From Halorubrum alkaliphilum (GTDB lineage: Archaea; Halobacteriota; Halobacteria; Halobacteriales; Haloferacaceae): a stretch of DNA of 54,693 nucleotides. The stretch lies in NCBI RefSeq assembly GCF_017873815.1, contig NZ_JAGGKQ010000019.1, positions 1 to 54,693 of the forward strand. Reading direction: 5' to 3'. The notes beneath the pieces are model-generated. The model was not told the origin of the DNA, did no database searches, and saw only the letters and a list, made by a program, of their open reading frames with translations. Below are positions 1-54,693 of the stretch, one piece after another (position 1 is the first letter of the stretch; every line of letters starts with the position of its first letter). Both the position numbers and the translations under genes were made by a program.

Positions 1-53
1 CCATACGAAGAACTTCGTCGAGTCGTCAGCAATAATGAGGTTATCTCACGGGC

Positions 54-887
54 TCACGCTGTGCCGGCTGTCGAGACCTCGGGGTAAACACGTACCTCAG
101 ACGCAAACACGGCCACTATATAATCGAACTCCGGGCCCGGATCCGCCGTAAGTAGATTGCCGCCACACCCGACTGATATGTTTGACTCATCGAGATCGGC
201 GAATCTCATAGTAAATGCCTCACGGGGAATTGCATTATACGCTAGTTCAAAATCAGATTGTACAGCAGATAACCGTTCTCCCCCCTCAAACGTATTTACC
301 AGATATCGATCCGCGTCATGTGAATTTATGATGATCTCTGAATTCGCTGCCCACACGGAGTCCCGTTCGTCATGTATCAGTATCTCAAATCCATTACGGG
401 GGTCTTCTCGTTCAGCTGATGGGAGTTGCTCTGCGATCGAATCCAAATACGTTTCGGGGTCGAACGCTCCGACTCTCACTCTGGCCGATTGTCCGATATC
501 CTCCTCGAATGGGTGGTGGTTCAACAGGTACTCCATCTGAGTTGGATCCTCAACATACGGTTCATCAAATCGCTCATATACCTCCTGATACAATTCGTCT
601 TCCTCCGATAGTGAGTCGAATACCTTCCAGAGTTCACTCACTATCGCGACTGCACTATCAGTTGCTGAGGTTCGCTCACCTGGGTCAAAAATTCGGGTAC
701 GCCATGGTTGTTCATATTCTTGCGTGAACCCATCCGTTGGTTCGGATGCGGATTCCGTCTCATCCGATCCCGTATCGGAACTATCGGCCCCACTCCCAGT
801 TTCATCGCCACCGTCGCCAAGACAACCAGCAACCACAGCTGTACCTGTAGTCACTAACCCGGAAATGAATCTACGCCGGACTGTCAT
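54..887 (-). CDS. Tat lipoprotein of unknown function
   Basis: Predicted secreted, lipid-anchored protein of 277 residues; no family recognised. The chosen start (MTVRRRF) puts a twin-arginine motif at the N-terminus, followed by a short hydrophobic stretch and a VVAGC lipobox whose cysteine would become the lipidated residue. A Ser/Asp/Glu/Thr-rich linker of about 40 residues follows, then a folded domain. A longer frame opening at 914 would hide the signal peptide. Base composition is clearly AT-richer than the housekeeping genes further on, which suggests acquisition. It diverges from the restriction gene at 1100. Lipoprotein call is well supported; function is unknown. Confidence 0.8.
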   Translation of the reverse strand: MTVRRRFISGLVTTGTAVVAGCLGDGGDETGSGADSSDTGSDETESASEPTDGFTQEYEQPWRTRIFDPGERTSATDSAVAIVSELWKVFDSLSEEDELYQEVYERFDEPYVEDPTQMEYLLNHHPFEEDIGQSARVRVGAFDPETYLDSIAEQLPSAEREDPRNGFEILIHDERDSVWAANSEIIINSHDADRYLVNTFEGGERLSAVQSDFELAYNAIPREAFTMRFADLDESNISVGCGGNLLTADPGPEFDYIVAVFASEVRVYPEVSTAGTA

Positions 888-1099
888 ATATCCAACAGCC
901 GTCGGTCTTGCCAATAAATCTGTCGTTTTCCGATTTTGTACCGTCTACGGCTCGCGCCCTGTATTCAGCACGGTCGCAAAAATACAGGTCCGGATGAAAG
1001 TTCCAACAGAGCAGCCAGGTTCACAGTAGCAATGCCCCGACGATCTGTCTGCCGGTCCGTCATCTATTTGTGGCAGGTAACATGTGGAATTAGTATCAC

Positions 1100-4000
1100 A
1101 TGAGCCAAGCCACACTCGGCAGTGGCCCCTATCGGAACTCCAGTCTCTTCTCGGGATACTATCTCGACGAACGCGTCGCTGACCTGGACGACTGGGAATC
1201 TGATGACGAGGCAGAAGCGGCATTCGAAGCTCTCCGTGAACTCTGGGAACTGGAAGGAGAGTACGTCGCCTCGCACGGCGAAGACGAACTGATCGACCAG
1301 TGGATCGGTGAAGTGCTCGACATCCTCGGGTTCGACACGATCTCCGAAGGAACGCTTCCCGGAGGCGGCGGATACGTCGATCGGCTCCTCTACGAATCTC
1401 GCGAGGCCCGATACACGGCTGCTGACCGAAAACAGAACGACGACCGAGAGGGGATGTTCTCGGGGGCGTCCGCCCTGCTCGAAGCCAAACAGTGGGGTCA
1501 CGACTTCGAGGCGCGGTTCAGCGACGAACGACCTTATCGTGACGCCTCACACCAGGTAAAGTACTACCTCGAACGGACACCATCCGACCTCAAGTGGGGG
1601 ATTCTCACGGACGGACGGAAGTGGCGGCTCTACGGAACGAAGGATTACGAGACGCAGACGTACTACGAGGTCGACCTGCCGGAACTGCTCGAATCCGGCG
1701 ACCTCCAGCAGTTCAAATACTTCTACTGTTTCTTTCGACCCGAGGCGTTCACCGAGGTCGCCGGCACCTCGTTCCTCGAAACCGTGTGGACGGAGTCGGA
1801 GACCGCCGCGCAGGAGCTCGGCGAGGACCTCCAGGACAACGTCTTCACCGCGCTTCGGGTGCTCGGCAAGGGCTTCGTCGAGAGCAACGACTTGGCGATC
1901 GATCCGGAAGACGAGTCAGCGCGGGCCGAACTGAAAGAGCAGTCGCTCGTGCTGTTGTACCGGTTGATGTTCGTCCTCTACGCGGAGTCGCGCGGGCTGA
2001 TCGACCCGGAAGAGCCCAGCGCGAACGCGGAGTACCACGAGAACTTCAGCCTCGAAGAAGTTCGCAGCGACATCATCGAGCGGGTCGAAGGCGGCGACAT
2101 CGAATCGGGGGCGGCCTTCCGCGAGGAGTACAGCGAGTTCTCCACGACGATCTGGAACCGGCTCTCGCGGCTGTTCGAGCTGATCGACGACGGGGAGGAG
2201 GCGCTCGACATCCCGCCGTACAACGGGGGACTGTTCGACCACGACGACCACGAGTTCCTCGCCGAGAACGCGGTGTCGGATGCCGCGATCGCGGAGGTGA
2301 TCTTCCGGCTGTCGACGACAAAAAACGACGAGGGCGAACACGTGCCCGCGGACTACGCCGACCTCGACACGCGGCACCTCGGCTCCATTTATGAGGGGCT
2401 CTTGGAACACGAGTTTCGGATCGCGCCGGAGGCGGGTATGGCCGCGGTCGCGGCCGAGGGCGGGCAGGTGTGGAAGCCCGCGGACGAGGTGTCGGTCGCG
2501 GACGCGGTCGAGACGGTCGATGGTGGCGGGCTCTACGTCGTCAACGACGAGGGCGAGCGGAAGGCCACGGGGGCGTACTACACGCCGGACTACGTGGTCA
2601 CCTACATCGTCGAGGAGACCGTCGACCCGCTGATCGACGAGATCCACGCGGACCTCGAAGCGGACGGGCTCGCCCGGAGTGACACCGAGTACTTCCGGCG
2701 GTTCTACGACCGGGTGACAGATCTCACGGTGCTCGACCCCGCGATGGGTTCCGGGCACTTCCTCACGAAGGCCACCGGGTACCTCACCGAGCAGGTGATG
2801 AGCGTGGTTCGCGAGCAGGAGATCCAGTCGTACGACGAACAGGAGTTCCGTCGGGATATCTCGAAGGAGGTCATCTACGGCGTCGACATCAACGGGATGG
2901 CGGTCGAACTCGCGAAGCTCTCGATGTGGCTCGAAACGCTCGCGGCGGACCAGCCGCTCGCCTTCCTCGATCACCACTTAAAATCGGGCAACTCGCTTGT
3001 CGGCAGCGACATCACCGAAGTCCTCTCCGAGGACAACGGCGACGACGGCGGACAGTTGACGCTGACGCAGGCGTTCGCCAGAGTCCGGCAGGACACGCTC
3101 GAACACGTGATGGAGTTGATGGCGGATCTGCTCGCGTACGACAACGAGACGCTGGAAGACGTCAAATCGATGGAGGAGCTGTACGACGAGATCCGCGAGG
3201 ACCCCCTTTATAAGCGGCTGTTCGAACTGGCGAACGTCCACACCGCCGAGGAGTTCGGCGTCGACGTGCCCGAGGACGCCTACGAGCAGATGGCGAGCGC
3301 GATCGAGGACGAACGTGATTGGGAAGCGATCCGTGAGGAGCCGTGGTTTAAAAGTGCGCAGACGACGGCCGCCGAGCAGAACTTCTTCCACTGGGAACTG
3401 GAGTTTCCCGAGGTGTTCTTCGATTCGGAGGGTGAGAAGATGGGTGAGGCGGGGTTTGATATTGTTATTGGAAATCCGCCATACGTTACTCACGGTGGTA
3501 AACAAGACACTACTGATAAGTCAAAATTGTTATATTATGATGCTGTTTATGAATCTTCAGAGTATAAACCCAACACATTCGCACTATTTTACGAATTAAT
3601 ACAAGATGTTTGTAAATTGGGTGGCAGGATATCATATATTACGCCAAGGACCCTCCTCGATAATCAATATATGAAAAACATTCGGGAGATATTAGTTACC
3701 AATTCAGAGATACAATGTATTATTGAATCCGACTATTCCATATTTAAAAATGTTGAAACAGGTCGAAACGTCATTGGAATATTTAAAAAAGTGAATGATG
3801 TGAGATCCGACCACTCACTGAGAGTTGGCACGATTTCTGAGCCCATGGATCTAGCCAGTAGCGGTACCCAAAATATAAAACAAGATTATTTTTTGAATAC
3901 GCCCGAATACAAATTTACTGTCAAAAATAACTTAGAGCTTGAATTATATGATAAGTTGAAAACATGCGGAAAACCACTTGGTAACTTTGTAACAGTAAAT

Positions 4001-4666
4001 AATGGAGTTAATACCGGGAACGCAGCAGACGTTCTGATATCTAACGAGCCTACTAAAGAGACCCATCGTCGGTTTATTGAGGGAAAAGACATCAATAAAT
4101 ATACCATAACGTGGCGGAACCTTTGGATCAACTATGACCCCTCACTAAAACAGAGGCTGGATCCAGATGATTTAAACACACGCCAAAATAAAGTCGACTT
4201 TGCTCTAAGATCTCCAGAATTATTTGAAGATAATAAGATCCTACTAAGACAAACGGCAGATAAACCTGTTGGAGCATTTGACGACGAGGGTTATATTTCT
4301 AGACACTCAACTCATATCCTTCGATTAAAAGAAGATGTATCTATTCCATTATTGGTCATACTCCCAATTTTTAATTCGTCGTTATTACAGTTCGCTTACC
4401 AAATACTTGTACCCGAGAAAGGAAGAACTTTTGCCGAAGTGAAAGCAACAAACGTACGGAAACTTCCATTTATAATTCCGGAACAGAGTCAAAAATCCAA
4501 CAAACCTACTAACGTTACCGAAGAAGTTCTCAACTCCGACAAATCAGGAAGAGAATTAGCTGAAGAGATCTCAACTAACGGCAACACACGAGCAGCGTTA
4601 ACACAGTCCTCACAAGCGATTACTGAACTCAAAAACTCAGCTTTGAACGTTAGCGTCGGCTGTTGA
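1100..4666 (+). CDS. Type IIG (Eco57I-like) restriction-methylation enzyme, 3' end cut off by an IS
   Basis: Single-chain restriction endonuclease and N6-adenine DNA methyltransferase. The N-terminal part has a PD-(D/E)xK-like nuclease candidate (D94 and E128-A-K130). The methyltransferase core follows: SAM-binding motif I DPAMGSG at 546-552, a GVDINGMAVELAK motif about 45 residues later, and catalytic NPPY at 792-795. From about residue 785 the DNA turns AT-rich through the target-recognition part. The last ten or so codons (from 4634) are encoded by the inserted IS, which supplies the stop. The natural C-terminus lies beyond the element at 5919-6529, giving about 1381 residues in the intact gene, typical of large single-chain enzymes. 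Loss of about 200 C-terminal residues may impair specificity; activity cannot be judged from sequence. Confidence 0.9.
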   Translation: MSQATLGSGPYRNSSLFSGYYLDERVADLDDWESDDEAEAAFEALRELWELEGEYVASHGEDELIDQWIGEVLDILGFDTISEGTLPGGGGYVDRLLYESREARYTAADRKQNDDREGMFSGASALLEAKQWGHDFEARFSDERPYRDASHQVKYYLERTPSDLKWGILTDGRKWRLYGTKDYETQTYYEVDLPELLESGDLQQFKYFYCFFRPEAFTEVAGTSFLETVWTESETAAQELGEDLQDNVFTALRVLGKGFVESNDLAIDPEDESARAELKEQSLVLLYRLMFVLYAESRGLIDPEEPSANAEYHENFSLEEVRSDIIERVEGGDIESGAAFREEYSEFSTTIWNRLSRLFELIDDGEEALDIPPYNGGLFDHDDHEFLAENAVSDAAIAEVIFRLSTTKNDEGEHVPADYADLDTRHLGSIYEGLLEHEFRIAPEAGMAAVAAEGGQVWKPADEVSVADAVETVDGGGLYVVNDEGERKATGAYYTPDYVVTYIVEETVDPLIDEIHADLEADGLARSDTEYFRRFYDRVTDLTVLDPAMGSGHFLTKATGYLTEQVMSVVREQEIQSYDEQEFRRDISKEVIYGVDINGMAVELAKLSMWLETLAADQPLAFLDHHLKSGNSLVGSDITEVLSEDNGDDGGQLTLTQAFARVRQDTLEHVMELMADLLAYDNETLEDVKSMEELYDEIREDPLYKRLFELANVHTAEEFGVDVPEDAYEQMASAIEDERDWEAIREEPWFKSAQTTAAEQNFFHWELEFPEVFFDSEGEKMGEAGFDIVIGNPPYVTHGGKQDTTDKSKLLYYDAVYESSEYKPNTFALFYELIQDVCKLGGRISYITPRTLLDNQYMKNIREILVTNSEIQCIIESDYSIFKNVETGRNVIGIFKKVNDVRSDHSLRVGTISEPMDLASSGTQNIKQDYFLNTPEYKFTVKNNLELELYDKLKTCGKPLGNFVTVNNGVNTGNAADVLISNEPTKETHRRFIEGKDINKYTITWRNLWINYDPSLKQRLDPDDLNTRQNKVDFALRSPELFEDNKILLRQTADKPVGAFDDEGYISRHSTHILRLKEDVSIPLLVILPIFNSSLLQFAYQILVPEKGRTFAEVKATNVRKLPFIIPEQSQKSNKPTNVTEEVLNSDKSGRELAEEISTNGNTRAALTQSSQAITELKNSALNVSVGC
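3450..4634 (+). other. AT-rich target-recognition segment of the type IIG gene
   Basis: Starting almost exactly at the NPPY motif, codons shift from G/C-ending to A/T-ending (many tta, ata, aat, aaa). They stay that way up to the IS and on to about 6050 after it, where GC-rich codons return. The shift matches the expected border between the catalytic core and the specificity (TaqI-C-like) region. This looks like a horizontally exchanged specificity cassette; the exchange is inference from composition and domain position. Confidence 0.6.
4635..4651 (+). repeat. Left inverted repeat of the IS701-like element
   Basis: ACTCAGCTTTGAACGTT, perfect inverse of 5897-5913. It is preceded by CAAAA at 4630-4634. 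Confidence 0.92.
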
Positions 4667-5860
4667 GTGAACGAAAAGGTGGTCGATCTCTTGCATAAGG
4701 TCATCGACGCCACGATCATCGTTGTCTCGAACCCACGAGAGCAGGTTGTAAACGGCTTCTTTCAGGGAATGTTCGAGGTTCGCTCGAAGCGATGACGCTT
4801 TCGAGCGAACCGTCCCCAAGGCGCTCGAATCGGGATCAAGACGAACGAGACTGTAGGCAGCCATCAGAAGGTGCCAGTGCCGACTGGCACCTTCGTCAGT
4901 CTGCATCTCGCAGTCTCCTAGGCCGAGATCCTGCTTCGAGTCCTCGAAGAACGTCTCGATGCGCCATCGCATTCCGTAGGAGCGGATCACGTGTTCGGTC
5001 GGTGCGTCGATCTTGTTCGTGGCGAGGTATTTGACCGGGTTCTCTTCGTCTTCATCGGTTTCTTTCTCGGCGATGACCAGCTTCACGTCTCCCAGTTGGG
5101 AGACGGGAAGCTTCTTCGTCCAGATGTGGTAGGTCTCGTCCTCAACGTTACGCTCGACGGTGTCGATGCGCTCTGCCAGCGCATCGACGCTGATCTCTTC
5201 GCCGGCGTAGGTTACCTGTCGGTTGCTCCGAAGCGGGCCGATCCAGTCGTTGCCGTAGGATTCGATGTGTTCGACGAGGGCAGAATCGTGAGCGAACCAC
5301 GAGTCGAAGAGGTAGGTGTCCGCTGGGACACCTACCTCGTCTTCGAGTTCGGTGACGATCTCACGGGCGAGATCGTACTTGGTGTCGTGGTTTTGGTCAT
5401 CTTCGTCCTGTTTTTCGTAGAGGCGGAAAGTGAGTGGGTAGGCAGTTTTGTCGTCAGCGTAGAAGGCGTAGATGAGGTCTTGGCCCCAGACAGTGTCACC
5501 TTCGGCGTGATCATAGAAGTGTCCGACGCCGGGGACTTCGTCCCCGGCTTTCTCGGTGATCGTGTCGTCGAGGATGATGTAACCATCCTTCGACCAACGT
5601 GTTTCACCGTGTTTTTGGAGTTCTTCGAGGCGTTCGTGGTTAAATTGCTGTTCGTCCCAGTCGTACTCGGTGAGGAACTTGTTGAGAGCGCGTTTGTCTC
5701 CAGCTGGAAGGACTTCGCGTGCGATGCCTGCCACGGTCTTGTTGCTGGCCGCAACAAGACCTGTGGCGTAGGTTTTCGCGTGCTGACGTTGTGCGGGTGA
5801 CAGCGACTCGAACTCGTCGAATACACGCGTGCACGACAAGAAGTCCGTAATCGGCATCAT
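4637..5860 (-). CDS. IS701-like (IS4 superfamily) DDE transposase
   Basis: Transposase of 407 residues. Candidate catalytic residues are the aspartates in IILDDTITEKAGD and LFDSWFAHDSAL, and the glutamate in RWRIETFFEDSKQDLG, the usual DDE pattern of IS4-superfamily enzymes. Its stop codon lies inside the left inverted repeat, so the gene fills the element almost completely. Start at 5860; a second Met immediately follows and is equally possible. No frameshift is seen. GC content is ordinary for the host group, unlike the AT-rich gene segment it entered. Confidence 0.9.
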   Translation of the reverse strand: MMPITDFLSCTRVFDEFESLSPAQRQHAKTYATGLVAASNKTVAGIAREVLPAGDKRALNKFLTEYDWDEQQFNHERLEELQKHGETRWSKDGYIILDDTITEKAGDEVPGVGHFYDHAEGDTVWGQDLIYAFYADDKTAYPLTFRLYEKQDEDDQNHDTKYDLAREIVTELEDEVGVPADTYLFDSWFAHDSALVEHIESYGNDWIGPLRSNRQVTYAGEEISVDALAERIDTVERNVEDETYHIWTKKLPVSQLGDVKLVIAEKETDEDEENPVKYLATNKIDAPTEHVIRSYGMRWRIETFFEDSKQDLGLGDCEMQTDEGASRHWHLLMAAYSLVRLDPDSSALGTVRSKASSLRANLEHSLKEAVYNLLSWVRDNDDRGVDDLMQEIDHLFVHSTADANVQS

Positions 5861-5896
5861 CCGTGTTCGCTACCGCCTACGTCACGATCCTACTTC

Positions 5897-5913
5897 AACG
5901 TTCAAAGCTGAGT
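5897..5913 (-). repeat. Right inverted repeat of the IS701-like element
   Basis: The complement reads ACTCAGCTTTGAACGTT, matching 4635-4651 over 17 of 17 bases. It is followed by the second CAAAA copy at 5914-5918. Confidence 0.92.
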
Positions 5914-5918
5914 CAAAA

Positions 5919-6529
5919 ATAAAAAAGCACATCTTAATCTGTCTCTTTCTGACCATCTTGGCCAGTACAACACTCAGTTGGCCATTCCTAAACTTGGTCT
6001 AATACAGCCGAGCGAACACTCACCAGATTCAGTACTCCAAGAGACATCTGATGAGAAACCGAACCTCCGAGTCGGCACCGCCCGCGTCGAACGCGAGTCT
6101 CCGAACACAGTCCTCATAGAGACAACTGCCCGCTACAAGCCCAACGACGAAGACGCCCACGAAACCGACCGGTGGGGCTACACGGAGACGGCGTACCTGC
6201 CGGCGTTCCGGATCACGGATCTCACAGAGACGGAGGCGGACCTGATCGAGCACTTCGTGCCGGTCGCCGTCGACGAGGCGGGCGGCTTCGCGAACTTCCG
6301 CGAAACGGCGACGAAGACGAACTCGCTCATCGATCGCTTAAAAGCGATCGAGTTGCCCGACGTCGACGACGTGGCCGACGATCTGGAGAACTACTTAAAT
6401 ACGAAGGAGCGCGCCGAGGAGCTCGACGCAAAGATCGAGCAGACGGACCAGCTCATCGACGAGATCGTGTATGAGTTGTACGGGCTCACTGATGAGGAGA
6501 TCGAGATCGTCGAGGAGGCGGTGAGCTGA
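5919..6529 (+). pseudogene. C-terminal fragment of the IS-split type IIG enzyme
   Basis: This is the 3' part of the gene at 1100. Joining base 4634 to base 5919 gives an AAT codon and an open frame with no stop down to TGA at 6527-6529, adding about 200 residues. The first about 45 codons are AT-rich like the recognition segment; from about 6050 the DNA is GC-rich. The tail ends in a charged helix (about DDLENYLNTKERAEELDAKI) that probably forms a coiled coil. A TTG at 5978 could start a 183-residue product, but no promoter or Shine-Dalgarno site stands out. Two decayed copies of the tail lie at 7422-7511 and 8286-8440. Confidence 0.85.
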
Positions 6530-6531
6530 CG

Positions 6532-7212
6532 ATGGCGAGCCGTGATCCGGCCGAATTGCGAGCGGAACTCCAAGATGTGGAGTTCGATGGCGATCCGGAG
6601 CAGCTCGCCGAGCTGCGTTCGGAGGCTCGTGAAACGGTCGACGCACAGCGGGAGACGCTCAACGACATCGATACGAAGGCAAGTAAGATACTTCGGCTCA
6701 ACGTCGCAGTGATCGGTGTTCTCATCTCCGTACTGTCCATCGCGGTACAGGTCAGTCCCGATTCAGAGACGGGACTCGGGAACGTCGAACCGTTCGCAAA
6801 CGTGTATACGGAGATCGGACTCGGCGCGCTGGTCCTGTCGACCGCCTTCGCAGCGATGACGTACACCGCATCAGAACTCGATGTCGGAGTGAGTTCGGAG
6901 AATCTCACGACGCTCCTCAAAGCAGACTTCACGCGAGAGGAAACCGAAGAACTTCTCGTACAGAACTACATCATGCGGATCAACTTCAACCGGAGTACAA
7001 ACTTCCGGAATATCCCGCTAATTCAGTTGACGATCGTTCTACTCGTCTCGGCGATCGTCTCGTTCGTGCTAGGGCTCTATTACGGTGTCTCGGGATCCGT
7101 CCCGATCTGGCTCTGGCTTCCCTCGATCGTACTGCTTGGAGGAGTCATCTGGGTGTCCGGGCTGATCACACAAGTCGGTCGAGCGATCGACGACCTGCGA
7201 GAGTGGCGCTGA
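6532..7212 (+). CDS. Four-helix membrane protein linked to the restriction gene
   Basis: Predicted membrane protein of 226 residues, family not identified. An acidic, probably helical cytosolic N-terminus (about 1-50) ends in DIDTKASKILRLN, leading into a hydrophobic helix at about 54-76. Further helices lie at about 93-113, 160-185 and 190-213, with an extended loop of about 45 residues between the second and third. It starts 2 bases after the stop of the type IIG gene, so the two were probably one transcript before the IS arrived. A KAS-type motif leading into a membrane helix recalls the layout of SLATT and DUF5706 (Pycsar-type) effector families; that resemblance is from memory and unproven. 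Could equally be an unrelated accessory protein. Confidence 0.8.
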   Translation: MASRDPAELRAELQDVEFDGDPEQLAELRSEARETVDAQRETLNDIDTKASKILRLNVAVIGVLISVLSIAVQVSPDSETGLGNVEPFANVYTEIGLGALVLSTAFAAMTYTASELDVGVSSENLTTLLKADFTREETEELLVQNYIMRINFNRSTNFRNIPLIQLTIVLLVSAIVSFVLGLYYGVSGSVPIWLWLPSIVLLGGVIWVSGLITQVGRAIDDLREWR

Positions 7213-7249
7213 CCGAACTATTATACACCTGACCGTGTAATTTGTGAAT

Positions 7250-7369
7250 ATGAGCGCAGAAAGTGAAGAGCAATCTGATCAAGAAAAAGCGCGTGAGAGT
7301 CTCCTCAGCGGTGGTGAGCGGGTATCGAAAGGCCGACAACGTGGCGATGACGATAGTGATGATAGCTGA
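7250..7369 (+). CDS. Possible 39-residue acidic protein
   Basis: Short ORF, ATG to TGA, encoding a hydrophilic peptide rich in Glu, Asp, Ser, Arg and Gly (starts MSAESEEQSDQEKARES). A TATA-like tattatac about 28 bases upstream (7217-7225) would give a nearly leaderless transcript. No family recognised, no cysteines, no hydrophobic segment. Short ORFs are common by chance, so this is tentative. Confidence 0.35.
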   Translation: MSAESEEQSDQEKARESLLSGGERVSKGRQRGDDDSDDS

Positions 7370-7421
7370 ATCGACTGAGTGTCAGTTATTCTAGTAGACT
7401 TTTGATTCTTCGTTTGAGATA

Positions 7422-7511
7422 ACGACGAACTCGCTGGTCGACCGGCTGAAGGCGATCGAGTTGCCCGACGTCGACGACGTGGCCGACGACTGAGAGAACT
7501 ACTCAAAATAG
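7422..7511 (+). pseudogene. First decayed copy of the type IIG C-terminal tail
   Basis: Matches 6314-6403 in the C-terminal fragment of the split enzyme. 38 bases are identical (7452-7489 against 6344-6381), coding for the AIELPDVDDVADD stretch. Reading then stops at TGA (7491-7493) where the parent has CTG-like sequence. No start or remaining gene body lies upstream, so this is a scar of a related gene or of recombination. Confidence 0.75.
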
Positions 7512-7667
7512 TCGTCGACCGCGAACGAGCGAAGCGAGTTCGCGCCTTTTGGTCGAGATTTTTCCGTGAGCGGTCGCGAGCGCAGCGAGCGAGCCGACTC
7601 GGAAAACGGTCGGAGTGAGGCGGTGGGCGAGTAGTCGGGGACGGCGAACAACCGCGACGGTCACCCG
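7512..7667. other. Non-coding stretch with short GC-rich inverted repeats
   Basis: About 155 bases between the first tail remnant and the coupled small gene. It contains self-complementary runs around 7525-7545 and 7570-7595 (variants of gagcgaagcgagt and gcgagcgcagcgagc) of the kind often scattered between haloarchaeal genes. I see no convincing gene here. Confidence 0.5.
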
Positions 7668-7835
7668 TTACTCGTCGAAGGTGCGATCGTCGAGCGGGTC
7701 GGGCATCGGGAGTTCGTCGACGTCGGCTTCGATCTCGGCTACAGTGTGGTCAGTTTCCTCCACGAGATGCTCACTCACGCGCTCGCCGAGGTCGGCGACG
7801 GCGTCCTCGAACGCTGCGAGTTCGGAATCGCTCAT
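7668..7835 (-). CDS. Small acidic protein coupled to the broken DUF7718-like gene
   Basis: A 55-residue, strongly acidic, mostly helical protein starting MSDSELAAF. The start is chosen because its ATG overlaps the terminal TGA of the upstream gene (7832-8218) in a 4-base ATGA, a sign of translational coupling. Longer starts at 7877 or 7946 run through the other gene's tail in a different frame and are less likely. No family recognised. A small acidic partner coupled to a somewhat larger basic/aromatic protein resembles toxin-antitoxin layout, but no toxin activity is established. Confidence 0.6.
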   Translation of the reverse strand: MSDSELAAFEDAVADLGERVSEHLVEETDHTVAEIEADVDELPMPDPLDDRTFDE

Positions 7836-8218
7836 CGGCTCGTCCCGTGGGTCGGGTCCTGATTCAGATCGTGCCATTTCTCGAACCTCCGGAGCAGCAC
7901 TTCTGCGTGCTGCTCGATGTACGCGACACAGTAGCGCGGCGCTCATGTTAAGTCCACGGGTGGGAAATCGTCTTTCACCCGGGTCTTCGTACCCTCACGG
8001 TACACGTCCATATGTAGTCCCTCCTCGGTGATGTCGTGTCCCATCGGGTTCTCCGAGTCGTGATCGAACCGGACGACCTGTTGCCAAGATCCGTCGACAC
8101 GACGTTCCAGCTGAACGACGAACCGGGTAGGAGTCCCACCTACCGTGTCGATCTCGACACGAACCCGAGCGTGTGGGTGTTCGACCCATTCGAAGTACTG
8201 TACGTTTCCGTTCCCCAT
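7832..8218 (-). pseudogene. DUF7718-like protein gene with an in-frame stop
   Basis: The first 91 residues (start MGNGNVQYFEWVEHPHARV, ending VKDDFPPVDLT) resemble a short haloarchaeal family that I recall as DUF7718. A TGA at 7943-7945 ends that frame, but the same frame continues for 36 more codons (APRYCVAYIEQHAEVLLRRF and onward) to TGA at 7832-7834, where the next gene's ATG overlaps. The continuation looks like the natural C-terminus, so a sense codon, plausibly CGA, has become TGA. Without it the protein would be 128 residues. Either the gene is dead or it yields a shortened product. The DUF number is from memory. Confidence 0.7.
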
Positions 8219-8285
8219 CGTCTACGTCGCTCGAAGATCCAGAGGAGTAAGGACGTTACCGTTTCAGCATTCCGTCGCCGTCAAC

Positions 8286-8440
8286 GTAGCCGACGGCCTA
8301 GAGAGCTACTTAAAAACGACGGAGCGTACTGAGCAGATGGACGAGAAGATCGAGTTGATGGACCCGCTCATCGACGAAATCGTGTACGAATTGTACGGGG
8401 TCACTGATGAGGAGGTCGAGATCGTTGGGAAGGCGGTCGG
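8286..8440 (+). pseudogene. Second decayed copy of the type IIG C-terminal tail
   Basis: Translates as VADGLESYLKTTERTEQMDE and on through DEIVYELYGVTDEEVEIVG. It aligns without gaps to the last about 50 residues of the split enzyme (6371-6524). The stop codon is lost and no gene body precedes it. It covers the part of the tail that follows the first remnant, with about ten codons shared, so the two scars could derive from one copy interrupted by the module at 7668-8218 or from two separate copies. Confidence 0.75.
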
Positions 8441-8509
8441 TGAGTACACACGGATCCACACCGCTGACGGATCATGGGACCTATTGTGTTGGTGTTTGAT
8501 AACACTGGC

Positions 8510-10009
8510 ATGGTAACGACGGACGCCGACACGCCGGACGCCTACGAACAGCTACTCGAACGGAACCGACGCCTGACGAACCTGAACTACGCCTCGATGT
8601 ACCTCAACTGGGACCAGCAGGTGACGATGCCCGAGGGCGGGGCACCGGGGCGGGCGCAGCAGCTATCGGCACTGTCGGCGACGACCCACGAACTGCTCGT
8701 CGACGACGACGTCGCCGCATGGCTCGACGCGCTCGCGGACGCCGACCTGACCGACGAACAGGCCGCAAACGTCCGCGAGATCCGGAACCGGTACGAGCGC
8801 GAGGCACCGGTCCCCGCGCACCTCACCGAGGAACTATCCCAAACCGCTGCCGAGAACCAGCAGATATGGCAGGCGGCCAAGGCTGATGACGACTTCGAGT
8901 CGTTCGCCCCCCGGCTGGAGACGATGCGAGACCTCCAGCGGCAGAAGGCCGAGCATATCGACCCCGAAAAGAGCCCGTACACGGTGTTGTACGAGGGGAG
9001 CCACCAGTACGTCCCCATCGAGACGATGGAGGGCATCTTCGAGACGCTTCGGTCGGAGATCCCGCCACTCGTCGCGGAGATCCGCGAGTCGGGACGTGAC
9101 CTCGCCGACCCGTGGGAGGGTCCGTATCCCGACGCGAACCAGGAGGCGCTCTCACAGGCCGCACTCGACTTCCTTGGGTACGATCGGGACCGGGGGCGGA
9201 TGGACACCGCTCCGCATCCGTTCATGGCCGGGAACCAGTTCGACGCCCGCGTCACCACGCGGTTCAAGGAGAGCGACCCGATGGACGCGCTGACTGCTAC
9301 CATCCACGAGCTCGGCCACGCCACCTATCAGCTCGGACTCCGACAAGACGAGTACGGGACGCCATTGGGTGCGGCACGGATGAGCATCCACGAGTCCCAA
9401 TCGCGCTTCTGGGAGAACCATATCGGTCGGACGAAACCGTTCTGGGAGGCGTTCCTGCCGGTGTTCAAAGACCACATCGACGGCCACGGCGACCTCACGG
9501 TACAAGAGGCCTACGAGGCGGCAAACCGCATCTATCCGAACAATCGCATCCGCGTCGAAGCGGACGAACTCACGTATCACATGCACATCATTCTCCGGAG
9601 CGAGATCGGTCGAGGCGTCGTCGAAGGAGATATCGGGGTCGAGGAGATCCCGCAGGTCTGGAACGACAAGATGGACGAGTATCTCGGCGTCCGCCCAGAA
9701 ACCGACAGCGAGGGCTGTCTACAGGACATCCACTGGACCGGCGGATTCGCAGCCTTCCACGGGTACACGCTCGGCAGCGTCGTCGCCGCACAGTTGAACG
9801 ACGCGATCCGCGACGATCTCGATGTCGACGGACTCGTTCGGGAACGGAACTTCGAGCCCATCCACAAGTGGATGACCGAGAACGTCCATCGCCACGGACA
9901 GCGGTACACGACACCTGACCTCATCGAGGAGGCAACCGGGCAAGAGCTCTCCGCCGAACCGTTCGTCGACTACGCCCGCGAGAAGTTCGAAAATCTGTAC
10001 GAACTGTAG
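8510..10009 (+). CDS. M32 family zinc carboxypeptidase
   Basis: Metallocarboxypeptidase of 499 residues that removes C-terminal amino acids from peptides in the cytoplasm. The zinc site HELGH is at about 266-270, and the third ligand region HESQSRFWEN follows at about 294-303. The family features YYTPD-like and IHWTGGFAAFHGYTLG are also present. Length matches the Taq/Pfu carboxypeptidase family (about 500). Start at the ATG before VTTDADTPD; an upstream ATG at 8474 would add 12 non-conserved residues. It marks the return to high-GC chromosomal DNA after the accessory region. Confidence 0.92.
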   Translation: MVTTDADTPDAYEQLLERNRRLTNLNYASMYLNWDQQVTMPEGGAPGRAQQLSALSATTHELLVDDDVAAWLDALADADLTDEQAANVREIRNRYEREAPVPAHLTEELSQTAAENQQIWQAAKADDDFESFAPRLETMRDLQRQKAEHIDPEKSPYTVLYEGSHQYVPIETMEGIFETLRSEIPPLVAEIRESGRDLADPWEGPYPDANQEALSQAALDFLGYDRDRGRMDTAPHPFMAGNQFDARVTTRFKESDPMDALTATIHELGHATYQLGLRQDEYGTPLGAARMSIHESQSRFWENHIGRTKPFWEAFLPVFKDHIDGHGDLTVQEAYEAANRIYPNNRIRVEADELTYHMHIILRSEIGRGVVEGDIGVEEIPQVWNDKMDEYLGVRPETDSEGCLQDIHWTGGFAAFHGYTLGSVVAAQLNDAIRDDLDVDGLVRERNFEPIHKWMTENVHRHGQRYTTPDLIEEATGQELSAEPFVDYAREKFENLYEL

Positions 10010-10062
10010 GGTTTCGTGGTCGTCGGGCCCGTAGTGGCCGCCACCGTGGAAGCCTCTCGACT

Positions 10063-10263
10063 TCAGTCCCGGTTTGCGGCCCACGCGGCGAGAGCGACGA
10101 GTCCACCGTTGAGTACGAGGAACCCGACGACAACGAGACCGAACGCCGGATCGATTCGGCTCGCTCGACGGTACACCACGACGAGAGCCACGCCGACCAC
10201 GAGGGTAACGACTGGGCACGAGGCGTACCGGAGCCGTTCGAACACCGATGACGGGAACGCCAT
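10063..10263 (-). CDS. Small two-helix membrane protein
   Basis: Predicted inner-membrane protein of 66 residues with two hydrophobic helices (about 17-32 and 42-60) separated by a short RRASRIDP loop. Start MAFPSSVFERL is chosen because the longer frame to 10314 adds a polar, non-hydrophobic leader. No family recognised. It lies on the strand opposite the carboxypeptidase and downstream of the bolA-like gene, with 67 bases between. Confidence 0.6.
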   Translation of the reverse strand: MAFPSSVFERLRYASCPVVTLVVGVALVVVYRRASRIDPAFGLVVVGFLVLNGGLVALAAWAANRD

Positions 10264-10330
10264 GTCGAAGTTGCCGGGGGCGACGAGTGAAAATTCTCCG
10301 GACGAACGGATCAAAATGATTGCTCGGCGT

Positions 10331-10651
10331 CTACTCTTCCACCGGAAGGAGTCCGGCCTCGCGGAGGTCGCTGTTGAGGCTCCCGTCGCCGTGTTCGGCG
10401 TACGCCGCCGGCGCGTACGTCTTGATCTCCAGTGCGTGGACCGACTGGGTCATGTGGTCGCCGACCGCGTCGTACACGAGCTGGTGTTGATCGACCAGCG
10501 ACTCGCCCTCGAAGACGGGTGAGACGGCCACGACCGCGAAGTGAGCGTCCTCGTCCTCGTCGTTGTGGATCCGGGGGGCAGTTACCCGCGCGACCGTGTT
10601 CGGAATCTCTGACTCGATCAGCGACTCGACCGTGTGGGTGTCGATGGTCAT
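10331..10651 (-). CDS. BolA family protein
   Basis: BolA-like protein of 106 residues. The diagnostic block FEGESLVDQHQLVYDAVGDH followed by HALEIKTYAP is present; in other organisms such proteins partner monothiol glutaredoxins in iron-sulfur cluster handling or act as regulators. Start MTIDTHTVESLIE fits the family; upstream Met codons at 10660 and 10696 are less likely. About 20 acidic, poorly conserved residues at the C-terminus extend past the BolA fold. The partner glutaredoxin is not in the window. Confidence 0.85.
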   Translation of the reverse strand: MTIDTHTVESLIESEIPNTVARVTAPRIHNDEDEDAHFAVVAVSPVFEGESLVDQHQLVYDAVGDHMTQSVHALEIKTYAPAAYAEHGDGSLNSDLREAGLLPVEE

Positions 10652-10738
10652 ACCGCGCATGGGTCGCGGACGGGCAAAAACGAACCGGGAGCGCATCGAC
10701 CGAACCGGAGCGGATTCGTCGGGGCTCCGTCGTGCGTG

Positions 10739-13198
10739 TTAGTCGCCCGACGGTGTGGGGTCGCCCGCCTCGTCACCACGGTCCGGTTCGTCCGTGTCAT
10801 CCACGACCCCCATCTCGTCTTCATCCGCCGCCTCGTTCGTGACCGGGTCCTCTTCACGGTTCGCCGCGGATCCGCGTCCGACGATCCGCTCCCAAAGCGA
10901 CCGGGTGTCGGGACGCTCACACAGGAGCACCGAGGAGTCGACCTCGTTGACGACGTCGTAGACGAGCGAGCCGCTGACCAGCCGAGAGAGTAGGCCGCGC
11001 TCGGTCGCGCCCATGATGACCATGCTCGACTCGCGGGACCGTTTGGCGATCGCGTTCTCGACGTCGCCCTCGACATCGACGGTGAGCGTCGCGTCACCGA
11101 GTTCTTGTTCCTGGGCCCACTTGCCGAGGAACTCCGTCCCGGCGGCACGATTGTCCGGACCATCGACGACGTACAGGAGCTCTACCTCGGAACCACGGCT
11201 ATCACGGAGGGTCCGAGCGACCTCCGCGGAGAGGTCGGAGTCGGACCCACCCGCGGTCGGCACGAGGAGGTGCTCGGGATCGAACCCGCGGTCCTTCAAC
11301 ACGAGGAAGTCACACGGAAGCTCACGAGTGAGTTCGTCGAGACCGCGTGAGACGGTCCCGGACGACCAGAACGGCTGGTTCGCCCATCCCATCACAACCA
11401 GGTCCGCGTCCCCGGTTTCTGCCGAATCGAAGATCTCCTCGAACGACTGGTGGGAGATGACAGTCCGGGTCTCGACGTCGACCCCGAACGTCTCGGCGCT
11501 TTCACGAGCGGAGTCAAGTAAGCGCTGTGACTCTGCGTCGATCCGTTCGACGTGCTCTGCGCCCGCGTACAACGGAGTTTGGTCGGGGACGCTGACGATG
11601 TGGACCGCCTCGACGACCCCGTCGTTCGCCTTCGCCATGATCGAGGCCAGCTCGATCAGTTCGCTTTCGGTTCGCGGGTTCGCGAGCGGGACCATCACCC
11701 GGTAGCTCGTCTGGTCGGGCTGGACCGACTCCGCGGCCGAGACTGCGGAGTCGGGCATGTCGTCGGCCCGGTCGAGAACGTACTGGCCGAGGTATCCTTG
11801 ATGAGTCGTTTCTCGCCGGGCGTACAGGAAGTACCAGAGCATCGCGGCGATGACAAACGCCGCCGACAGTCCGATTTCGATGGGGCTCATGAACGCGATC
11901 AGCCCGAGTGATAACACCATTCCGGCGATCGGCGTGATGGGATACAACGGAACCCGGAACTCCGGATCGTACTCGGGGACGTCGGCCTCACGGAACACGA
12001 TCAGCGCCGCGTTCATCAGGGCGTACACGATCAGGTGCAACACCGATGCCGCCTGCGCGAGGACCTCGACGCTCTGACCGAGCAGAACGATGAACACGAC
12101 TATCATCGCACCGGTGAGGAAGATGGACCGGTACGGCGTCGAGAAGCGCGGATGGATCTCGTTGAGCCAGTTGGTGACGATCTTATCACGACCCATCGCG
12201 AAGTTGATCCGGGCCGACGAGAGGATCGATGCGTTCGCCGAGGAGGCGGTCGCGAGCAGCGCGCCGAGCGTCATCACCGTTGCTGCCGCGGCCGCGAAGC
12301 CGCTTATGCCGAACAGTTGGTCCGGGAAGGCGAGCTCCGCCGCCTGTGCGACGGGCGCGTCCGTGTCGAGGACGTCCCACGGAACGATCCCGAGCATGAT
12401 CGTTACGAGGACGCCGTAAATGACGGTCACGATGGCGACGGATCCGATGATCGCGATCGGAAGGTTCCGACCGGGGTTCTCGAGCTCCTCCGCGACAGTC
12501 GCGATCTTCGCGTATCCCAGGAAGGAGACGAACACGAGCGCCGTCGCGGGGAGGATCGCGCCGTATCCCTCTTCGGTTGGTGCCCAGCCGTCGGTGGTTA
12601 GGGTTCCGTAGTCGAACGAGAACCATCCGGCAAGCGCAAACACACCGAGAATAACGAGCAACAGCGTGACGATAACCGTCTGAATACCTCCGGTCTCCTT
12701 CGCTCCGATGTAATTAACGCCGATGAACACGATCCCGGCGAACAGCGCACCGATCTGGATCTGTGTAATCGTGAATACGCCGAGATCGAACGAGGGGATC
12801 AACGCGAGCGTCCCGAGTACTGGCAGAACGAACGTGGTGTCGCCGAGCAGCGTCACGAGATACTGGCCGAAGCCGATGGAGTAGAACGCGGACGCGAACG
12901 CTAACCCGAGCCAGTCGCCGAGACCCGCAATCGAACCGAACATCGGGCCGAGCGCGCGGTTGACGTAGTAGTACCCACCACCCGCCTTCGGCATCGCTGT
13001 TCCGAGTTCGGAGACCGATAGTGCGTTCACCATCGCCACCCCGCCCCCGATGAGAAACGAGACGACGACGACCGGTCCAGCCTCGTTCGCGGCCACTCCT
13101 GGGAGAACGAAGATACCCGCCCCGATCATCGTCCCGATACCGATTGTCATCGCGGAGATCAACCCGAGGCTTTTAGCGAGCTCCTCGTCGTCGCTCAC
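10739..13198 (-). CDS. APC amino-acid permease with two C-terminal universal stress domains
   Basis: Membrane transporter of 819 residues. The N-terminal about 450 residues form a 12-helix APC permease beginning with the conserved GTMIGAGIFVLPG motif, predicted to import amino acids. About 500-640 and 645-790 are two UspA-like nucleotide-binding domains; the second keeps the G-x2-G-x9-GS(L) signature in GATERGLLSRLVSGS, while the first is degenerate. Start codon is GTG and overlaps the stop of a 15-codon leader ORF (13195-13242). The tail is acidic and disordered. Such permease-Usp fusions are frequent in haloarchaea and are thought to tie transport to ATP status, which is inference here. Confidence 0.92.
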   Translation of the reverse strand: MSDDEELAKSLGLISAMTIGIGTMIGAGIFVLPGVAANEAGPVVVVSFLIGGGVAMVNALSVSELGTAMPKAGGGYYYVNRALGPMFGSIAGLGDWLGLAFASAFYSIGFGQYLVTLLGDTTFVLPVLGTLALIPSFDLGVFTITQIQIGALFAGIVFIGVNYIGAKETGGIQTVIVTLLLVILGVFALAGWFSFDYGTLTTDGWAPTEEGYGAILPATALVFVSFLGYAKIATVAEELENPGRNLPIAIIGSVAIVTVIYGVLVTIMLGIVPWDVLDTDAPVAQAAELAFPDQLFGISGFAAAAATVMTLGALLATASSANASILSSARINFAMGRDKIVTNWLNEIHPRFSTPYRSIFLTGAMIVVFIVLLGQSVEVLAQAASVLHLIVYALMNAALIVFREADVPEYDPEFRVPLYPITPIAGMVLSLGLIAFMSPIEIGLSAAFVIAAMLWYFLYARRETTHQGYLGQYVLDRADDMPDSAVSAAESVQPDQTSYRVMVPLANPRTESELIELASIMAKANDGVVEAVHIVSVPDQTPLYAGAEHVERIDAESQRLLDSARESAETFGVDVETRTVISHQSFEEIFDSAETGDADLVVMGWANQPFWSSGTVSRGLDELTRELPCDFLVLKDRGFDPEHLLVPTAGGSDSDLSAEVARTLRDSRGSEVELLYVVDGPDNRAAGTEFLGKWAQEQELGDATLTVDVEGDVENAIAKRSRESSMVIMGATERGLLSRLVSGSLVYDVVNEVDSSVLLCERPDTRSLWERIVGRGSAANREEDPVTNEAADEDEMGVVDDTDEPDRGDEAGDPTPSGD

Positions 13199-13242
13199 GG
13201 GTAGCCACCCCTGCCGGTGTTGCGATCGGTCTCGGTTGACAT
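13195..13242 (-). CDS. Candidate 15-residue leader peptide of the permease
   Basis: ATG-initiated ORF coding for MSTETDRNTGRGGYP, ending in a TGA that overlaps the GTG start of the permease (GTGA). Its ATG lies at the distance from the TATA box (13264-13270) expected for a leaderless start, so ribosomes would begin here and reach the permease by re-initiation. An alternative is that these codons are a frameshifted permease N-terminus. Confidence 0.45.
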   Translation of the reverse strand: MSTETDRNTGRGGYP

Positions 13243-13263
13243 GGGCGTGTGTCTCTACGGGTC

Positions 13264-13270
13264 TTATTTA
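13264..13270 (-). promoter_or_regulatory. TATA box of the permease gene
   Basis: The minus strand reads taaataa within gttaaataagac, centred about 26 bases before the leader ORF's ATG at 13242, which fits an archaeal TATA element for a leaderless transcript. Confidence 0.5.
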
Positions 13271-13435
13271 ACGTCACCGACCTGCCTGTCGTGTTCTGCG
13301 TACCTTCCTGATCGATACGATATATAATCGAATTATAATCGATCGAGTGTCCAATTCTACCGTACAGCGGGCGGAACGCCGCTGTCGGCTCACTAGTCAT
13401 CGGTGCGTCGACGCGTCCTGTGAGTCGTCGGACTG

Positions 13436-14074
13436 TCACTCCGGCGCGCCGTCGACGATGGCGACCCCGGACGACGCGCCGATCCGCTCCGCGCCCGCCT
13501 CGAACATGGCGAGTGCCTCCTCGTAGGATCCGACTCCGCCGGACGCCTTGACGGGCAAGTACTCACTCATCAGTTCGACGTCGGGGATCGTCGCCCCGCC
13601 GTCCGCGAACCCCGTTGAAGTCTTCACCATGTCGGCGTCGGCGTCGACCGCAGCCTCACAGGCACGGTGTTTCTCGGCGTCAGTCAACAGCGCGGTCTCG
13701 ATGATGACTTTCACCGGGATCGGGACCGCGGCGACGACCTCGCTGATCTCGGCTGCGACCGCGTCGTCCTCGCCCGCCTTCAGCCGGCCGACGTTGATCA
13801 CGAGGTCGAGCTCGTCGGCCCCGGCGTCCCACGCGTCGACCGCCTCCTCGCGTTTCGTCGCCATCGAGGACTGGCCGTGCGGGAACCCGACGACCGTTGC
13901 GACCGTGTCGGGGGCGTCGTCGAACGCGGCCGCTTCCGAGACGTAACACGGCGGGATACAGGCGTTCATTCCGTGATCAGCCGCCTCTTCGAGGACGGTT
14001 TCCACGTCGCTCCACGTCGTCGTCGGGCCGAGAACGGTGTGGTCGATGCGTGCGGCGACCTGATCGCGATCCAT
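13436..14074 (-). CDS. deoC: Deoxyribose-phosphate aldolase
   Basis: Class I aldolase of 212 residues that cleaves 2-deoxyribose 5-phosphate to acetaldehyde and glyceraldehyde 3-phosphate, in deoxynucleoside salvage. RIDHTVLGP at the start, the [10 protein letters not shown] block, [10 protein letters not shown], and the Schiff-base lysine in DMVKTSTGF are all present, and the [11 protein letters not shown] phosphate-binding loop is near the end. Length matches archaeal DeoC (about 210). Start [11 protein letters not shown] gives the conserved N-terminus; an upstream frame adds 28 low-quality residues. Confidence 0.93.
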
Positions 14075-14154
14075 GTTCGAGGACTTGCGGCCCGACGACA
14101 AAGGCCTGCTGGGTCGAGCTGATCCCGCCGAACGAGGAGACATCAACCACGGCG

Positions 14155-15075
14155 TCACGACACGACGCCCTTCCGCCGGAGCTCCTCGCGGATCGCCGAC
14201 CGCTTGACGACGGCGAAGCCGGCACAGATCAGGAGGAACCCGACGACGGTCGTCTCAGTGATCCCCTCGTTCAGGACGATCCAGCCGGACAACGCCGCGA
14301 ACACGGGGGCGACGTACGAGACGAGGTTGATCTCGATCGGCCCGAGCCGATCGAGCAGCTCGAAGTAGATCAGAAATCCGATCCCGCTGGCGACGATCGC
14401 GAGGTAGGCCAACGCGAGGACCGCCTCCGTCGTCCAGACGATGTCGGCGGCGGACTCGCCGAGCGCGACGGCGGCGAGGTGGGTGAGACCGGCCCCAAAC
14501 AGCATCGACCACGCCTCCATCGTCTCGATCTCCATCCCCGAGTCGAGCGCGCGCGTGAGCACGGAGCCGAGCGCGAACGCCGCGGCCGCGAGGAACACGA
14601 GGAACTTCGCTCCGGTCCCCCCGCCGGTCAGGTTCGAGGGATCGGGCGCGGCCAACACGACCGCCCCGAGAAGGCCGATCAGGAGCCCGATCACGCCGAC
14701 GACGGTCAGTCGTTCGGAGGGGAGAAACGCCCGCGCGAACACCGTCGTCAACACCGGCGAGAGGCTGACGATGACCGCGGCGACCGCGCTCGTCACCGCC
14801 GGGTCGCTCTCTCCGAGGAATAAGAATGCGTGGTACGCGGCGATTATCAGCACCGCGCCGACGACCACGACCGACCACTCGTCCCGTCCGCGGGGGATCG
14901 GATCGTCGGCGGCGTAGAACGCGTACGCCAGCATCACGACGCCGGCGACGTCGAAGCGGAGCGCCGCGAACAGGACGGGTGGGAAGTACGCCAGCCCGGC
15001 GTTTATCGCCATGAACGCGGATCCCCAGATCGCGGCGAGCGCGAGAAACGCCCCGACGGTTCGATACCTGCTCAC
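14155..15075 (-). CDS. EamA/DMT family transporter
   Basis: Ten-helix exporter of about 306 residues with two EamA repeats (about 1-135 and 150-290). Typical signatures are [15 protein letters not shown] in helix 1 and [14 protein letters not shown] before the repeat boundary. Substrate unknown; relatives export metabolites or amino acids. Start taken at the GTG before SRYRTVGAF, since this gives the usual short cytosolic N-terminus; an ATG nine codons earlier (15102) is possible. It lies 80 bases from deoC on the same strand, so they may be co-transcribed. Confidence 0.87.
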
Positions 15076-15129
15076 GTCACACCTGAACTGCCTGCGGGAC
15101 AAAAGGTTCCGGAAGCGGCGGGAACCGCC

Positions 15130-15882
15130 TCAGCGGATCCGGAAGGCGTCACCGTCGCGGGAGACGACGCCGACGTCGGAGAGCCGACGGAGCGCGTCGG
15201 TGACGGCGTCCTCGTGGCTCCCGACCTCCTCGGCGACCGACTCGGGAGTGCCGTCCGTCTCAGTGAGCGCGGCGAGGATCGCAGCGTAAAAACGGCTGTC
15301 GGCCTCGGTTCCGAGTCGTTCGTCGATCTCGGCGAGCGCGTCCTCGACGCGACCGTGGACCCATCGCTGCGCCAACGACAGCTCCCGGTCGATCTCCTGA
15401 AGCCGTCCGTACTCGGCCGCGATCTCGGCGATCTCGCTCGGCTCGTCGCCACCGTCAGCACCGTTCCGGTGGTCGTTTTGAGCATCGGTGCCCGCTCCGT
15501 CCGTCGTCGCGCCGTCCGCGTTCGCCCTCGTCTTGTCCTCATCCGGAGCCCCGACATCGAGCGAGAGATGGGGACACCGTCCGGACATGTCGAGGCTGCT
15601 CCGGGCCGGATACGCGCTCTTCGCGCCGAATCCGTACGGCGAGACGCTCACTTCCAGCCGGAGACTTCGGGTGATCCGGAAGTACTTGCGTCGCTGGTCG
15701 TCCGTCGTCGACTCGATGAGGCCCGCGTCCTCCAGCTTCCGGAGGTGGTCGATGACCGCCTTCGGACTCACCCCGAGATACTCCGAGATCTCCGTGACGT
15801 AGCAGGGTTTCCGTGCGAGAAGCCGGAGGATGCGTCGCCGGTTCTCGTTGCCGAGGAGATCGAGCAGTACCGCGGAGTCCAT
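15130..15882 (-). CDS. ArsR-type winged-helix transcription regulator
   Basis: DNA-binding protein of 250 residues. The N-terminal about 75 residues are a winged helix (LLGNENRRRILRLLARKPCYVTEISEYLGVSPKAVIDHLRKLE), in which the SPKAVIDHLRKLE helix should read DNA. A middle linker is Ala/Asp-rich, and the C-terminal about 110 residues contain a helical segment and a second, weaker wHTH-like region (VAEEVGSHEDAVTDALRRLSDVG). A TATA-like ataaaac at 15906-15912 sits about 26 bases before the start, suggesting a leaderless message. Target genes unknown. Confidence 0.88.
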   Translation of the reverse strand: MDSAVLLDLLGNENRRRILRLLARKPCYVTEISEYLGVSPKAVIDHLRKLEDAGLIESTTDDQRRKYFRITRSLRLEVSVSPYGFGAKSAYPARSSLDMSGRCPHLSLDVGAPDEDKTRANADGATTDGAGTDAQNDHRNGADGGDEPSEIAEIAAEYGRLQEIDRELSLAQRWVHGRVEDALAEIDERLGTEADSRFYAAILAALTETDGTPESVAEEVGSHEDAVTDALRRLSDVGVVSRDGDAFRIR

Positions 15883-15996
15883 TAACGTGTGGTTAGCGTC
15901 CGAAGAATAAAACGTTGACTTCCCGTTCCCGATCGATCCCGTAGAGGGTTCGCGCGGGAACGAAGGCTAATTACGCCGCGGCGGGGTGATACCGGT

Positions 15997-17574
15997 ATGC
16001 GAACTGCACTTGTTGTCCTCGACGGCTGGGGGCTCGGTCCCGACTCGCCGTACCGGACGGACGACCTCGCGGACGAGTCGGGCGTCCCGACCGAGGGCGG
16101 ACGCGACGCGGTCTCGGCGGCGGACACGCCGACGTTCGACGGCGCGGTCGACCGCGGCGCGTACGGCTCGCTCGTCGTCCACGGCCGGCGCGTCGGTCTC
16201 CCGGACGGACAGATGGGGAACTCCGAGGTCGGTCACCTGAACATCGGTGCGGGCCGGGTCGTCAAGCAGGCGTACACCCGGATCACCGACTCGCTCGCGG
16301 CGGGGACATTCGCCGACAACGACGCCCTCGCGTCGGCGTTCGACCGTGTCGCGGAGACGGGCGGACGCGTTCACTTCATGGGGCTCGTCTCCGACGGGGG
16401 CGTCCACTCGCACGTCTCGCATCTGGAGGCGCTGATCGACGCCGCGGCCGCGGCGGGCGTCCCGGCGACGACCCACGCGTTCACCGACGGGCGGGACACG
16501 GCACCCGAGATCGCCGACGAGTTCCTCGCGAGGGTCGCCGACCACGCCGCCGAGCGCGGGACCGGCGAGGTCGCGACCGTGGTCGGCCGGTATCTGGCGA
16601 TGGACCGCGACGAGAACTGGGACCGAACGCGACGCGCGTACGACGCGATCGTGAACCGGGAAGCCGACCGCGAGGTCGACTCCGCCGTCGAAGCCGCACG
16701 CGACGCGCACGCCCGCGGCGAGACCGACGAGTTCATCGAACCGACCCTGGTGCCCACCGGAGACGACACTCACGGCGTCGCGGACGGCGACGCGGTGATC
16801 TTCTTCAACTTCCGGGCCGACCGCGCTCGACAGCTGGTGCGACTGCTCACGGACACGCGCCCGGAGTGGGAGTTCGGGGTCGATCAGCCCGACATCGAGC
16901 TGGTGACGATGACGGAGTACGACGAGACGTTCACGTTCCCCGTGGCGTTCCCGCCGGAGATCCCGGAGAACACGCTGGGAGAGGTCGTCTCCGAGGACGA
17001 GGGGACCCAGCTCCGGATCGCCGAGTCCGAGAAGTATCCGCACGTCACGTACTTCCTCAACGGCGGCCGCGAGGTGGAGTTCCCCGGCGAGCAGCGATCC
17101 ATCGTGAAGAGCCCGGACGTACCCACCTACGACCTCCAGCCGGAGATGTCCGCGCCGGAACTCACCGACGAGGCGATCCGCGTCATCGAGGACGACGACC
17201 CGGATCTGGTCGTGTTGAACTACGCGAACCCGGACATGGTCGGCCACACCGGCGACTTCGACGCGGCGGTCGAGGCGGTCGAGGCGGTCGACGCCGAGCT
17301 CTCGCGACTCCTCGACGCGGTCGCGGACGCGGGCGGGCACGCCGTGGTCACCGCCGACCACGGCAACGCCGACGACATGGGCACGGAAGCGGACCCCCAC
17401 ACCGCACACACGTTCAACCCGGTCCCGTTCGTTTACCTGACACCCGACGGCGACGACGGGGACCGAACCGTCCGGTCCGGCGGCTCGCTGTGTGACGTCG
17501 CCCCGACGCTGCTCGACCTGCTGGAGCTCGATCGACCCGTCGAGATGACCGGCGAGAGTCTCTTACAACGATAA
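15997..17574 (+). CDS. gpmI: 2,3-bisphosphoglycerate-independent phosphoglycerate mutase
   Basis: Cytoplasmic enzyme of 525 residues interconverting 3- and 2-phosphoglycerate in glycolysis and gluconeogenesis. It belongs to the alkaline phosphatase superfamily. The N-terminal metal site LDGWGLG, the phosphoserine S76 in MGNSEVGHLNIGAGR, and the C-terminal metal ligands in NYANPDMVGHTG and TADHGNADDM are all visible. Length matches bacterial-type GpmI (about 510), rather than the shorter archaeal ApgM type. A taat-rich box about 28 bases upstream supports the ATG at 15997. Confidence 0.96.
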   Translation: MRTALVVLDGWGLGPDSPYRTDDLADESGVPTEGGRDAVSAADTPTFDGAVDRGAYGSLVVHGRRVGLPDGQMGNSEVGHLNIGAGRVVKQAYTRITDSLAAGTFADNDALASAFDRVAETGGRVHFMGLVSDGGVHSHVSHLEALIDAAAAAGVPATTHAFTDGRDTAPEIADEFLARVADHAAERGTGEVATVVGRYLAMDRDENWDRTRRAYDAIVNREADREVDSAVEAARDAHARGETDEFIEPTLVPTGDDTHGVADGDAVIFFNFRADRARQLVRLLTDTRPEWEFGVDQPDIELVTMTEYDETFTFPVAFPPEIPENTLGEVVSEDEGTQLRIAESEKYPHVTYFLNGGREVEFPGEQRSIVKSPDVPTYDLQPEMSAPELTDEAIRVIEDDDPDLVVLNYANPDMVGHTGDFDAAVEAVEAVDAELSRLLDAVADAGGHAVVTADHGNADDMGTEADPHTAHTFNPVPFVYLTPDGDDGDRTVRSGGSLCDVAPTLLDLLELDRPVEMTGESLLQR

Positions 17575-17637
17575 ACTTCGGGTTGATTTCTCCCGGTTCC
17601 ACGCCCTTTTAAGCCGGTCAGGGATCTGTGCGGATCC

Positions 17638-18780
17638 ATGACGGATACTACGACGCCGGTGATCGCGGCCGCGTATCGAACGCCACAGGGACGAGACGGA
17701 GGGGTGTACGAGGACGTGCGCAGCGAGGACCTCTCGACGCGGCTGATCGACCACACGCTCGCGGAGACGGGGCTGACGAGCGACCACGTCGACGACCTGA
17801 TGTGGGGCGTCGCACAGCAGCGGGCCGAACAGGACAACAACGTCGCACGCGTGATCGCGCTCCTCTCCGATCTCGGCGAGTCGGTGCCGGCGACGTCGAT
17901 CAACCGATGGTGCGCCTCCTCGATGCAGGCCGTCATCTCCGCCGCCGACGCGATCGCCGCGGGCAACCGCGACTGTATCGTCGCCGGCGGCGTCGAGAAC
18001 ATGAGTCGCGTGCCGATGGACGGTGACTCCTATCAGCACCTCCATCCCGAGCTCTCGGAAGCGTACAACGTCTTCCAGCTACAGATGGGGATGACCGCCG
18101 AGAAGGTCGCCGAGGAGCACGACGTGAGCCGGGAGGCTCAAGACGAGTACGCCGCACGGAGCCACCAACGAGCCGCGAAGGCGACGGAGTCCGGTCGGTT
18201 CGACGACGAGATCGTTCCGGTCGAGACCGACGACGGCCTCGTCGAGGCGGACGAGGGGATCCGCCCGGACACGACGGCCGAGAAGCTCGCCGGGCTCTCG
18301 CCCGCCTTCACCGGCGACGGAACCGTCACCGCGGGGAACGCCTCACAGATCTCCGACGGCGCGTCGCTGACGCTCGTCACGAGCAAGGCGTTCGCGGAGG
18401 ACCACGGGCTCGACGTGCTCGCGGAAGTAGGAACGAACAACGTCGCCGGCGTCGACCCGACCGTGATGGGGATCGGTCCGGTGCCCGCCACTCGCGGGCT
18501 GCTCGACCGCGCGGGTACGACCATCGACGACTACGACCTCGTCGAACTCAACGAGGCGTTCGCCTCACAGTGTGAGTACTCCCGGCGAGAGTTGGGGATC
18601 GACGAGGACAAGTACAACGTCAACGGCGGCGCGATCGCCATCGGCCACCCCCTCGGAGCCTCCGGCGCACGCCTCCCCGTGACGCTGATCCACGAGATGG
18701 CGAAGCGTGACGCGGACCGAGGGCTGGCGACGCTCTGTGTCGGCTTCGGGCAGGGGGCGGCGATCGAGTTCTCGCGGTAG
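17638..18780 (+). CDS. Thiolase family acetyl-CoA acyltransferase
   Basis: Thiolase of 380 residues, joining or splitting acyl-CoA units. The acylated nucleophile is C92 in NRWCASSMQ. The NEAFASQ and GGAIAIGHPLGASGAR blocks supply the histidine, and the second active-site cysteine is in LCVGFGQGAA near the end (about C367). Length matches degradative and biosynthetic thiolases. A ttttaa box about 28 bases before the ATG suggests leaderless transcription, independent of gpmI upstream. Sequence alone does not separate beta-oxidation from acetoacetyl-CoA formation. Confidence 0.94.
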   Translation: MTDTTTPVIAAAYRTPQGRDGGVYEDVRSEDLSTRLIDHTLAETGLTSDHVDDLMWGVAQQRAEQDNNVARVIALLSDLGESVPATSINRWCASSMQAVISAADAIAAGNRDCIVAGGVENMSRVPMDGDSYQHLHPELSEAYNVFQLQMGMTAEKVAEEHDVSREAQDEYAARSHQRAAKATESGRFDDEIVPVETDDGLVEADEGIRPDTTAEKLAGLSPAFTGDGTVTAGNASQISDGASLTLVTSKAFAEDHGLDVLAEVGTNNVAGVDPTVMGIGPVPATRGLLDRAGTTIDDYDLVELNEAFASQCEYSRRELGIDEDKYNVNGGAIAIGHPLGASGARLPVTLIHEMAKRDADRGLATLCVGFGQGAAIEFSR

Positions 18781-18798
18781 AACGCCGTTTCCGACCGA

Positions 18799-19851
18799 TC
18801 ACTCCCCGTTCGAGTCGCGAACGGCTCCCGTTCCCGCTCGGTCCGTCTCGTCGAGCCGGATCGGCCCGCCGGCCACGTTGACGCCCTCGTAGGGGTCCGC
18901 GGCGAGCAGCAGCGAGCCGTCGAAGTCAGCGTAATCGAGCAGCGGCGCGAGGTGCGTTGCGGCCGCGATGGAGGCGTTCGACTCGACCATACAGCCGAGC
19001 ATTACCTCCAACCCGTGGGATCTCGCGGTCGCGATCGCCCGCCGAGCCTCTAGGAGTCCGCCCGTCTTCATCAGTTTGAGGTTCGCGATGTCACAGCGAT
19101 CGGCGATGGCGGGGATGTCGGCGGCGGTCACACACGACTCGTCGGCGGCGATCGGCAGCACGGACCGCTCGTAGGCGAACCGAAGCCCCTCGGAATTCTC
19201 GGCCGGAACCGGCTGTTCGATGAACTCGACGCCGAGGTCCGCGAGCCACTCGCTCTTCGTGACCGTCTCGCGGGGCGTCCACGCCTCGTTGGCGTCGACC
19301 CGGATCGTCGCCTCCGGCGCGGCCTCCCGGACCGCCTCGACGATCTCGCGGTCGCGGTCGGTTCCGAGTTTGACCTTCAGAACCTCGTACCCCGCGTCGC
19401 CCGCGTCCGCCGCCTTCTCGCGGATCCGCTCGGTCGTGTCGAGTCCGACGGTGAACGATGTCTCGGGCGCGTCGTCCGGATCGAGTCCCCACAGCCGGTA
19501 GAGGGGGACGCCGAGCCGCTTGGCCGCGAGGTCGTGGACCGCGATCGACACCGCACAGCGCGCGGCCGGATTGTCGTGGACGGTCGCCTCCATCCGGGAC
19601 TCGATCTCGTGGAGCGCGTGGGGGTCGCCGACGGACTCGACGACTCCGAGGAGTTCGGGAAGCACGGCGGCGACCGTGTCGGCCGTCTCCCCGTAGTGTC
19701 TCGACGGGGCCGCCCCACCGACCCCCGTCATGCCGCCCTCGTCGGTCACCCGGACGATCAGGTTCTCGACGTGGGTCCGGGTCCCCCGAGAGATGGTGAA
19801 CGGCTCCGCCAGCTCCATCGACACCCGCTCGATCGAGGTTTCGAGGGTCAT
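18799..19851 (-). CDS. dgcA: N-acetyl-D-glutamate racemase-like enolase superfamily enzyme (DgcA)
   Basis: Mandelate racemase/muconate lactonizing family member of 350 residues. The Lys-x-Lys base KVKLG and metal ligands in RVDANEAW, EQPVPAENSEG and ADESC are visible, and the second base lysine is in LKLMKTGGL. The pattern fits dipeptide epimerases and the related DgcA racemases. It starts inside the stop of the DUF1611 gene (ATGA overlap at 19848-19851). That pairing is the described haloarchaeal and marine-bacterial route for D-glutamate: acetylation by DgcN, then racemisation by DgcA. An Ala-Glu dipeptide epimerase role is the alternative, less likely because archaea lack murein. Confidence 0.85.
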   Translation of the reverse strand: MTLETSIERVSMELAEPFTISRGTRTHVENLIVRVTDEGGMTGVGGAAPSRHYGETADTVAAVLPELLGVVESVGDPHALHEIESRMEATVHDNPAARCAVSIAVHDLAAKRLGVPLYRLWGLDPDDAPETSFTVGLDTTERIREKAADAGDAGYEVLKVKLGTDRDREIVEAVREAAPEATIRVDANEAWTPRETVTKSEWLADLGVEFIEQPVPAENSEGLRFAYERSVLPIAADESCVTAADIPAIADRCDIANLKLMKTGGLLEARRAIATARSHGLEVMLGCMVESNASIAAATHLAPLLDYADFDGSLLLAADPYEGVNVAGGPIRLDETDRAGTGAVRDSNGE

Positions 19852-20924
19852 TCGTCCACCCCTCCGTCGACGTCCTCGTGGTCGAGCCCGTCCAGTACTC
19901 CAGCCACGATCCGATCGGCCCCGTCCCGGATCGGGTCCGCGGCGGGAACGCCGGTCTCCGCCGCGACCGACTCGACGGCCTCCGTGGCGGCCGCGTCGTC
20001 GAACCCCTTCGTGTTCACCGCGCCGGCGACGACGTTCGCGTTCGCAACGGGCGCGGCGAGGCTCTCGTAGAGGTCGACGTACTCCGCGAGCGGCGGAAGC
20101 GGGAAGGACTCGTAGCCGTGGATCGCCTCGCGACCGGCCGCATGACAGAGCACCAAGGCGTCGGGCATCGCGCCGTGGAGGATTCCACAGGTGACCGCCG
20201 AGTAGGCGGGGTGTGTAATGGCCCCCTGCCCCTCGACGACGAGCAGGTCGTGGTCCGTGGCCGCCTCGACGACGAGGTCCTCGACAGCACCCGCGGTGAA
20301 GTCGGATATCACCCGGTCGATCGGCGTCCCCCACCCCGCGATCATGATCCCGGTCTGGCCGGTCGGGACGAACGCGGCGTCGATCCCGCGCTCGCGGGCG
20401 GCAGCGACGATCTCCAACGAGGTCGTCATTTTCCCGACCGAACAGTCGGTACCGACCGTGAGTACCACGTCGGCGTCGACATCGCCCGCCTCGCCGCTCG
20501 CGACCGAGAGGCCCTCGGGCGGCCGGCGTACGTCCCGGAGCTCGACCCCGTGGTCGGCCGCCAGCGCGGCGAACTCCTCGTCGTCGGTTAGGAAGTAGTG
20601 GAGTCCGGCGACGACGTCACAGCCCGCTGTGATCGCCGCGCGTACGTCCTCACGCCACGACTCGTCGAAGCCACCGCCGATCGGCGCGATCCCGATATAT
20701 AAGGCGTCGACGTCGCCGTCGGCGGCCGCGAGCGCGTCCGCGAAGGAGTCGACGATCGGCGCGTCCGCGACGTCGGGGACGTGGTCCGAGACCCGGTCGC
20801 CGCCGCGGTCGCGGTCGAGGACGGCCTCGACGGTCTGATCGCCGTACCGCATCACGCCGAGCGCCGTCTTCGCGCGGTCGGGGAACTTTCCGTGGGCGAG
20901 GACGACGATCCGCTCGGTTTCCAT
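19848..20924 (-). CDS. dgcN: DUF1611 protein, D-glutamate N-acetyltransferase (DgcN)
   Basis: Protein of 358 residues. An N-terminal Rossmann-like part (about 1-130) precedes a P-loop-like domain with the GTDCSVGKMTTSLEI motif at about 155-170; VVEGQGAITHPAYSAVT follows. These mark DUF1611. Members next to an enolase-superfamily racemase act as DgcN, adding an acetyl group to D-glutamate. The start MetGlu at 20924 follows a ttttaag box about 25 bases upstream, suggesting a leaderless transcript for the dgcN-dgcA operon. The regulator DgcR of bacterial systems is not seen nearby. Confidence 0.85.
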   Translation of the reverse strand: METERIVVLAHGKFPDRAKTALGVMRYGDQTVEAVLDRDRGGDRVSDHVPDVADAPIVDSFADALAAADGDVDALYIGIAPIGGGFDESWREDVRAAITAGCDVVAGLHYFLTDDEEFAALAADHGVELRDVRRPPEGLSVASGEAGDVDADVVLTVGTDCSVGKMTTSLEIVAAARERGIDAAFVPTGQTGIMIAGWGTPIDRVISDFTAGAVEDLVVEAATDHDLLVVEGQGAITHPAYSAVTCGILHGAMPDALVLCHAAGREAIHGYESFPLPPLAEYVDLYESLAAPVANANVVAGAVNTKGFDDAAATEAVESVAAETGVPAADPIRDGADRIVAGVLDGLDHEDVDGGVDE

Positions 20925-20980
20925 GCGCGGCCCGTCGCTCCGGCCGGGCTTAAAAGGGACGGCTCGGGCGGAGGTCGCCG

Positions 20981-22048
20981 TCACTGAAGCCGGTATCGTA
21001 GGATCGCTGCGATCCCGCCGAGGTTCGAGAGCTGTTCTCCGGGCGCGAACTCCGAGGAGAAGACGACCACGTCGCCGCCCTGTCGCTCGACCGACTGAAT
21101 GACCTCGTTGACGTCGATGTGCCAATCGCCCTCGCCCTGTCGCTCGGTACGGAGCCGGTCGTCGACGACGAGCAGGGTCTCGATCGCGCCGAACTCCGCG
21201 GCCTCGGCGACGTCCTCGGGACCGTAGGTCGCTTTCGCGCCGGTGGCGATGTTCTCGGTCAGCTCGTCGATGAGGTTCGCCTCCTTCGAGATCCGTGTCT
21301 CCTTTTGTACATCATCGACCGCGCCGCGTTTGAGCACCTCGTGGACGCCGCGGTCGCCGACACCTGAGGTGTCGACGGTGGTGATGTCCTCGGCGAGATC
21401 GCGGAACTCCGCCTCGATGTAGTCGCGAGCGTCCTGCTTGGTGAAACCGGGCCCCGCGAGGATCACGGCGTCGGCGTCGAGATGAGCCAGCGCCTCGCCG
21501 AGTTCGGCGAACAGCTCCTCGCGCGGACGGGAGAACTCACCTTTTCCGGTCGGTTTCGTGAACGAGGCGTACTCCTCGGTGCCGTACTGCTGGACGGTGT
21601 GGACGTACGCGGCCCCCTCCTCGACGGTCGCGATGGCGACGTCGGGGTTTTCGGCGGCCTCCGTCGCCTCCTCCAGACGCTCGGTCTGGTCCGGCTTGAA
21701 CTGTTTCTCGACCGTGATCTCGTCGTGCTCCTCGACGTTGATCGTGTGGTGAGCGTTGAGCTGGTCCTCCCGCGAACAGTCGACGATCACCCCCGAAACG
21801 CGGAGTCGATTGGCGAACCGTGCGAACTCCACGTCGTCCACTTCGAGCGTGACGAACAGGTGTTCGCGCTGGCCGCCGGTGTCCCGCATCTGGTCGTCGT
21901 TCCGTTGGATCCGGCGAGTCGTGTCGCCCTCGACGAAATCTCCCGGTTCGAGGACGTGTGCGAGGTGCCAGAGGTCGTCGACGTTCTCGGGGACGAGCGT
22001 GAGTCGTTCGCGACCCTCCTCGCCGTATCCTCGCTCGGCGATGCGCAT
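20981..22048 (-). CDS. pelA: Pelota / Dom34 mRNA surveillance protein
   Basis: Ribosome rescue factor of 355 residues that resembles release factor aRF1 and splits stalled ribosomes with ABCE1. The N-terminal Sm-like domain (about 1-130) has the [12 protein letters not shown] block. The central domain follows and lacks a GGQ loop as expected, and the C-terminal eL30-like domain ends in [12 protein letters not shown]. Start [16 protein letters not shown] matches archaeal pelota; the frame continues upstream another 122 codons but that part overlaps low-complexity antisense sequence of the neighbouring gene. It lies between the dgc operon and the DUF4013 gene. Confidence 0.94.
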
Positions 22049-22112
22049 GAGGGGGCGTTCGGTCGGGTGGGTATCAACCCTTGTCATCCGCTCCGGTCGG
22101 ACGAACGAGCCG

Positions 22113-23345
22113 TCAACCGTCGGTCCGCGGCCCCCAATCGAAGCCGCCGTCATCGTCGTGATCGCGGTCGGCATCACGCCCCCCGTCGGCACCGGAGTCA
22201 CGTCCCTCGTCGGCACCGGAGTCACGTCCCTCGTCGGCACCGGGGTCACGGTCAGTGTCATCGTCCGGGTCGACGTCGGTGCGATCACCGGTGTCGTCGC
22301 TGAACACCGGACTCTCGTCCGCTTCTTGGGGGTCGGCTGGGAGGAACACGTCACCGCGAACGGGGACGCGGTCGTCGCTCCCGCCCTCGCTCGACCCCGC
22401 CGTCGAGCGTCCAAGCGGCACCGACCGACCCGTCTGTACGTCGACCGGCACCTCCGCCAGTACGGGGCCGTCTCGGGCCCCCCGTCGCGGAAAGGCGGAA
22501 CGAACGCCCTCGTCCGCAGCGCCTCTCGCTTCGCCCTCCATGCCCGTCACGTCCGGGGAGTCGGCGAGAGTCGACGGATGTCCGTTCAACACGTCCGCTG
22601 CCCCCCGTCCGTACAGCGCATGGGCGACGATCCGAGTGGCGAACACCAGACCGATCCCGACGAAGAGGGGAACAAGCGGTATCGCGAACGTGTATCCCGT
22701 GAGCAACACCACCGCGGCCAGCGACCATCCGACGACGTACTCGCCGGAGCGTGCGACGGGGACGACGAGGGTAGGGCGAAACGCGTCGCGGAGCCGACCC
22801 GTGGCGGCGAACGTCGCCAGCGCGGCGGGTCTGACGTACGTAAACACGAGAAGGTACGCAACGGTGAGCAATACGATGAGTCCACCGAGAGCACCGAGTA
22901 CCGGGACGGCAACGCCGGGATCCGCAGAGCCACCTCCGAGTACCGGATCCGTCACAGGAGTCGGCTCTACCCGGCCCGATTCGACGAGAACGCCCGCGAG
23001 CGCCACGGCCCCGAGAACGAGGGCAAGCGGCAGGAGATACCCTACGGTGAGCAGTGCCGATCTGATCCCGTCACGGTACAGCCCGCCCCAGCGGACGAAC
23101 GGCGGCGCGCCGTCGACACGTTTCGACCCGATCTCCCCGAAGACCACTCGTAGGTAGTACCCGCGTGCGACGAGCGCCGGCGCGAGCGCGATCGGAGCAG
23201 CGAGCGCGACGGGCGGCGTCAAAACGACGGCGACCAGCCAGACCGGGGTGACGACCCATGCGAGGAACGTCAGGACGGCCCCGACGACGAGCGTTCCGGC
23301 GGCATCGGCGGATCGTGTCGGCGTCGCCAGCGCTCCCCGGAGCAT
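22113..23345 (-). CDS. DUF4013 multi-helix membrane protein with a long acidic tail
   Basis: Membrane protein of 410 residues. The N-terminal about 220 residues contain around six hydrophobic helices and the DUF4013-type [17 protein letters not shown] block. From about 250 the protein is hydrophilic, rich in Asp, Gly, Arg and Ser, and near the end carries repeats of an eight-residue ADEGRDSG unit (DNA 22185-22251). An aatttatac box at about 23366-23374 places the start at MLRGALAT (23345); the ATG at 23351 would sit too close. An IS6-like element lies about 20 bases beyond the promoter. Function unknown. Confidence 0.8.
22185..22251 (-). repeat. 24-bp tandem repeat in the DUF4013 tail
   Basis: About 2.8 copies of cgtcggcaccggagtcacgt-type units, in frame, encoding ADEGRDSG repeats. 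In-frame periodicity of 24 keeps the protein open whatever the copy number. Confidence 0.8.
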
Positions 23346-23393
23346 ACACATGCGTGTTCCGGGACAGTATAAATTGTTCCGGGCGGTCGAACG

Positions 23394-24084
23394 CGCGGTG
23401 TTAAGTTAAGGATGAGGCGGGACGAGGATTCAGTGCTCTATGCCGAAAACCGCCCGCCTCACCGAGTGTACCGAGTGGATCGACTTGGAGTTTGTGGAGC
23501 GAGAGCGGACACCCCGCGAGATCATTGAAAAGGGTATTCGCCACCATCTCGCTGGGTTATCACTCTCGAATACAGTTATTCTTCTTGAGGAATTGGGTGT
23601 CCAACGAAGTCGTGTTGCTGTTCACAATTGGGTACAGAAAGCCAATTTACAGCCAGCTGATGGGAAGAGCCCGGATCGCGTTGCGGTCGATCAGAAGGCG
23701 ATCCGGATCAACGACGAGCAATACTGGCTGTACGCTGCCGTCGATCCTGAAACGAACAGAATCCTTCATTCGCGGCTGTTTCCGACGTATACGATTCCGA
23801 TCGCACGAGAATTTCTCACTGAATTAGCTGAGAAACACGATGTCGAAGACGCGCTGTTTCTCGTCGATGACGCAGACGATCTGGTCGGTGGTCTGCGCCG
23901 CGAAAACTACAGCTACCGCGTCGAACAACACGGCTATAGAAATTCTGTCGAACGTGTCTTTAGAGAAGTAGAACGACGAACCTCTTCATTTTCAAACTGT
24001 TTCAGCCACGTCGATCCGCCGACCGCGGAAACGTGGTTGCAAGCCCACGCCGTCTGGTGGAATCATGCTTAAGTTAACACGACG
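23394..24084 (+). mobile_element. IS6-like insertion sequence, 691 bp
   Basis: Compact element with one transposase gene. The 17-bp ends match at 14 positions (left starts cgcggtgttaag, right complement starts cgtcgtgttaac), and it is flanked by GTCGAACG at 23386-23393 and 24085-24092, an 8-bp direct repeat as expected for IS6. It landed about 20 bases upstream of the DUF4013 TATA box, on the far side from that gene. Confidence 0.87.
23440..24072 (+). CDS. IS6 family transposase
   Basis: DDE transposase of 210 residues, normal length for the short haloarchaeal IS6 group. An N-terminal helix-turn-helix region (LSLSNTVILLEELGVQRSR) precedes the catalytic core: D in AVDQKAIRIN, D in LFLVDDADDL, and E in NSVERVFREVERR about 34 residues later. 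The C-terminal FSNCFSHVDP block is typical. It appears intact, so the element may still be active by replicative transposition. The stop lies 12 bases inside the right end. Confidence 0.92.
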   Translation: MPKTARLTECTEWIDLEFVERERTPREIIEKGIRHHLAGLSLSNTVILLEELGVQRSRVAVHNWVQKANLQPADGKSPDRVAVDQKAIRINDEQYWLYAAVDPETNRILHSRLFPTYTIPIAREFLTELAEKHDVEDALFLVDDADDLVGGLRRENYSYRVEQHGYRNSVERVFREVERRTSSFSNCFSHVDPPTAETWLQAHAVWWNHA

Positions 24085-24369
24085 GTCGAACGACGCCGAC
24101 ACGGCTCGTCCACGAGTGGGGGCCTGTCGGCGCAATGACTGAAACACCGTTCACCCATGATTTATCAGCTATGACGAGAAGATCTGATCTGGCCGCGCGG
24201 GACAATCGTGTGCCTCTGACAGAGCCGATTCCGGCCGTCGTTCGTGACGGCCGCCCCCGCCAGCGGCTTTCGACCGAACGGTTCCACCGATAGCACTGCT
24301 TCGACACCGAGACACGGGCCGGTTAGGATGCGTCGGTACCGATTTATCCCATCCCGCCGACCGTCCGGT

Positions 24370-24735
24370 ATGAGCGACGACGACGCGGCGGGCGGGATCG
24401 AACCGACCCTCCGAAGCTACGGCATCAGCGTCGAGTCGATCGACGACGGTGATCCCCTTGAACTGACCTATATGACCGCCTTTCCGGGCCGTGAGGTCCA
24501 TCACAACGAGATGGGACGCGCCCTCAACGCCCTCATCGACCGCGCCGAGGCGGACGAATGGGATCCGGTCCGCGTCGAGGCGACCGTGATCCGATCCCCG
24601 GGTGACCCGCTCGGAACGTGGCGGGCCGAGGCGGAATGGTTCGAGGCGCTGATCGGGTACGAACTGAGCGAGACGGAGTTCTCGACTCGCGTCATCGAAA
24701 CCCTGACACACGTCGACGGGGAGGCCACACGGTGA
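24370..24735 (+). CDS. Hypothetical protein coupled to an alpha/beta hydrolase
   Basis: Acidic soluble protein of 121 residues with no recognised family. It begins MSDDDAAGG and has a mixed fold with a conserved-looking LTYMTAFPGREVHHNEMGRA segment in the middle and a helical EWFEALIGYELSETEFS segment near the end. Its TGA overlaps the GTG of the following hydrolase (GTGA), so the two are almost certainly translated together. A start at 24244 is possible but adds a Pro/Arg-rich leader of poor quality. The name of the family, if one exists, is not known to me. Confidence 0.7.
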   Translation: MSDDDAAGGIEPTLRSYGISVESIDDGDPLELTYMTAFPGREVHHNEMGRALNALIDRAEADEWDPVRVEATVIRSPGDPLGTWRAEAEWFEALIGYELSETEFSTRVIETLTHVDGEATR

Positions 24736-25670
24736 CCCGGCGCAACCCTGTCAACCGGGCCCAACGGCGGCTCGGCCGTCCGCCACGCGAGCGCTTTGCG
24801 ACCCGCACGCTTTCCTTCGATGTCGACGGATCGACCTGTCGCGGAACCCTCTATCTCCCCGGCGGAAACGACGACGATCCGCCCGTCGTCGTGATGGCAC
24901 CCGGACTAGGTGCGGAGCGGTCCTTCGGCTATCCTGCCGTCGCCGAGCGCTTCGCCGATGCCGGCTACGCCGCGTTGCTGTTCGACTACCGTGGGTTCGG
25001 TGGGTCCGACGGTGACTCGCAAGCGATCAACCCCGCACGCCAGCGTGCCGACTACGCCGCCGCCATCGATCGGCTCGACGAGGTGGACGAAGTCGGTAGA
25101 GAACGCGTTCTCTGGGGCGCGTCGCTGTCGGCCGGTCACGTCCTGACGCTCGCGGCGGAGCGTCGCGATATCGACGCCGTGATCGCGGTCGTTCCCCTGC
25201 TCGACGCGCGCTCGACGGTTCGGTCGCGCGGCGGAAAGTACGTCCTCCGAGCGAGCGTGACGGGGCTCCGGGACCTGCTCGGTCATCGGTTCGGTCGCGG
25301 GCGAACGGTCCCGATCGTCGGCGACCGCGAGGAACTCGCGGCGATCACCGAACCCGGCTCCACGCGCGGCTACCTCGACCTCGTCGACCGGGAGTCGCGC
25401 TGGCGAAACGAGACGCCCGCCCGATCGCTGCTCCGGCTGGTCAACTACCGACCCGGCGACCGGCTCGACGAGATCCGTGCCCCGACCCTGCTGCTCGCGG
25501 GAACCGACGACGCGATCGTCCCGGTGGACGACGTCACTACCGCCGGCAGGAGCCTCGATCGCGGGACGGTCGTCTCGATGCCCGCGGACCACTTCTCCGT
25601 TCTCGGCGCGGACTTCGAGCCCGCGGTCGGCCATCAGCTCTCATTCTTGCGTGACGCGGTCGAGGAGTAG
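24732..25670 (+). CDS. Alpha/beta hydrolase
   Basis: Serine hydrolase of 312 residues, cytoplasmic. The oxyanion region is MAPGLGAERS, the nucleophile elbow reads GASLSAGH (G-x-S-x-S), the acid is the aspartate in LAGTDDAIVP and the histidine is in MPADHFSV. It resembles acyl-peptide or dienelactone-type hydrolases of the X-Pro dipeptidyl-peptidase-like group; substrate unknown. GTG start at 24732 overlaps the previous gene's stop and fits the family length; the frame is open further upstream but only through the other gene. The two-gene operon is 1.3 kb. Confidence 0.87.
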   Translation: MTRRNPVNRAQRRLGRPPRERFATRTLSFDVDGSTCRGTLYLPGGNDDDPPVVVMAPGLGAERSFGYPAVAERFADAGYAALLFDYRGFGGSDGDSQAINPARQRADYAAAIDRLDEVDEVGRERVLWGASLSAGHVLTLAAERRDIDAVIAVVPLLDARSTVRSRGGKYVLRASVTGLRDLLGHRFGRGRTVPIVGDREELAAITEPGSTRGYLDLVDRESRWRNETPARSLLRLVNYRPGDRLDEIRAPTLLLAGTDDAIVPVDDVTTAGRSLDRGTVVSMPADHFSVLGADFEPAVGHQLSFLRDAVEE

Positions 25671-25743
25671 TTCGGTACCGAGTGGATCGAGACGGGCTGA
25701 TCGGAGACGCGATTTTATGTTGGGACGGACCGAACCGCCAAAC

Positions 25744-26055
25744 ATGACCGTAGTCGCCCTGTTGAGCGTCGCCCCGGTTCGTGAGGGAAGTATGTCCGGC
25801 GAGGTCGCGAAGGCCGTGGACGCGCTCGACGCGTACGACGTGCGCTACGAGACCAATCCGATGGGAACCGTGATCGAGGCCGACGACGTCGACACCCTGT
25901 TCGCGGCGGCGAAAGCCGCCCACGAGGCGGTCGACGGCGACCGTGTCTCCACGGTCCTGAAGATAGACGACAAACGGACCGTCGAGACGACGGCCGACGA
26001 GAAAGTCGCGGCCGTCGAGGAACACCTCGGCCACGAGGCGAGAAGCGAGCGCTGA
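25744..26055 (+). CDS. MTH1187 family thiamine-binding protein
   Basis: Small cytoplasmic protein of 103 residues with the fold of the MTH1187/YkoF thiamine-binding family. VALLSVAPVREGSMSGEVAKAVDAL is the N-terminal strand-helix, and YETNPMGTVIEAD follows as the conserved ligand-side loop. Length matches the family (about 100). Start ATG at 25744; 73 bases separate it from the hydrolase, so it is probably its own transcript. Confidence 0.9.
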   Translation: MTVVALLSVAPVREGSMSGEVAKAVDALDAYDVRYETNPMGTVIEADDVDTLFAAAKAAHEAVDGDRVSTVLKIDDKRTVETTADEKVAAVEEHLGHEARSER

Positions 26056-26125
26056 AGCGACCGGGTGGGACCCGACCTCTCTGCCTCTCTCATCCCTTCC
26101 GCCTCTCCCATCCCCTCCGCCCCAC

Positions 26126-26839
26126 CTACGCCGCGTCGATACCGACGTCTCCGCCCGCGGCGGCGTCGGATTCGGGGTTTTCCACCGTGAGATCGACGGT
26201 CGTCGTTCGAACGACCGTCGTCTCGTCGCGGCCACCGACGACCTCCGCGCGGAGGAGTAGATCCAACGTCGTCGTCGCGGTCTCGCCGCCGGCCAGCCCC
26301 TCGTCGCTCAGCGCGGCGCTCGTCAGGGTCTCTCCCCGTTCGGTCGCGTCGACGCGGTCGAGAGCGACCTCGAGGCTCCCCTTGACCGTCCCGTCGTCGA
26401 ACCGTTCGACGGTCGCCACGTCCCCGGGGGTCGCGTCAGGGTCGTCCGCGCTCAGGGTCTCGGCGTACACCTCGTCGACGCCCGCCTCGGTTCCGACGGC
26501 GAGAGTGATCGACACGGTGTCGACGCCGTCACCGAAGTCGACCCACGTGACCTCGACCCGCGGGGAGAGGTAGACAGACTCGATCTGACCGTCGTTGCTC
26601 GTCACCGTGGGATCGTCGCCGGCCTCGAACGCTGCGGGGTCGCCGGCCACGGCGGCAGTCGGCTCGGGCGTCGTCGCGAGCACGGCACCGCCGGCCAGTC
26701 CGGCACCGACGACCGCCGCGAGCCCGCCGACCAGAGACCGTCGATCGGTCTCCGTCGTCTCCGGTGGTTCGTTCGTCTCCGTCGTCTCCGGTGGTTCGTT
26801 CGTCGCCGGGGCGTTCCCGCTGCGTGGCTGATCGGTCAT
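26126..26839 (-). CDS. Exported protein with a Tat-like signal, function unknown
   Basis: Protein of 237 residues. After a Pro/Glu/Thr-rich start with a repeated nine-residue NEPPETTET unit comes DRRSLVGGLAAVVGAGLAGG, a twin-arginine-like signal with a hydrophobic stretch, and a Thr/Ala linker. The remainder is beta-rich and acidic, probably an extracellular domain. A ttttatatc box at 26866-26875 lies about 30 bases before the start and supports the ATG at 26839. Because the two arginines lie 32 residues from the start, signal processing is uncertain. No family recognised. Confidence 0.7.
   Translation of the reverse strand: MTDQPRSGNAPATNEPPETTETNEPPETTETDRRSLVGGLAAVVGAGLAGGAVLATTPEPTAAVAGDPAAFEAGDDPTVTSNDGQIESVYLSPRVEVTWVDFGDGVDTVSITLAVGTEAGVDEVYAETLSADDPDATPGDVATVERFDDGTVKGSLEVALDRVDATERGETLTSAALSDEGLAGGETATTTLDLLLRAEVVGGRDETTVVRTTTVDLTVENPESDAAAGGDVGIDAA
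26751..26804 (-). repeat. Perfect 27-bp tandem repeat, two copies
   Basis: 26751-26777 and 26778-26804 are identical. The unit is in frame and encodes the NEPPETTET repeat in the leader of the exported protein. Confidence 0.9.
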
Positions 26840-26893
26840 CTCGACGCGAACTGGATGCGGTATCGGATATAAAACGCTGCTTAGAGGCGGCCG

Positions 26894-27784
26894 TCACCCC
26901 GCGGGTGGGTTGGTTCCGTCCTCGCCGACCCGGGTCGTCTCACGGATCTCGATCGCGTCCCCGACGCCCACGACCGACCCCCACGATCCCTCGGGGACGA
27001 CCGTGTTCACCATCAGTCGGAAGTCGTGGTCGAACCGGTCGCTTTCCGTCCACTTTGGGAGGGTCTCCCGCCGCTTCGTGACGAACGTCTCGCGGAACCC
27101 GTCGATCTCCTCTCCCGTGTCCGGGTCCCGAGAGGGAACGACACAGCGCTGACACGGGTTCACTCCGATCAGATCGACGTCGTCGACCGTGAACCGGACG
27201 CCCTCGCCGTGATCCGCGAACAGCCGGTCCTCCCAGAACGCGGGACACTCGTCCAGTACGACGTTCGGCCGGAGTCGACGGCGCATCTCTCGTGCGTTCG
27301 TGATCCCGTCGAACCACGAGGCGACCGTCTCCAGCGTCGCTCTCGAGACGATCGTCGGGCCGTGCGCCGTGCGATCGTCCGGAAACCCGCCCGCGGGATC
27401 GCGGACGAGGTCCACGTCGTAGCCGAGATACTCGCCGACCCACGCGGCCAACGCGTCTCCCTCCTCCGGAAGCTCAAAAGTCCGCTCATCGGCCGGGGTA
27501 GCCTCCGTTTTCGGCCGCGAGAGCGTCACCGCCGTGGGCGTCGCGTCCGTCGGCCCCGATGGCTCGTGATCGGCACGGAGGCGGTGGATTGCCGGCTCGC
27601 TCTTGCCGTTGACGTAGCCGCCACCCCCGCCGACGGACGCCTCGTGTGGATCGACGCCGGCCTCAACGAGCGCGTACGAGCGGTCGCCACGGAGTGCGCC
27701 CTCCGGACCGATCACGGCGCGGTCGACGTCGACCCCGTCACACGACTTCAGCGGATACGCAACCAGTTCAGCAACGCGTGTCAT
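26894..27784 (-). CDS. MOSC domain protein
   Basis: Protein of 296 residues with an N-terminal MOSC_N beta-barrel (RVAELVAYPLKSCDGVDVDRAV) and a C-terminal MOSC domain. The conserved cysteine that binds the molybdenum cofactor is in VNPCQRCVVPSRDPDTGE, and RPNVVLDE precedes it. The architecture matches mARC and YcbX enzymes, which reduce N-hydroxylated compounds using Moco. UbaA and MoaB, both tied to Moco synthesis, are encoded within 10 kb, though not in one operon. Confidence 0.9.
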   Translation of the reverse strand: MTRVAELVAYPLKSCDGVDVDRAVIGPEGALRGDRSYALVEAGVDPHEASVGGGGGYVNGKSEPAIHRLRADHEPSGPTDATPTAVTLSRPKTEATPADERTFELPEEGDALAAWVGEYLGYDVDLVRDPAGGFPDDRTAHGPTIVSRATLETVASWFDGITNAREMRRRLRPNVVLDECPAFWEDRLFADHGEGVRFTVDDVDLIGVNPCQRCVVPSRDPDTGEEIDGFRETFVTKRRETLPKWTESDRFDHDFRLMVNTVVPEGSWGSVVGVGDAIEIRETTRVGEDGTNPPAG

Positions 27785-27854
27785 GGGCGGGGTTCGAACG
27801 GGGCGGTCAAAAGCTATCGCCCGTAGCGAGAGGGACGGTCGTCGGTCGACCCGA

Positions 27855-28022
27855 TCAGTCGTCGGCGTCGGTCGGCTCCGTGAGGAACTCGCTATCGATG
27901 GCGTCGAGGGACGGTTCCGGCGGCTCCTCGGGTGCTTCGAGCTCGCGTCGGTTGAGATGGCTCTCCAGCTGGCGGCGCTTGTCCCGTCCTTTCCGTTCGC
28001 GTCCCGATTTCGTGTCCGGCAT
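27855..28022 (-). CDS. Short charged conserved-looking protein
   Basis: Predicted 55-residue hydrophilic protein beginning MPDTKSGRERKGRDKRRQLE, with a basic N-terminal half and an acidic, proline-rich C-terminal half ending FLTEPTDADD. Start at 28022 chosen over 28040 because the short form begins directly with the charged helix and lies about 28 bases after a possible TATA-like tcataagt on the minus strand (about 28050). Function unknown; charge pattern suggests nucleic-acid or ribosome association, which is only a guess. Confidence 0.65.
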   Translation of the reverse strand: MPDTKSGRERKGRDKRRQLESHLNRRELEAPEEPPEPSLDAIDSEFLTEPTDADD

Positions 28023-28115
28023 GATCATGTGTGTTAACATCCCACATACTTATGAATCTTGTGCCGGATCGGCTGGCGGCTGTCGCAGTCGCTCTCCGGT
28101 CGATTCACTCGAAAA

Positions 28116-28197
28116 CGCCAGGAGAGGGATTTGAACCCCCGATCCCGGAAGGGAACACGCTTTCCAGGCGTGCGCCTTACCACTCGGCCATCCTGGC
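28116..28197 (-). tRNA. tRNA-Ser (GGA)
   Basis: The minus strand folds as a class II tRNA: acceptor GCCAGGA with TCCTGGC, long variable arm, T loop TTCAAAT, and anticodon loop CTGGAAA giving GGA, decoding UCC and UCU. The discriminator base is G, as expected for serine tRNA. No intron and no encoded CCA. 82 bases. Confidence 0.95.
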
Positions 28198-28224
28198 TCA
28201 CTCGACGGTAGTCAACTGGGACTG

Positions 28225-28542
28225 TTAAGTCCTTCTCTTCGACCGTTCGGCTCGGATCCGGTGTTCGGCGAGGTACGTGATCCCGGTCGCTCCGATCCCG
28301 ACCGCCATGGCGAGGCCGAACAGCCATGCGTACCGGAAGGGGAGTTCGCCGCCGAGCAACAGGTATCCCTGTGCGAGCACGAGAAACGCGAACCCGCCGA
28401 CCGCACCCCACAACACCGCCGACTTCACGCGGTTGCGCTTCGTCGCCGGAACGCCCGGAGTCGACTGCGCCGTCGGTCCGGTCCGTTCGTCGCCCGGGTC
28501 GTCGCCGGCGGTGTCCCCGTCATCGGCCGAGCCGCCGGACAT
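28225..28542 (-). CDS. Two-helix membrane protein downstream of RidA
   Basis: Protein of 105 residues. The first about 40 residues are acidic and disordered, then KRNRVKSAVLW leads into two hydrophobic helices (about 43-62 and 69-90) ending in a basic tail, a topology with both ends inside. Start MSGGSADDG at 28542 lies one base after the stop of the RidA gene (28544), so the pair is probably an operon. Function unknown. Confidence 0.72.
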   Translation of the reverse strand: MSGGSADDGDTAGDDPGDERTGPTAQSTPGVPATKRNRVKSAVLWGAVGGFAFLVLAQGYLLLGGELPFRYAWLFGLAMAVGIGATGITYLAEHRIRAERSKRRT

Positions 28543-28543
28543 C

Positions 28544-28924
28544 CTACGTGAGACTGGCAACCGCTTCGATCTCGACGCCCGCGCCCTTCGGTAGCGCGCC
28601 TGCTTGAACGGCCGACCGAGCCGGCGGCGACTCTTCGAAGTAGCCCGCGTACACCTCGTTCATCTCTTCGAAATCGTCGATGTCAGCCAGAAACACCGTC
28701 GTTTTGAGCACGTCGTCCGGACCCGCACCCGCCTCCTCCAGTACTGCCAGCAGGTTGTCGAGCGCCTGCTCGGTCTGGTCGGCTATCGACGCGTCATCGA
28801 GGAGGTCGCCGTCCGGGGTCAGGGGGATCTGTCCCGCGGTGAACACGAGATTCCCGTCCGTCTTCGCCTGGCTGTACGCTCCGACTGCTTCGGGTGCCGA
28901 CTCGGTATGGACCGTGTTCGTCAT
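28544..28924 (-). CDS. ridA: RidA family reactive intermediate deaminase
   Basis: Trimeric cytoplasmic enzyme of 126 residues that hydrolyses reactive enamines and imines formed by PLP enzymes. YSQAKTDGNLVFTAGQIPL at the start and PPARSAVQAGALPKGAGVEIEA near the end are the signature blocks; the arginine in PPARSAV is the substrate carboxylate ligand. Length is canonical. It forms a two-gene unit with the small membrane protein that follows. Confidence 0.94.
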   Translation of the reverse strand: MTNTVHTESAPEAVGAYSQAKTDGNLVFTAGQIPLTPDGDLLDDASIADQTEQALDNLLAVLEEAGAGPDDVLKTTVFLADIDDFEEMNEVYAGYFEESPPARSAVQAGALPKGAGVEIEAVASLT

Positions 28925-28980
28925 ACGATCACCCTCTCCGCCCCGGTTCATAAGCGTGGTCGATCCGTACCGGTCGACGG

Positions 28981-29035
28981 TCGTGTAGCGATCGACGGTC
29001 GCGTGGTGATCGGTGGACGCGTGGTGATCGGTCAG
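28981..29035. repeat. Imperfect 18-bp tandem repeat upstream of ridA
   Basis: 29001-29018 (gcgtggtgatcggtggac) and 29019-29035 differ only at the end, and 28981-28998 is a weaker third copy. It spans the short gap between ubaA and ridA and reaches the 3' end of ubaA; the role is unknown. Confidence 0.55.
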
Positions 29036-29844
29036 TCCGCGTCGATCCGACAGCCGCCCGTGTAGTCGATCCCGTCGATCGCGTCGATCCCGTTCTTCCC
29101 ACAGACCGGGCAGTCCGGGTTTCGCTCGTACGGCACCGTCTCGAAGGTCAGGTCCATCGCGTCGTAAAACAGCAGCCGGCCGACGAGCGGCTCTCCCGTA
29201 TCGAGCAGGAGTTTGACCGCCTCCGTCGCCTGAATACAGCCCAGCGTCCCGGGTAGCACGCCGAGCACCCCGGTCGTCGCACAGTCGGGGACCGTCCCGG
29301 GCTCCGGTGCTTCCGGGAAGAGACATCGATAACAGGGACCGGTGGGGACCAGCGTGGTCGCCTGTCCCTCGAACTTGTAGATCGCGCCGTGAACGACCGG
29401 AATCCCCTCGATCCGGGCCACGTCGTTGACGACGTATCGCGTCCGGAAGTTGTCCGCACAGTCGACGACGACGTCGTAGGCACCGATCAGTTCGTGGGCG
29501 TTGTCGACGTCGAGCCGTGCCTCGTGGGTCTCGACGTTGACGTCGGGGTTGAGTCGCTCAACGTACCGCGCAGCCGACGCGACCTTCGCATCGCCGACGT
29601 CGTCGTCCCCGTGGATCACCTGTCGCTGGAGGTTGGAGCGCTCGACGACGTCGTCGTCGACGAGCCCGAGCGTTCCGACGCCCGCGGCCGCGAGATACTG
29701 GATCACGGGCGATCCGAGCCCGCCGGCACCGATCACGAGGACACGGCCCTCCAGAAGCCGTTGCTGCCCCTCCGGGCCGACCTCGTCCATGATGACGTGT
29801 CTGGAGTACCGGTCGAGCTGGGTAGCGTCGAGGGAGAGGCTCAT
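29032..29844 (-). CDS. ubaA: UbaA-type E1 enzyme for ubiquitin-like SAMP proteins
   Basis: ThiF/MoeB/E1-like adenylyltransferase of 270 residues, the size of Haloferax UbaA. It activates the C-terminal glycine of SAMP proteins for molybdopterin synthesis, tRNA thiolation and protein conjugation. The ATP loop is VIGAGGLGSPVIQYLAAAGVG, the adenylation region follows, the catalytic cysteine is in PDCATTGVLG, and zinc ligands are CYRC and CPVCG. Start MSLSLDATQLDRYSRH is conserved. It is separately transcribed from the adh gene, which diverges at 29932. Confidence 0.93.
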   Translation of the reverse strand: MSLSLDATQLDRYSRHVIMDEVGPEGQQRLLEGRVLVIGAGGLGSPVIQYLAAAGVGTLGLVDDDVVERSNLQRQVIHGDDDVGDAKVASAARYVERLNPDVNVETHEARLDVDNAHELIGAYDVVVDCADNFRTRYVVNDVARIEGIPVVHGAIYKFEGQATTLVPTGPCYRCLFPEAPEPGTVPDCATTGVLGVLPGTLGCIQATEAVKLLLDTGEPLVGRLLFYDAMDLTFETVPYERNPDCPVCGKNGIDAIDGIDYTGGCRIDAD

Positions 29845-29900
29845 AACTGCCCGTGTGCGGGCGACGAGTATAACGGCTTGGCTCTCAGGTACGTGAGCCG

Positions 29901-29907
29901 TATTTAA
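29901..29907 (+). promoter_or_regulatory. TATA box of the iron alcohol dehydrogenase gene
   Basis: tatttaa, centred about 28 bases before the ATG at 29932, an ideal spacing for a leaderless archaeal transcript. Confidence 0.65.
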
Positions 29908-29931
29908 GTGAACGCTCGCCCACGGGTAGCC

Positions 29932-31170
29932 ATGTCCCGCTCTACCGATCCGGCCGGATCGCGGTTCGTGTTCGAGTACGATCCCGGGGAACTCAGGTGC
30001 GGCCGCGGCCGTGTCTCCGATCTCGACGCGGTGCTCGACGCCCGCGACTGTGACGGCGCGCTCGTCGTCACCGGCTCGAACGTGGGTGCCAACCGCGACG
30101 TGATGGACCCGGTCGAGGCCGGCCTCGGCGATCGACCCGTCGAGGTGTTCGCCGAGACGACGCCGGAAAAGTACCTGTCGACGGGGCTGACTGCGGCGGA
30201 GCGCGTGCGACGCGGCCCGTTCGACGCTCTCGTCGCCGTCGGGGGCGGGAGTTCCCTCGACGTGGCGAAGGTCGCGAGCGCGCTCGGAAGCCACGCTGAC
30301 CCGGAGGCGGCGGCCGAGCGGGCGATCGAGACGGGGGCGGTGGCGGTCGCGGACGACGGCGACCCGACGCCGGTCGTCGCCGTCCCGACGACGCTCGCGG
30401 GTGCGGATCTGTCCGTCATCGCCGGCGTGGGGCTTTCGCTCGACCCCGCTGGCGTCCCCGACCACGAGATCCCGAACGGCTCGGCGAGCGACCGCCGACT
30501 CATGCCGACGGCGCTGGTGTACGACCTCGCGCTGTTCGAGACCACGCCGAAGTCGGTGCTGTGTGCCTCCGCGATGAACGGCTTCGACAAGGCGGTCGAG
30601 TGCCTCTACTCGCCGCACGCGACGCCGATCACCGACGGGACCGCGATGCGCGCGCTCTCGCTGATGCGGTCGGGATTCGAAACGCTCCCCGAGCCGGAGA
30701 TGGACGAGCGGAAGCTGTACGGGGCGGTGACGGGCGTCGTCCTCGCACAGTACGGGATCTCTACCCCGGGGACGTACCGCGCGTCGATCATCCACGCGTT
30801 CGCCCACGGGTTCTCACACGACTACGACGTCCACCAGGGAACCGTCCACGGAATCGTTGCCCCGCACGTTCTGGAGTTCGTGTTTGGGGCGGTCGACGGA
30901 CGACGGAAGGCCATAGCGGAGGGGCTGGGGGTCGGGACTCCTGCCGTCGCGGGCGACGATGGGGACGCGGCGGACGACGCGGTCGTCGAGGCCGTCGCCG
31001 GCGTGAGCGACGACCTCGGACTCCCGTCACGACTTCGGGAGATAGCGGGGCTCTCCCGGGATCGACTCCCGACGATCGCGGAGACGATCGCGGCCGACGG
31101 GCTCCTCGACGAATCGCCCGTAGTACCGACCGAGACGGAGATACGTTCGGTGCTCGACGCCGCGTGGTGA
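29932..31170 (+). CDS. Iron-containing alcohol dehydrogenase family protein
   Basis: NAD(P)-dependent metal dehydrogenase of 412 residues of the iron-ADH/glycerol dehydrogenase superfamily. The nucleotide loop is VAVGGGSSLDVAK, the substrate/metal region includes PTTLAGADLS and a MNGFDKAVECLYS segment, and the two metal histidines are in IIHAFAHGFSHDYDVHQGTVHG. The substrate is unknown; related haloarchaeal proteins include alcohol and maleylacetate reductase-like members. The TATA box fixes the start at 29932. It diverges from ubaA. Confidence 0.9.
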   Translation: MSRSTDPAGSRFVFEYDPGELRCGRGRVSDLDAVLDARDCDGALVVTGSNVGANRDVMDPVEAGLGDRPVEVFAETTPEKYLSTGLTAAERVRRGPFDALVAVGGGSSLDVAKVASALGSHADPEAAAERAIETGAVAVADDGDPTPVVAVPTTLAGADLSVIAGVGLSLDPAGVPDHEIPNGSASDRRLMPTALVYDLALFETTPKSVLCASAMNGFDKAVECLYSPHATPITDGTAMRALSLMRSGFETLPEPEMDERKLYGAVTGVVLAQYGISTPGTYRASIIHAFAHGFSHDYDVHQGTVHGIVAPHVLEFVFGAVDGRRKAIAEGLGVGTPAVAGDDGDAADDAVVEAVAGVSDDLGLPSRLREIAGLSRDRLPTIAETIAADGLLDESPVVPTETEIRSVLDAAW

Positions 31171-31213
31171 CGAACGGGCCGTCGTCGGTTCCCTCGTCGA
31201 ACGTGTCACACCA

Positions 31214-31231
31214 CCAAATTTATTTTATATA
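31214..31231 (+). promoter_or_regulatory. AT-rich promoter region of the FAD oxidoreductase
   Basis: aaatttattttatatat, the strongest TATA-like run in the 173-base gap before the gene. Transcription would begin near 31255, leaving a leader of 50 to 90 bases. Confidence 0.5.
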
Positions 31232-31343
31232 TGAAGGAGGGCAAAGAAGTCAGAAACCGCTTTTCCACGGCGGTATCAAGCCGTTTCCCGGTCCCTCAGT
31301 CCGGATGACAACCGATTTTACCCCCGAATCCGAACGGCTGATC

Positions 31344-32582
31344 ATGAGCGATTCGTACGTGATCATCGGGGACGGAATCGCGGGGGCCTCCGCGGCCGAG
31401 ACCCTCCGCCAAGAAGCGCCGGACGCCGATATCACGGTCATCACGGACGAGGGAGAGTCCCTCTACAACCGAATCCTGATCAAGGAGTACGCGAAAGGGA
31501 AGCTCCCGGAGGCGCCGATCTCGATCCACGACGAGTCGTGGTACGACGACCACGATGTCGACCTCCGGCTCGACACGGTCGTCGTCGACGTCGACGTCGA
31601 GAGCGACGAGATCCGGACCCACGAGGGCGAGACGATCGGCTACGACAAGCTCCTCTTGGGGATCGGCGGGACGCCACAGCAGCTCCCCGTCGAGAACGCT
31701 GACGCGAAGGGAATCCACCACTTCTGGACGTTCCAAGACGCCCGGAAGATCAAGGAGAGCGTCGAGGACGCCGACCGGGGAGCCATCGTCGGTGCGGGAC
31801 TGTTGGGCATCGATTTCGCGGCGATCTGCGGCGCACAGGACGTCGAAGCGAAGTACTTGATGCGCGGTGACTCCTGGTGGCGCTACGCGCTCTCGAACGA
31901 GGGTGCGGAGATCATGCACGAGGCGATGCGTGAGCGCGGCGTCGAGCCCGTCTTCGACTCCGGCGTCGACCGGTTCGAGGTCGACGACGACGGCCACGTC
32001 GAGGCCGCGGTCGACCCGAACGGCGAGCGCTACGAGTGTGACTTCGCGGGCGTCGCCATCGGCCTCGATCTGAACACCGAGCTCGTCGAGGGGACTCCGA
32101 TCGAGGTCGACGACGGGATCGTCGTCGACGAGTATATGCGGACGAACGTCGACAACGTGTTCGCGGCCGGCGATATCACGCGCTTTTACGACGTGCTCCT
32201 CGGTGAACAGGCCCAGAACGGCGCGTGGGGGTCGGCGAAGGAGCAGGGGACGATCGCTGCACGCAACATGATCGACTACGAGAGCGAGCGGTTCGAGTGG
32301 GTGTCGTCGTACTCGATCACCCACTTCGACTTCCCGTTCCTCTCCTTCGGCCACCCGACGCTCGGGGACGACTCCGTCGAGGCGACCACGGCCGAGGGCG
32401 AATGGCGGCGCGTGGCGCTGAAGGACGGAAAGGTCGTCGGCGGCGTGCTGATCGGCGACCTCTCGCCGCAGTCGGCGTTCAAGAAGCTGATGCGCGAGGG
32501 ACGCGACGTGCGCGGGCAGACCGATCTCCTGATGGAGCCCGGCTTCTCCGTCGACGACTTGGCTGCACCGACCGAACAGTAG
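31344..32582 (+). CDS. FAD-dependent NAD(P)H oxidoreductase
   Basis: Flavoprotein of 412 residues. The N-terminal FAD dinucleotide fold is YVIIGDGIAGASAAETLR, the NAD(P)H fold is GAIVGAGLLGIDFAAICG at about 155, and the second FAD motif is NVFAAGDITRFYD. The family includes nitrite reductase-type and rubredoxin reductase-like enzymes; the redox partner is unknown. Start at 31344 gives the usual MSDSYVIIGDG; an in-frame ATG at 31305 would add 13 residues. An AT-rich promoter region (31214-31231) lies upstream. Confidence 0.88.
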   Translation: MSDSYVIIGDGIAGASAAETLRQEAPDADITVITDEGESLYNRILIKEYAKGKLPEAPISIHDESWYDDHDVDLRLDTVVVDVDVESDEIRTHEGETIGYDKLLLGIGGTPQQLPVENADAKGIHHFWTFQDARKIKESVEDADRGAIVGAGLLGIDFAAICGAQDVEAKYLMRGDSWWRYALSNEGAEIMHEAMRERGVEPVFDSGVDRFEVDDDGHVEAAVDPNGERYECDFAGVAIGLDLNTELVEGTPIEVDDGIVVDEYMRTNVDNVFAAGDITRFYDVLLGEQAQNGAWGSAKEQGTIAARNMIDYESERFEWVSSYSITHFDFPFLSFGHPTLGDDSVEATTAEGEWRRVALKDGKVVGGVLIGDLSPQSAFKKLMREGRDVRGQTDLLMEPGFSVDDLAAPTEQ

Positions 32583-32645
32583 CCGCGTCGAAGGGCCGCG
32601 ACGCAGTCAATACTTTTTCACAGCCACAACGGCTCCGATCACACG

Positions 32646-34868
32646 ATGGCCCGTGGCGCTCCCGATGATCGGATCCATACCTCCGGAGACGGCTTCTTCG
32701 CGTCCTTCGTCGAGGGCTGTTCCGACCCGGTGATATCGATCGACGATGGCGGGACGATCGTCTACGTCAGCCCGGCGACCGAGGATGCGCTCGGGTACGA
32801 TGCCGATGACCTCGTCGGTCGCCGGCTCGAAACGCTGATCCCCGACGATCCTGATGACGGGCGGGTTCGGTCGGTTCTCGGTCGCCTCGGGGACGTCGAG
32901 GGGCTGGCCGATGCGGGCGAGCTGATCGTCCCGATCGGAACCGCCGAGGGAGCACAGGTCGTGTTCTCGGTCCGGTTTCACGCCCACGAGGTCGACGATC
33001 TGTCCGTCCACACGGGCGTGTTTCGCGACGGGATCGACGAGGATGACGGCCACGAACTCAGGGCGTTCCGTAACCTTGTCGAGCACGCGGGACACGCGAT
33101 CTACGTCACGGACCGCGACGGTACGATAGAGTACGTCAACCCGGCGTTCACCGAACACACAGGATACGAGCCCGAGGAAGTGATCGGTCGTACGCCGGCG
33201 GTTCTCAACTCGGGCGAGATGCCCGAGGCGTACTTCGAGTCGCTCTGGGACACGATCCGTGCCGGTGAGGTGTACGAAGAGGAAGTGATCGACCAACGTC
33301 GCGACGGGAGCTTGTACCACGCCCACCAGACGATCGCCCCCGTCCTCGATGATGACGGGAGGGTCTCGCGATTCATCGCGATCCAGACTGACGTGACCCA
33401 CCGGAAGGCTGCGGAACGGCGGCTGAAGCAGTATCGAGACGTCGTCGAACGGCTCGACGATCCGATCCTTCTCCAGAACCTCGACGGGGAGTTCGAGCTG
33501 CTCAACGAAGCGGTAAGCGAGTTCGCCGGCCTCCCGCGCGAGGAGCTGTACGGGACCGACGAGTCCGCGTTCATGGATCCCGAAACCGCGGCCCTCATCG
33601 AGGACCGCCGCCGCGAGGTCCTCGAAACCGAGGAGCCGGTGGAGTACGAAACGTCACCGACGTTCGAGCGGAGCGGGCGCGAGGCGACGTTCAGCACGCG
33701 CCGATATCCCTACTACGACGCCGACGGGGAGCTCGCCGGGACGCTCGCGGTCTGTCGAGACGTTACCAACCTGAAGGAACGGGCGACGGAGCTCGAACGG
33801 TTCGAACGTGCCGTCGATGGGGCGACGGACCTCATCGCGGCCGTCGATCGGAACGGAGAGTTCCTGTTCGCGAACCGGCGATATCGGGCCTACCACGGGA
33901 TCGACGCGGACGACGTGACCGGCCTCTCGCTCACGGACGTCATCGACGGGGAGCAGTATCCCGACGTGAAACGCAACGTGAACCGAGCGCTCCGCGGCCA
34001 CTCGATCGAGTACCGGACGACACGGACGCATCCGGACCGCGGAACGCGGACGTTCGACGTGCGGTACTACCCGCTGAACACGGCCGCCGATGACGACGAA
34101 GTGGGGGGTGTCGTTGGCGTGCTTCGGGACGTGACTGACAGCGAGAATCGCGCCACACAGCTCCGGGTCGTCGACCGTGTGCTCCAGCACAACCTTCGGA
34201 ACGCGCTGACGGTCATACAGGGGCGGGCGAAACAGATCGCCGGCAGCGCGACCGTCGACGACTCCGGCGATGTCGATGACCCAAACGCCGACGCGGCCGA
34301 CATTGACAGCACTCCGGAGGCCGCCGAGGCGGCGTCGTACATCCTGTCACGGGCGGAGGAGCTCCTGACGACGAGCGAGAAGGCACATCACATCACCGAA
34401 GTGCTGGGCGACCCGGCAGACCCGGAGCCGACCGACGTCTCCAGGACGGTGGAGCAGTTCGTCCCGTCGCTGGCTGCCGAGTTCTCGGAGGCAACGATAT
34501 CGACATCGACGCCGGGCGACGGCGTCGCGGTCGCGTCGGCGACGGAGTGGCTCGCTCGCGCCCTCGAAGAACTGGTCCGTAACGCCGTGATCCATCACGA
34601 CCGTGATCGTCCGGTCGTCGATGTTAGCGTGGACGTGACGGAGGACTACGTCGAGGTCCGGATCACTGACGACGGGCCCGGGCTGACCGAGATGAACCGC
34701 GACGTGTTGGAGACCGGACGCGCGGTGGACGCGCTGTACCACGGTAGCGGGCTCGGGCTGTGGATGGTGTACTGGGTGCTCCGGCAGTCGGGCGGGTCGG
34801 CGACGGTCCGTGACGCGGAGCCGCGCGGAACCGTCGTGACGGTCTCCCTTCCACGTCACGAGCCGTAG
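32646..34868 (+). CDS. Soluble histidine kinase with four PAS domains
   Basis: Sensor kinase of 740 residues without membrane segments. PAS domains lie at about 20-125, 137-250, 255-370 and 378-500. A dimerisation helix carries the phospho-accepting H515 in LQHNLRNALTVIQG, and a HATPase domain at about 630-738 has the N box ELVRNAVIH, G1 DDGPGL and G2 GSGLGLWMVYWVL. Probable cytoplasmic redox or small-molecule sensing; no cofactor can be assigned. No response regulator is adjacent, as is common in haloarchaea. The start follows an attttt-rich spacer of 63 bases after the oxidoreductase. Confidence 0.93.
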   Translation: MARGAPDDRIHTSGDGFFASFVEGCSDPVISIDDGGTIVYVSPATEDALGYDADDLVGRRLETLIPDDPDDGRVRSVLGRLGDVEGLADAGELIVPIGTAEGAQVVFSVRFHAHEVDDLSVHTGVFRDGIDEDDGHELRAFRNLVEHAGHAIYVTDRDGTIEYVNPAFTEHTGYEPEEVIGRTPAVLNSGEMPEAYFESLWDTIRAGEVYEEEVIDQRRDGSLYHAHQTIAPVLDDDGRVSRFIAIQTDVTHRKAAERRLKQYRDVVERLDDPILLQNLDGEFELLNEAVSEFAGLPREELYGTDESAFMDPETAALIEDRRREVLETEEPVEYETSPTFERSGREATFSTRRYPYYDADGELAGTLAVCRDVTNLKERATELERFERAVDGATDLIAAVDRNGEFLFANRRYRAYHGIDADDVTGLSLTDVIDGEQYPDVKRNVNRALRGHSIEYRTTRTHPDRGTRTFDVRYYPLNTAADDDEVGGVVGVLRDVTDSENRATQLRVVDRVLQHNLRNALTVIQGRAKQIAGSATVDDSGDVDDPNADAADIDSTPEAAEAASYILSRAEELLTTSEKAHHITEVLGDPADPEPTDVSRTVEQFVPSLAAEFSEATISTSTPGDGVAVASATEWLARALEELVRNAVIHHDRDRPVVDVSVDVTEDYVEVRITDDGPGLTEMNRDVLETGRAVDALYHGSGLGLWMVYWVLRQSGGSATVRDAEPRGTVVTVSLPRHEP

Positions 34869-34970
34869 TGTCGTCGACTGGTTTGGCCGGTACGCCGCTC
34901 GCTTTGGGGTACCATTCTCGTGTCGAAGTCCGACACAACGTTTATCATTTACCATGATATATGGTGTCAT

Positions 34971-35186
34971 ATGCCAATCAGAGAACAGGGACGGCGAATG
35001 CGGCTGCGGCGTACCGGCACCATCCTGCCCGAGGCGCGGATCCGGCACTACGACGAGCTCGGCGATGACGCGCAGGCGACCGTCGCCGAACTCGCCGGGC
35101 GACCGCGGACGGCCGCGGAGGCGAGCGATCTCGAAGACGGCGACGTGGTGAAGTTCACCGACTACTACGTCGTCCGCGCCCGCTGA
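34971..35186 (+). CDS. Small haloarchaeal protein of unknown function
   Basis: Basic-then-acidic protein of 71 residues, starting MPIREQGRRMRLRRTG and ending FTDYYVVRAR, probably a compact beta-barrel-like fold. Start chosen at 34971; an upstream frame from 34920 only adds a hydrophobic-polar leader. An aacgtttatca box at 34938-34949 is about 28 bases upstream. No family recognised. Confidence 0.65.
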   Translation: MPIREQGRRMRLRRTGTILPEARIRHYDELGDDAQATVAELAGRPRTAAEASDLEDGDVVKFTDYYVVRAR

Positions 35187-35297
35187 TCATCACTCTCCTG
35201 CCGACTGCCAGGTCCCCACACTGACCGCCGACCGGGGACGACCGCGACCGACGCTCGAAACGAAGTTGTTTTCGCCCGCCGTGTGGAATTCACGCTC

Positions 35298-35711
35298 ATG
35301 GATAGCGGTGGATCAAGCGACATGACGTTGGCGTTCGAGCTGGAGGCGCTGAAGGCGCTCGCCGATCCCAACAGCGTGTTCAACGGGGCTCGGCAGTGGA
35401 CCGAATACGTCGGCGTCGTCAGCGAGAAGCCGACGTACGTCGTCACGAACTTCACCCGAAAACACCGCGTGCGTCAGGACTTCTTCTCCGGACCGCGTGG
35501 CGTCGAGGAGAGTCTAGAGAACATCAAGGGGCAGTTCGACACCGACCGGCACGTCTTCGTCGGGATCGACGACGACGACGTGGCCGTCGCGGAGGCGACC
35601 GACTGGGAGTTCCTCCACGTCGAGGACGCTGCGGAGGCCGCGGGGTGGACCCTGACCTCGCCCGACGAGGGCGAGGTCGCCGAGGAGCCGTCCCGCGACG
35701 ACTGGCCCTGA
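35298..35711 (+). CDS. DUF7124-like haloarchaeal protein
   Basis: Soluble acidic protein of 137 residues. It contains the block WTEYVGVVSEKPTYVVTN followed by FTRKHRVRQDFFSGPRG and a C-terminal helix ending in an acidic tail; I associate this with a haloarchaeal family numbered DUF7124, from memory. Start MDSGGSSDMTLAFEL at 35298. Function unknown. It precedes moaB by 44 bases on the same strand, so co-transcription is possible. Confidence 0.75.
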   Translation: MDSGGSSDMTLAFELEALKALADPNSVFNGARQWTEYVGVVSEKPTYVVTNFTRKHRVRQDFFSGPRGVEESLENIKGQFDTDRHVFVGIDDDDVAVAEATDWEFLHVEDAAEAAGWTLTSPDEGEVAEEPSRDDWP

Positions 35712-35755
35712 CTCCGATCGCCGTCGCTTTTGTGAGCCCGCCCCAACGACGACGC

Positions 35756-36352
35756 ATGAGCGATAGTTCCAAGCATGCCGAGAGCGACCCTGCCGGCGAC
35801 CACGATCACGCTGCTAAACGAGGTCACGCCGACCACGAGCATGGCGACCATCACGATCACGACGCCGATACCGTCGCGGTCGCCGTCGTCACGGTCTCCT
35901 CGTCGCGATCGCTGGAGGCGGACGCCTCGGGCGACCGGATCGTCGACGCCTTCGAGACGGCCGGCCACGAGGTCGTCGTCCGCGAACTCGTCGACGACGA
36001 GTTCGATGGGGTTCAGGGGACCGTCGACAGGCTCGTCCGCCGCGACGATACGGACGCGGTCGTGACCACCGGCGGAACCGGCGTCACTCCCGACGACGTC
36101 ACGCCCGAAGCAGTCCGACCGCTCCTCGACAAGACGCTTCCCGGGTTTGGCGAACTGTTCCGCCGGCTCTCCTACGAGGAGGTCGGCACGCGAACGGTGG
36201 GATCGCGAGCGACCGCCGGCATCGCGGACGGAACCGCCGTCTTCTGTCTGCCGGGGTCGGAGAACGCGGTCCGGCTCGGCGTCGAGGACGTGATACTCCC
36301 TGAGATCGGCCATTTGGCGGGGTTGGCCTCTCGGGACGAGCCGACGGAGTGA
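35756..36352 (+). CDS. moaB: Molybdenum cofactor biosynthesis protein MoaB with a His-rich leader
   Basis: MogA/MoaB family protein of 198 residues, expected to adenylate molybdopterin. The core from about 38 has [14 protein letters not shown], the ligand loop [17 protein letters not shown], and a [20 protein letters not shown] block. The first 37 residues are unusual: about ten histidines interspersed with Asp and Glu ([20 protein letters not shown]), a likely metal-binding extension not part of the fold. Start at 35756 is the ATG just before [10 protein letters not shown]. It lies a few kb from ubaA and the MOSC gene. Confidence 0.9.
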
Positions 36353-36377
36353 GGTCGCGACGCCGCCGAGCCGACAT

Positions 36378-36968
36378 TCACACGGACGCGAGGAAGTTCC
36401 GGATGACGTCGTGACCGACCGCCGTGAGCACGCTCTCCGGATGGAACTGGACGGCTTCGATCGGGTGCTCGCGGTGGCGAACGCCCATCACGATCGACTC
36501 TCCTTCGTGGTCGGTCGTCGCGGTGACATCGAGGACGTCGGGGACCTCGCGAGCGACGAGCGAGTGGTACCGGCCGGCACGGAACCCCTGTTCGAGCCCC
36601 GCGAAGACGCCCTCACCGTCGTGGTCGACGGGGAACGCCTTGCCGTGGATCGGCTCCGGCGCGTGACCGACGGTCCCGCCGTACTCGTGGACCGCTGCCT
36701 CCAACCCGAGACAGACGCCCAGCGTCGGCACGTCCGGTGAGAGGTCGCGAAGGACCGGCGCGGTCACCCCGACGTCGCGCTCGTTCTTCGGGTGACCCGG
36801 ACCGGGGCTGATCATCACGGCGTCCGGCTCCTCGTCCCGGATTGTCGCCAGCGACGCGGTGTTCTTGTGGACCGCGATGTCGATCGGTTCCTCGAGCGAC
36901 AGCTCGGAGACGTACTCGACGAGGTTGTAGGTGAACGAGTCGAAGTTGTCGACGACGACGACTCTCAT
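36378..36968 (-). CDS. trpG: Anthranilate synthase component II (glutamine amidotransferase)
   Basis: Class I glutamine amidotransferase of 196 residues, supplying ammonia to TrpE. The nucleophile cysteine is in LGVCLGLEAA, and the His-Glu pair is in VQFHPESVLT. NFDSFTYNLVEY is the N-terminal hallmark. The ATG overlaps the TGA of trpE in a 4-base ATGA (36965-36968), so it is the last gene of the trpDFEG operon. The usual HQ after CLG is LE here, which occurs in haloarchaeal TrpG proteins as I recall. Confidence 0.93.
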   Translation of the reverse strand: MRVVVVDNFDSFTYNLVEYVSELSLEEPIDIAVHKNTASLATIRDEEPDAVMISPGPGHPKNERDVGVTAPVLRDLSPDVPTLGVCLGLEAAVHEYGGTVGHAPEPIHGKAFPVDHDGEGVFAGLEQGFRAGRYHSLVAREVPDVLDVTATTDHEGESIVMGVRHREHPIEAVQFHPESVLTAVGHDVIRNFLASV

Positions 36969-38581
36969 CGCTCGACACCCCGGATCTCGGCTTCGTCGAG
37001 TTCGCCCTCGCGGATCCGGTCGATGGCGGCGAGGACACCCTCCATCTTGTGTTCGGTCTCCTCGTACTCCGCGGTCGGGTCCGAGTCGGCGACGAGCCCC
37101 GCACCCGCCCGGACGGTGAGTTCGTCCTCGTTCCGGCTTCCGACCCCCTCCTGAAGCGTCGCAGTTCGGATGACGATCGCGAAGTCGGCGTCACCGGTCC
37201 ACGAGTAGTAGCCCACACCCCCGCCGTACGCCTCCCGCGGAGTCACTTCGAGGTCGTTGATGATCTCCATCGCGCGCACCTTCGGCGCGCCTGTGAGCGT
37301 TCCCGCGGGGAACGCCGCCCGCGTCGCGTCGAACGGATCCGCGTCGCCCGCCAGCGTCCCAGTCACGGTCGACTCGATGTGTTGTACGTGGCTGTACTTC
37401 AGGACGTTCATGAACTCTTCGACCCGGACCGACCCGGGCTCCGACACTCGCCGGACATCGTTGCGCGCGAGATCGACCAGCATCGTGTGTTCGGCGCGCT
37501 CCTTCCCGTCCGCGAGCATCTCCCCGGCCAGTCGGCGGTCCTCGACCGGGCTCGTCCCGCGCGGACAGGTCCCCGCGATGGGGTTCGAGACGATCCGGTC
37601 GCCCTTCACCGAGACCAGCGTCTCCGGGCTCGCACCGACGATGCTGCGGTCGTCGTGTTTCAGGACGTACATGTACGGCGAGGGGTTGACGTCGCGTAGG
37701 GCGGCGTACAGCCCTAAGGGGTCGACATCCCCGCGGAGCCGTCGACTCCGGGAGATCACGCCCTGATAGATGTCGCCGTCGAGGACGTGTCGTTTCGCCT
37801 TCCGGACCGCGTCCTCGTACTCCTCCCGCGCACCGGCTTCCTCCTCCCGGACGCGGACGCCGTCCGGATCCGGCGGGCTGGCGTTCGCAAGGGCCTCCGC
37901 GACGCGCTCGGCCTCCGCCGCGAGCGCGTCGTACGTCTCCGCGGGGTCGTCGTCGTCGCCGATGACGGGCGTGAAGACGAGTTCGACGCTCTCTTTCTTC
38001 TCGTCGAAGACGACCGTTCGCGTCGTCAACAGGAACTCCGCGTCGGGGAACTCGGTCTCGGGACGCTCGACGCCGACCTCCTCCAGCCAGAGGTCGTACA
38101 CCGCCTCGTACGCGAGGAAGCCGACGAAACCGCCCGAGAGGATCTGCCGGTCCGTCTCCGGGAAGCCGCGCCGGGCCACGTCGGGGAACGCCGCGCGGAT
38201 CCGGTCGACGGTGTCGCCTGCGGCGTCGACTTCCGCCGGATCATCGATGTACGCCCCACCGGGTCCGAGCCGCGTTAGTTCCGTCTCGTCCGGGCCGACC
38301 GAGACGACCGCTTCGGGGTCGTATCCGACGAACGAGTAGCGGGCGTGTTTGTCGGCCGTCCCGCCCGCCGTGAACGCGCCGTCCGGGTCGCTGGAGGCGA
38401 CCTTCCGGCCGGATTCGAGCAGGAACCCGTACGGACTCTCGCCGACGAGCGTCGCGTACGCGGTCAGCGGCGTCGTATCCGGATCGATCGACGCCGCGGC
38501 TCGAACCACGACCGGCCGGTCGGCGTCCGCGGCGAGGTCGACGAACTCGGATCTCGACCGGTCGAGCCCCGTGGCCGTCAT
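36965..38581 (-). CDS. trpE: Anthranilate synthase component I
   Basis: Chorismate-utilising enzyme of 538 residues; with TrpG it makes anthranilate, the first committed step to tryptophan. Catalytic-domain signatures are YMYVLKHDDRSIVGASPETLV, NPIAGTCPRGTSP, LARNDVRRV, FPAGTLTGAPKVRAMEII and YGGGVGYYSW. The N-terminal LLESG motif, tied to tryptophan feedback binding in TrpE, is present in GFLLESGRKV. Start MTATGLDRSRSEF at 38581 overlaps the end of trpF; the frame is open further up but only through trpF. Confidence 0.95.
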   Translation of the reverse strand: MTATGLDRSRSEFVDLAADADRPVVVRAAASIDPDTTPLTAYATLVGESPYGFLLESGRKVASSDPDGAFTAGGTADKHARYSFVGYDPEAVVSVGPDETELTRLGPGGAYIDDPAEVDAAGDTVDRIRAAFPDVARRGFPETDRQILSGGFVGFLAYEAVYDLWLEEVGVERPETEFPDAEFLLTTRTVVFDEKKESVELVFTPVIGDDDDPAETYDALAAEAERVAEALANASPPDPDGVRVREEEAGAREEYEDAVRKAKRHVLDGDIYQGVISRSRRLRGDVDPLGLYAALRDVNPSPYMYVLKHDDRSIVGASPETLVSVKGDRIVSNPIAGTCPRGTSPVEDRRLAGEMLADGKERAEHTMLVDLARNDVRRVSEPGSVRVEEFMNVLKYSHVQHIESTVTGTLAGDADPFDATRAAFPAGTLTGAPKVRAMEIINDLEVTPREAYGGGVGYYSWTGDADFAIVIRTATLQEGVGSRNEDELTVRAGAGLVADSDPTAEYEETEHKMEGVLAAIDRIREGELDEAEIRGVER

Positions 38582-39222
38582 GCGAACTCCACCTCGCGGT
38601 CCGCGTTGGCGACGAACCGGGCGACCGCGTTGTGGTCCTTCCGGCCGTCGGCGAGTTCGACGCCGGAGGCGACGTCGACCGCGAACGGTTCGGCGACGCG
38701 GACCGCCTCCGCGACGTTCTCGGCGGTGAGTCCACCCGCGAGGACGACCGGCGTCGTCAGCCGGGCCGCCAGCGCACCGGTCGCTTCCCATTCGTGCGTC
38801 TCGCCCGTGCCGCCGGCGCCCGACTCGTCCGTCGAGTCGATCACGAGGGCGTCGGCGACTCCGTCGAACTCCTCGGCCCGGGCCGGGTCGTCCGCGTCGA
38901 CCGCGAGCAACACCTTTCGCTCGGTCTCCGCGCGGATGTATCCGAGCTCGTCGGGGGTCCACTCACCGTGGAGCTGGATCGCGTCGGGGCCGACGGTCCG
39001 GACGAGCTCGACGGCGCGCTCGGCCGAGTCGGGCATGGTCACGAGCGTCGCGGTCACGAACGGGGGCACCTCGGCGAGCAACTCCGCCGCGGTCGCCGGA
39101 TCGACCTCGCGGTGCGTGTCGACGGGAACCTCCGAGATCACGCCGACCGCGTCCGCGCCGGCGTCGATAGCCGCCTCAAGGTCGACCCCGCGCGTCAGCC
39201 CACAGATCTTCGTTCGGGCCAT
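38578..39222 (-). CDS. trpF: Phosphoribosylanthranilate isomerase
   Basis: TIM-barrel enzyme of 214 residues for the third tryptophan step (Amadori rearrangement). The catalytic cysteine is in RTKICGLTR at the start and the general acid aspartate in the ALVIDSTDE strand; VVLAGGLTAENVAEA is the phosphate-binding end. Length matches the family. Its ATG shares one base with the TGA of trpD (TGATG), and its stop overlaps trpE, so all four genes are tightly coupled. Confidence 0.94.
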   Translation of the reverse strand: MARTKICGLTRGVDLEAAIDAGADAVGVISEVPVDTHREVDPATAAELLAEVPPFVTATLVTMPDSAERAVELVRTVGPDAIQLHGEWTPDELGYIRAETERKVLLAVDADDPARAEEFDGVADALVIDSTDESGAGGTGETHEWEATGALAARLTTPVVLAGGLTAENVAEAVRVAEPFAVDVASGVELADGRKDHNAVARFVANADREVEFA

Positions 39223-40226
39223 CAGTCGTCACCACGGAGCGCGGCGAGCTTGGTTGCGGCGTCCCCCGAGTCTATCGCTTCGGCCGCGCGCTCGACGCCC
39301 GCCGACAGCGACTCGGCCTCGCCGGCAACGTAGATAGCCGCGCCTGCGTTCGCGAGGATCAGGTCGCGTTTCGGGCCCGTCACCGAGCCGTCGACGATCC
39401 CGCGGAGGTCGGCGGCGTTTTCCTCAGGAGTACCACCTGCGACCGCCTCGATCGGTGCGGCGTCGAGCCCGAGATCGTCGGGGGCGATCGTGAACTCCCT
39501 GACTTCGTCGCCGTCGACCTCGGCGGCGACGGTCTCGTCGTGGAGCGCGATCTCGTCCATCCCGCTGCCGTGGACGACGAGCGCCCGCTCGACCGGCATG
39601 TGCGCGACCGCCCGGGCGATCGGCGCGACGAGGTCGGGGTGGTACACCCCGAGCAGCTGTGCGTCGGCTCCGGCGGGGTTCGTCAGGGGGCCGAGCACGT
39701 TGAACACCGTCCGCATCCCGAGCTCTTTGCGCGGGCCGATGACTGCCTTCATCGCGGGATGGAACACGGGCGCGAGCATGAAGCCGATCCCGTCGGCCTC
39801 GATGGCGGCCTCGACCGCCTCGGGCTCGGCCTCGACGTCGACGCCCGCGACCTCCAACACATCGGCGCTGCCCGACGAGGAGGAGACCGAGTAGTTGCCG
39901 TGCTTGGCGATCGGGACTCCGGCACCTGCGGCGACGATCGCGGCGGTCGTCGAGACGTTGATCGTGTCGTAGTCGTCGCCGCCGGTGCCGCAAGTGTCGA
40001 CGAGTGGCTCCCGATCCGGGTCGATGGTTCGGGCGGCGTCGCGCATCCCCTGCGCGAACCCGGCGATCTCGGCTTCGGTCTCGCCTTTCGCGCGCAGCGC
40101 GGCGAGCAGCGCGCCGATCTGCGCCTCGGTCATCTCCTCAAAGACGAGCCGTGCCGTCTCACGAGCCTCCTCGACCGTCAGCTCCTCCCCGTTCGTGACG
40201 CGTTCGACCGTGTTCTGGATATCCAT
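39222..40226 (-). CDS. trpD: Anthranilate phosphoribosyltransferase
   Basis: First gene of trpDFEG; 334 residues, attaching phosphoribose from PRPP to anthranilate. The PRPP loop VDTCGTGGDDYDTINVS, the KHGNYSVSSSSGSADVLE motif and the metal/substrate region FNVLGPLTNPA are present. Start MDIQNTVERV at 40226; a GGTGG about 4-8 bases upstream could act as a ribosome-binding site on a leader of about 27 bases. A palindrome at 40259-40274 between TATA and start suggests regulation. Confidence 0.95.
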   Translation of the reverse strand: MDIQNTVERVTNGEELTVEEARETARLVFEEMTEAQIGALLAALRAKGETEAEIAGFAQGMRDAARTIDPDREPLVDTCGTGGDDYDTINVSTTAAIVAAGAGVPIAKHGNYSVSSSSGSADVLEVAGVDVEAEPEAVEAAIEADGIGFMLAPVFHPAMKAVIGPRKELGMRTVFNVLGPLTNPAGADAQLLGVYHPDLVAPIARAVAHMPVERALVVHGSGMDEIALHDETVAAEVDGDEVREFTIAPDDLGLDAAPIEAVAGGTPEENAADLRGIVDGSVTGPKRDLILANAGAAIYVAGEAESLSAGVERAAEAIDSGDAATKLAALRGDD

Positions 40227-40258
40227 AGTGTCCACCAATGTATGAGTCCGTCTTGTGA

Positions 40259-40274
40259 TGTACAAGTATGTACA
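40259..40274. promoter_or_regulatory. Palindromic operator candidate of the trp operon
   Basis: TGTACAAGTATGTACA. Six-base arms (TGTACA) are inverted around four bases. It lies directly downstream of a TATA-like ttaaatta on the minus strand (40276-40283) and overlaps the expected transcription start near 40253-40258, a position suited to repression. Confidence 0.55.
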
Positions 40275-40371
40275 CTAATTTAACGTTGTCGGGGCGAAGT
40301 CGATACGCGCCGAGACGACCCGATCGAAAGTCGGGACACAACGGCGGAGACACGACGCTGACGCGGCCCGG

Positions 40372-40980
40372 TTATAAGAGCGGAGTCGGCTCGTCGGACT
40401 CGACGACGACGACGGGCACCGCCGCGTCGTCGACGACGGCGTCGGTCGTACAGCCGAACACGAACCGCCCGACGGTTCCGGTCGTCGTCGCGCCGACGAC
40501 GACGAGGTCGTAGTACGCCGACTGCTCGGCGATCGCCGCCGCCGCCGACTCACCCTCGACGAGAAACCGATCGGCGCGCTCGAACTCGGCGACTCGCTCC
40601 CGTGCCGCCGTTAAAAGGGCTTGGCCGTCGGGAGGCGGGTTCGTCGCATCCGTCGCCGACTCGCCGGGCGTCACGTGGAACAGTTCGAGCCACGCGTCGG
40701 TCGCCTCCGCGAGCCGCTTCGCGACATCGACGGTGGCTCCGGAATGTGGACCGGCCCCCACCGCGACGAGGATCGAGGCGACCCGATTCGGACGTTCGAC
40801 GCGGTCTTCGTTTTTAAGTGTCGCTCGACGCACGGTCGGCGTTTCCGCGGCCGCTCCGTGAACGACCGTGTCCAGCGACGCCGTGTCCACGACCGAGGGG
40901 TGGCCGGTGGTTCCCCCCGTGCCCGCCTCTTCAACGGTCGGTTCGCCGCCGCCCCCGTCGTCGGCGTCGCTCCCGTACAT
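40372..40980 (-). CDS. Universal stress family protein
   Basis: UspA-like nucleotide-binding protein of 202 residues. The Usp domain spans about 70-195, starting SILVAVGAGPHSGATVDVAK and ending GATTTGTVGRFVFGCTTDAVVDDAAVPVVVV; the G-x2-G-x9-G-S/T loop is partly altered. The first about 65 residues (up to RVERPNRVA) resemble the linker found before Usp domains in transporter fusions such as the permease at 10739, so this may descend from a fusion. A perfect inverted repeat lies between its TATA-like box and start. Confidence 0.8.
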   Translation of the reverse strand: MYGSDADDGGGGEPTVEEAGTGGTTGHPSVVDTASLDTVVHGAAAETPTVRRATLKNEDRVERPNRVASILVAVGAGPHSGATVDVAKRLAEATDAWLELFHVTPGESATDATNPPPDGQALLTAARERVAEFERADRFLVEGESAAAAIAEQSAYYDLVVVGATTTGTVGRFVFGCTTDAVVDDAAVPVVVVESDEPTPLL

Positions 40981-40984
40981 ACCT

Positions 40985-41003
40985 ATGCGTCAGACAGACG
41001 CAT
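40985..41003. promoter_or_regulatory. Inverted repeat at the Usp promoter
   Basis: ATGCGTC-AGACA-GACGCAT, a perfect 7-bp inverted repeat with a 5-base spacer. It lies 5 to 23 bases before the ATG at 40980 and just downstream of a TATA-like gatttatca on the minus strand (41003-41011). A bound protein would block a leaderless transcript. Confidence 0.55.
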
Positions 41004-41081
41004 GATAAATCCTGTTGGTTTCCGGTAGTCGCCCGCCTGTCTCGCCGATCTGTTTATAAATACCCGCGTGAGCGCGCCCCG

Positions 41082-42365
41082 TCAGTCCCGGAAGAACTCC
41101 TCTCGCTCGAACGGTTCCGCTTCGCCTTCTACGGCGAGTACGTCGAGCGCGGTTACTTCCGCGCCGACGCCGAGGAGTCCGGCGAGGCTCGGCTCGGTCC
41201 GGCCCTCGTCGCTGGAGACGAGCTCTTTTATATACAGTCCGCCCGCGCCGTGGATCTCGACGGTCGCGTGGCGTGCGTCGACGAGTTCTGCCGACGCCTC
41301 GTACACGTCGCGCTCGCGAGTCAGGCTCGCTCGGCGATGGTCCACGCGGTTCGGGGTGTACTGCTCCACGGTCGCACCCTCGAGTTCGGCGATCGCCTCC
41401 GCGAGCGCCTCGGCCGTCACGTCGGCGTCGAACGTGACCTCCGCGCGATACCGTTTCGACGCTTCAAGCTCCTTCACTCGTGCGACCATATCGTACGTCG
41501 CTAGCCGGAGCCCCTCGACTTCGACCGCGCCGTCGGCGAACGCGTTGATGTCGGCCTGTAGTCGCTCGACGTCGGCCCGGCGACGACGCGGTTCCGCGAC
41601 CTCAACCACGAACGGTCGGCCGGTTCCAAGCATTCGGGCGTCGACGTCCTCACGACCCGCACCGTGGAACGTCGCCTCCGTGCCGTCGAGCACGTCCTCG
41701 ATAACGGGTGCGGTGAACTCCTCGACACTGTCGTCGTAGAGATAGCCCGACCCACCACAGTGGTCACACGGCTCGTGTCCTGCCTTTCCCGAGCCGTGAC
41801 ACTCCCGGCAGGGCCACTCGGTCTGTGGGATGTCGCGTTCGAGTTTGCGGTAGCGACCGTACACGAACGTGGAGTTCACCTTCACGTCCAAATCGTCGTC
41901 CGCGAGGTCGATCGTGAACTGTACGTCGGGGCGGTCGAAGGAGACCTCCGCGCCGGTCAGCCGACCGAACCGCTTGCCGACTTCCCGGTTGAACTCGGAT
42001 TTGAACGGCTCGCCCGCGTCGGACTCCAGACCGGCCTCCTCACGCAGCAGCGACTCGTTCTCCTCGACGAGCGGCGGAGGGCGCGTCCCGACGTTGTACG
42101 TCGCGAACTCCACGTCAGTAACCGTCTCGGCCGCGCGCTCGGCCCACTCGTCGAACGCGTCACAGTAGCCGTCACACACCCAGCAGTCGGCCGTCTCGAC
42201 GGGCTCGTGGTCCGCGTCGTCCCGAAGCGAGAGCGACACTCGTAGGGATGAGCCACGTTCGGCGTTCGACAGTCCGAAGCTCCGATCGGCGACGAGACGG
42301 CCGAGACACGCGTCACACACCGGTCCGGTCGCGGTCGCGCGGTCGGCGACCTCCAGTACGTCCAT
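41082..42365 (-). CDS. pus10: tRNA pseudouridine(54/55) synthase Pus10
   Basis: Archaeal enzyme of 427 residues that makes pseudouridine at tRNA positions 54 and 55. The N-terminal zinc pair is CDACLG and CWVCDGYC, a THUMP-like region follows, and the catalytic aspartate is in GREDVDARMLGTGRPF. A second cysteine cluster CRECHGSGKAGHEPCDHCGG, a DnaJ-like CxxCxGxG pair, is inserted near the middle. Ends in YIKELVSSDEGRTEPSLAG, the usual C-terminal signature. Start MDVLEVADRA at 42365. Confidence 0.94.
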   Translation of the reverse strand: MDVLEVADRATATGPVCDACLGRLVADRSFGLSNAERGSSLRVSLSLRDDADHEPVETADCWVCDGYCDAFDEWAERAAETVTDVEFATYNVGTRPPPLVEENESLLREEAGLESDAGEPFKSEFNREVGKRFGRLTGAEVSFDRPDVQFTIDLADDDLDVKVNSTFVYGRYRKLERDIPQTEWPCRECHGSGKAGHEPCDHCGGSGYLYDDSVEEFTAPVIEDVLDGTEATFHGAGREDVDARMLGTGRPFVVEVAEPRRRRADVERLQADINAFADGAVEVEGLRLATYDMVARVKELEASKRYRAEVTFDADVTAEALAEAIAELEGATVEQYTPNRVDHRRASLTRERDVYEASAELVDARHATVEIHGAGGLYIKELVSSDEGRTEPSLAGLLGVGAEVTALDVLAVEGEAEPFEREEFFRD

Positions 42366-42459
42366 ATCAGTTCAACTCGACCGGACGGTAATTGTCTTCC
42401 CCTCTCGCGCGGCGAGCCGTGACTGTCAGGCGAGATGTCGCTGACCACCCGTCCGACTT

Positions 42460-42867
42460 ATGTCCGGCGCGTCCGTCCATCCGTGCGTGAGTGGGCCGGC
42501 AAGCAGAGCGGAGAAGCGGGAGCTCGGGGTCGAGCTGTTGGCGAACCTCGAACACGAGGAGTTGTCGCTTGCGGCCGCGATCGACCGGATCGAGACGGTC
42601 ACGACGAGCCCCTCGCTCACGCGTGAGATCCTCGATACCGCCGAGAAACGCGGCGTCATCGAGCGCGAGAACGCCCGCTTACGAGTACAACGCAGCGGCA
42701 CCTACGTGAACTACGACAGCCAAGTGGTGACTCGCGACGGAGAGTTCGAGTGTAAACGGTGCGGCGCGTCGGTCACAACCGGCCATTTCGTCCGCCTCGA
42801 CGCGGGCGAACTCGGTCCGTTCGGCTCCTCGTGTGTCAGGAAAGTCACGGGACGCGAGAGCGACTGA
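42460..42867 (+). CDS. DUF5830-like haloarchaeal protein with a zinc motif
   Basis: Soluble protein of 135 residues with a helical N-terminal half (ELGVELLANLEHEELSLAAAIDRI, then a wHTH-like REILDTAEKRGVIERENARLRV) and a C-terminal FECKRCGASVTTGHFVRL region with further cysteine in FGSSCVRKVTGRE, a possible zinc-ribbon. I associate it with haloarchaeal DUF5830, from memory. It may bind nucleic acid. Start could be internal; the first about 16 residues are variable. Confidence 0.75.
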   Translation: MSGASVHPCVSGPASRAEKRELGVELLANLEHEELSLAAAIDRIETVTTSPSLTREILDTAEKRGVIERENARLRVQRSGTYVNYDSQVVTRDGEFECKRCGASVTTGHFVRLDAGELGPFGSSCVRKVTGRESD

Positions 42868-42885
42868 TGCCGGCTGGCCGACTTC

Positions 42886-44190
42886 TCAACGACCGCGCCG
42901 GAGTTCTTCGATCAGTCGCTCGATGAGTTCCGACTGCCTCTCGAGGCGTTCGGACTGTGCTTCAACGGCGGCTCGAAGCGACGCAACCTCGGCGGCGAGG
43001 TCGTCGTCCTCGACGCCAGCGCTCTCGAAGGGGGACTCCTCGAACGCGTCCGGCTCGGCGGACTCCGCGGGCGCGTCGACTTCGGCTTCCGCCCTCGTAT
43101 CGGCGTGGTCAGTTCCGGTTGTCCCGGGAGTTGAACCAACCGGCGGTTCCGCCCCGGATCCGGCCGCTTCTCCGGGTTGTGATTCCGGCTCAGACGTTGG
43201 CTCCGCTTCGGCGGCCGTCTCGGCTTCGGTAGTCTCATCGACTCCGAAGTCGTCTGCGAGCGGGTCCGAATCAGTCGAGTTCCCGCGTGCTGCCCCGTTT
43301 TCCGTTGCCGCGGAGGCTACAGGCTCGTCCGACGCGGTAGAATCGGTTACCCCGGTGTCATCGACAACTCGACCGCTCTCGACCGTCTCAGTTCCGTCCG
43401 CACCGTCAAGCGTCGGCTCCGCTCCGAGTTCGGAGTCCGGTTCCGCGTCTGCTTCTGCGTCCGCGGCCGGCGAGGCCGATAGCGGATCCGGCCCCGCTCC
43501 GAAATCAGTCGTTCCGCCTTCCTCGGTGGTCTCGCTTCCGGCGTCCTCATCTGCGGCCGCGGTCACGCGGAACTCCTCCAGACTGTCGACATCGTGGAAC
43601 GCGCATACCGCGTCGACGAGGGTCTCACGGACCGCGCGGGCGGACTCGTTCGGGGCCTTGAACCGCTCGGAGCGGCCGTCATGTGTGAGTACGACCGCGG
43701 TCGCGACGGTCCCCTCCTCGAAGTCGAGATCGGTCAGGTTCGCGTACGGGAACTCCTCGAATTCCTCGTCCCACACTGCCGATCCGACGTGTTTCACGAG
43801 CCGGCGGTCGGTGACGACGAGGGTGAGTTCGGAGAAGCGGAACGTTCGTCTGACGGACTCACCCGGCTCCGTGACGCCCGTGGCGGACAGCACGCCCGCG
43901 AGGATCGGGTGGAGTACGTCGTCGACGCGTTTGGTCGGCAGCGAGAGCGTCTCGTCGCCGTCGAGACCGTAGCGGAGGACGATCTTCGACTTGCGTCGGC
44001 CCGTCGAGACGTCGATTCGCTCCGCGTCGTGGCCGTACTCCTCGACCGACTCGTCGGAGAGCAGGCCATCGGCCCGATACACGAGCGTTCGCGTCGGCGT
44101 GACCGCGAGGAGGTCGTCTCCCCCGAGCGGGACCCGTGCGACGACATCCTCGTCGCCGACGGTTCCCGACAGGAGTTCGGGAAGGCTCAT
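42886..44190 (-). CDS. DUF7115-like protein with acidic linker and coiled-coil end
   Basis: Protein of 434 residues. The N-terminal about 195 residues form two similar beta-rich halves (LAVTPTRTLVYRADGLLSDESVEEY and LVVTDRRLVKHVGSAVWDEEF), reminiscent of PH-like domains. About 195-385 is a long Glu/Asp/Ser/Thr/Ala/Pro-rich disordered stretch. The last about 45 residues are a heptad coiled coil (LAAEVASLRAAVEAQSERLE). Start MSLPELLSG at 44190; the frame extends to 44217 and 44244. The DUF number is from memory; function unknown. Confidence 0.75.
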   Translation of the reverse strand: MSLPELLSGTVGDEDVVARVPLGGDDLLAVTPTRTLVYRADGLLSDESVEEYGHDAERIDVSTGRRKSKIVLRYGLDGDETLSLPTKRVDDVLHPILAGVLSATGVTEPGESVRRTFRFSELTLVVTDRRLVKHVGSAVWDEEFEEFPYANLTDLDFEEGTVATAVVLTHDGRSERFKAPNESARAVRETLVDAVCAFHDVDSLEEFRVTAAADEDAGSETTEEGGTTDFGAGPDPLSASPAADAEADAEPDSELGAEPTLDGADGTETVESGRVVDDTGVTDSTASDEPVASAATENGAARGNSTDSDPLADDFGVDETTEAETAAEAEPTSEPESQPGEAAGSGAEPPVGSTPGTTGTDHADTRAEAEVDAPAESAEPDAFEESPFESAGVEDDDLAAEVASLRAAVEAQSERLERQSELIERLIEELRRGR

Positions 44191-44324
44191 ACGTCGAACG
44201 TCCGAGTCGTTCGGCATAAATCCGCGGGGTCCCGTTCTCGCCATTGGATCCGAGTATGCGAGTCCATCCCATTCGGACCTCGGATGGGAAGGTTAAAGGG
44301 CGTCATCGCGGTACGGAGAGGTGA

Positions 44325-44478
44325 GGCCGGGTGGCTTAGCTGGACATAGCGCCGCACTCATAGGGTTCGGAGATTCGGTGCGGTGACGCCTTGGAAGCGT
44401 CCGCGTCCTTCCCGTGGCTCCGCCGAGCCTCGGACCTGGGACATGCGGAGATCGTGGGTTCGGAGCCCACCCCGGCCA
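44325..44478 (+). tRNA. Elongator tRNA-Met (CAT) with an intron
   Basis: Acceptor GGCCGGG pairs with CCCGGCC before discriminator A. Anticodon stem CCGCA pairs with TGCGG across a CTCATA loop holding CAT. The T arm is GTGGG TTCGGAG CCCAC. The loop is broken after base 37, and exon 2 resumes at 44443, so the intron covers about 44363-44442 (80 bases). It can fold to place its ends at a bulge-helix-bulge for the archaeal splicing endonuclease. Haloarchaeal elongator tRNA-Met is known to carry such an intron. Confidence 0.93.
44363..44442 (+). other. Intron of tRNA-Met
   Basis: About 80 bases between positions 37 and 38 of the mature tRNA, the canonical archaeal site. GC-rich and self-complementary, for example cgccttggaagcg; removed by the bulge-helix-bulge endonuclease and ligase. 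Confidence 0.85.
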
Positions 44479-44581
44479 TACCTCGTTTCGACACGTCGAG
44501 CGTCGCCGCCGACCGGCCCCTTCAACTACGGAACTCCTCCACGTCGTTCCAACGGAAGGCAAATACGCGTCGAGACGAAGC

Positions 44582-45046
44582 ATGAGTATGAACGATCCCT
44601 CTCGACGACGAGTTCTCGGTGCTGCGGCGACCGGAACCGCGCTCTCACTGGCCGGATGTAGCGCTCTCGATGACGACGCTCCCCTCGACACCGACGGAGC
44701 CGGGGGGACTGCGACGGTCGCGGTCGACATCGACGAGCGCATGGCCGAGCGCGAAGCGGAGATCCAACAGCAGTTACAGGACGAAGAGATCAGTCAGGAG
44801 GAGGCGCAAGCCGAGTTTCAGGCCGCCCAAATCGAGGCACTGGAGGACGCGGTCGAGGCGGTCGAGTCGTACGCGGCCGATATCGACGGGCTCAGCGTGA
44901 CCGAAACCAGCACCCAAGCCGGCGCGCTGCTCGTCGACGGCGATCCCGCCGCGATGATCGAGGCCCTCGACAACGACGACATCGGAGCGCTCGTGTCCGC
45001 GGCACAGTTCGAACAGTTCCAAGAACAGCCCGCCGAGAGCGAGTAG
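44582..45046 (+). CDS. Tat lipoprotein of unknown function
   Basis: Exported lipid-anchored protein of 154 residues. NDPSRRRVLGAAATGTAL gives a twin-arginine signal, and ALSLAGC the lipobox with the anchored cysteine about residue 25. The mature part has a short acidic linker, then an amphipathic helical segment AEREAEIQQQLQDEEISQEE, probably a coiled coil, and a small C-terminal domain. ATG at 44582; a second at 44588 is equally plausible. Located just after tRNA-Met. No function recognised. Confidence 0.8.
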   Translation: MSMNDPSRRRVLGAAATGTALSLAGCSALDDDAPLDTDGAGGTATVAVDIDERMAEREAEIQQQLQDEEISQEEAQAEFQAAQIEALEDAVEAVESYAADIDGLSVTETSTQAGALLVDGDPAAMIEALDNDDIGALVSAAQFEQFQEQPAESE

Positions 45047-45077
45047 GCCGAAGGGCTCTTTCGAAGGAGGGTCAGTC

Positions 45078-45434
<357 letters not shown>

Positions 45435-45484
45435 TTAAACACCGCGACGGGGAGACGACGTGGAGGTGATTCCCTCCCGCCCGG

Positions 45485-47311
45485 CTAGGGATGTGCGTAG
45501 TACGCGACCAACTCCTCCTCACCCGTCGGCCCGTCAGGCTCGTCGGTCGATGTCGGATCGAACGCGTCGAGTCTGGCGAAGCCGACCCGCTCGAACTGGA
45601 CGACCGTGTCCGTCCCGGCGTCGACGATCGCGGGCTCGGCGTGTCCACGGACGTCGCCGGCGACGGTTCTGAGCAGCGTTTCGAGCGACTCCGCGGCCGA
45701 TACCCAGTGGACCACGTCGACGTCGCCCTCGCGGACCACGTCGATGTCGGCGTCGACGTAGGCTAACGTCCCCGCGTCGGTCGAATCGCCGGTCGTGTCG
45801 CTCCCGTCATCCGCGTCTCCCTCGGGCTCGTACCGGACGCAGCCGTACCCCTTCAGCCAGACGCGCTCGCCCGCCGGCGGGAGGTCCGACGATTCGACGA
45901 GCACTCGGCCCGCCGGCACCGTTCGGTCGCCCCGATCGGGGAAGTCGGGGTGTACCGCCGGATGACCCGCTTTCGGTGCGGGTGCGCCGTCGGCGTCCGT
46001 GATCGGCAACTCGACGGCCGGGTCGTCCGCGCGGTCGCGGACGAGGAAGTAGCGGTCAGCTTCGTCGTCGACGAGGTCGCGGTTGTTGGCGTACACCGAC
46101 GACATCGCGAGGTCGACGTCGGAGGTCGACATCCCGAGACTCGTCATCGATTCGACGAGGGCTTCACCGCGGATCCCGCGACGACGGACCGACGCGATGG
46201 TCGGCGCGCGCGGGTCGTCCCAGCCGGTGAGTTCGCCGTCCTCGATCAGGGCCTTGATCGTCGACGTCGAGAGGTCGATGTCGTACTCGTCGAGCTGGAC
46301 GTGGCCCCAGTGGAGCACCTCGGGATACTCCCAGTCGAAGTAGTCGTAGACGAACCGCTGGCGCTTCGCGGAGTCCTGGAGGTCGATTCCACGGATGATG
46401 TGTGTGACGCCCGTGAGGTGGTCGTCGATACCCGACTGGAAATCCAGCATGGGCCAGCAGCGGTACTCCGCGGCTTCCTCCCGGGGATGGGGCGTGTCGA
46501 TCATCCGGAAGGCGACCCAGTCGCGGAGCGCGGGGTTCTTGTGTTCGATGTCGGTCCGGACGCGCAGCACCATTTCTCCCGCGTCGTACTCGCCCGCGAT
46601 CATGTCGCCGAACTCGTCGTGAACCGTCCCCGGGTCCTTGTCGCGGTTCGGCGAGGGCTCGCCGGCGTTCTTCAGCTCGGAGAACTCCTCGGCCGGAAGG
46701 TCACAGGTGTACGCGCCGCCCAGATCGATGAGTTCGCGGGCGTGTTCGTAGTAGGTTTCGAGCCGGTCGGACGCCTTTAGCACGCGGTCGGCTTCGAACC
46801 CAAGATACTCGATGTCACCGAGGATCGCGTCGTACGCGTCGAGGTCGGGACGTTTCGTCTCCGGGTCCGTGTCGTCGAACCGGCAGACGAACTCGCCGTC
46901 GTAGCGCTCCTTGTACGTCCCGATGACCGCGGGCATGCGGGCGTGACCCATGTGCCACGGGCCGTTCGGGTTCGGGGCGGCACGCATCACGACCTCGCCG
47001 GGCTCGGCGTTCGGGAGGTCCGGGAGGACGTGGTCGTCGCCCTCGTCGTCGGCGTCGAGCTCGGCGAGCAGCTCCGGCGCGAGCGTCTCCAGTCGGTCGC
47101 GACGCTTCGTCTCGTCCATCCCGGCGACCCGGTTCACGACCGGGGCGAGAACGCCCGGGATCTCGTCGCCGTGGGGGCGGAACTCGGGGTTCTCACCCAT
47201 CAACGGTCCCATGATGGCACCCACGTCCGGATCGCTGCCGTGTTTGAGCGCGTTGAACAGCGCGGCCGTCTCACCCGCGTTCTCGACCTGCTCGCGGAGT
47301 TCGTCGTCCAT
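45485..47311 (-). CDS. gltX: Glutamate--tRNA ligase (archaeal type)
   Basis: Aminoacyl-tRNA synthetase of 608 residues charging tRNA-Glu (and, in archaea, tRNA-Gln for transamidation). The HIGH-like motif is PNPNGPWHMGHAR, and the second signature region reads LSTSTIKALIEDG in place of KMSKS. FDDTDPETKRP is typical of archaeal GluRS, and the C-terminal beta-barrel anticodon domain is present. A Gly/Asp/Ser/Thr-rich insertion (about 490-510) is haloarchaeal. Start MDDELREQVENAG at 47311; the frame runs upstream 91 codons without GluRS-like sequence. Confidence 0.96.
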   Translation of the reverse strand: MDDELREQVENAGETAALFNALKHGSDPDVGAIMGPLMGENPEFRPHGDEIPGVLAPVVNRVAGMDETKRRDRLETLAPELLAELDADDEGDDHVLPDLPNAEPGEVVMRAAPNPNGPWHMGHARMPAVIGTYKERYDGEFVCRFDDTDPETKRPDLDAYDAILGDIEYLGFEADRVLKASDRLETYYEHARELIDLGGAYTCDLPAEEFSELKNAGEPSPNRDKDPGTVHDEFGDMIAGEYDAGEMVLRVRTDIEHKNPALRDWVAFRMIDTPHPREEAAEYRCWPMLDFQSGIDDHLTGVTHIIRGIDLQDSAKRQRFVYDYFDWEYPEVLHWGHVQLDEYDIDLSTSTIKALIEDGELTGWDDPRAPTIASVRRRGIRGEALVESMTSLGMSTSDVDLAMSSVYANNRDLVDDEADRYFLVRDRADDPAVELPITDADGAPAPKAGHPAVHPDFPDRGDRTVPAGRVLVESSDLPPAGERVWLKGYGCVRYEPEGDADDGSDTTGDSTDAGTLAYVDADIDVVREGDVDVVHWVSAAESLETLLRTVAGDVRGHAEPAIVDAGTDTVVQFERVGFARLDAFDPTSTDEPDGPTGEEELVAYYAHP

Positions 47312-47801
47312 ACCGTGGACTTGTCGGGGTCGAGTAAAAAACGCCGCGAAACGGCCGGTCCGGCAGCATCCGACGGTAGCGTCCCCGAGAACCGGGGTCG
47401 TGTCGCCTCGGACTCCGGACGCCGACGAGAAACCGGACGACGCCTCCGGCGCGGAACGGAGGCGATCCCGCGCGGACGCGCCGCCGTCGGCCCCGATCGG
47501 CTCCGTGGTAGCCGTGTCGGGGTCCGCGGGTAGGGGCATCGTACGATTCGTCGGGGACGGACGTAAACTACCGAGACCGTTCACGGCGATAATCGGTCAC
47601 TACCGGCGTGAACGGTCGTAAGGGTTATATTACCTAACCACAAGTTGATTCGGCTACACGCCGCTCCTTCGGCTCGGTCCACGGGGTTGATAGCCCGCCG
47701 ACTCGTCGATCGAGTATGTGGACACGATGCTCGAATGCGGTCGGCCGCCGGTGGAGAAGCGCGACTGCCCACTGGTGGAGGGGTGTCGGATGGTAGAGCC
47801 G
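47312..47801. other. Intergenic stretch between gltX and a small membrane protein
   Basis: 490 bases without a convincing gene. The first part up to about 47540 is GC-rich and open in several frames, all apparently by composition. At 47623-47639 GGTTA-TATTACC-TAACC is an inverted repeat that encloses a TATA-like ttatatta (47625-47632), the only clear promoter-like feature. It could drive the small membrane protein with a leader of about 150 bases, or an unannotated RNA. Confidence 0.5.
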
Positions 47802-48017
47802 ATGACGCGGGAGGAGCGCGACTCCGGGAACCGCAAGATCAAGGTCGGCTTCCTCCTGATCGTGACGGTCTCGCCCCCGATGATGGCGCTTCTCGGCGAC
47901 CCGACCCTCCCGCAGGTCGCGGCGGCCGCGGGCGGTGGATTCCTCCTCGGCTTGGCGTTCGTGTGGTATCTCGGCCGACTCGCCTCGGAGTTCACGGGCG
48001 GGTCCCGGCGGCCGTAG
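47802..48017 (+). CDS. Small two-helix membrane protein
   Basis: 71-residue protein beginning MTREERDSGNRKIKVG, with two hydrophobic helices (about 15-33 and 41-57) and a short basic tail. Starts at 47790 or GTG 47718 are possible but would add a cysteine-containing polar leader without obvious conservation. No family recognised. It is convergent with surE. Confidence 0.65.
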   Translation: MTREERDSGNRKIKVGFLLIVTVSPPMMALLGDPTLPQVAAAAGGGFLLGLAFVWYLGRLASEFTGGSRRP

Positions 48018-48034
48018 CGGCGACGATCGGGAGG

Positions 48035-48925
48035 CTATCGCGGCTCTTCCGGGTTGATCCGCTCTCCGACGCCGACGCCGACGTCGACGACGGAGCCGAC
48101 GCGGTCGCCGCCGATAGCTCGCGACGACGACAGCGGCGAGACGCTGATCTCGCCCTCGACCGTCGCGAGGCGGTCGGATCCAGAATCGTCGTCGATGTCG
48201 CCCCGGAGGAACTCCCGCCAGAACCGGTCGCGGAGTTCCATCCCCATCTCGCCGCGCCGTTCGTCGAAGGACGCGGCGGCCGACTCCTCCTCGTCCGCGT
48301 GTGACCGGTCCACGGAGCCGGGATGGAACTCGATCACGTCGAACCCGCGAGCCGGTTCCGTCAGCCGATAGGTGGGGTCGGCCGCGTTCTCGTCGTCCGC
48401 GGCGGGGACGTTCACGTTCAACACGTCCGCACCGAGGGGGAGCTGACCGTCCTCGACGAGGTCGAGCAGCGCGAGCGTTGCCCGCTCCGCGACCGCGAAG
48501 TCGTCGTGGCTCACGGTCGGCGGAATCGGGAGGTTTCCGCGGTCGTACATCGACACCGCGATTGCGGGCGTCCCGAGGAACGCGGCCTCCATCGCCGCGC
48601 CGACCGTCCCGGACTGTCCCAGTATGTGTGCGCCGATGTTCGGCCCGTGGTTACAGCCGGAGACGACGAGGTCGGGATCGAGGTCGAGCGCGACGTCCGC
48701 GACGGCGACGCAGTCGGCCGGGGTCCCCTCGACGGCGTAGCCGAGGTCGGCCTCCGCGTACTCGACGGTGGTGTCCCACCACGAGCGCGCGCCGCCGACG
48801 CCCGACTGATTCGTCGCCGGCGCGACGACGGTCACGTCGTAGCTCCGGGAGAGCGCGTCGTACAGCGCGCGGATCCCCGCGGCATCGATCCCGTCGTCGT
48901 TGGTGAGGAGGAGGTCGGGACTCAT
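48035..48925 (-). CDS. surE: 5'/3'-nucleotidase SurE
   Basis: Metal-dependent phosphatase of 296 residues acting on nucleoside monophosphates and perhaps polyphosphate. The metal site LLLTNDDGIDAAGI, the GTPADCV nucleotide region and the VSGCNHGPNIG metal-binding loop are intact. The core matches SurE (about 250 residues); the C-terminal about 50 residues are an acidic extension. Start MSPDLLLTNDDG at 48925 is conserved; a longer frame to 49033 is open. Confidence 0.94.
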   Translation of the reverse strand: MSPDLLLTNDDGIDAAGIRALYDALSRSYDVTVVAPATNQSGVGGARSWWDTTVEYAEADLGYAVEGTPADCVAVADVALDLDPDLVVSGCNHGPNIGAHILGQSGTVGAAMEAAFLGTPAIAVSMYDRGNLPIPPTVSHDDFAVAERATLALLDLVEDGQLPLGADVLNVNVPAADDENAADPTYRLTEPARGFDVIEFHPGSVDRSHADEEESAAASFDERRGEMGMELRDRFWREFLRGDIDDDSGSDRLATVEGEISVSPLSSSRAIGGDRVGSVVDVGVGVGERINPEEPR

Positions 48926-49099
48926 GCGGCTACCTGTGTCGTCACGGGTGAAAACGTCGCCGAAAAACGTCGCGAATCGCTCGGTGTTGGCGGGGGGAAG
49001 CGTTCGGGCGTCGGTGGAGGACTGGTACTCCAACGGTCAGCGGTCGGGATGGGGACCGACGGGCGCCGAGGGGTACGGCGACGGGATGGTGTCGGGCGG

Positions 49100-50161
49100 T
49101 CAGTCGGCCGCGACGCGGCGGGTGGTGTCGGCCATCGCCAGCACTTCGTCGAAGAAGCCGAGCGAGTCGTGCGGACCGGGGTTCGCCTCGGGATGGTACT
49201 GTCGGGTGATGACGTCGAGGTCCTCGCTGTCGAGCCCCTCGACGGTGTCGTCGTTGACGTTCACCTGCGTCACCTCCAGCGGGCCGGTGTCGTCGACAGT
49301 GTAGCCGTGGTTCTGGGTCGTCATCACAACCTTCTCGGTCCGGAGGTCCCGGACCGGCTGGTTGACGCCGCGGTGGCCGAACGCCATCTTCTCGGTCGAA
49401 CCGCCGAGCGCACTGGTGATGACCTGCTGGCCCAGACAGATGCCGGCCATTGGCGTCTCTCCCGCGAACGCGTCGACGACCTCCTGAGCCGCGACGAAGT
49501 TCTCCGGGTCGCCGGGGCCGTTCGAGACGAACAACACGTCGGGGTCGATCCCGGCCACCTGCTCGGGCGTCGCGTCGTACGGGAGGACGTGAACGTCCGC
49601 GCCCCGCTCGGTTAGCGAGGAAATGATCGATCCCTTCGCGCCGCAGTCGATCATCGCGACCGTCGCCTCCCCGCCGCCCTCGTGGACGGTCGGTTCCGTC
49701 ACCGAGACGCCAGCGCCGATGTCGGTGTGTGCGCTCATCGGCTCACACGCCTCCATCTCCGCGATCGCGTCCTCGGGCGTCGCGTCCGGCCCGGCGGCGA
49801 TCCCGCAGGCCATCGCGCCCTCCTCGCGGACGGTCGTGACGATCTCGCGGGTGTCGACGTGGTCAACCGCCGGAACGTCCTCGCTTTCGAGCCACTCCGC
49901 CACGTCGTCGGTCAGCTCGCGGGCGATCGCGGCGCGCGGCTGGACGTCGTCGGACTCGAATCGTTCCGCTCGGACGCCGTAGTTCCCGATCAAGGGGTAC
50001 GAGAACGTGAGCACTTGCTCGGCGTAGGAGGGGTCGGTGAGCGACTCCTCGTAGCCGGTGTACGCGGTCGTGAACACCAGTTCACCACGTGTACGCCCCG
50101 GCGCACGGGCGCGCGCTTCGAGCACGCGTCCGTCGGCCAGCGCGATGTAGGCGTCCGACAT
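49100..50161 (-). CDS. carA: Carbamoyl-phosphate synthase small subunit
   Basis: Glutaminase subunit of 353 residues; with CarB it makes carbamoyl phosphate for arginine and pyrimidine synthesis. The N-terminal domain has TAYTGYEESLTDPSYAEQVL and YPLIGNYG. The amidotransferase nucleophile cysteine is in GICLGQQVI, and the His-Glu pair in QYHPEANPGPHDS. carB is not in the window. Start MSDAYIALADG at 50161; a TATA-like ttattac about 27 bases upstream (50184-50192) suggests a leaderless transcript. A palindrome shared with the divergent Lrp gene lies at 50211-50227. Confidence 0.95.
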   Translation of the reverse strand: MSDAYIALADGRVLEARARAPGRTRGELVFTTAYTGYEESLTDPSYAEQVLTFSYPLIGNYGVRAERFESDDVQPRAAIARELTDDVAEWLESEDVPAVDHVDTREIVTTVREEGAMACGIAAGPDATPEDAIAEMEACEPMSAHTDIGAGVSVTEPTVHEGGGEATVAMIDCGAKGSIISSLTERGADVHVLPYDATPEQVAGIDPDVLFVSNGPGDPENFVAAQEVVDAFAGETPMAGICLGQQVITSALGGSTEKMAFGHRGVNQPVRDLRTEKVVMTTQNHGYTVDDTGPLEVTQVNVNDDTVEGLDSEDLDVITRQYHPEANPGPHDSLGFFDEVLAMADTTRRVAAD

Positions 50162-50210
50162 TACGAGATACGTATGGATGGACCGTAATAAGTGCGTCGT
50201 TCGTAGGTTC

Positions 50211-50227
50211 GTTACGAAATTCGTAAC
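50211..50227. promoter_or_regulatory. Palindrome upstream of carA
   Basis: GTTACGAAATTCGTAAC, a perfect inverted repeat with 7-bp arms around AAT. It lies about 20 bases beyond the carA TATA-like box. Its TTACGA half-sites are identical to those at 50508-50522 before the Lrp-type gene. Confidence 0.65.
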
Positions 50228-50353
50228 TCGCGTGGCGAGTGTGGCTCGATCACGGTCACCCACCGCTACACGTGGCCCACCGGGGTGGGGACCGAGCACG
50301 TGATCGGTCCTCTCCCCCGCCCGATCGTCGTCGCCCCCGGCCGAGTGATTCGA

Positions 50354-50404
50354 GCGGAGCGGATCCAGCGGAGCGGATCCAGCGGAGCGGATCCAGCGGA
50401 GCGG
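50354..50404. repeat. 14-bp tandem repeat in the carA-lrp spacer
   Basis: Three perfect copies of gcggatccagcgga (50359-50372, 50373-50386, 50387-50400) with partial copies on each side. It separates the carA and Lrp promoters; unrelated to the palindromes in sequence. Confidence 0.85.
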
Positions 50405-50456
50405 GCACACGCCGACTCGTGGCCGGGGCACGGACGAACGGCAAGCGTACCACTGT

Positions 50457-50471
50457 CTGCGAAGATCGCAG
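50457..50471. promoter_or_regulatory. Second palindrome in the carA-lrp spacer
   Basis: CTGCGA-AGA-TCGCAG, a perfect 6+3+6 inverted repeat with the same spacing as the other two and the shared CGA-N3-TCG centre. It lies beside a possible TATA-like gtattag (50471-50477) of the Lrp gene. Confidence 0.5.
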
Positions 50472-50507
50472 TATTAGACGGGGGTCGTTGTGGAGTTCGA
50501 AGTCGTG

Positions 50508-50522
50508 TTACGATCTTCGTAA
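50508..50522. promoter_or_regulatory. Palindrome before the Lrp-type gene
   Basis: TTACGA-TCT-TCGTAA, perfect 6+3+6 inverted repeat 32 bases before the ATG at 50554. It has the same arms as the site upstream of carA, so the same protein could control both divergent genes. Confidence 0.65.
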
Positions 50523-50553
50523 ACGGTAAGTCGCCGCGAGCGGATCTCGTGAT

Positions 50554-50967
50554 ATGGACGACCTCGACCGGCGGATCCTCTCGATCCTGCGACGGGACGC
50601 GCGAACCCCCTACACCGAGATCGCGGACCGCGTCGGTACCTCGGAGGGGACGGTTCGCAACCGCGTCGACCGGATGACCGAGGAGGGCGTCATCGAGCGG
50701 TTCACAGTAACTACCCGGACCGGGAACGTGAAGGCGATGATCGAGATCTCAGTGGAGATGAACGTCAACACCGCCGCCGTCGGCGAGCGAATGGTGGAGT
50801 GGGAGGAGGTCGATTTCGTCTGGCAGGTCTCCGGCGAGGACGACATCGTGCTGGTCGTCGACGCGGTCGACACCCGCGCGGTGAACGAACTCATCACACA
50901 GGCGCGGGAGCTCGACGAGGTCAAGTCCACGAAAACTCGACTGATCCTAGACGAGCGACTCGGCTGA
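50554..50967 (+). CDS. Lrp/AsnC family transcription regulator
   Basis: DNA-binding regulator of 137 residues. The helix-turn-helix is about 20-45 (TPYTEIADRVGTSEGTVRNRV), followed by the wing and a C-terminal RAM domain (about 65-135) that binds small ligands, usually amino acids, and forms dimers or octamers. Length is typical. It diverges from carA with three palindromes in between, so it is a strong candidate regulator of carA and of itself. The ligand is unknown. Confidence 0.93.
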   Translation: MDDLDRRILSILRRDARTPYTEIADRVGTSEGTVRNRVDRMTEEGVIERFTVTTRTGNVKAMIEISVEMNVNTAAVGERMVEWEEVDFVWQVSGEDDIVLVVDAVDTRAVNELITQARELDEVKSTKTRLILDERLG

Positions 50968-51027
50968 TCCGGATGTCGTCTCCCGAGTCGCTACCCGGTC
51001 ACTCGCCGGCTCGCGAGCGCTACCCGG

Positions 51028-51798
51028 TTACTCGCCGGTCCCCGCGTCGCCTCCTGTTGCCGGGTCGCCTCCCGCTGCCGGGTCGCCTCCCGCTGCCGGG
51101 TCGGAATCGACGTCGACGTCGAGCGAGCGTTTCTCGGCCAACTCGCGTTCGAGGCTCCCACGCTCCCAGTTGCGGAGCGCGTCCCCCTCGACCTCCGCGT
51201 GGAGCTTCTCCTCGATGAGATCGATCGCGACGCTGTTCGCTCCCTCGGGGATTATCAGGTCGGCGTGGCTCTTCGACGGCTCGATGAACCGCTCGTGCAT
51301 CGGCTTTACCGTCGAGAGGTACTGATCGATGACCCCCTCCAGGTCGCGGCCGCGGTCGAGCACGTCCCGCCGGATACGCCGGAGGATCCGGACATCGGCA
51401 TCCGTCTCGACGTAGAGCCGGAGGTCCATCATCGAGTTGATCCCCTCGTCGTGGAGCGCGAGGATCCCTTCCAGCACGATCACGTCCGTGGGCTCGACCG
51501 TGACGCGCTCCTCGCTTCGGTTGTGGACCTCGAAGTCGTACGTCGGCATCTCGATCGACTGGCCCTCCAACAGCGCTTCGAGGTGCTCCCGGAGGAGGTC
51601 CCACTCGAACGCCGAGGGATGGTCGTAGTTGATCTCGCGGCGCTCCTCGATGGAGAGCTCCGAACGGTCCTCGTAGTAGTTGTCGAGCGGGATCCGGGTC
51701 ACGTCGTCGCCGAGGTTCCGGGTGACGAGCCGGGAGACGGTCGTCTTCCCCGCCCCGGTCCCCCCTGCGATCCCGATCACGAACGAGGGAATGGTCAT
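51028..51798 (-). CDS. udk: Uridine kinase
   Basis: P-loop kinase of 256 residues that phosphorylates uridine and cytidine for salvage. Walker A is GIAGGTGAGKTTV, the nucleoside-binding DNYYED and FEWDLLREHL segments follow, and RRDVLDRGRDLEGVIDQY is the lid region. The last about 30 residues are an added tail with three DPAAGG-type repeats, absent from typical Udk. Start MTIPSFVIGIAGG at 51798; the frame runs on to 51903 without family sequence. Confidence 0.94.
   Translation of the reverse strand: MTIPSFVIGIAGGTGAGKTTVSRLVTRNLGDDVTRIPLDNYYEDRSELSIEERREINYDHPSAFEWDLLREHLEALLEGQSIEMPTYDFEVHNRSEERVTVEPTDVIVLEGILALHDEGINSMMDLRLYVETDADVRILRRIRRDVLDRGRDLEGVIDQYLSTVKPMHERFIEPSKSHADLIIPEGANSVAIDLIEEKLHAEVEGDALRNWERGSLERELAEKRSLDVDVDSDPAAGGDPAAGGDPATGGDAGTGE
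51045..51101 (-). repeat. 18-bp tandem repeat at the end of udk
   Basis: About three in-frame copies of gggtcgcctcccgctgcc encode (DPAAGG)n at the uridine kinase C-terminus. The last copy is slightly diverged (DPATGG). Confidence 0.85.
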
Positions 51799-51958
51799 GT
51801 CCGCGTTCCGACGCCGGACCGCTTCAACCCTCCCCTTCGGTGGCGAGGAGACGACTGGCGGCTCCGAACGTCTGCGGGTCCGAACCCCGAGATATGGCCG
51901 CACACGTCATAACGGTACCGGGGGCACCTTTTAGCCGCTCGCCGTGGATCAACCGATC

Positions 51959-52627
51959 ATGCGCACAGATACCACGGTTCGTGACGTGATGCATCGCGAG
52001 TTCCTCGGCGTCAGCGAGTCTGATCCCTTGGCGGACGCGGCCGCGCTGTTGGTCGAAGAGGGGACGGACTGTTCCGTCGTCCTCCGGGGCGGCGAGGCGG
52101 TCGGCCGGCTGGCCGCCCGGGACGCGCTCGGGGGCGTGCTCGACGGCGTGGCGGGAACCGACGCGGGAACCGATGACGCGGGCGAGACGAACGGCGGCGT
52201 GACCACCGTCGGGGACGTGATGCGGCCCCCGCTCCCGACGGTCGCGCCGGACGACGCGCTGGTGGGTGTCGACGAACTGCTCGTCGCCGAGGGCGTGAGT
52301 CGGGTGGTCGTCGCCGACGACGGTGAGGCCGTCGGCGTCGTCACCGCCCAGGACTCGCTGGCGGCGGGCACGACGCGTCCCGCGGGAGCGGGGTCGTCTG
52401 CCGGAGAACCGGGCGTTGCCGGCGACGGCGCGGAGCGGACGCCGGGAGACGCATCGCCGACCGGGGCTCAGGACGCCGCCCGCGGGTCGGACCGGGCCCG
52501 AACCGCGTCGTCGACCGACGCGTCCGGAGCGTCGACGCAAGGGGTCTGTGAAGTCTGTGGCGCGCTCGCTCCCGAGCTCGCGAACGCGAACGGGCAGGCG
52601 GTCTGTCCGAACTGTCGCGAGGTCTGA
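51959..52627 (+). CDS. CBS domain protein with a C-terminal zinc ribbon
   Basis: Protein of 222 residues. Two CBS domains (about 1-55 and 75-135; TVRDVMHREFLGVSESDPLADAA and TVGDVMRPPLPTVAPDDALV) probably bind adenosine nucleotides. A Gly/Ala/Asp/Thr linker of about 60 residues leads to CEVCG-x13-16-CPNC, a small zinc ribbon. Start MRTDTTVRDVM at 51959; a tttttag box about 30 bases upstream (51929-51935) is TATA-like. Partner unknown. Confidence 0.87.
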   Translation: MRTDTTVRDVMHREFLGVSESDPLADAAALLVEEGTDCSVVLRGGEAVGRLAARDALGGVLDGVAGTDAGTDDAGETNGGVTTVGDVMRPPLPTVAPDDALVGVDELLVAEGVSRVVVADDGEAVGVVTAQDSLAAGTTRPAGAGSSAGEPGVAGDGAERTPGDASPTGAQDAARGSDRARTASSTDASGASTQGVCEVCGALAPELANANGQAVCPNCREV

Positions 52628-52728
52628 GTCGCTCGCGTCCGGCGGGCGATCCGCAGCCCGGTGGCCCGAAACGCGGGGGCGACGCCGACGCCGACATCCT
52701 CAACACCGTCGGGGGCGAACCGGCGTCC

Positions 52729-53313
52729 GTGTCACGAGTCGAGGACCCGCGGGTCGACGCCGCCACGATGGACGACCTCGACGCGGTCGCGGAGCTGTGG
52801 GTCGACCTCGCCCGCGGACAGCAGCGGCACGGGTCCACGTTGCTCGCGGGGGCGAACCGGGAGGCGGCTCGCGAGTGGGTCGCCCGCGGTATCGTCACCG
52901 GCGAACTGTTGGTCGCTCGTCCGGACCGCGATGCCGATCCTGACGGCGACGACCTCGAACTCCTCGGGTTCGTCGGCTTCTCGCTCGAACGTGGCGGGTA
53001 CGAGCGCGACCACACGCGCGGCACCGTCAGCAACCTCTACGTCCGACCGGAGCGACGCGGCGAGGGGATCGGAGCCGCATTGCTGGCGGCGGCCGAGGCG
53101 GCGCTCGCGGACGCCGGGGCCGAGGCGGTCGCCTTGGAGGCACTCGTCGACAACGAGCGCGCGCGAGCGTTCTACACCGACCACGGATACGAGCCTACCC
53201 GCATCGAGTTCGGGAAACCCCTCGGTGACGGGACGGAAGAAGGTGGACCGGAAAAAAACGGGACGGAGAAAGACGAGACGAAGCGAGACGGGACCGAGAA
53301 CCGGGGCGGGTGA
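52729..53313 (+). CDS. GNAT family N-acetyltransferase
   Basis: Acetyl-CoA-dependent acetyltransferase of 194 residues. Core motif A is VSNLYVRPERRGEGIGAALL, where RRGEGIG is the pyrophosphate loop; motif B is LEALVDNERARAFYTDHGYEPTR. The acidic C-terminal about 30 residues are a low-complexity Lys/Glu/Thr/Gly tail. GTG start at 52729 is chosen because the reading frame has no better start before the fold. Substrate unknown. Confidence 0.87.
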   Translation: MSRVEDPRVDAATMDDLDAVAELWVDLARGQQRHGSTLLAGANREAAREWVARGIVTGELLVARPDRDADPDGDDLELLGFVGFSLERGGYERDHTRGTVSNLYVRPERRGEGIGAALLAAAEAALADAGAEAVALEALVDNERARAFYTDHGYEPTRIEFGKPLGDGTEEGGPEKNGTEKDETKRDGTENRGG

Positions 53314-53372
53314 CCCGGAGGGCTCGCCGAAAGCGACACGCACTCATACGAGGACCGAGTACGCCCGCCTGC

Positions 53373-53446
53373 GCCAGGGGAGCATGGGCGGTTCATGCAC
53401 TCGACTTGTAATCGAGACTTCCGGGGTTCAAATCCCTGCCCTGGCT
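53373..53446 (+). tRNA. tRNA-Thr (TGT)
   Basis: Acceptor GCCAGGG pairs with CCCTGGC before discriminator T; anticodon stem CTCGA with TCGAG encloses CTTGTAA, giving TGT for ACA/ACG; T loop is TTCAAAT. No intron and no CCA. 74 bases. The DNA after it is AT-richer than before. Confidence 0.94.
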
Positions 53447-53796
53447 TGATCTCCACGGCCGACTTCACCGGCGTCAGTGGCTAAATACCTCTCTTCGGAG
53501 TACCCGCCGGTCATCCGCGAGTTCGCTCCTCGAACGGGTTGCGTACGGTCGGTCGATGAGAACGTCGAGAACGTCCGTAGGCATACGACTCCTCGCAGAA
53601 AACGGAAACAGACCGATGAACTGCGCGTCGCGTCACGCAGAGCTCGGAGACGACGAGTTAGTATTCTTATAACTGAAAATCGGACCAGCAAGTACATAAG
53701 GAGGATCCGCCTCCGTTCAGATAGCCAGTATTCCGGCGGGCTCGTCTTGAACGCTGATGTCAAGGTGATGCTCGTCGGACGCAGCTGGGTGTAATC
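53447..53796. other. Spacer between tRNA-Thr and the pilin gene
   Basis: 350 bases with no supported gene; short frames on both strands look accidental. A TATA-like tcttataac at about 53663-53671 could drive the pilin with a leader of about 100 bases. No copy of the tRNA 3' end was found downstream within the window. Confidence 0.5.
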
Positions 53797-54315
53797 ATGG
53801 AAACAGGAAACCTGTTCAACACGGACGAGAGGGCCGTCAGTCCAGTCATAGGGGTCATACTAATGGTCGCGATCACGGTGATCCTCGCGGCCGTCATCGG
53901 GACGTTCGTCCTCGGACTGGGCGACAGTCTCGGGGATAACCAGCCGACCGCACAACTATCGATCTCGGGTGAGGAAAGCACCGATGAGGACGTGGCGGGA
54001 ACGATAACCATCGAACACACTGGCGGTGATACGATCGACGCCGAGAACATCGATATCGTGATTCGTAGCGGAAGTGACACGACCGACCGGGACCAGCTTA
54101 GCGAAGTCATTGACGAGAACGACGACGCTCGGATCAGCGTTGGCGACTCGGTTTCGGTTGAATTAGCAGATACTGATACTGCTGATGATCAGACTATTAT
54201 TGACGGCGTGCGCCTGATCCACACGCCTTCGCAGTCGATCATTGCCGACCAGACGATCGATGACATCACGGAGGTCGATGGCAGCGATGGAGCTGCCTTC
54301 GCCGACTCAGAATAG
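53797..54315 (+). CDS. Type IV pilin
   Basis: Archaeal pilin subunit of 172 residues. After a short positively/negatively mixed leader METGNLFNTDER comes the conserved RAVSPVIGVILMVAITVIL hydrophobic segment, which carries the prepilin peptidase cleavage site near the arginine and forms the filament core helix. The rest is an acidic, Thr/Ser/Asp-rich beta domain exposed on the filament. This matches haloarchaeal PilA-type adhesion pilins. Third-position base use is a bit AT-rich compared with upstream genes. Possible first gene of a longer pilin cluster beyond the window. Confidence 0.92.
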   Translation: METGNLFNTDERAVSPVIGVILMVAITVILAAVIGTFVLGLGDSLGDNQPTAQLSISGEESTDEDVAGTITIEHTGGDTIDAENIDIVIRSGSDTTDRDQLSEVIDENDDARISVGDSVSVELADTDTADDQTIIDGVRLIHTPSQSIIADQTIDDITEVDGSDGAAFADSE

Positions 54316-54693
54316 TCCATCGTAGGATCGCCGACACTGTTGTTTCTTTTTATCGCACGATAATCACCGTTAATACGCGATATACCGCTCTTAGGACACG
54401 CCCAGTATCAAGCCAGCACTGTGATCTCCCCGTATCGTACTACGATCTTCAGGGTACGCCCCGAACACGACCCGACACACTCCCGGAAGCTCGATACCAG
54501 TTTTTAACATCCGCTTCTAACCGCTATGAGGCGTTGTGACAGCCGATAAACCCTCACTGAAGGCGCTAATGAAAGCCTGCTTGTTTGTTACTCAAATCGT
54601 ACGTGTTTAGCCCGAGCTGATTTCGTCACTGTCTCGTAGATAGAGACACGCGGGGGACACATGGTCCGTCAGCAGGAATCGGGAATGCCTTCT
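54316..54693. other. Downstream stretch with no supported gene
   Basis: 378 bases, AT-rich relative to the chromosome. A short run tgtttcttttta at 54341-54352 after the pilin stop may be a T-rich terminator. At 54501-54508 tttttaac lies about 28 bases before a GTG (54536) that opens only 24 codons, so it is probably a remnant or chance frame. The window ends before the next gene. Confidence 0.45.

Follow-up and report, generated by a model that had tools for sequence, protein, structure and literature searches.

A putative Lrp operator array at carA, carB and lrp of haloarchaea and its two copies between carA and lrp of Halorubrum alkaliphilum

In Halorubrum alkaliphilum, carA, which encodes the small subunit of carbamoyl-phosphate synthase, and the divergently oriented gene of an Lrp/AsnC family regulator (hereafter, lrp) flank a 392-bp intergenic region that contains conspicuous palindromes. 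The question is whether these palindromes are operators of the adjacent regulator and, if so, which genes they control and in what direction. Here, we analyze the window, that is, the entire stretch of 54,693 nucleotides of contig NZ_JAGGKQ010000019.1 that contains the locus (all coordinates refer to this stretch), along with the rest of the 3.1-Mb genome and the corresponding loci of other haloarchaea. There is a published precedent: in Halobacterium salinarum, the gene adjoining carA encodes the Lrp protein Trh3 (VNG1816G), for which Ashworth et al. 2014 (PMC4177876) reported binding by ChIP to the promoters of trh3, carA and carB, as well as motifs conserved in eighteen halobacteria.

The carA-lrp intergenic region

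The carA gene (49103-50161, minus strand) was identified by a match to TIGR01368 above the cut-off and by the Pfam domains CPSase_sm_chain and GATase. Its start codon (CAT on the forward strand, 50159-50161) is supported by the MSDAY N-terminus conserved in relatives. The longest carA reading frame spans positions 49100-50431 of the minus strand and begins with a GTG far inside the intergenic region; conservation favors the ATG at 50161, and an automatic annotation might therefore wrongly extend carA over the operators. A TATA-like box, CTTATTAC (50185-50192, minus strand), precedes the start codon by about 25-30 bp.

The product of lrp (50554-50967, plus strand) is a 137-aa protein that matches PF13404, PF13412 and PF01037 above the curated cut-offs, that is, an N-terminal AsnC-type winged helix-turn-helix domain followed by a C-terminal RAM domain (AsnC_trans_reg), and shows near full-length matches to solved Lrp proteins, as expected of a member of the Lrp/AsnC (feast/famine) family. 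It scores under the curated cut-offs of the Lrp equivalogs LysM, LrpA, LrpA1_Halo and Lrp_Halo, the best being LysM (114 bits vs 180). Close relatives of this protein were detected in nearly all haloarchaea searched, and the closest named relatives come from Halorubrum. The assignment of the protein to the Trh3 type, as the probable counterpart of the H. salinarum regulator, rests on synteny with carA and on the shared motif. A candidate core promoter element of lrp, GGTAAGT (50525-50531, plus strand), located 29 bp before the start codon, belongs to a GGTAAG-type block that is conserved beside the strong palindrome described below.

The initial annotation described three matching palindromes of 6+3+6 geometry in this region, GTTACGAAATTCGTAAC (50211-50227), CTGCGAAGATCGCAG (50457-50471) and TTACGATCTTCGTAA (50508-50522), and all three are exactly where it placed them. 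Perfect palindromes of this geometry are frequent, with 36 in the window, which might suggest that those between carA and lrp arose by chance or represent RNA hairpins or terminators between the divergent genes. However, only these three have the CGA-N3-TCG core, and none of 4000 dinucleotide shuffles of the intergenic region contained two such sites (38 contained at least one). Furthermore, the palindromes are located between divergent genes, no terminator-like site was found in the region, and the sites are near-invariant throughout the order. We give this explanation next to no credence, and it is already contradicted by the conservation.

Genome-wide pattern searches with mismatches allowed showed how narrowly these sites are distributed. 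The exact sequence TTACGANNNTCGTAA occurs twice in the genome, at 50212 and 50508, both within this intergenic region. The perfect pattern TTRCGANNNTCGYAA, in which A/G and C/T are allowed at the third arm position, occurs in three places only: within the intergenic region, once toward carA and once toward lrp, and upstream of carB (G000:C1:6649). The search near carB proposed in the initial annotation thus led to the one remaining perfect site of the genome. Elsewhere, matches with one mismatch do not exceed chance (12 in all vs 20 in a reversed control) and, as they are no commoner than in this control, we claim no further targets.

The three palindromes hold up as sequences but not as independent sites: they are members of two copies of one array, one at carA and one at lrp. 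In the carA copy, the strong operator B (TTACGANNNTCGTAA, 50212-50226), which is the first of the three palindromes, is accompanied by a partial operator C 20 bp away (CTACGAACGACGCAC on the minus strand, 50192-50206) and by a weak operator A (TTACGAGATACGTAT, 50161-50175; 10/12 matches) that overlaps the carA start. The lrp copy consists of A' (50457-50471), the second palindrome, at -97 from the lrp start, where A is found in compact relatives; C' (50488-50502), of which one half-site, GTTCGAAG, is retained and whose TTCGAAG block is conserved in the split lrp copies; and B' (50508-50522), the third palindrome and an exact match, which is adjoined by the GGTAAGT element. The offsets, 31 and 20 bp, are identical in both copies (A, C and B start at 50161, 50192 and 50212, and A', C' and B' at 50457, 50488 and 50508). 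The initial annotation did not include site A, the sites C and C' at 20 bp from B and B', or the carB array. The spacer between the two copies contains a 14-bp perfect tandem repeat, AGCGGAGCGGATCC (3.7 copies, 50353-50404).

Conservation of the array and its recurrence at carB

In all 39 further genomes compared (sampled at one or two per genus and almost all belonging to other families), lrp is adjacent to carA and divergent from it, as in the published Trh3 circuit; the two genes are 96-113 bp apart, and the strong site B lies 50-54 bp from the carA start; the weaker site A overlaps that start in most of them. Altogether, 126 distinct carA-lrp intergenic regions of haloarchaea, 96-114 bp long (hereafter, compact), each contain a single array common to both genes, in which site B matches the arms at 12/12 positions in 94 regions and at 11/12 in 31. 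Thus, where carA and this regulator are neighbors, the sites are conserved in 39/39 genomes and, in 125 of the 126 compact regions, at no fewer than 11 of the 12 arm positions; the absence of such conservation had been named in the initial annotation as an observation that would refute its reading. Near-invariant in the same set are the carA TATA box and a TTCGNAG block 6-12 bp from B; this block forms one half of site C, whose distance from B is exactly 20 bp. Along the carA array, the mean match is highest at offsets 0, 20 and 52, and a lower, overlapping maximum lies at 12. Most of the haloarchaeal genera sampled have A beside the carA start, 51-52 bp from B (20+31 bp), and its sequence in compact genomes is mostly CGA-N3-ACG. 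Accordingly, C is positioned about two helical turns from B, and A about five turns.

The same spacing recurs upstream of carB, which in H. alkaliphilum is located on another contig and is preceded by the sites TTGCGAAAATCGCAA, CTGCGAGATTCGTAC and TTACGATGAGCGTAC, 20 and 31 bp apart. Coincidence was considered as an explanation of the 51-bp spacing at carB and rejected, given that the 20+31 bp pattern recurs in several families: it was found in 22/22 genomes that have the anchor sequence (one genome lacks the anchor). No carB sites were seen in the most divergent genomes sampled (G042, G044, G035 and G043). Hence a conserved motif is common to the lrp, carA and carB promoters, as in the H. salinarum circuit. 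The position of the array relative to the TATA box, read from the sequences, is shifted by 13 bp between carA and carB, such that site A of carB overlaps the TATA box; carA and carB therefore share the spacing of the array but not the array-to-TATA distance, and the regulatory outcome may differ between the two genes.

Separate array copies in Halorubrum and Haloparvum

The window and about ten relatives depart from the compact arrangement: either there are two copies of the array, each serving one gene, or lrp and carA are no longer linked and a site is found at both. In these split genomes, the intergenic region measures 265 to 794 bp where the genes remain linked. In Halorubrum rubrum, lrp and carA are on different contigs, each with a site, and in JWXQ-INN 858, the two genes are unlinked and the two sites, one at each gene, are 11.5 kb apart. 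In Haloparvum, the copies are 3 kb apart, again with a site at each gene and with an 827-aa reading frame between them.

The split lrp copies offer a view of the array outside the carA promoter. In 11 such copies, the operator positions are kept, with A', the C' half-site and B' at their ancestral distances from lrp (B' at -46), whereas no carA TATA box is left between C' and A'. The CGA-N3-TCG core is present in A' in 10 of the 11 split genomes, unlike in A, which is tied to the carA start codon and mostly lacks this core; in one split genome (L157), both A' and C' are poor. The retention of A' and C' despite the decay of the TATA box indicates that the operator function is separable from the core-promoter constraint, and these copies are the best evidence that A and C are probably sites of the regulator rather than products of core-promoter or coding constraint.

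The linkage pattern also bears on which protein binds the sites. A different Lrp family paralog, or several, might bind the palindromes, the adjacent lrp being merely one participant, given that the genome encodes six Lrp family matches to this protein and that the motifs and targets of Trh3 and Trh4 of H. salinarum were reported to be very similar (PMC4236453). However, no perfect sites occur other than at lrp, carA and carB, and the sites stay with lrp even after it has moved away from carA, as autoregulation predicts. We therefore regard binding mainly by other paralogs as improbable and retain the adjacent Lrp as the preferred candidate.

The simplest explanation of the split genomes, judging by sequence comparison, would be that a formerly shared divergent control region was separated by duplication into two private ones. 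The clearest sequence support comes from Haloparvum, where 29 of 34 positions are identical between the copies over one stretch. In the spacers of the Halorubrum split genomes, remnants of the lrp promoter or of the carA coding sequence were not evident on inspection by eye, so that for Halorubrum the case for duplication rests on position and parsimony. In a tree of carA and lrp built from genomes in which the two genes are linked, the split genomes form one well-supported clade and one separate lineage, a placement compatible with either one early event and later collapse or two events. Tentatively, the shared array might have been duplicated early in the Halorubrum/Haloparvum lineage and later collapsed to a single array in most Halorubrum by recombination between the copies, a scenario that we entertain without favoring it. 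Two observations hint in this direction: split genomes occur on both sides of the deepest Halorubrum node of the tree, and the center of B in compact Halorubrum (TAT) is nearer to the lrp-side centers (TCT, TGT, TAT) than to the carA-side AAT of the Halorubrum split genomes. The Haloparvum B center is TAT on both sides and does not discriminate. If the early duplication is true, regulator and target could evolve separate control regions and even move apart.

The spacer content differs between split relatives. Halorubrum cibi (L074, about 1079-1537) and the matching stretch of H. aquaticum (L073) contain a reading frame of ~150 aa, MDHVEYVYTAGMTESEIEDRL..., between the operator copies, which shows that genes can land between the arrays. 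The 827-aa frame of Haloparvum sedimenti, between the separated lrp and carA arrays, occupies positions 1061-3544 of the locus (L252); its product presumably resembles penicillin-acylase-type hydrolases. Several split genomes (L036 of G018, L066 of H. rubrum G010, and L068 of G013) have a similar GC-rich spacer sequence, CAAAGCCCCAGCCGGCTCC..., which suggests a dispersed repeat element.

A model of regulation and its meaning

We consider it probable that the sites are operators of the adjacent Lrp, with carA, carB and lrp itself as targets, and we prefer cooperative repression as the mode of action. The 20-bp and 31-bp spacings fit the organization of archaeal Lrp sites, which form clusters two or three helical turns apart that are bound cooperatively, with bending or wrapping of the DNA (PMC2995911). 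Binding of Lrp dimers would begin at B and extend cooperatively to C and A along one face of the DNA. At carA, this spread would cover the start region and flank the TATA box; at carB, occupancy of site A would overlap the TATA box; and at lrp, bound B' would abut the core promoter. With A lying over the carA start and the carB TATA box, and B' next to the lrp core promoter, repression of all three genes would be the simplest outcome, perhaps tuned by an amino-acid effector (Arg, Gln or Lys was predicted for Trh3; PMC4236453). Such common repression would, we propose, allow the two unlinked subunits of carbamoyl-phosphate synthase to be co-expressed. The control of carA and the autoregulation of lrp envisaged in the initial annotation are thus supported by the conservation, by the carB site and by the ChIP data on Trh3; the unit, however, extends beyond carA and lrp to carB. 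Several observations weigh against the model. In the carA copy, A is imperfect and C incomplete, and of C' no more than one half is present. In H. salinarum, the correlation of trh3 with carA and carB in expression is only weak, and growth is unaffected by deletion of trh3 (PMC4177876, PMC4236453). Furthermore, the position of B upstream of the carA promoter also fits activation.

Activation of carA and carB from B is, indeed, a serious rival, even if we rate it as distinctly the less probable. The same regulator and sites would be involved, but B, just upstream of BRE and TATA, would help to recruit TBP, as in the case of Ptr2, and lrp would be repressed through B'. Both B and the C half-site lie upstream of the carA core promoter, and archaeal Lrp activators bind directly upstream of the BRE, with little freedom of position (PMC2995911). 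The weak correlation of trh3 with carA and carB in H. salinarum is a positive one (PMC4177876). The overlap of A with the carA start and with the carB TATA box, from which hindrance is expected, speaks against activation, as does the 13-bp TATA offset, which is at odds with a fixed activator-to-TATA distance.

Repression remains our preferred mode, and the system resembles several known ones. Like the Trh3 circuit (PMC4177876), it combines an Lrp/AsnC gene that diverges from carA, motifs conserved both at carB and in the promoter region common to the divergent genes, autoregulation (inferred there) and carA and carB genes that do not form one operon; it differs in that carB adjoins carA in H. 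salinarum and in that the window has, in place of one shared array, two private copies of it separated by 0.3 kb. Ss-LrpB and Ptr2 likewise target their own genes through clusters of palindromic sites two or three helical turns apart that are read as cooperative (PMC2995911), whereas in the present array the two intervals differ (20, then 31 bp) and one type of array serves separately placed genes. In Escherichia coli, both carbamoyl-phosphate synthase subunits are also under coordinated control, by ArgR and PurR (cited in PMC4177876), but there the genes form an operon (carAB) controlled by unrelated repressors, whereas here unlinked genes share an Lrp operator array.

As the Trh3 circuit was already published, the initial finding as written is mostly a rediscovery in another genus, and our result is a refinement rather than a new kind of system. 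What is new here, on the comparisons above, is the apparent three-position array geometry common to carA and carB, and the apparent duplication of the normally single shared array, one copy per gene; the main text of PMC4177876 says nothing of array spacing. The genomes with duplicated arrays amount to a natural promoter dissection, which reveals the bases that are maintained for the regulator where the carA promoter and start codon no longer exist, and the sign of regulation, cooperativity and effector become directly testable in Haloferax or Halorubrum. Carbamoyl-phosphate synthase feeds arginine and pyrimidine synthesis, and in a related haloarchaeon, the circuit controls its two halves, as described in PMC4177876. 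The present analysis extends that published one-species inference to a base-resolution operator model across haloarchaea, with one regulator, three genes and one array geometry.
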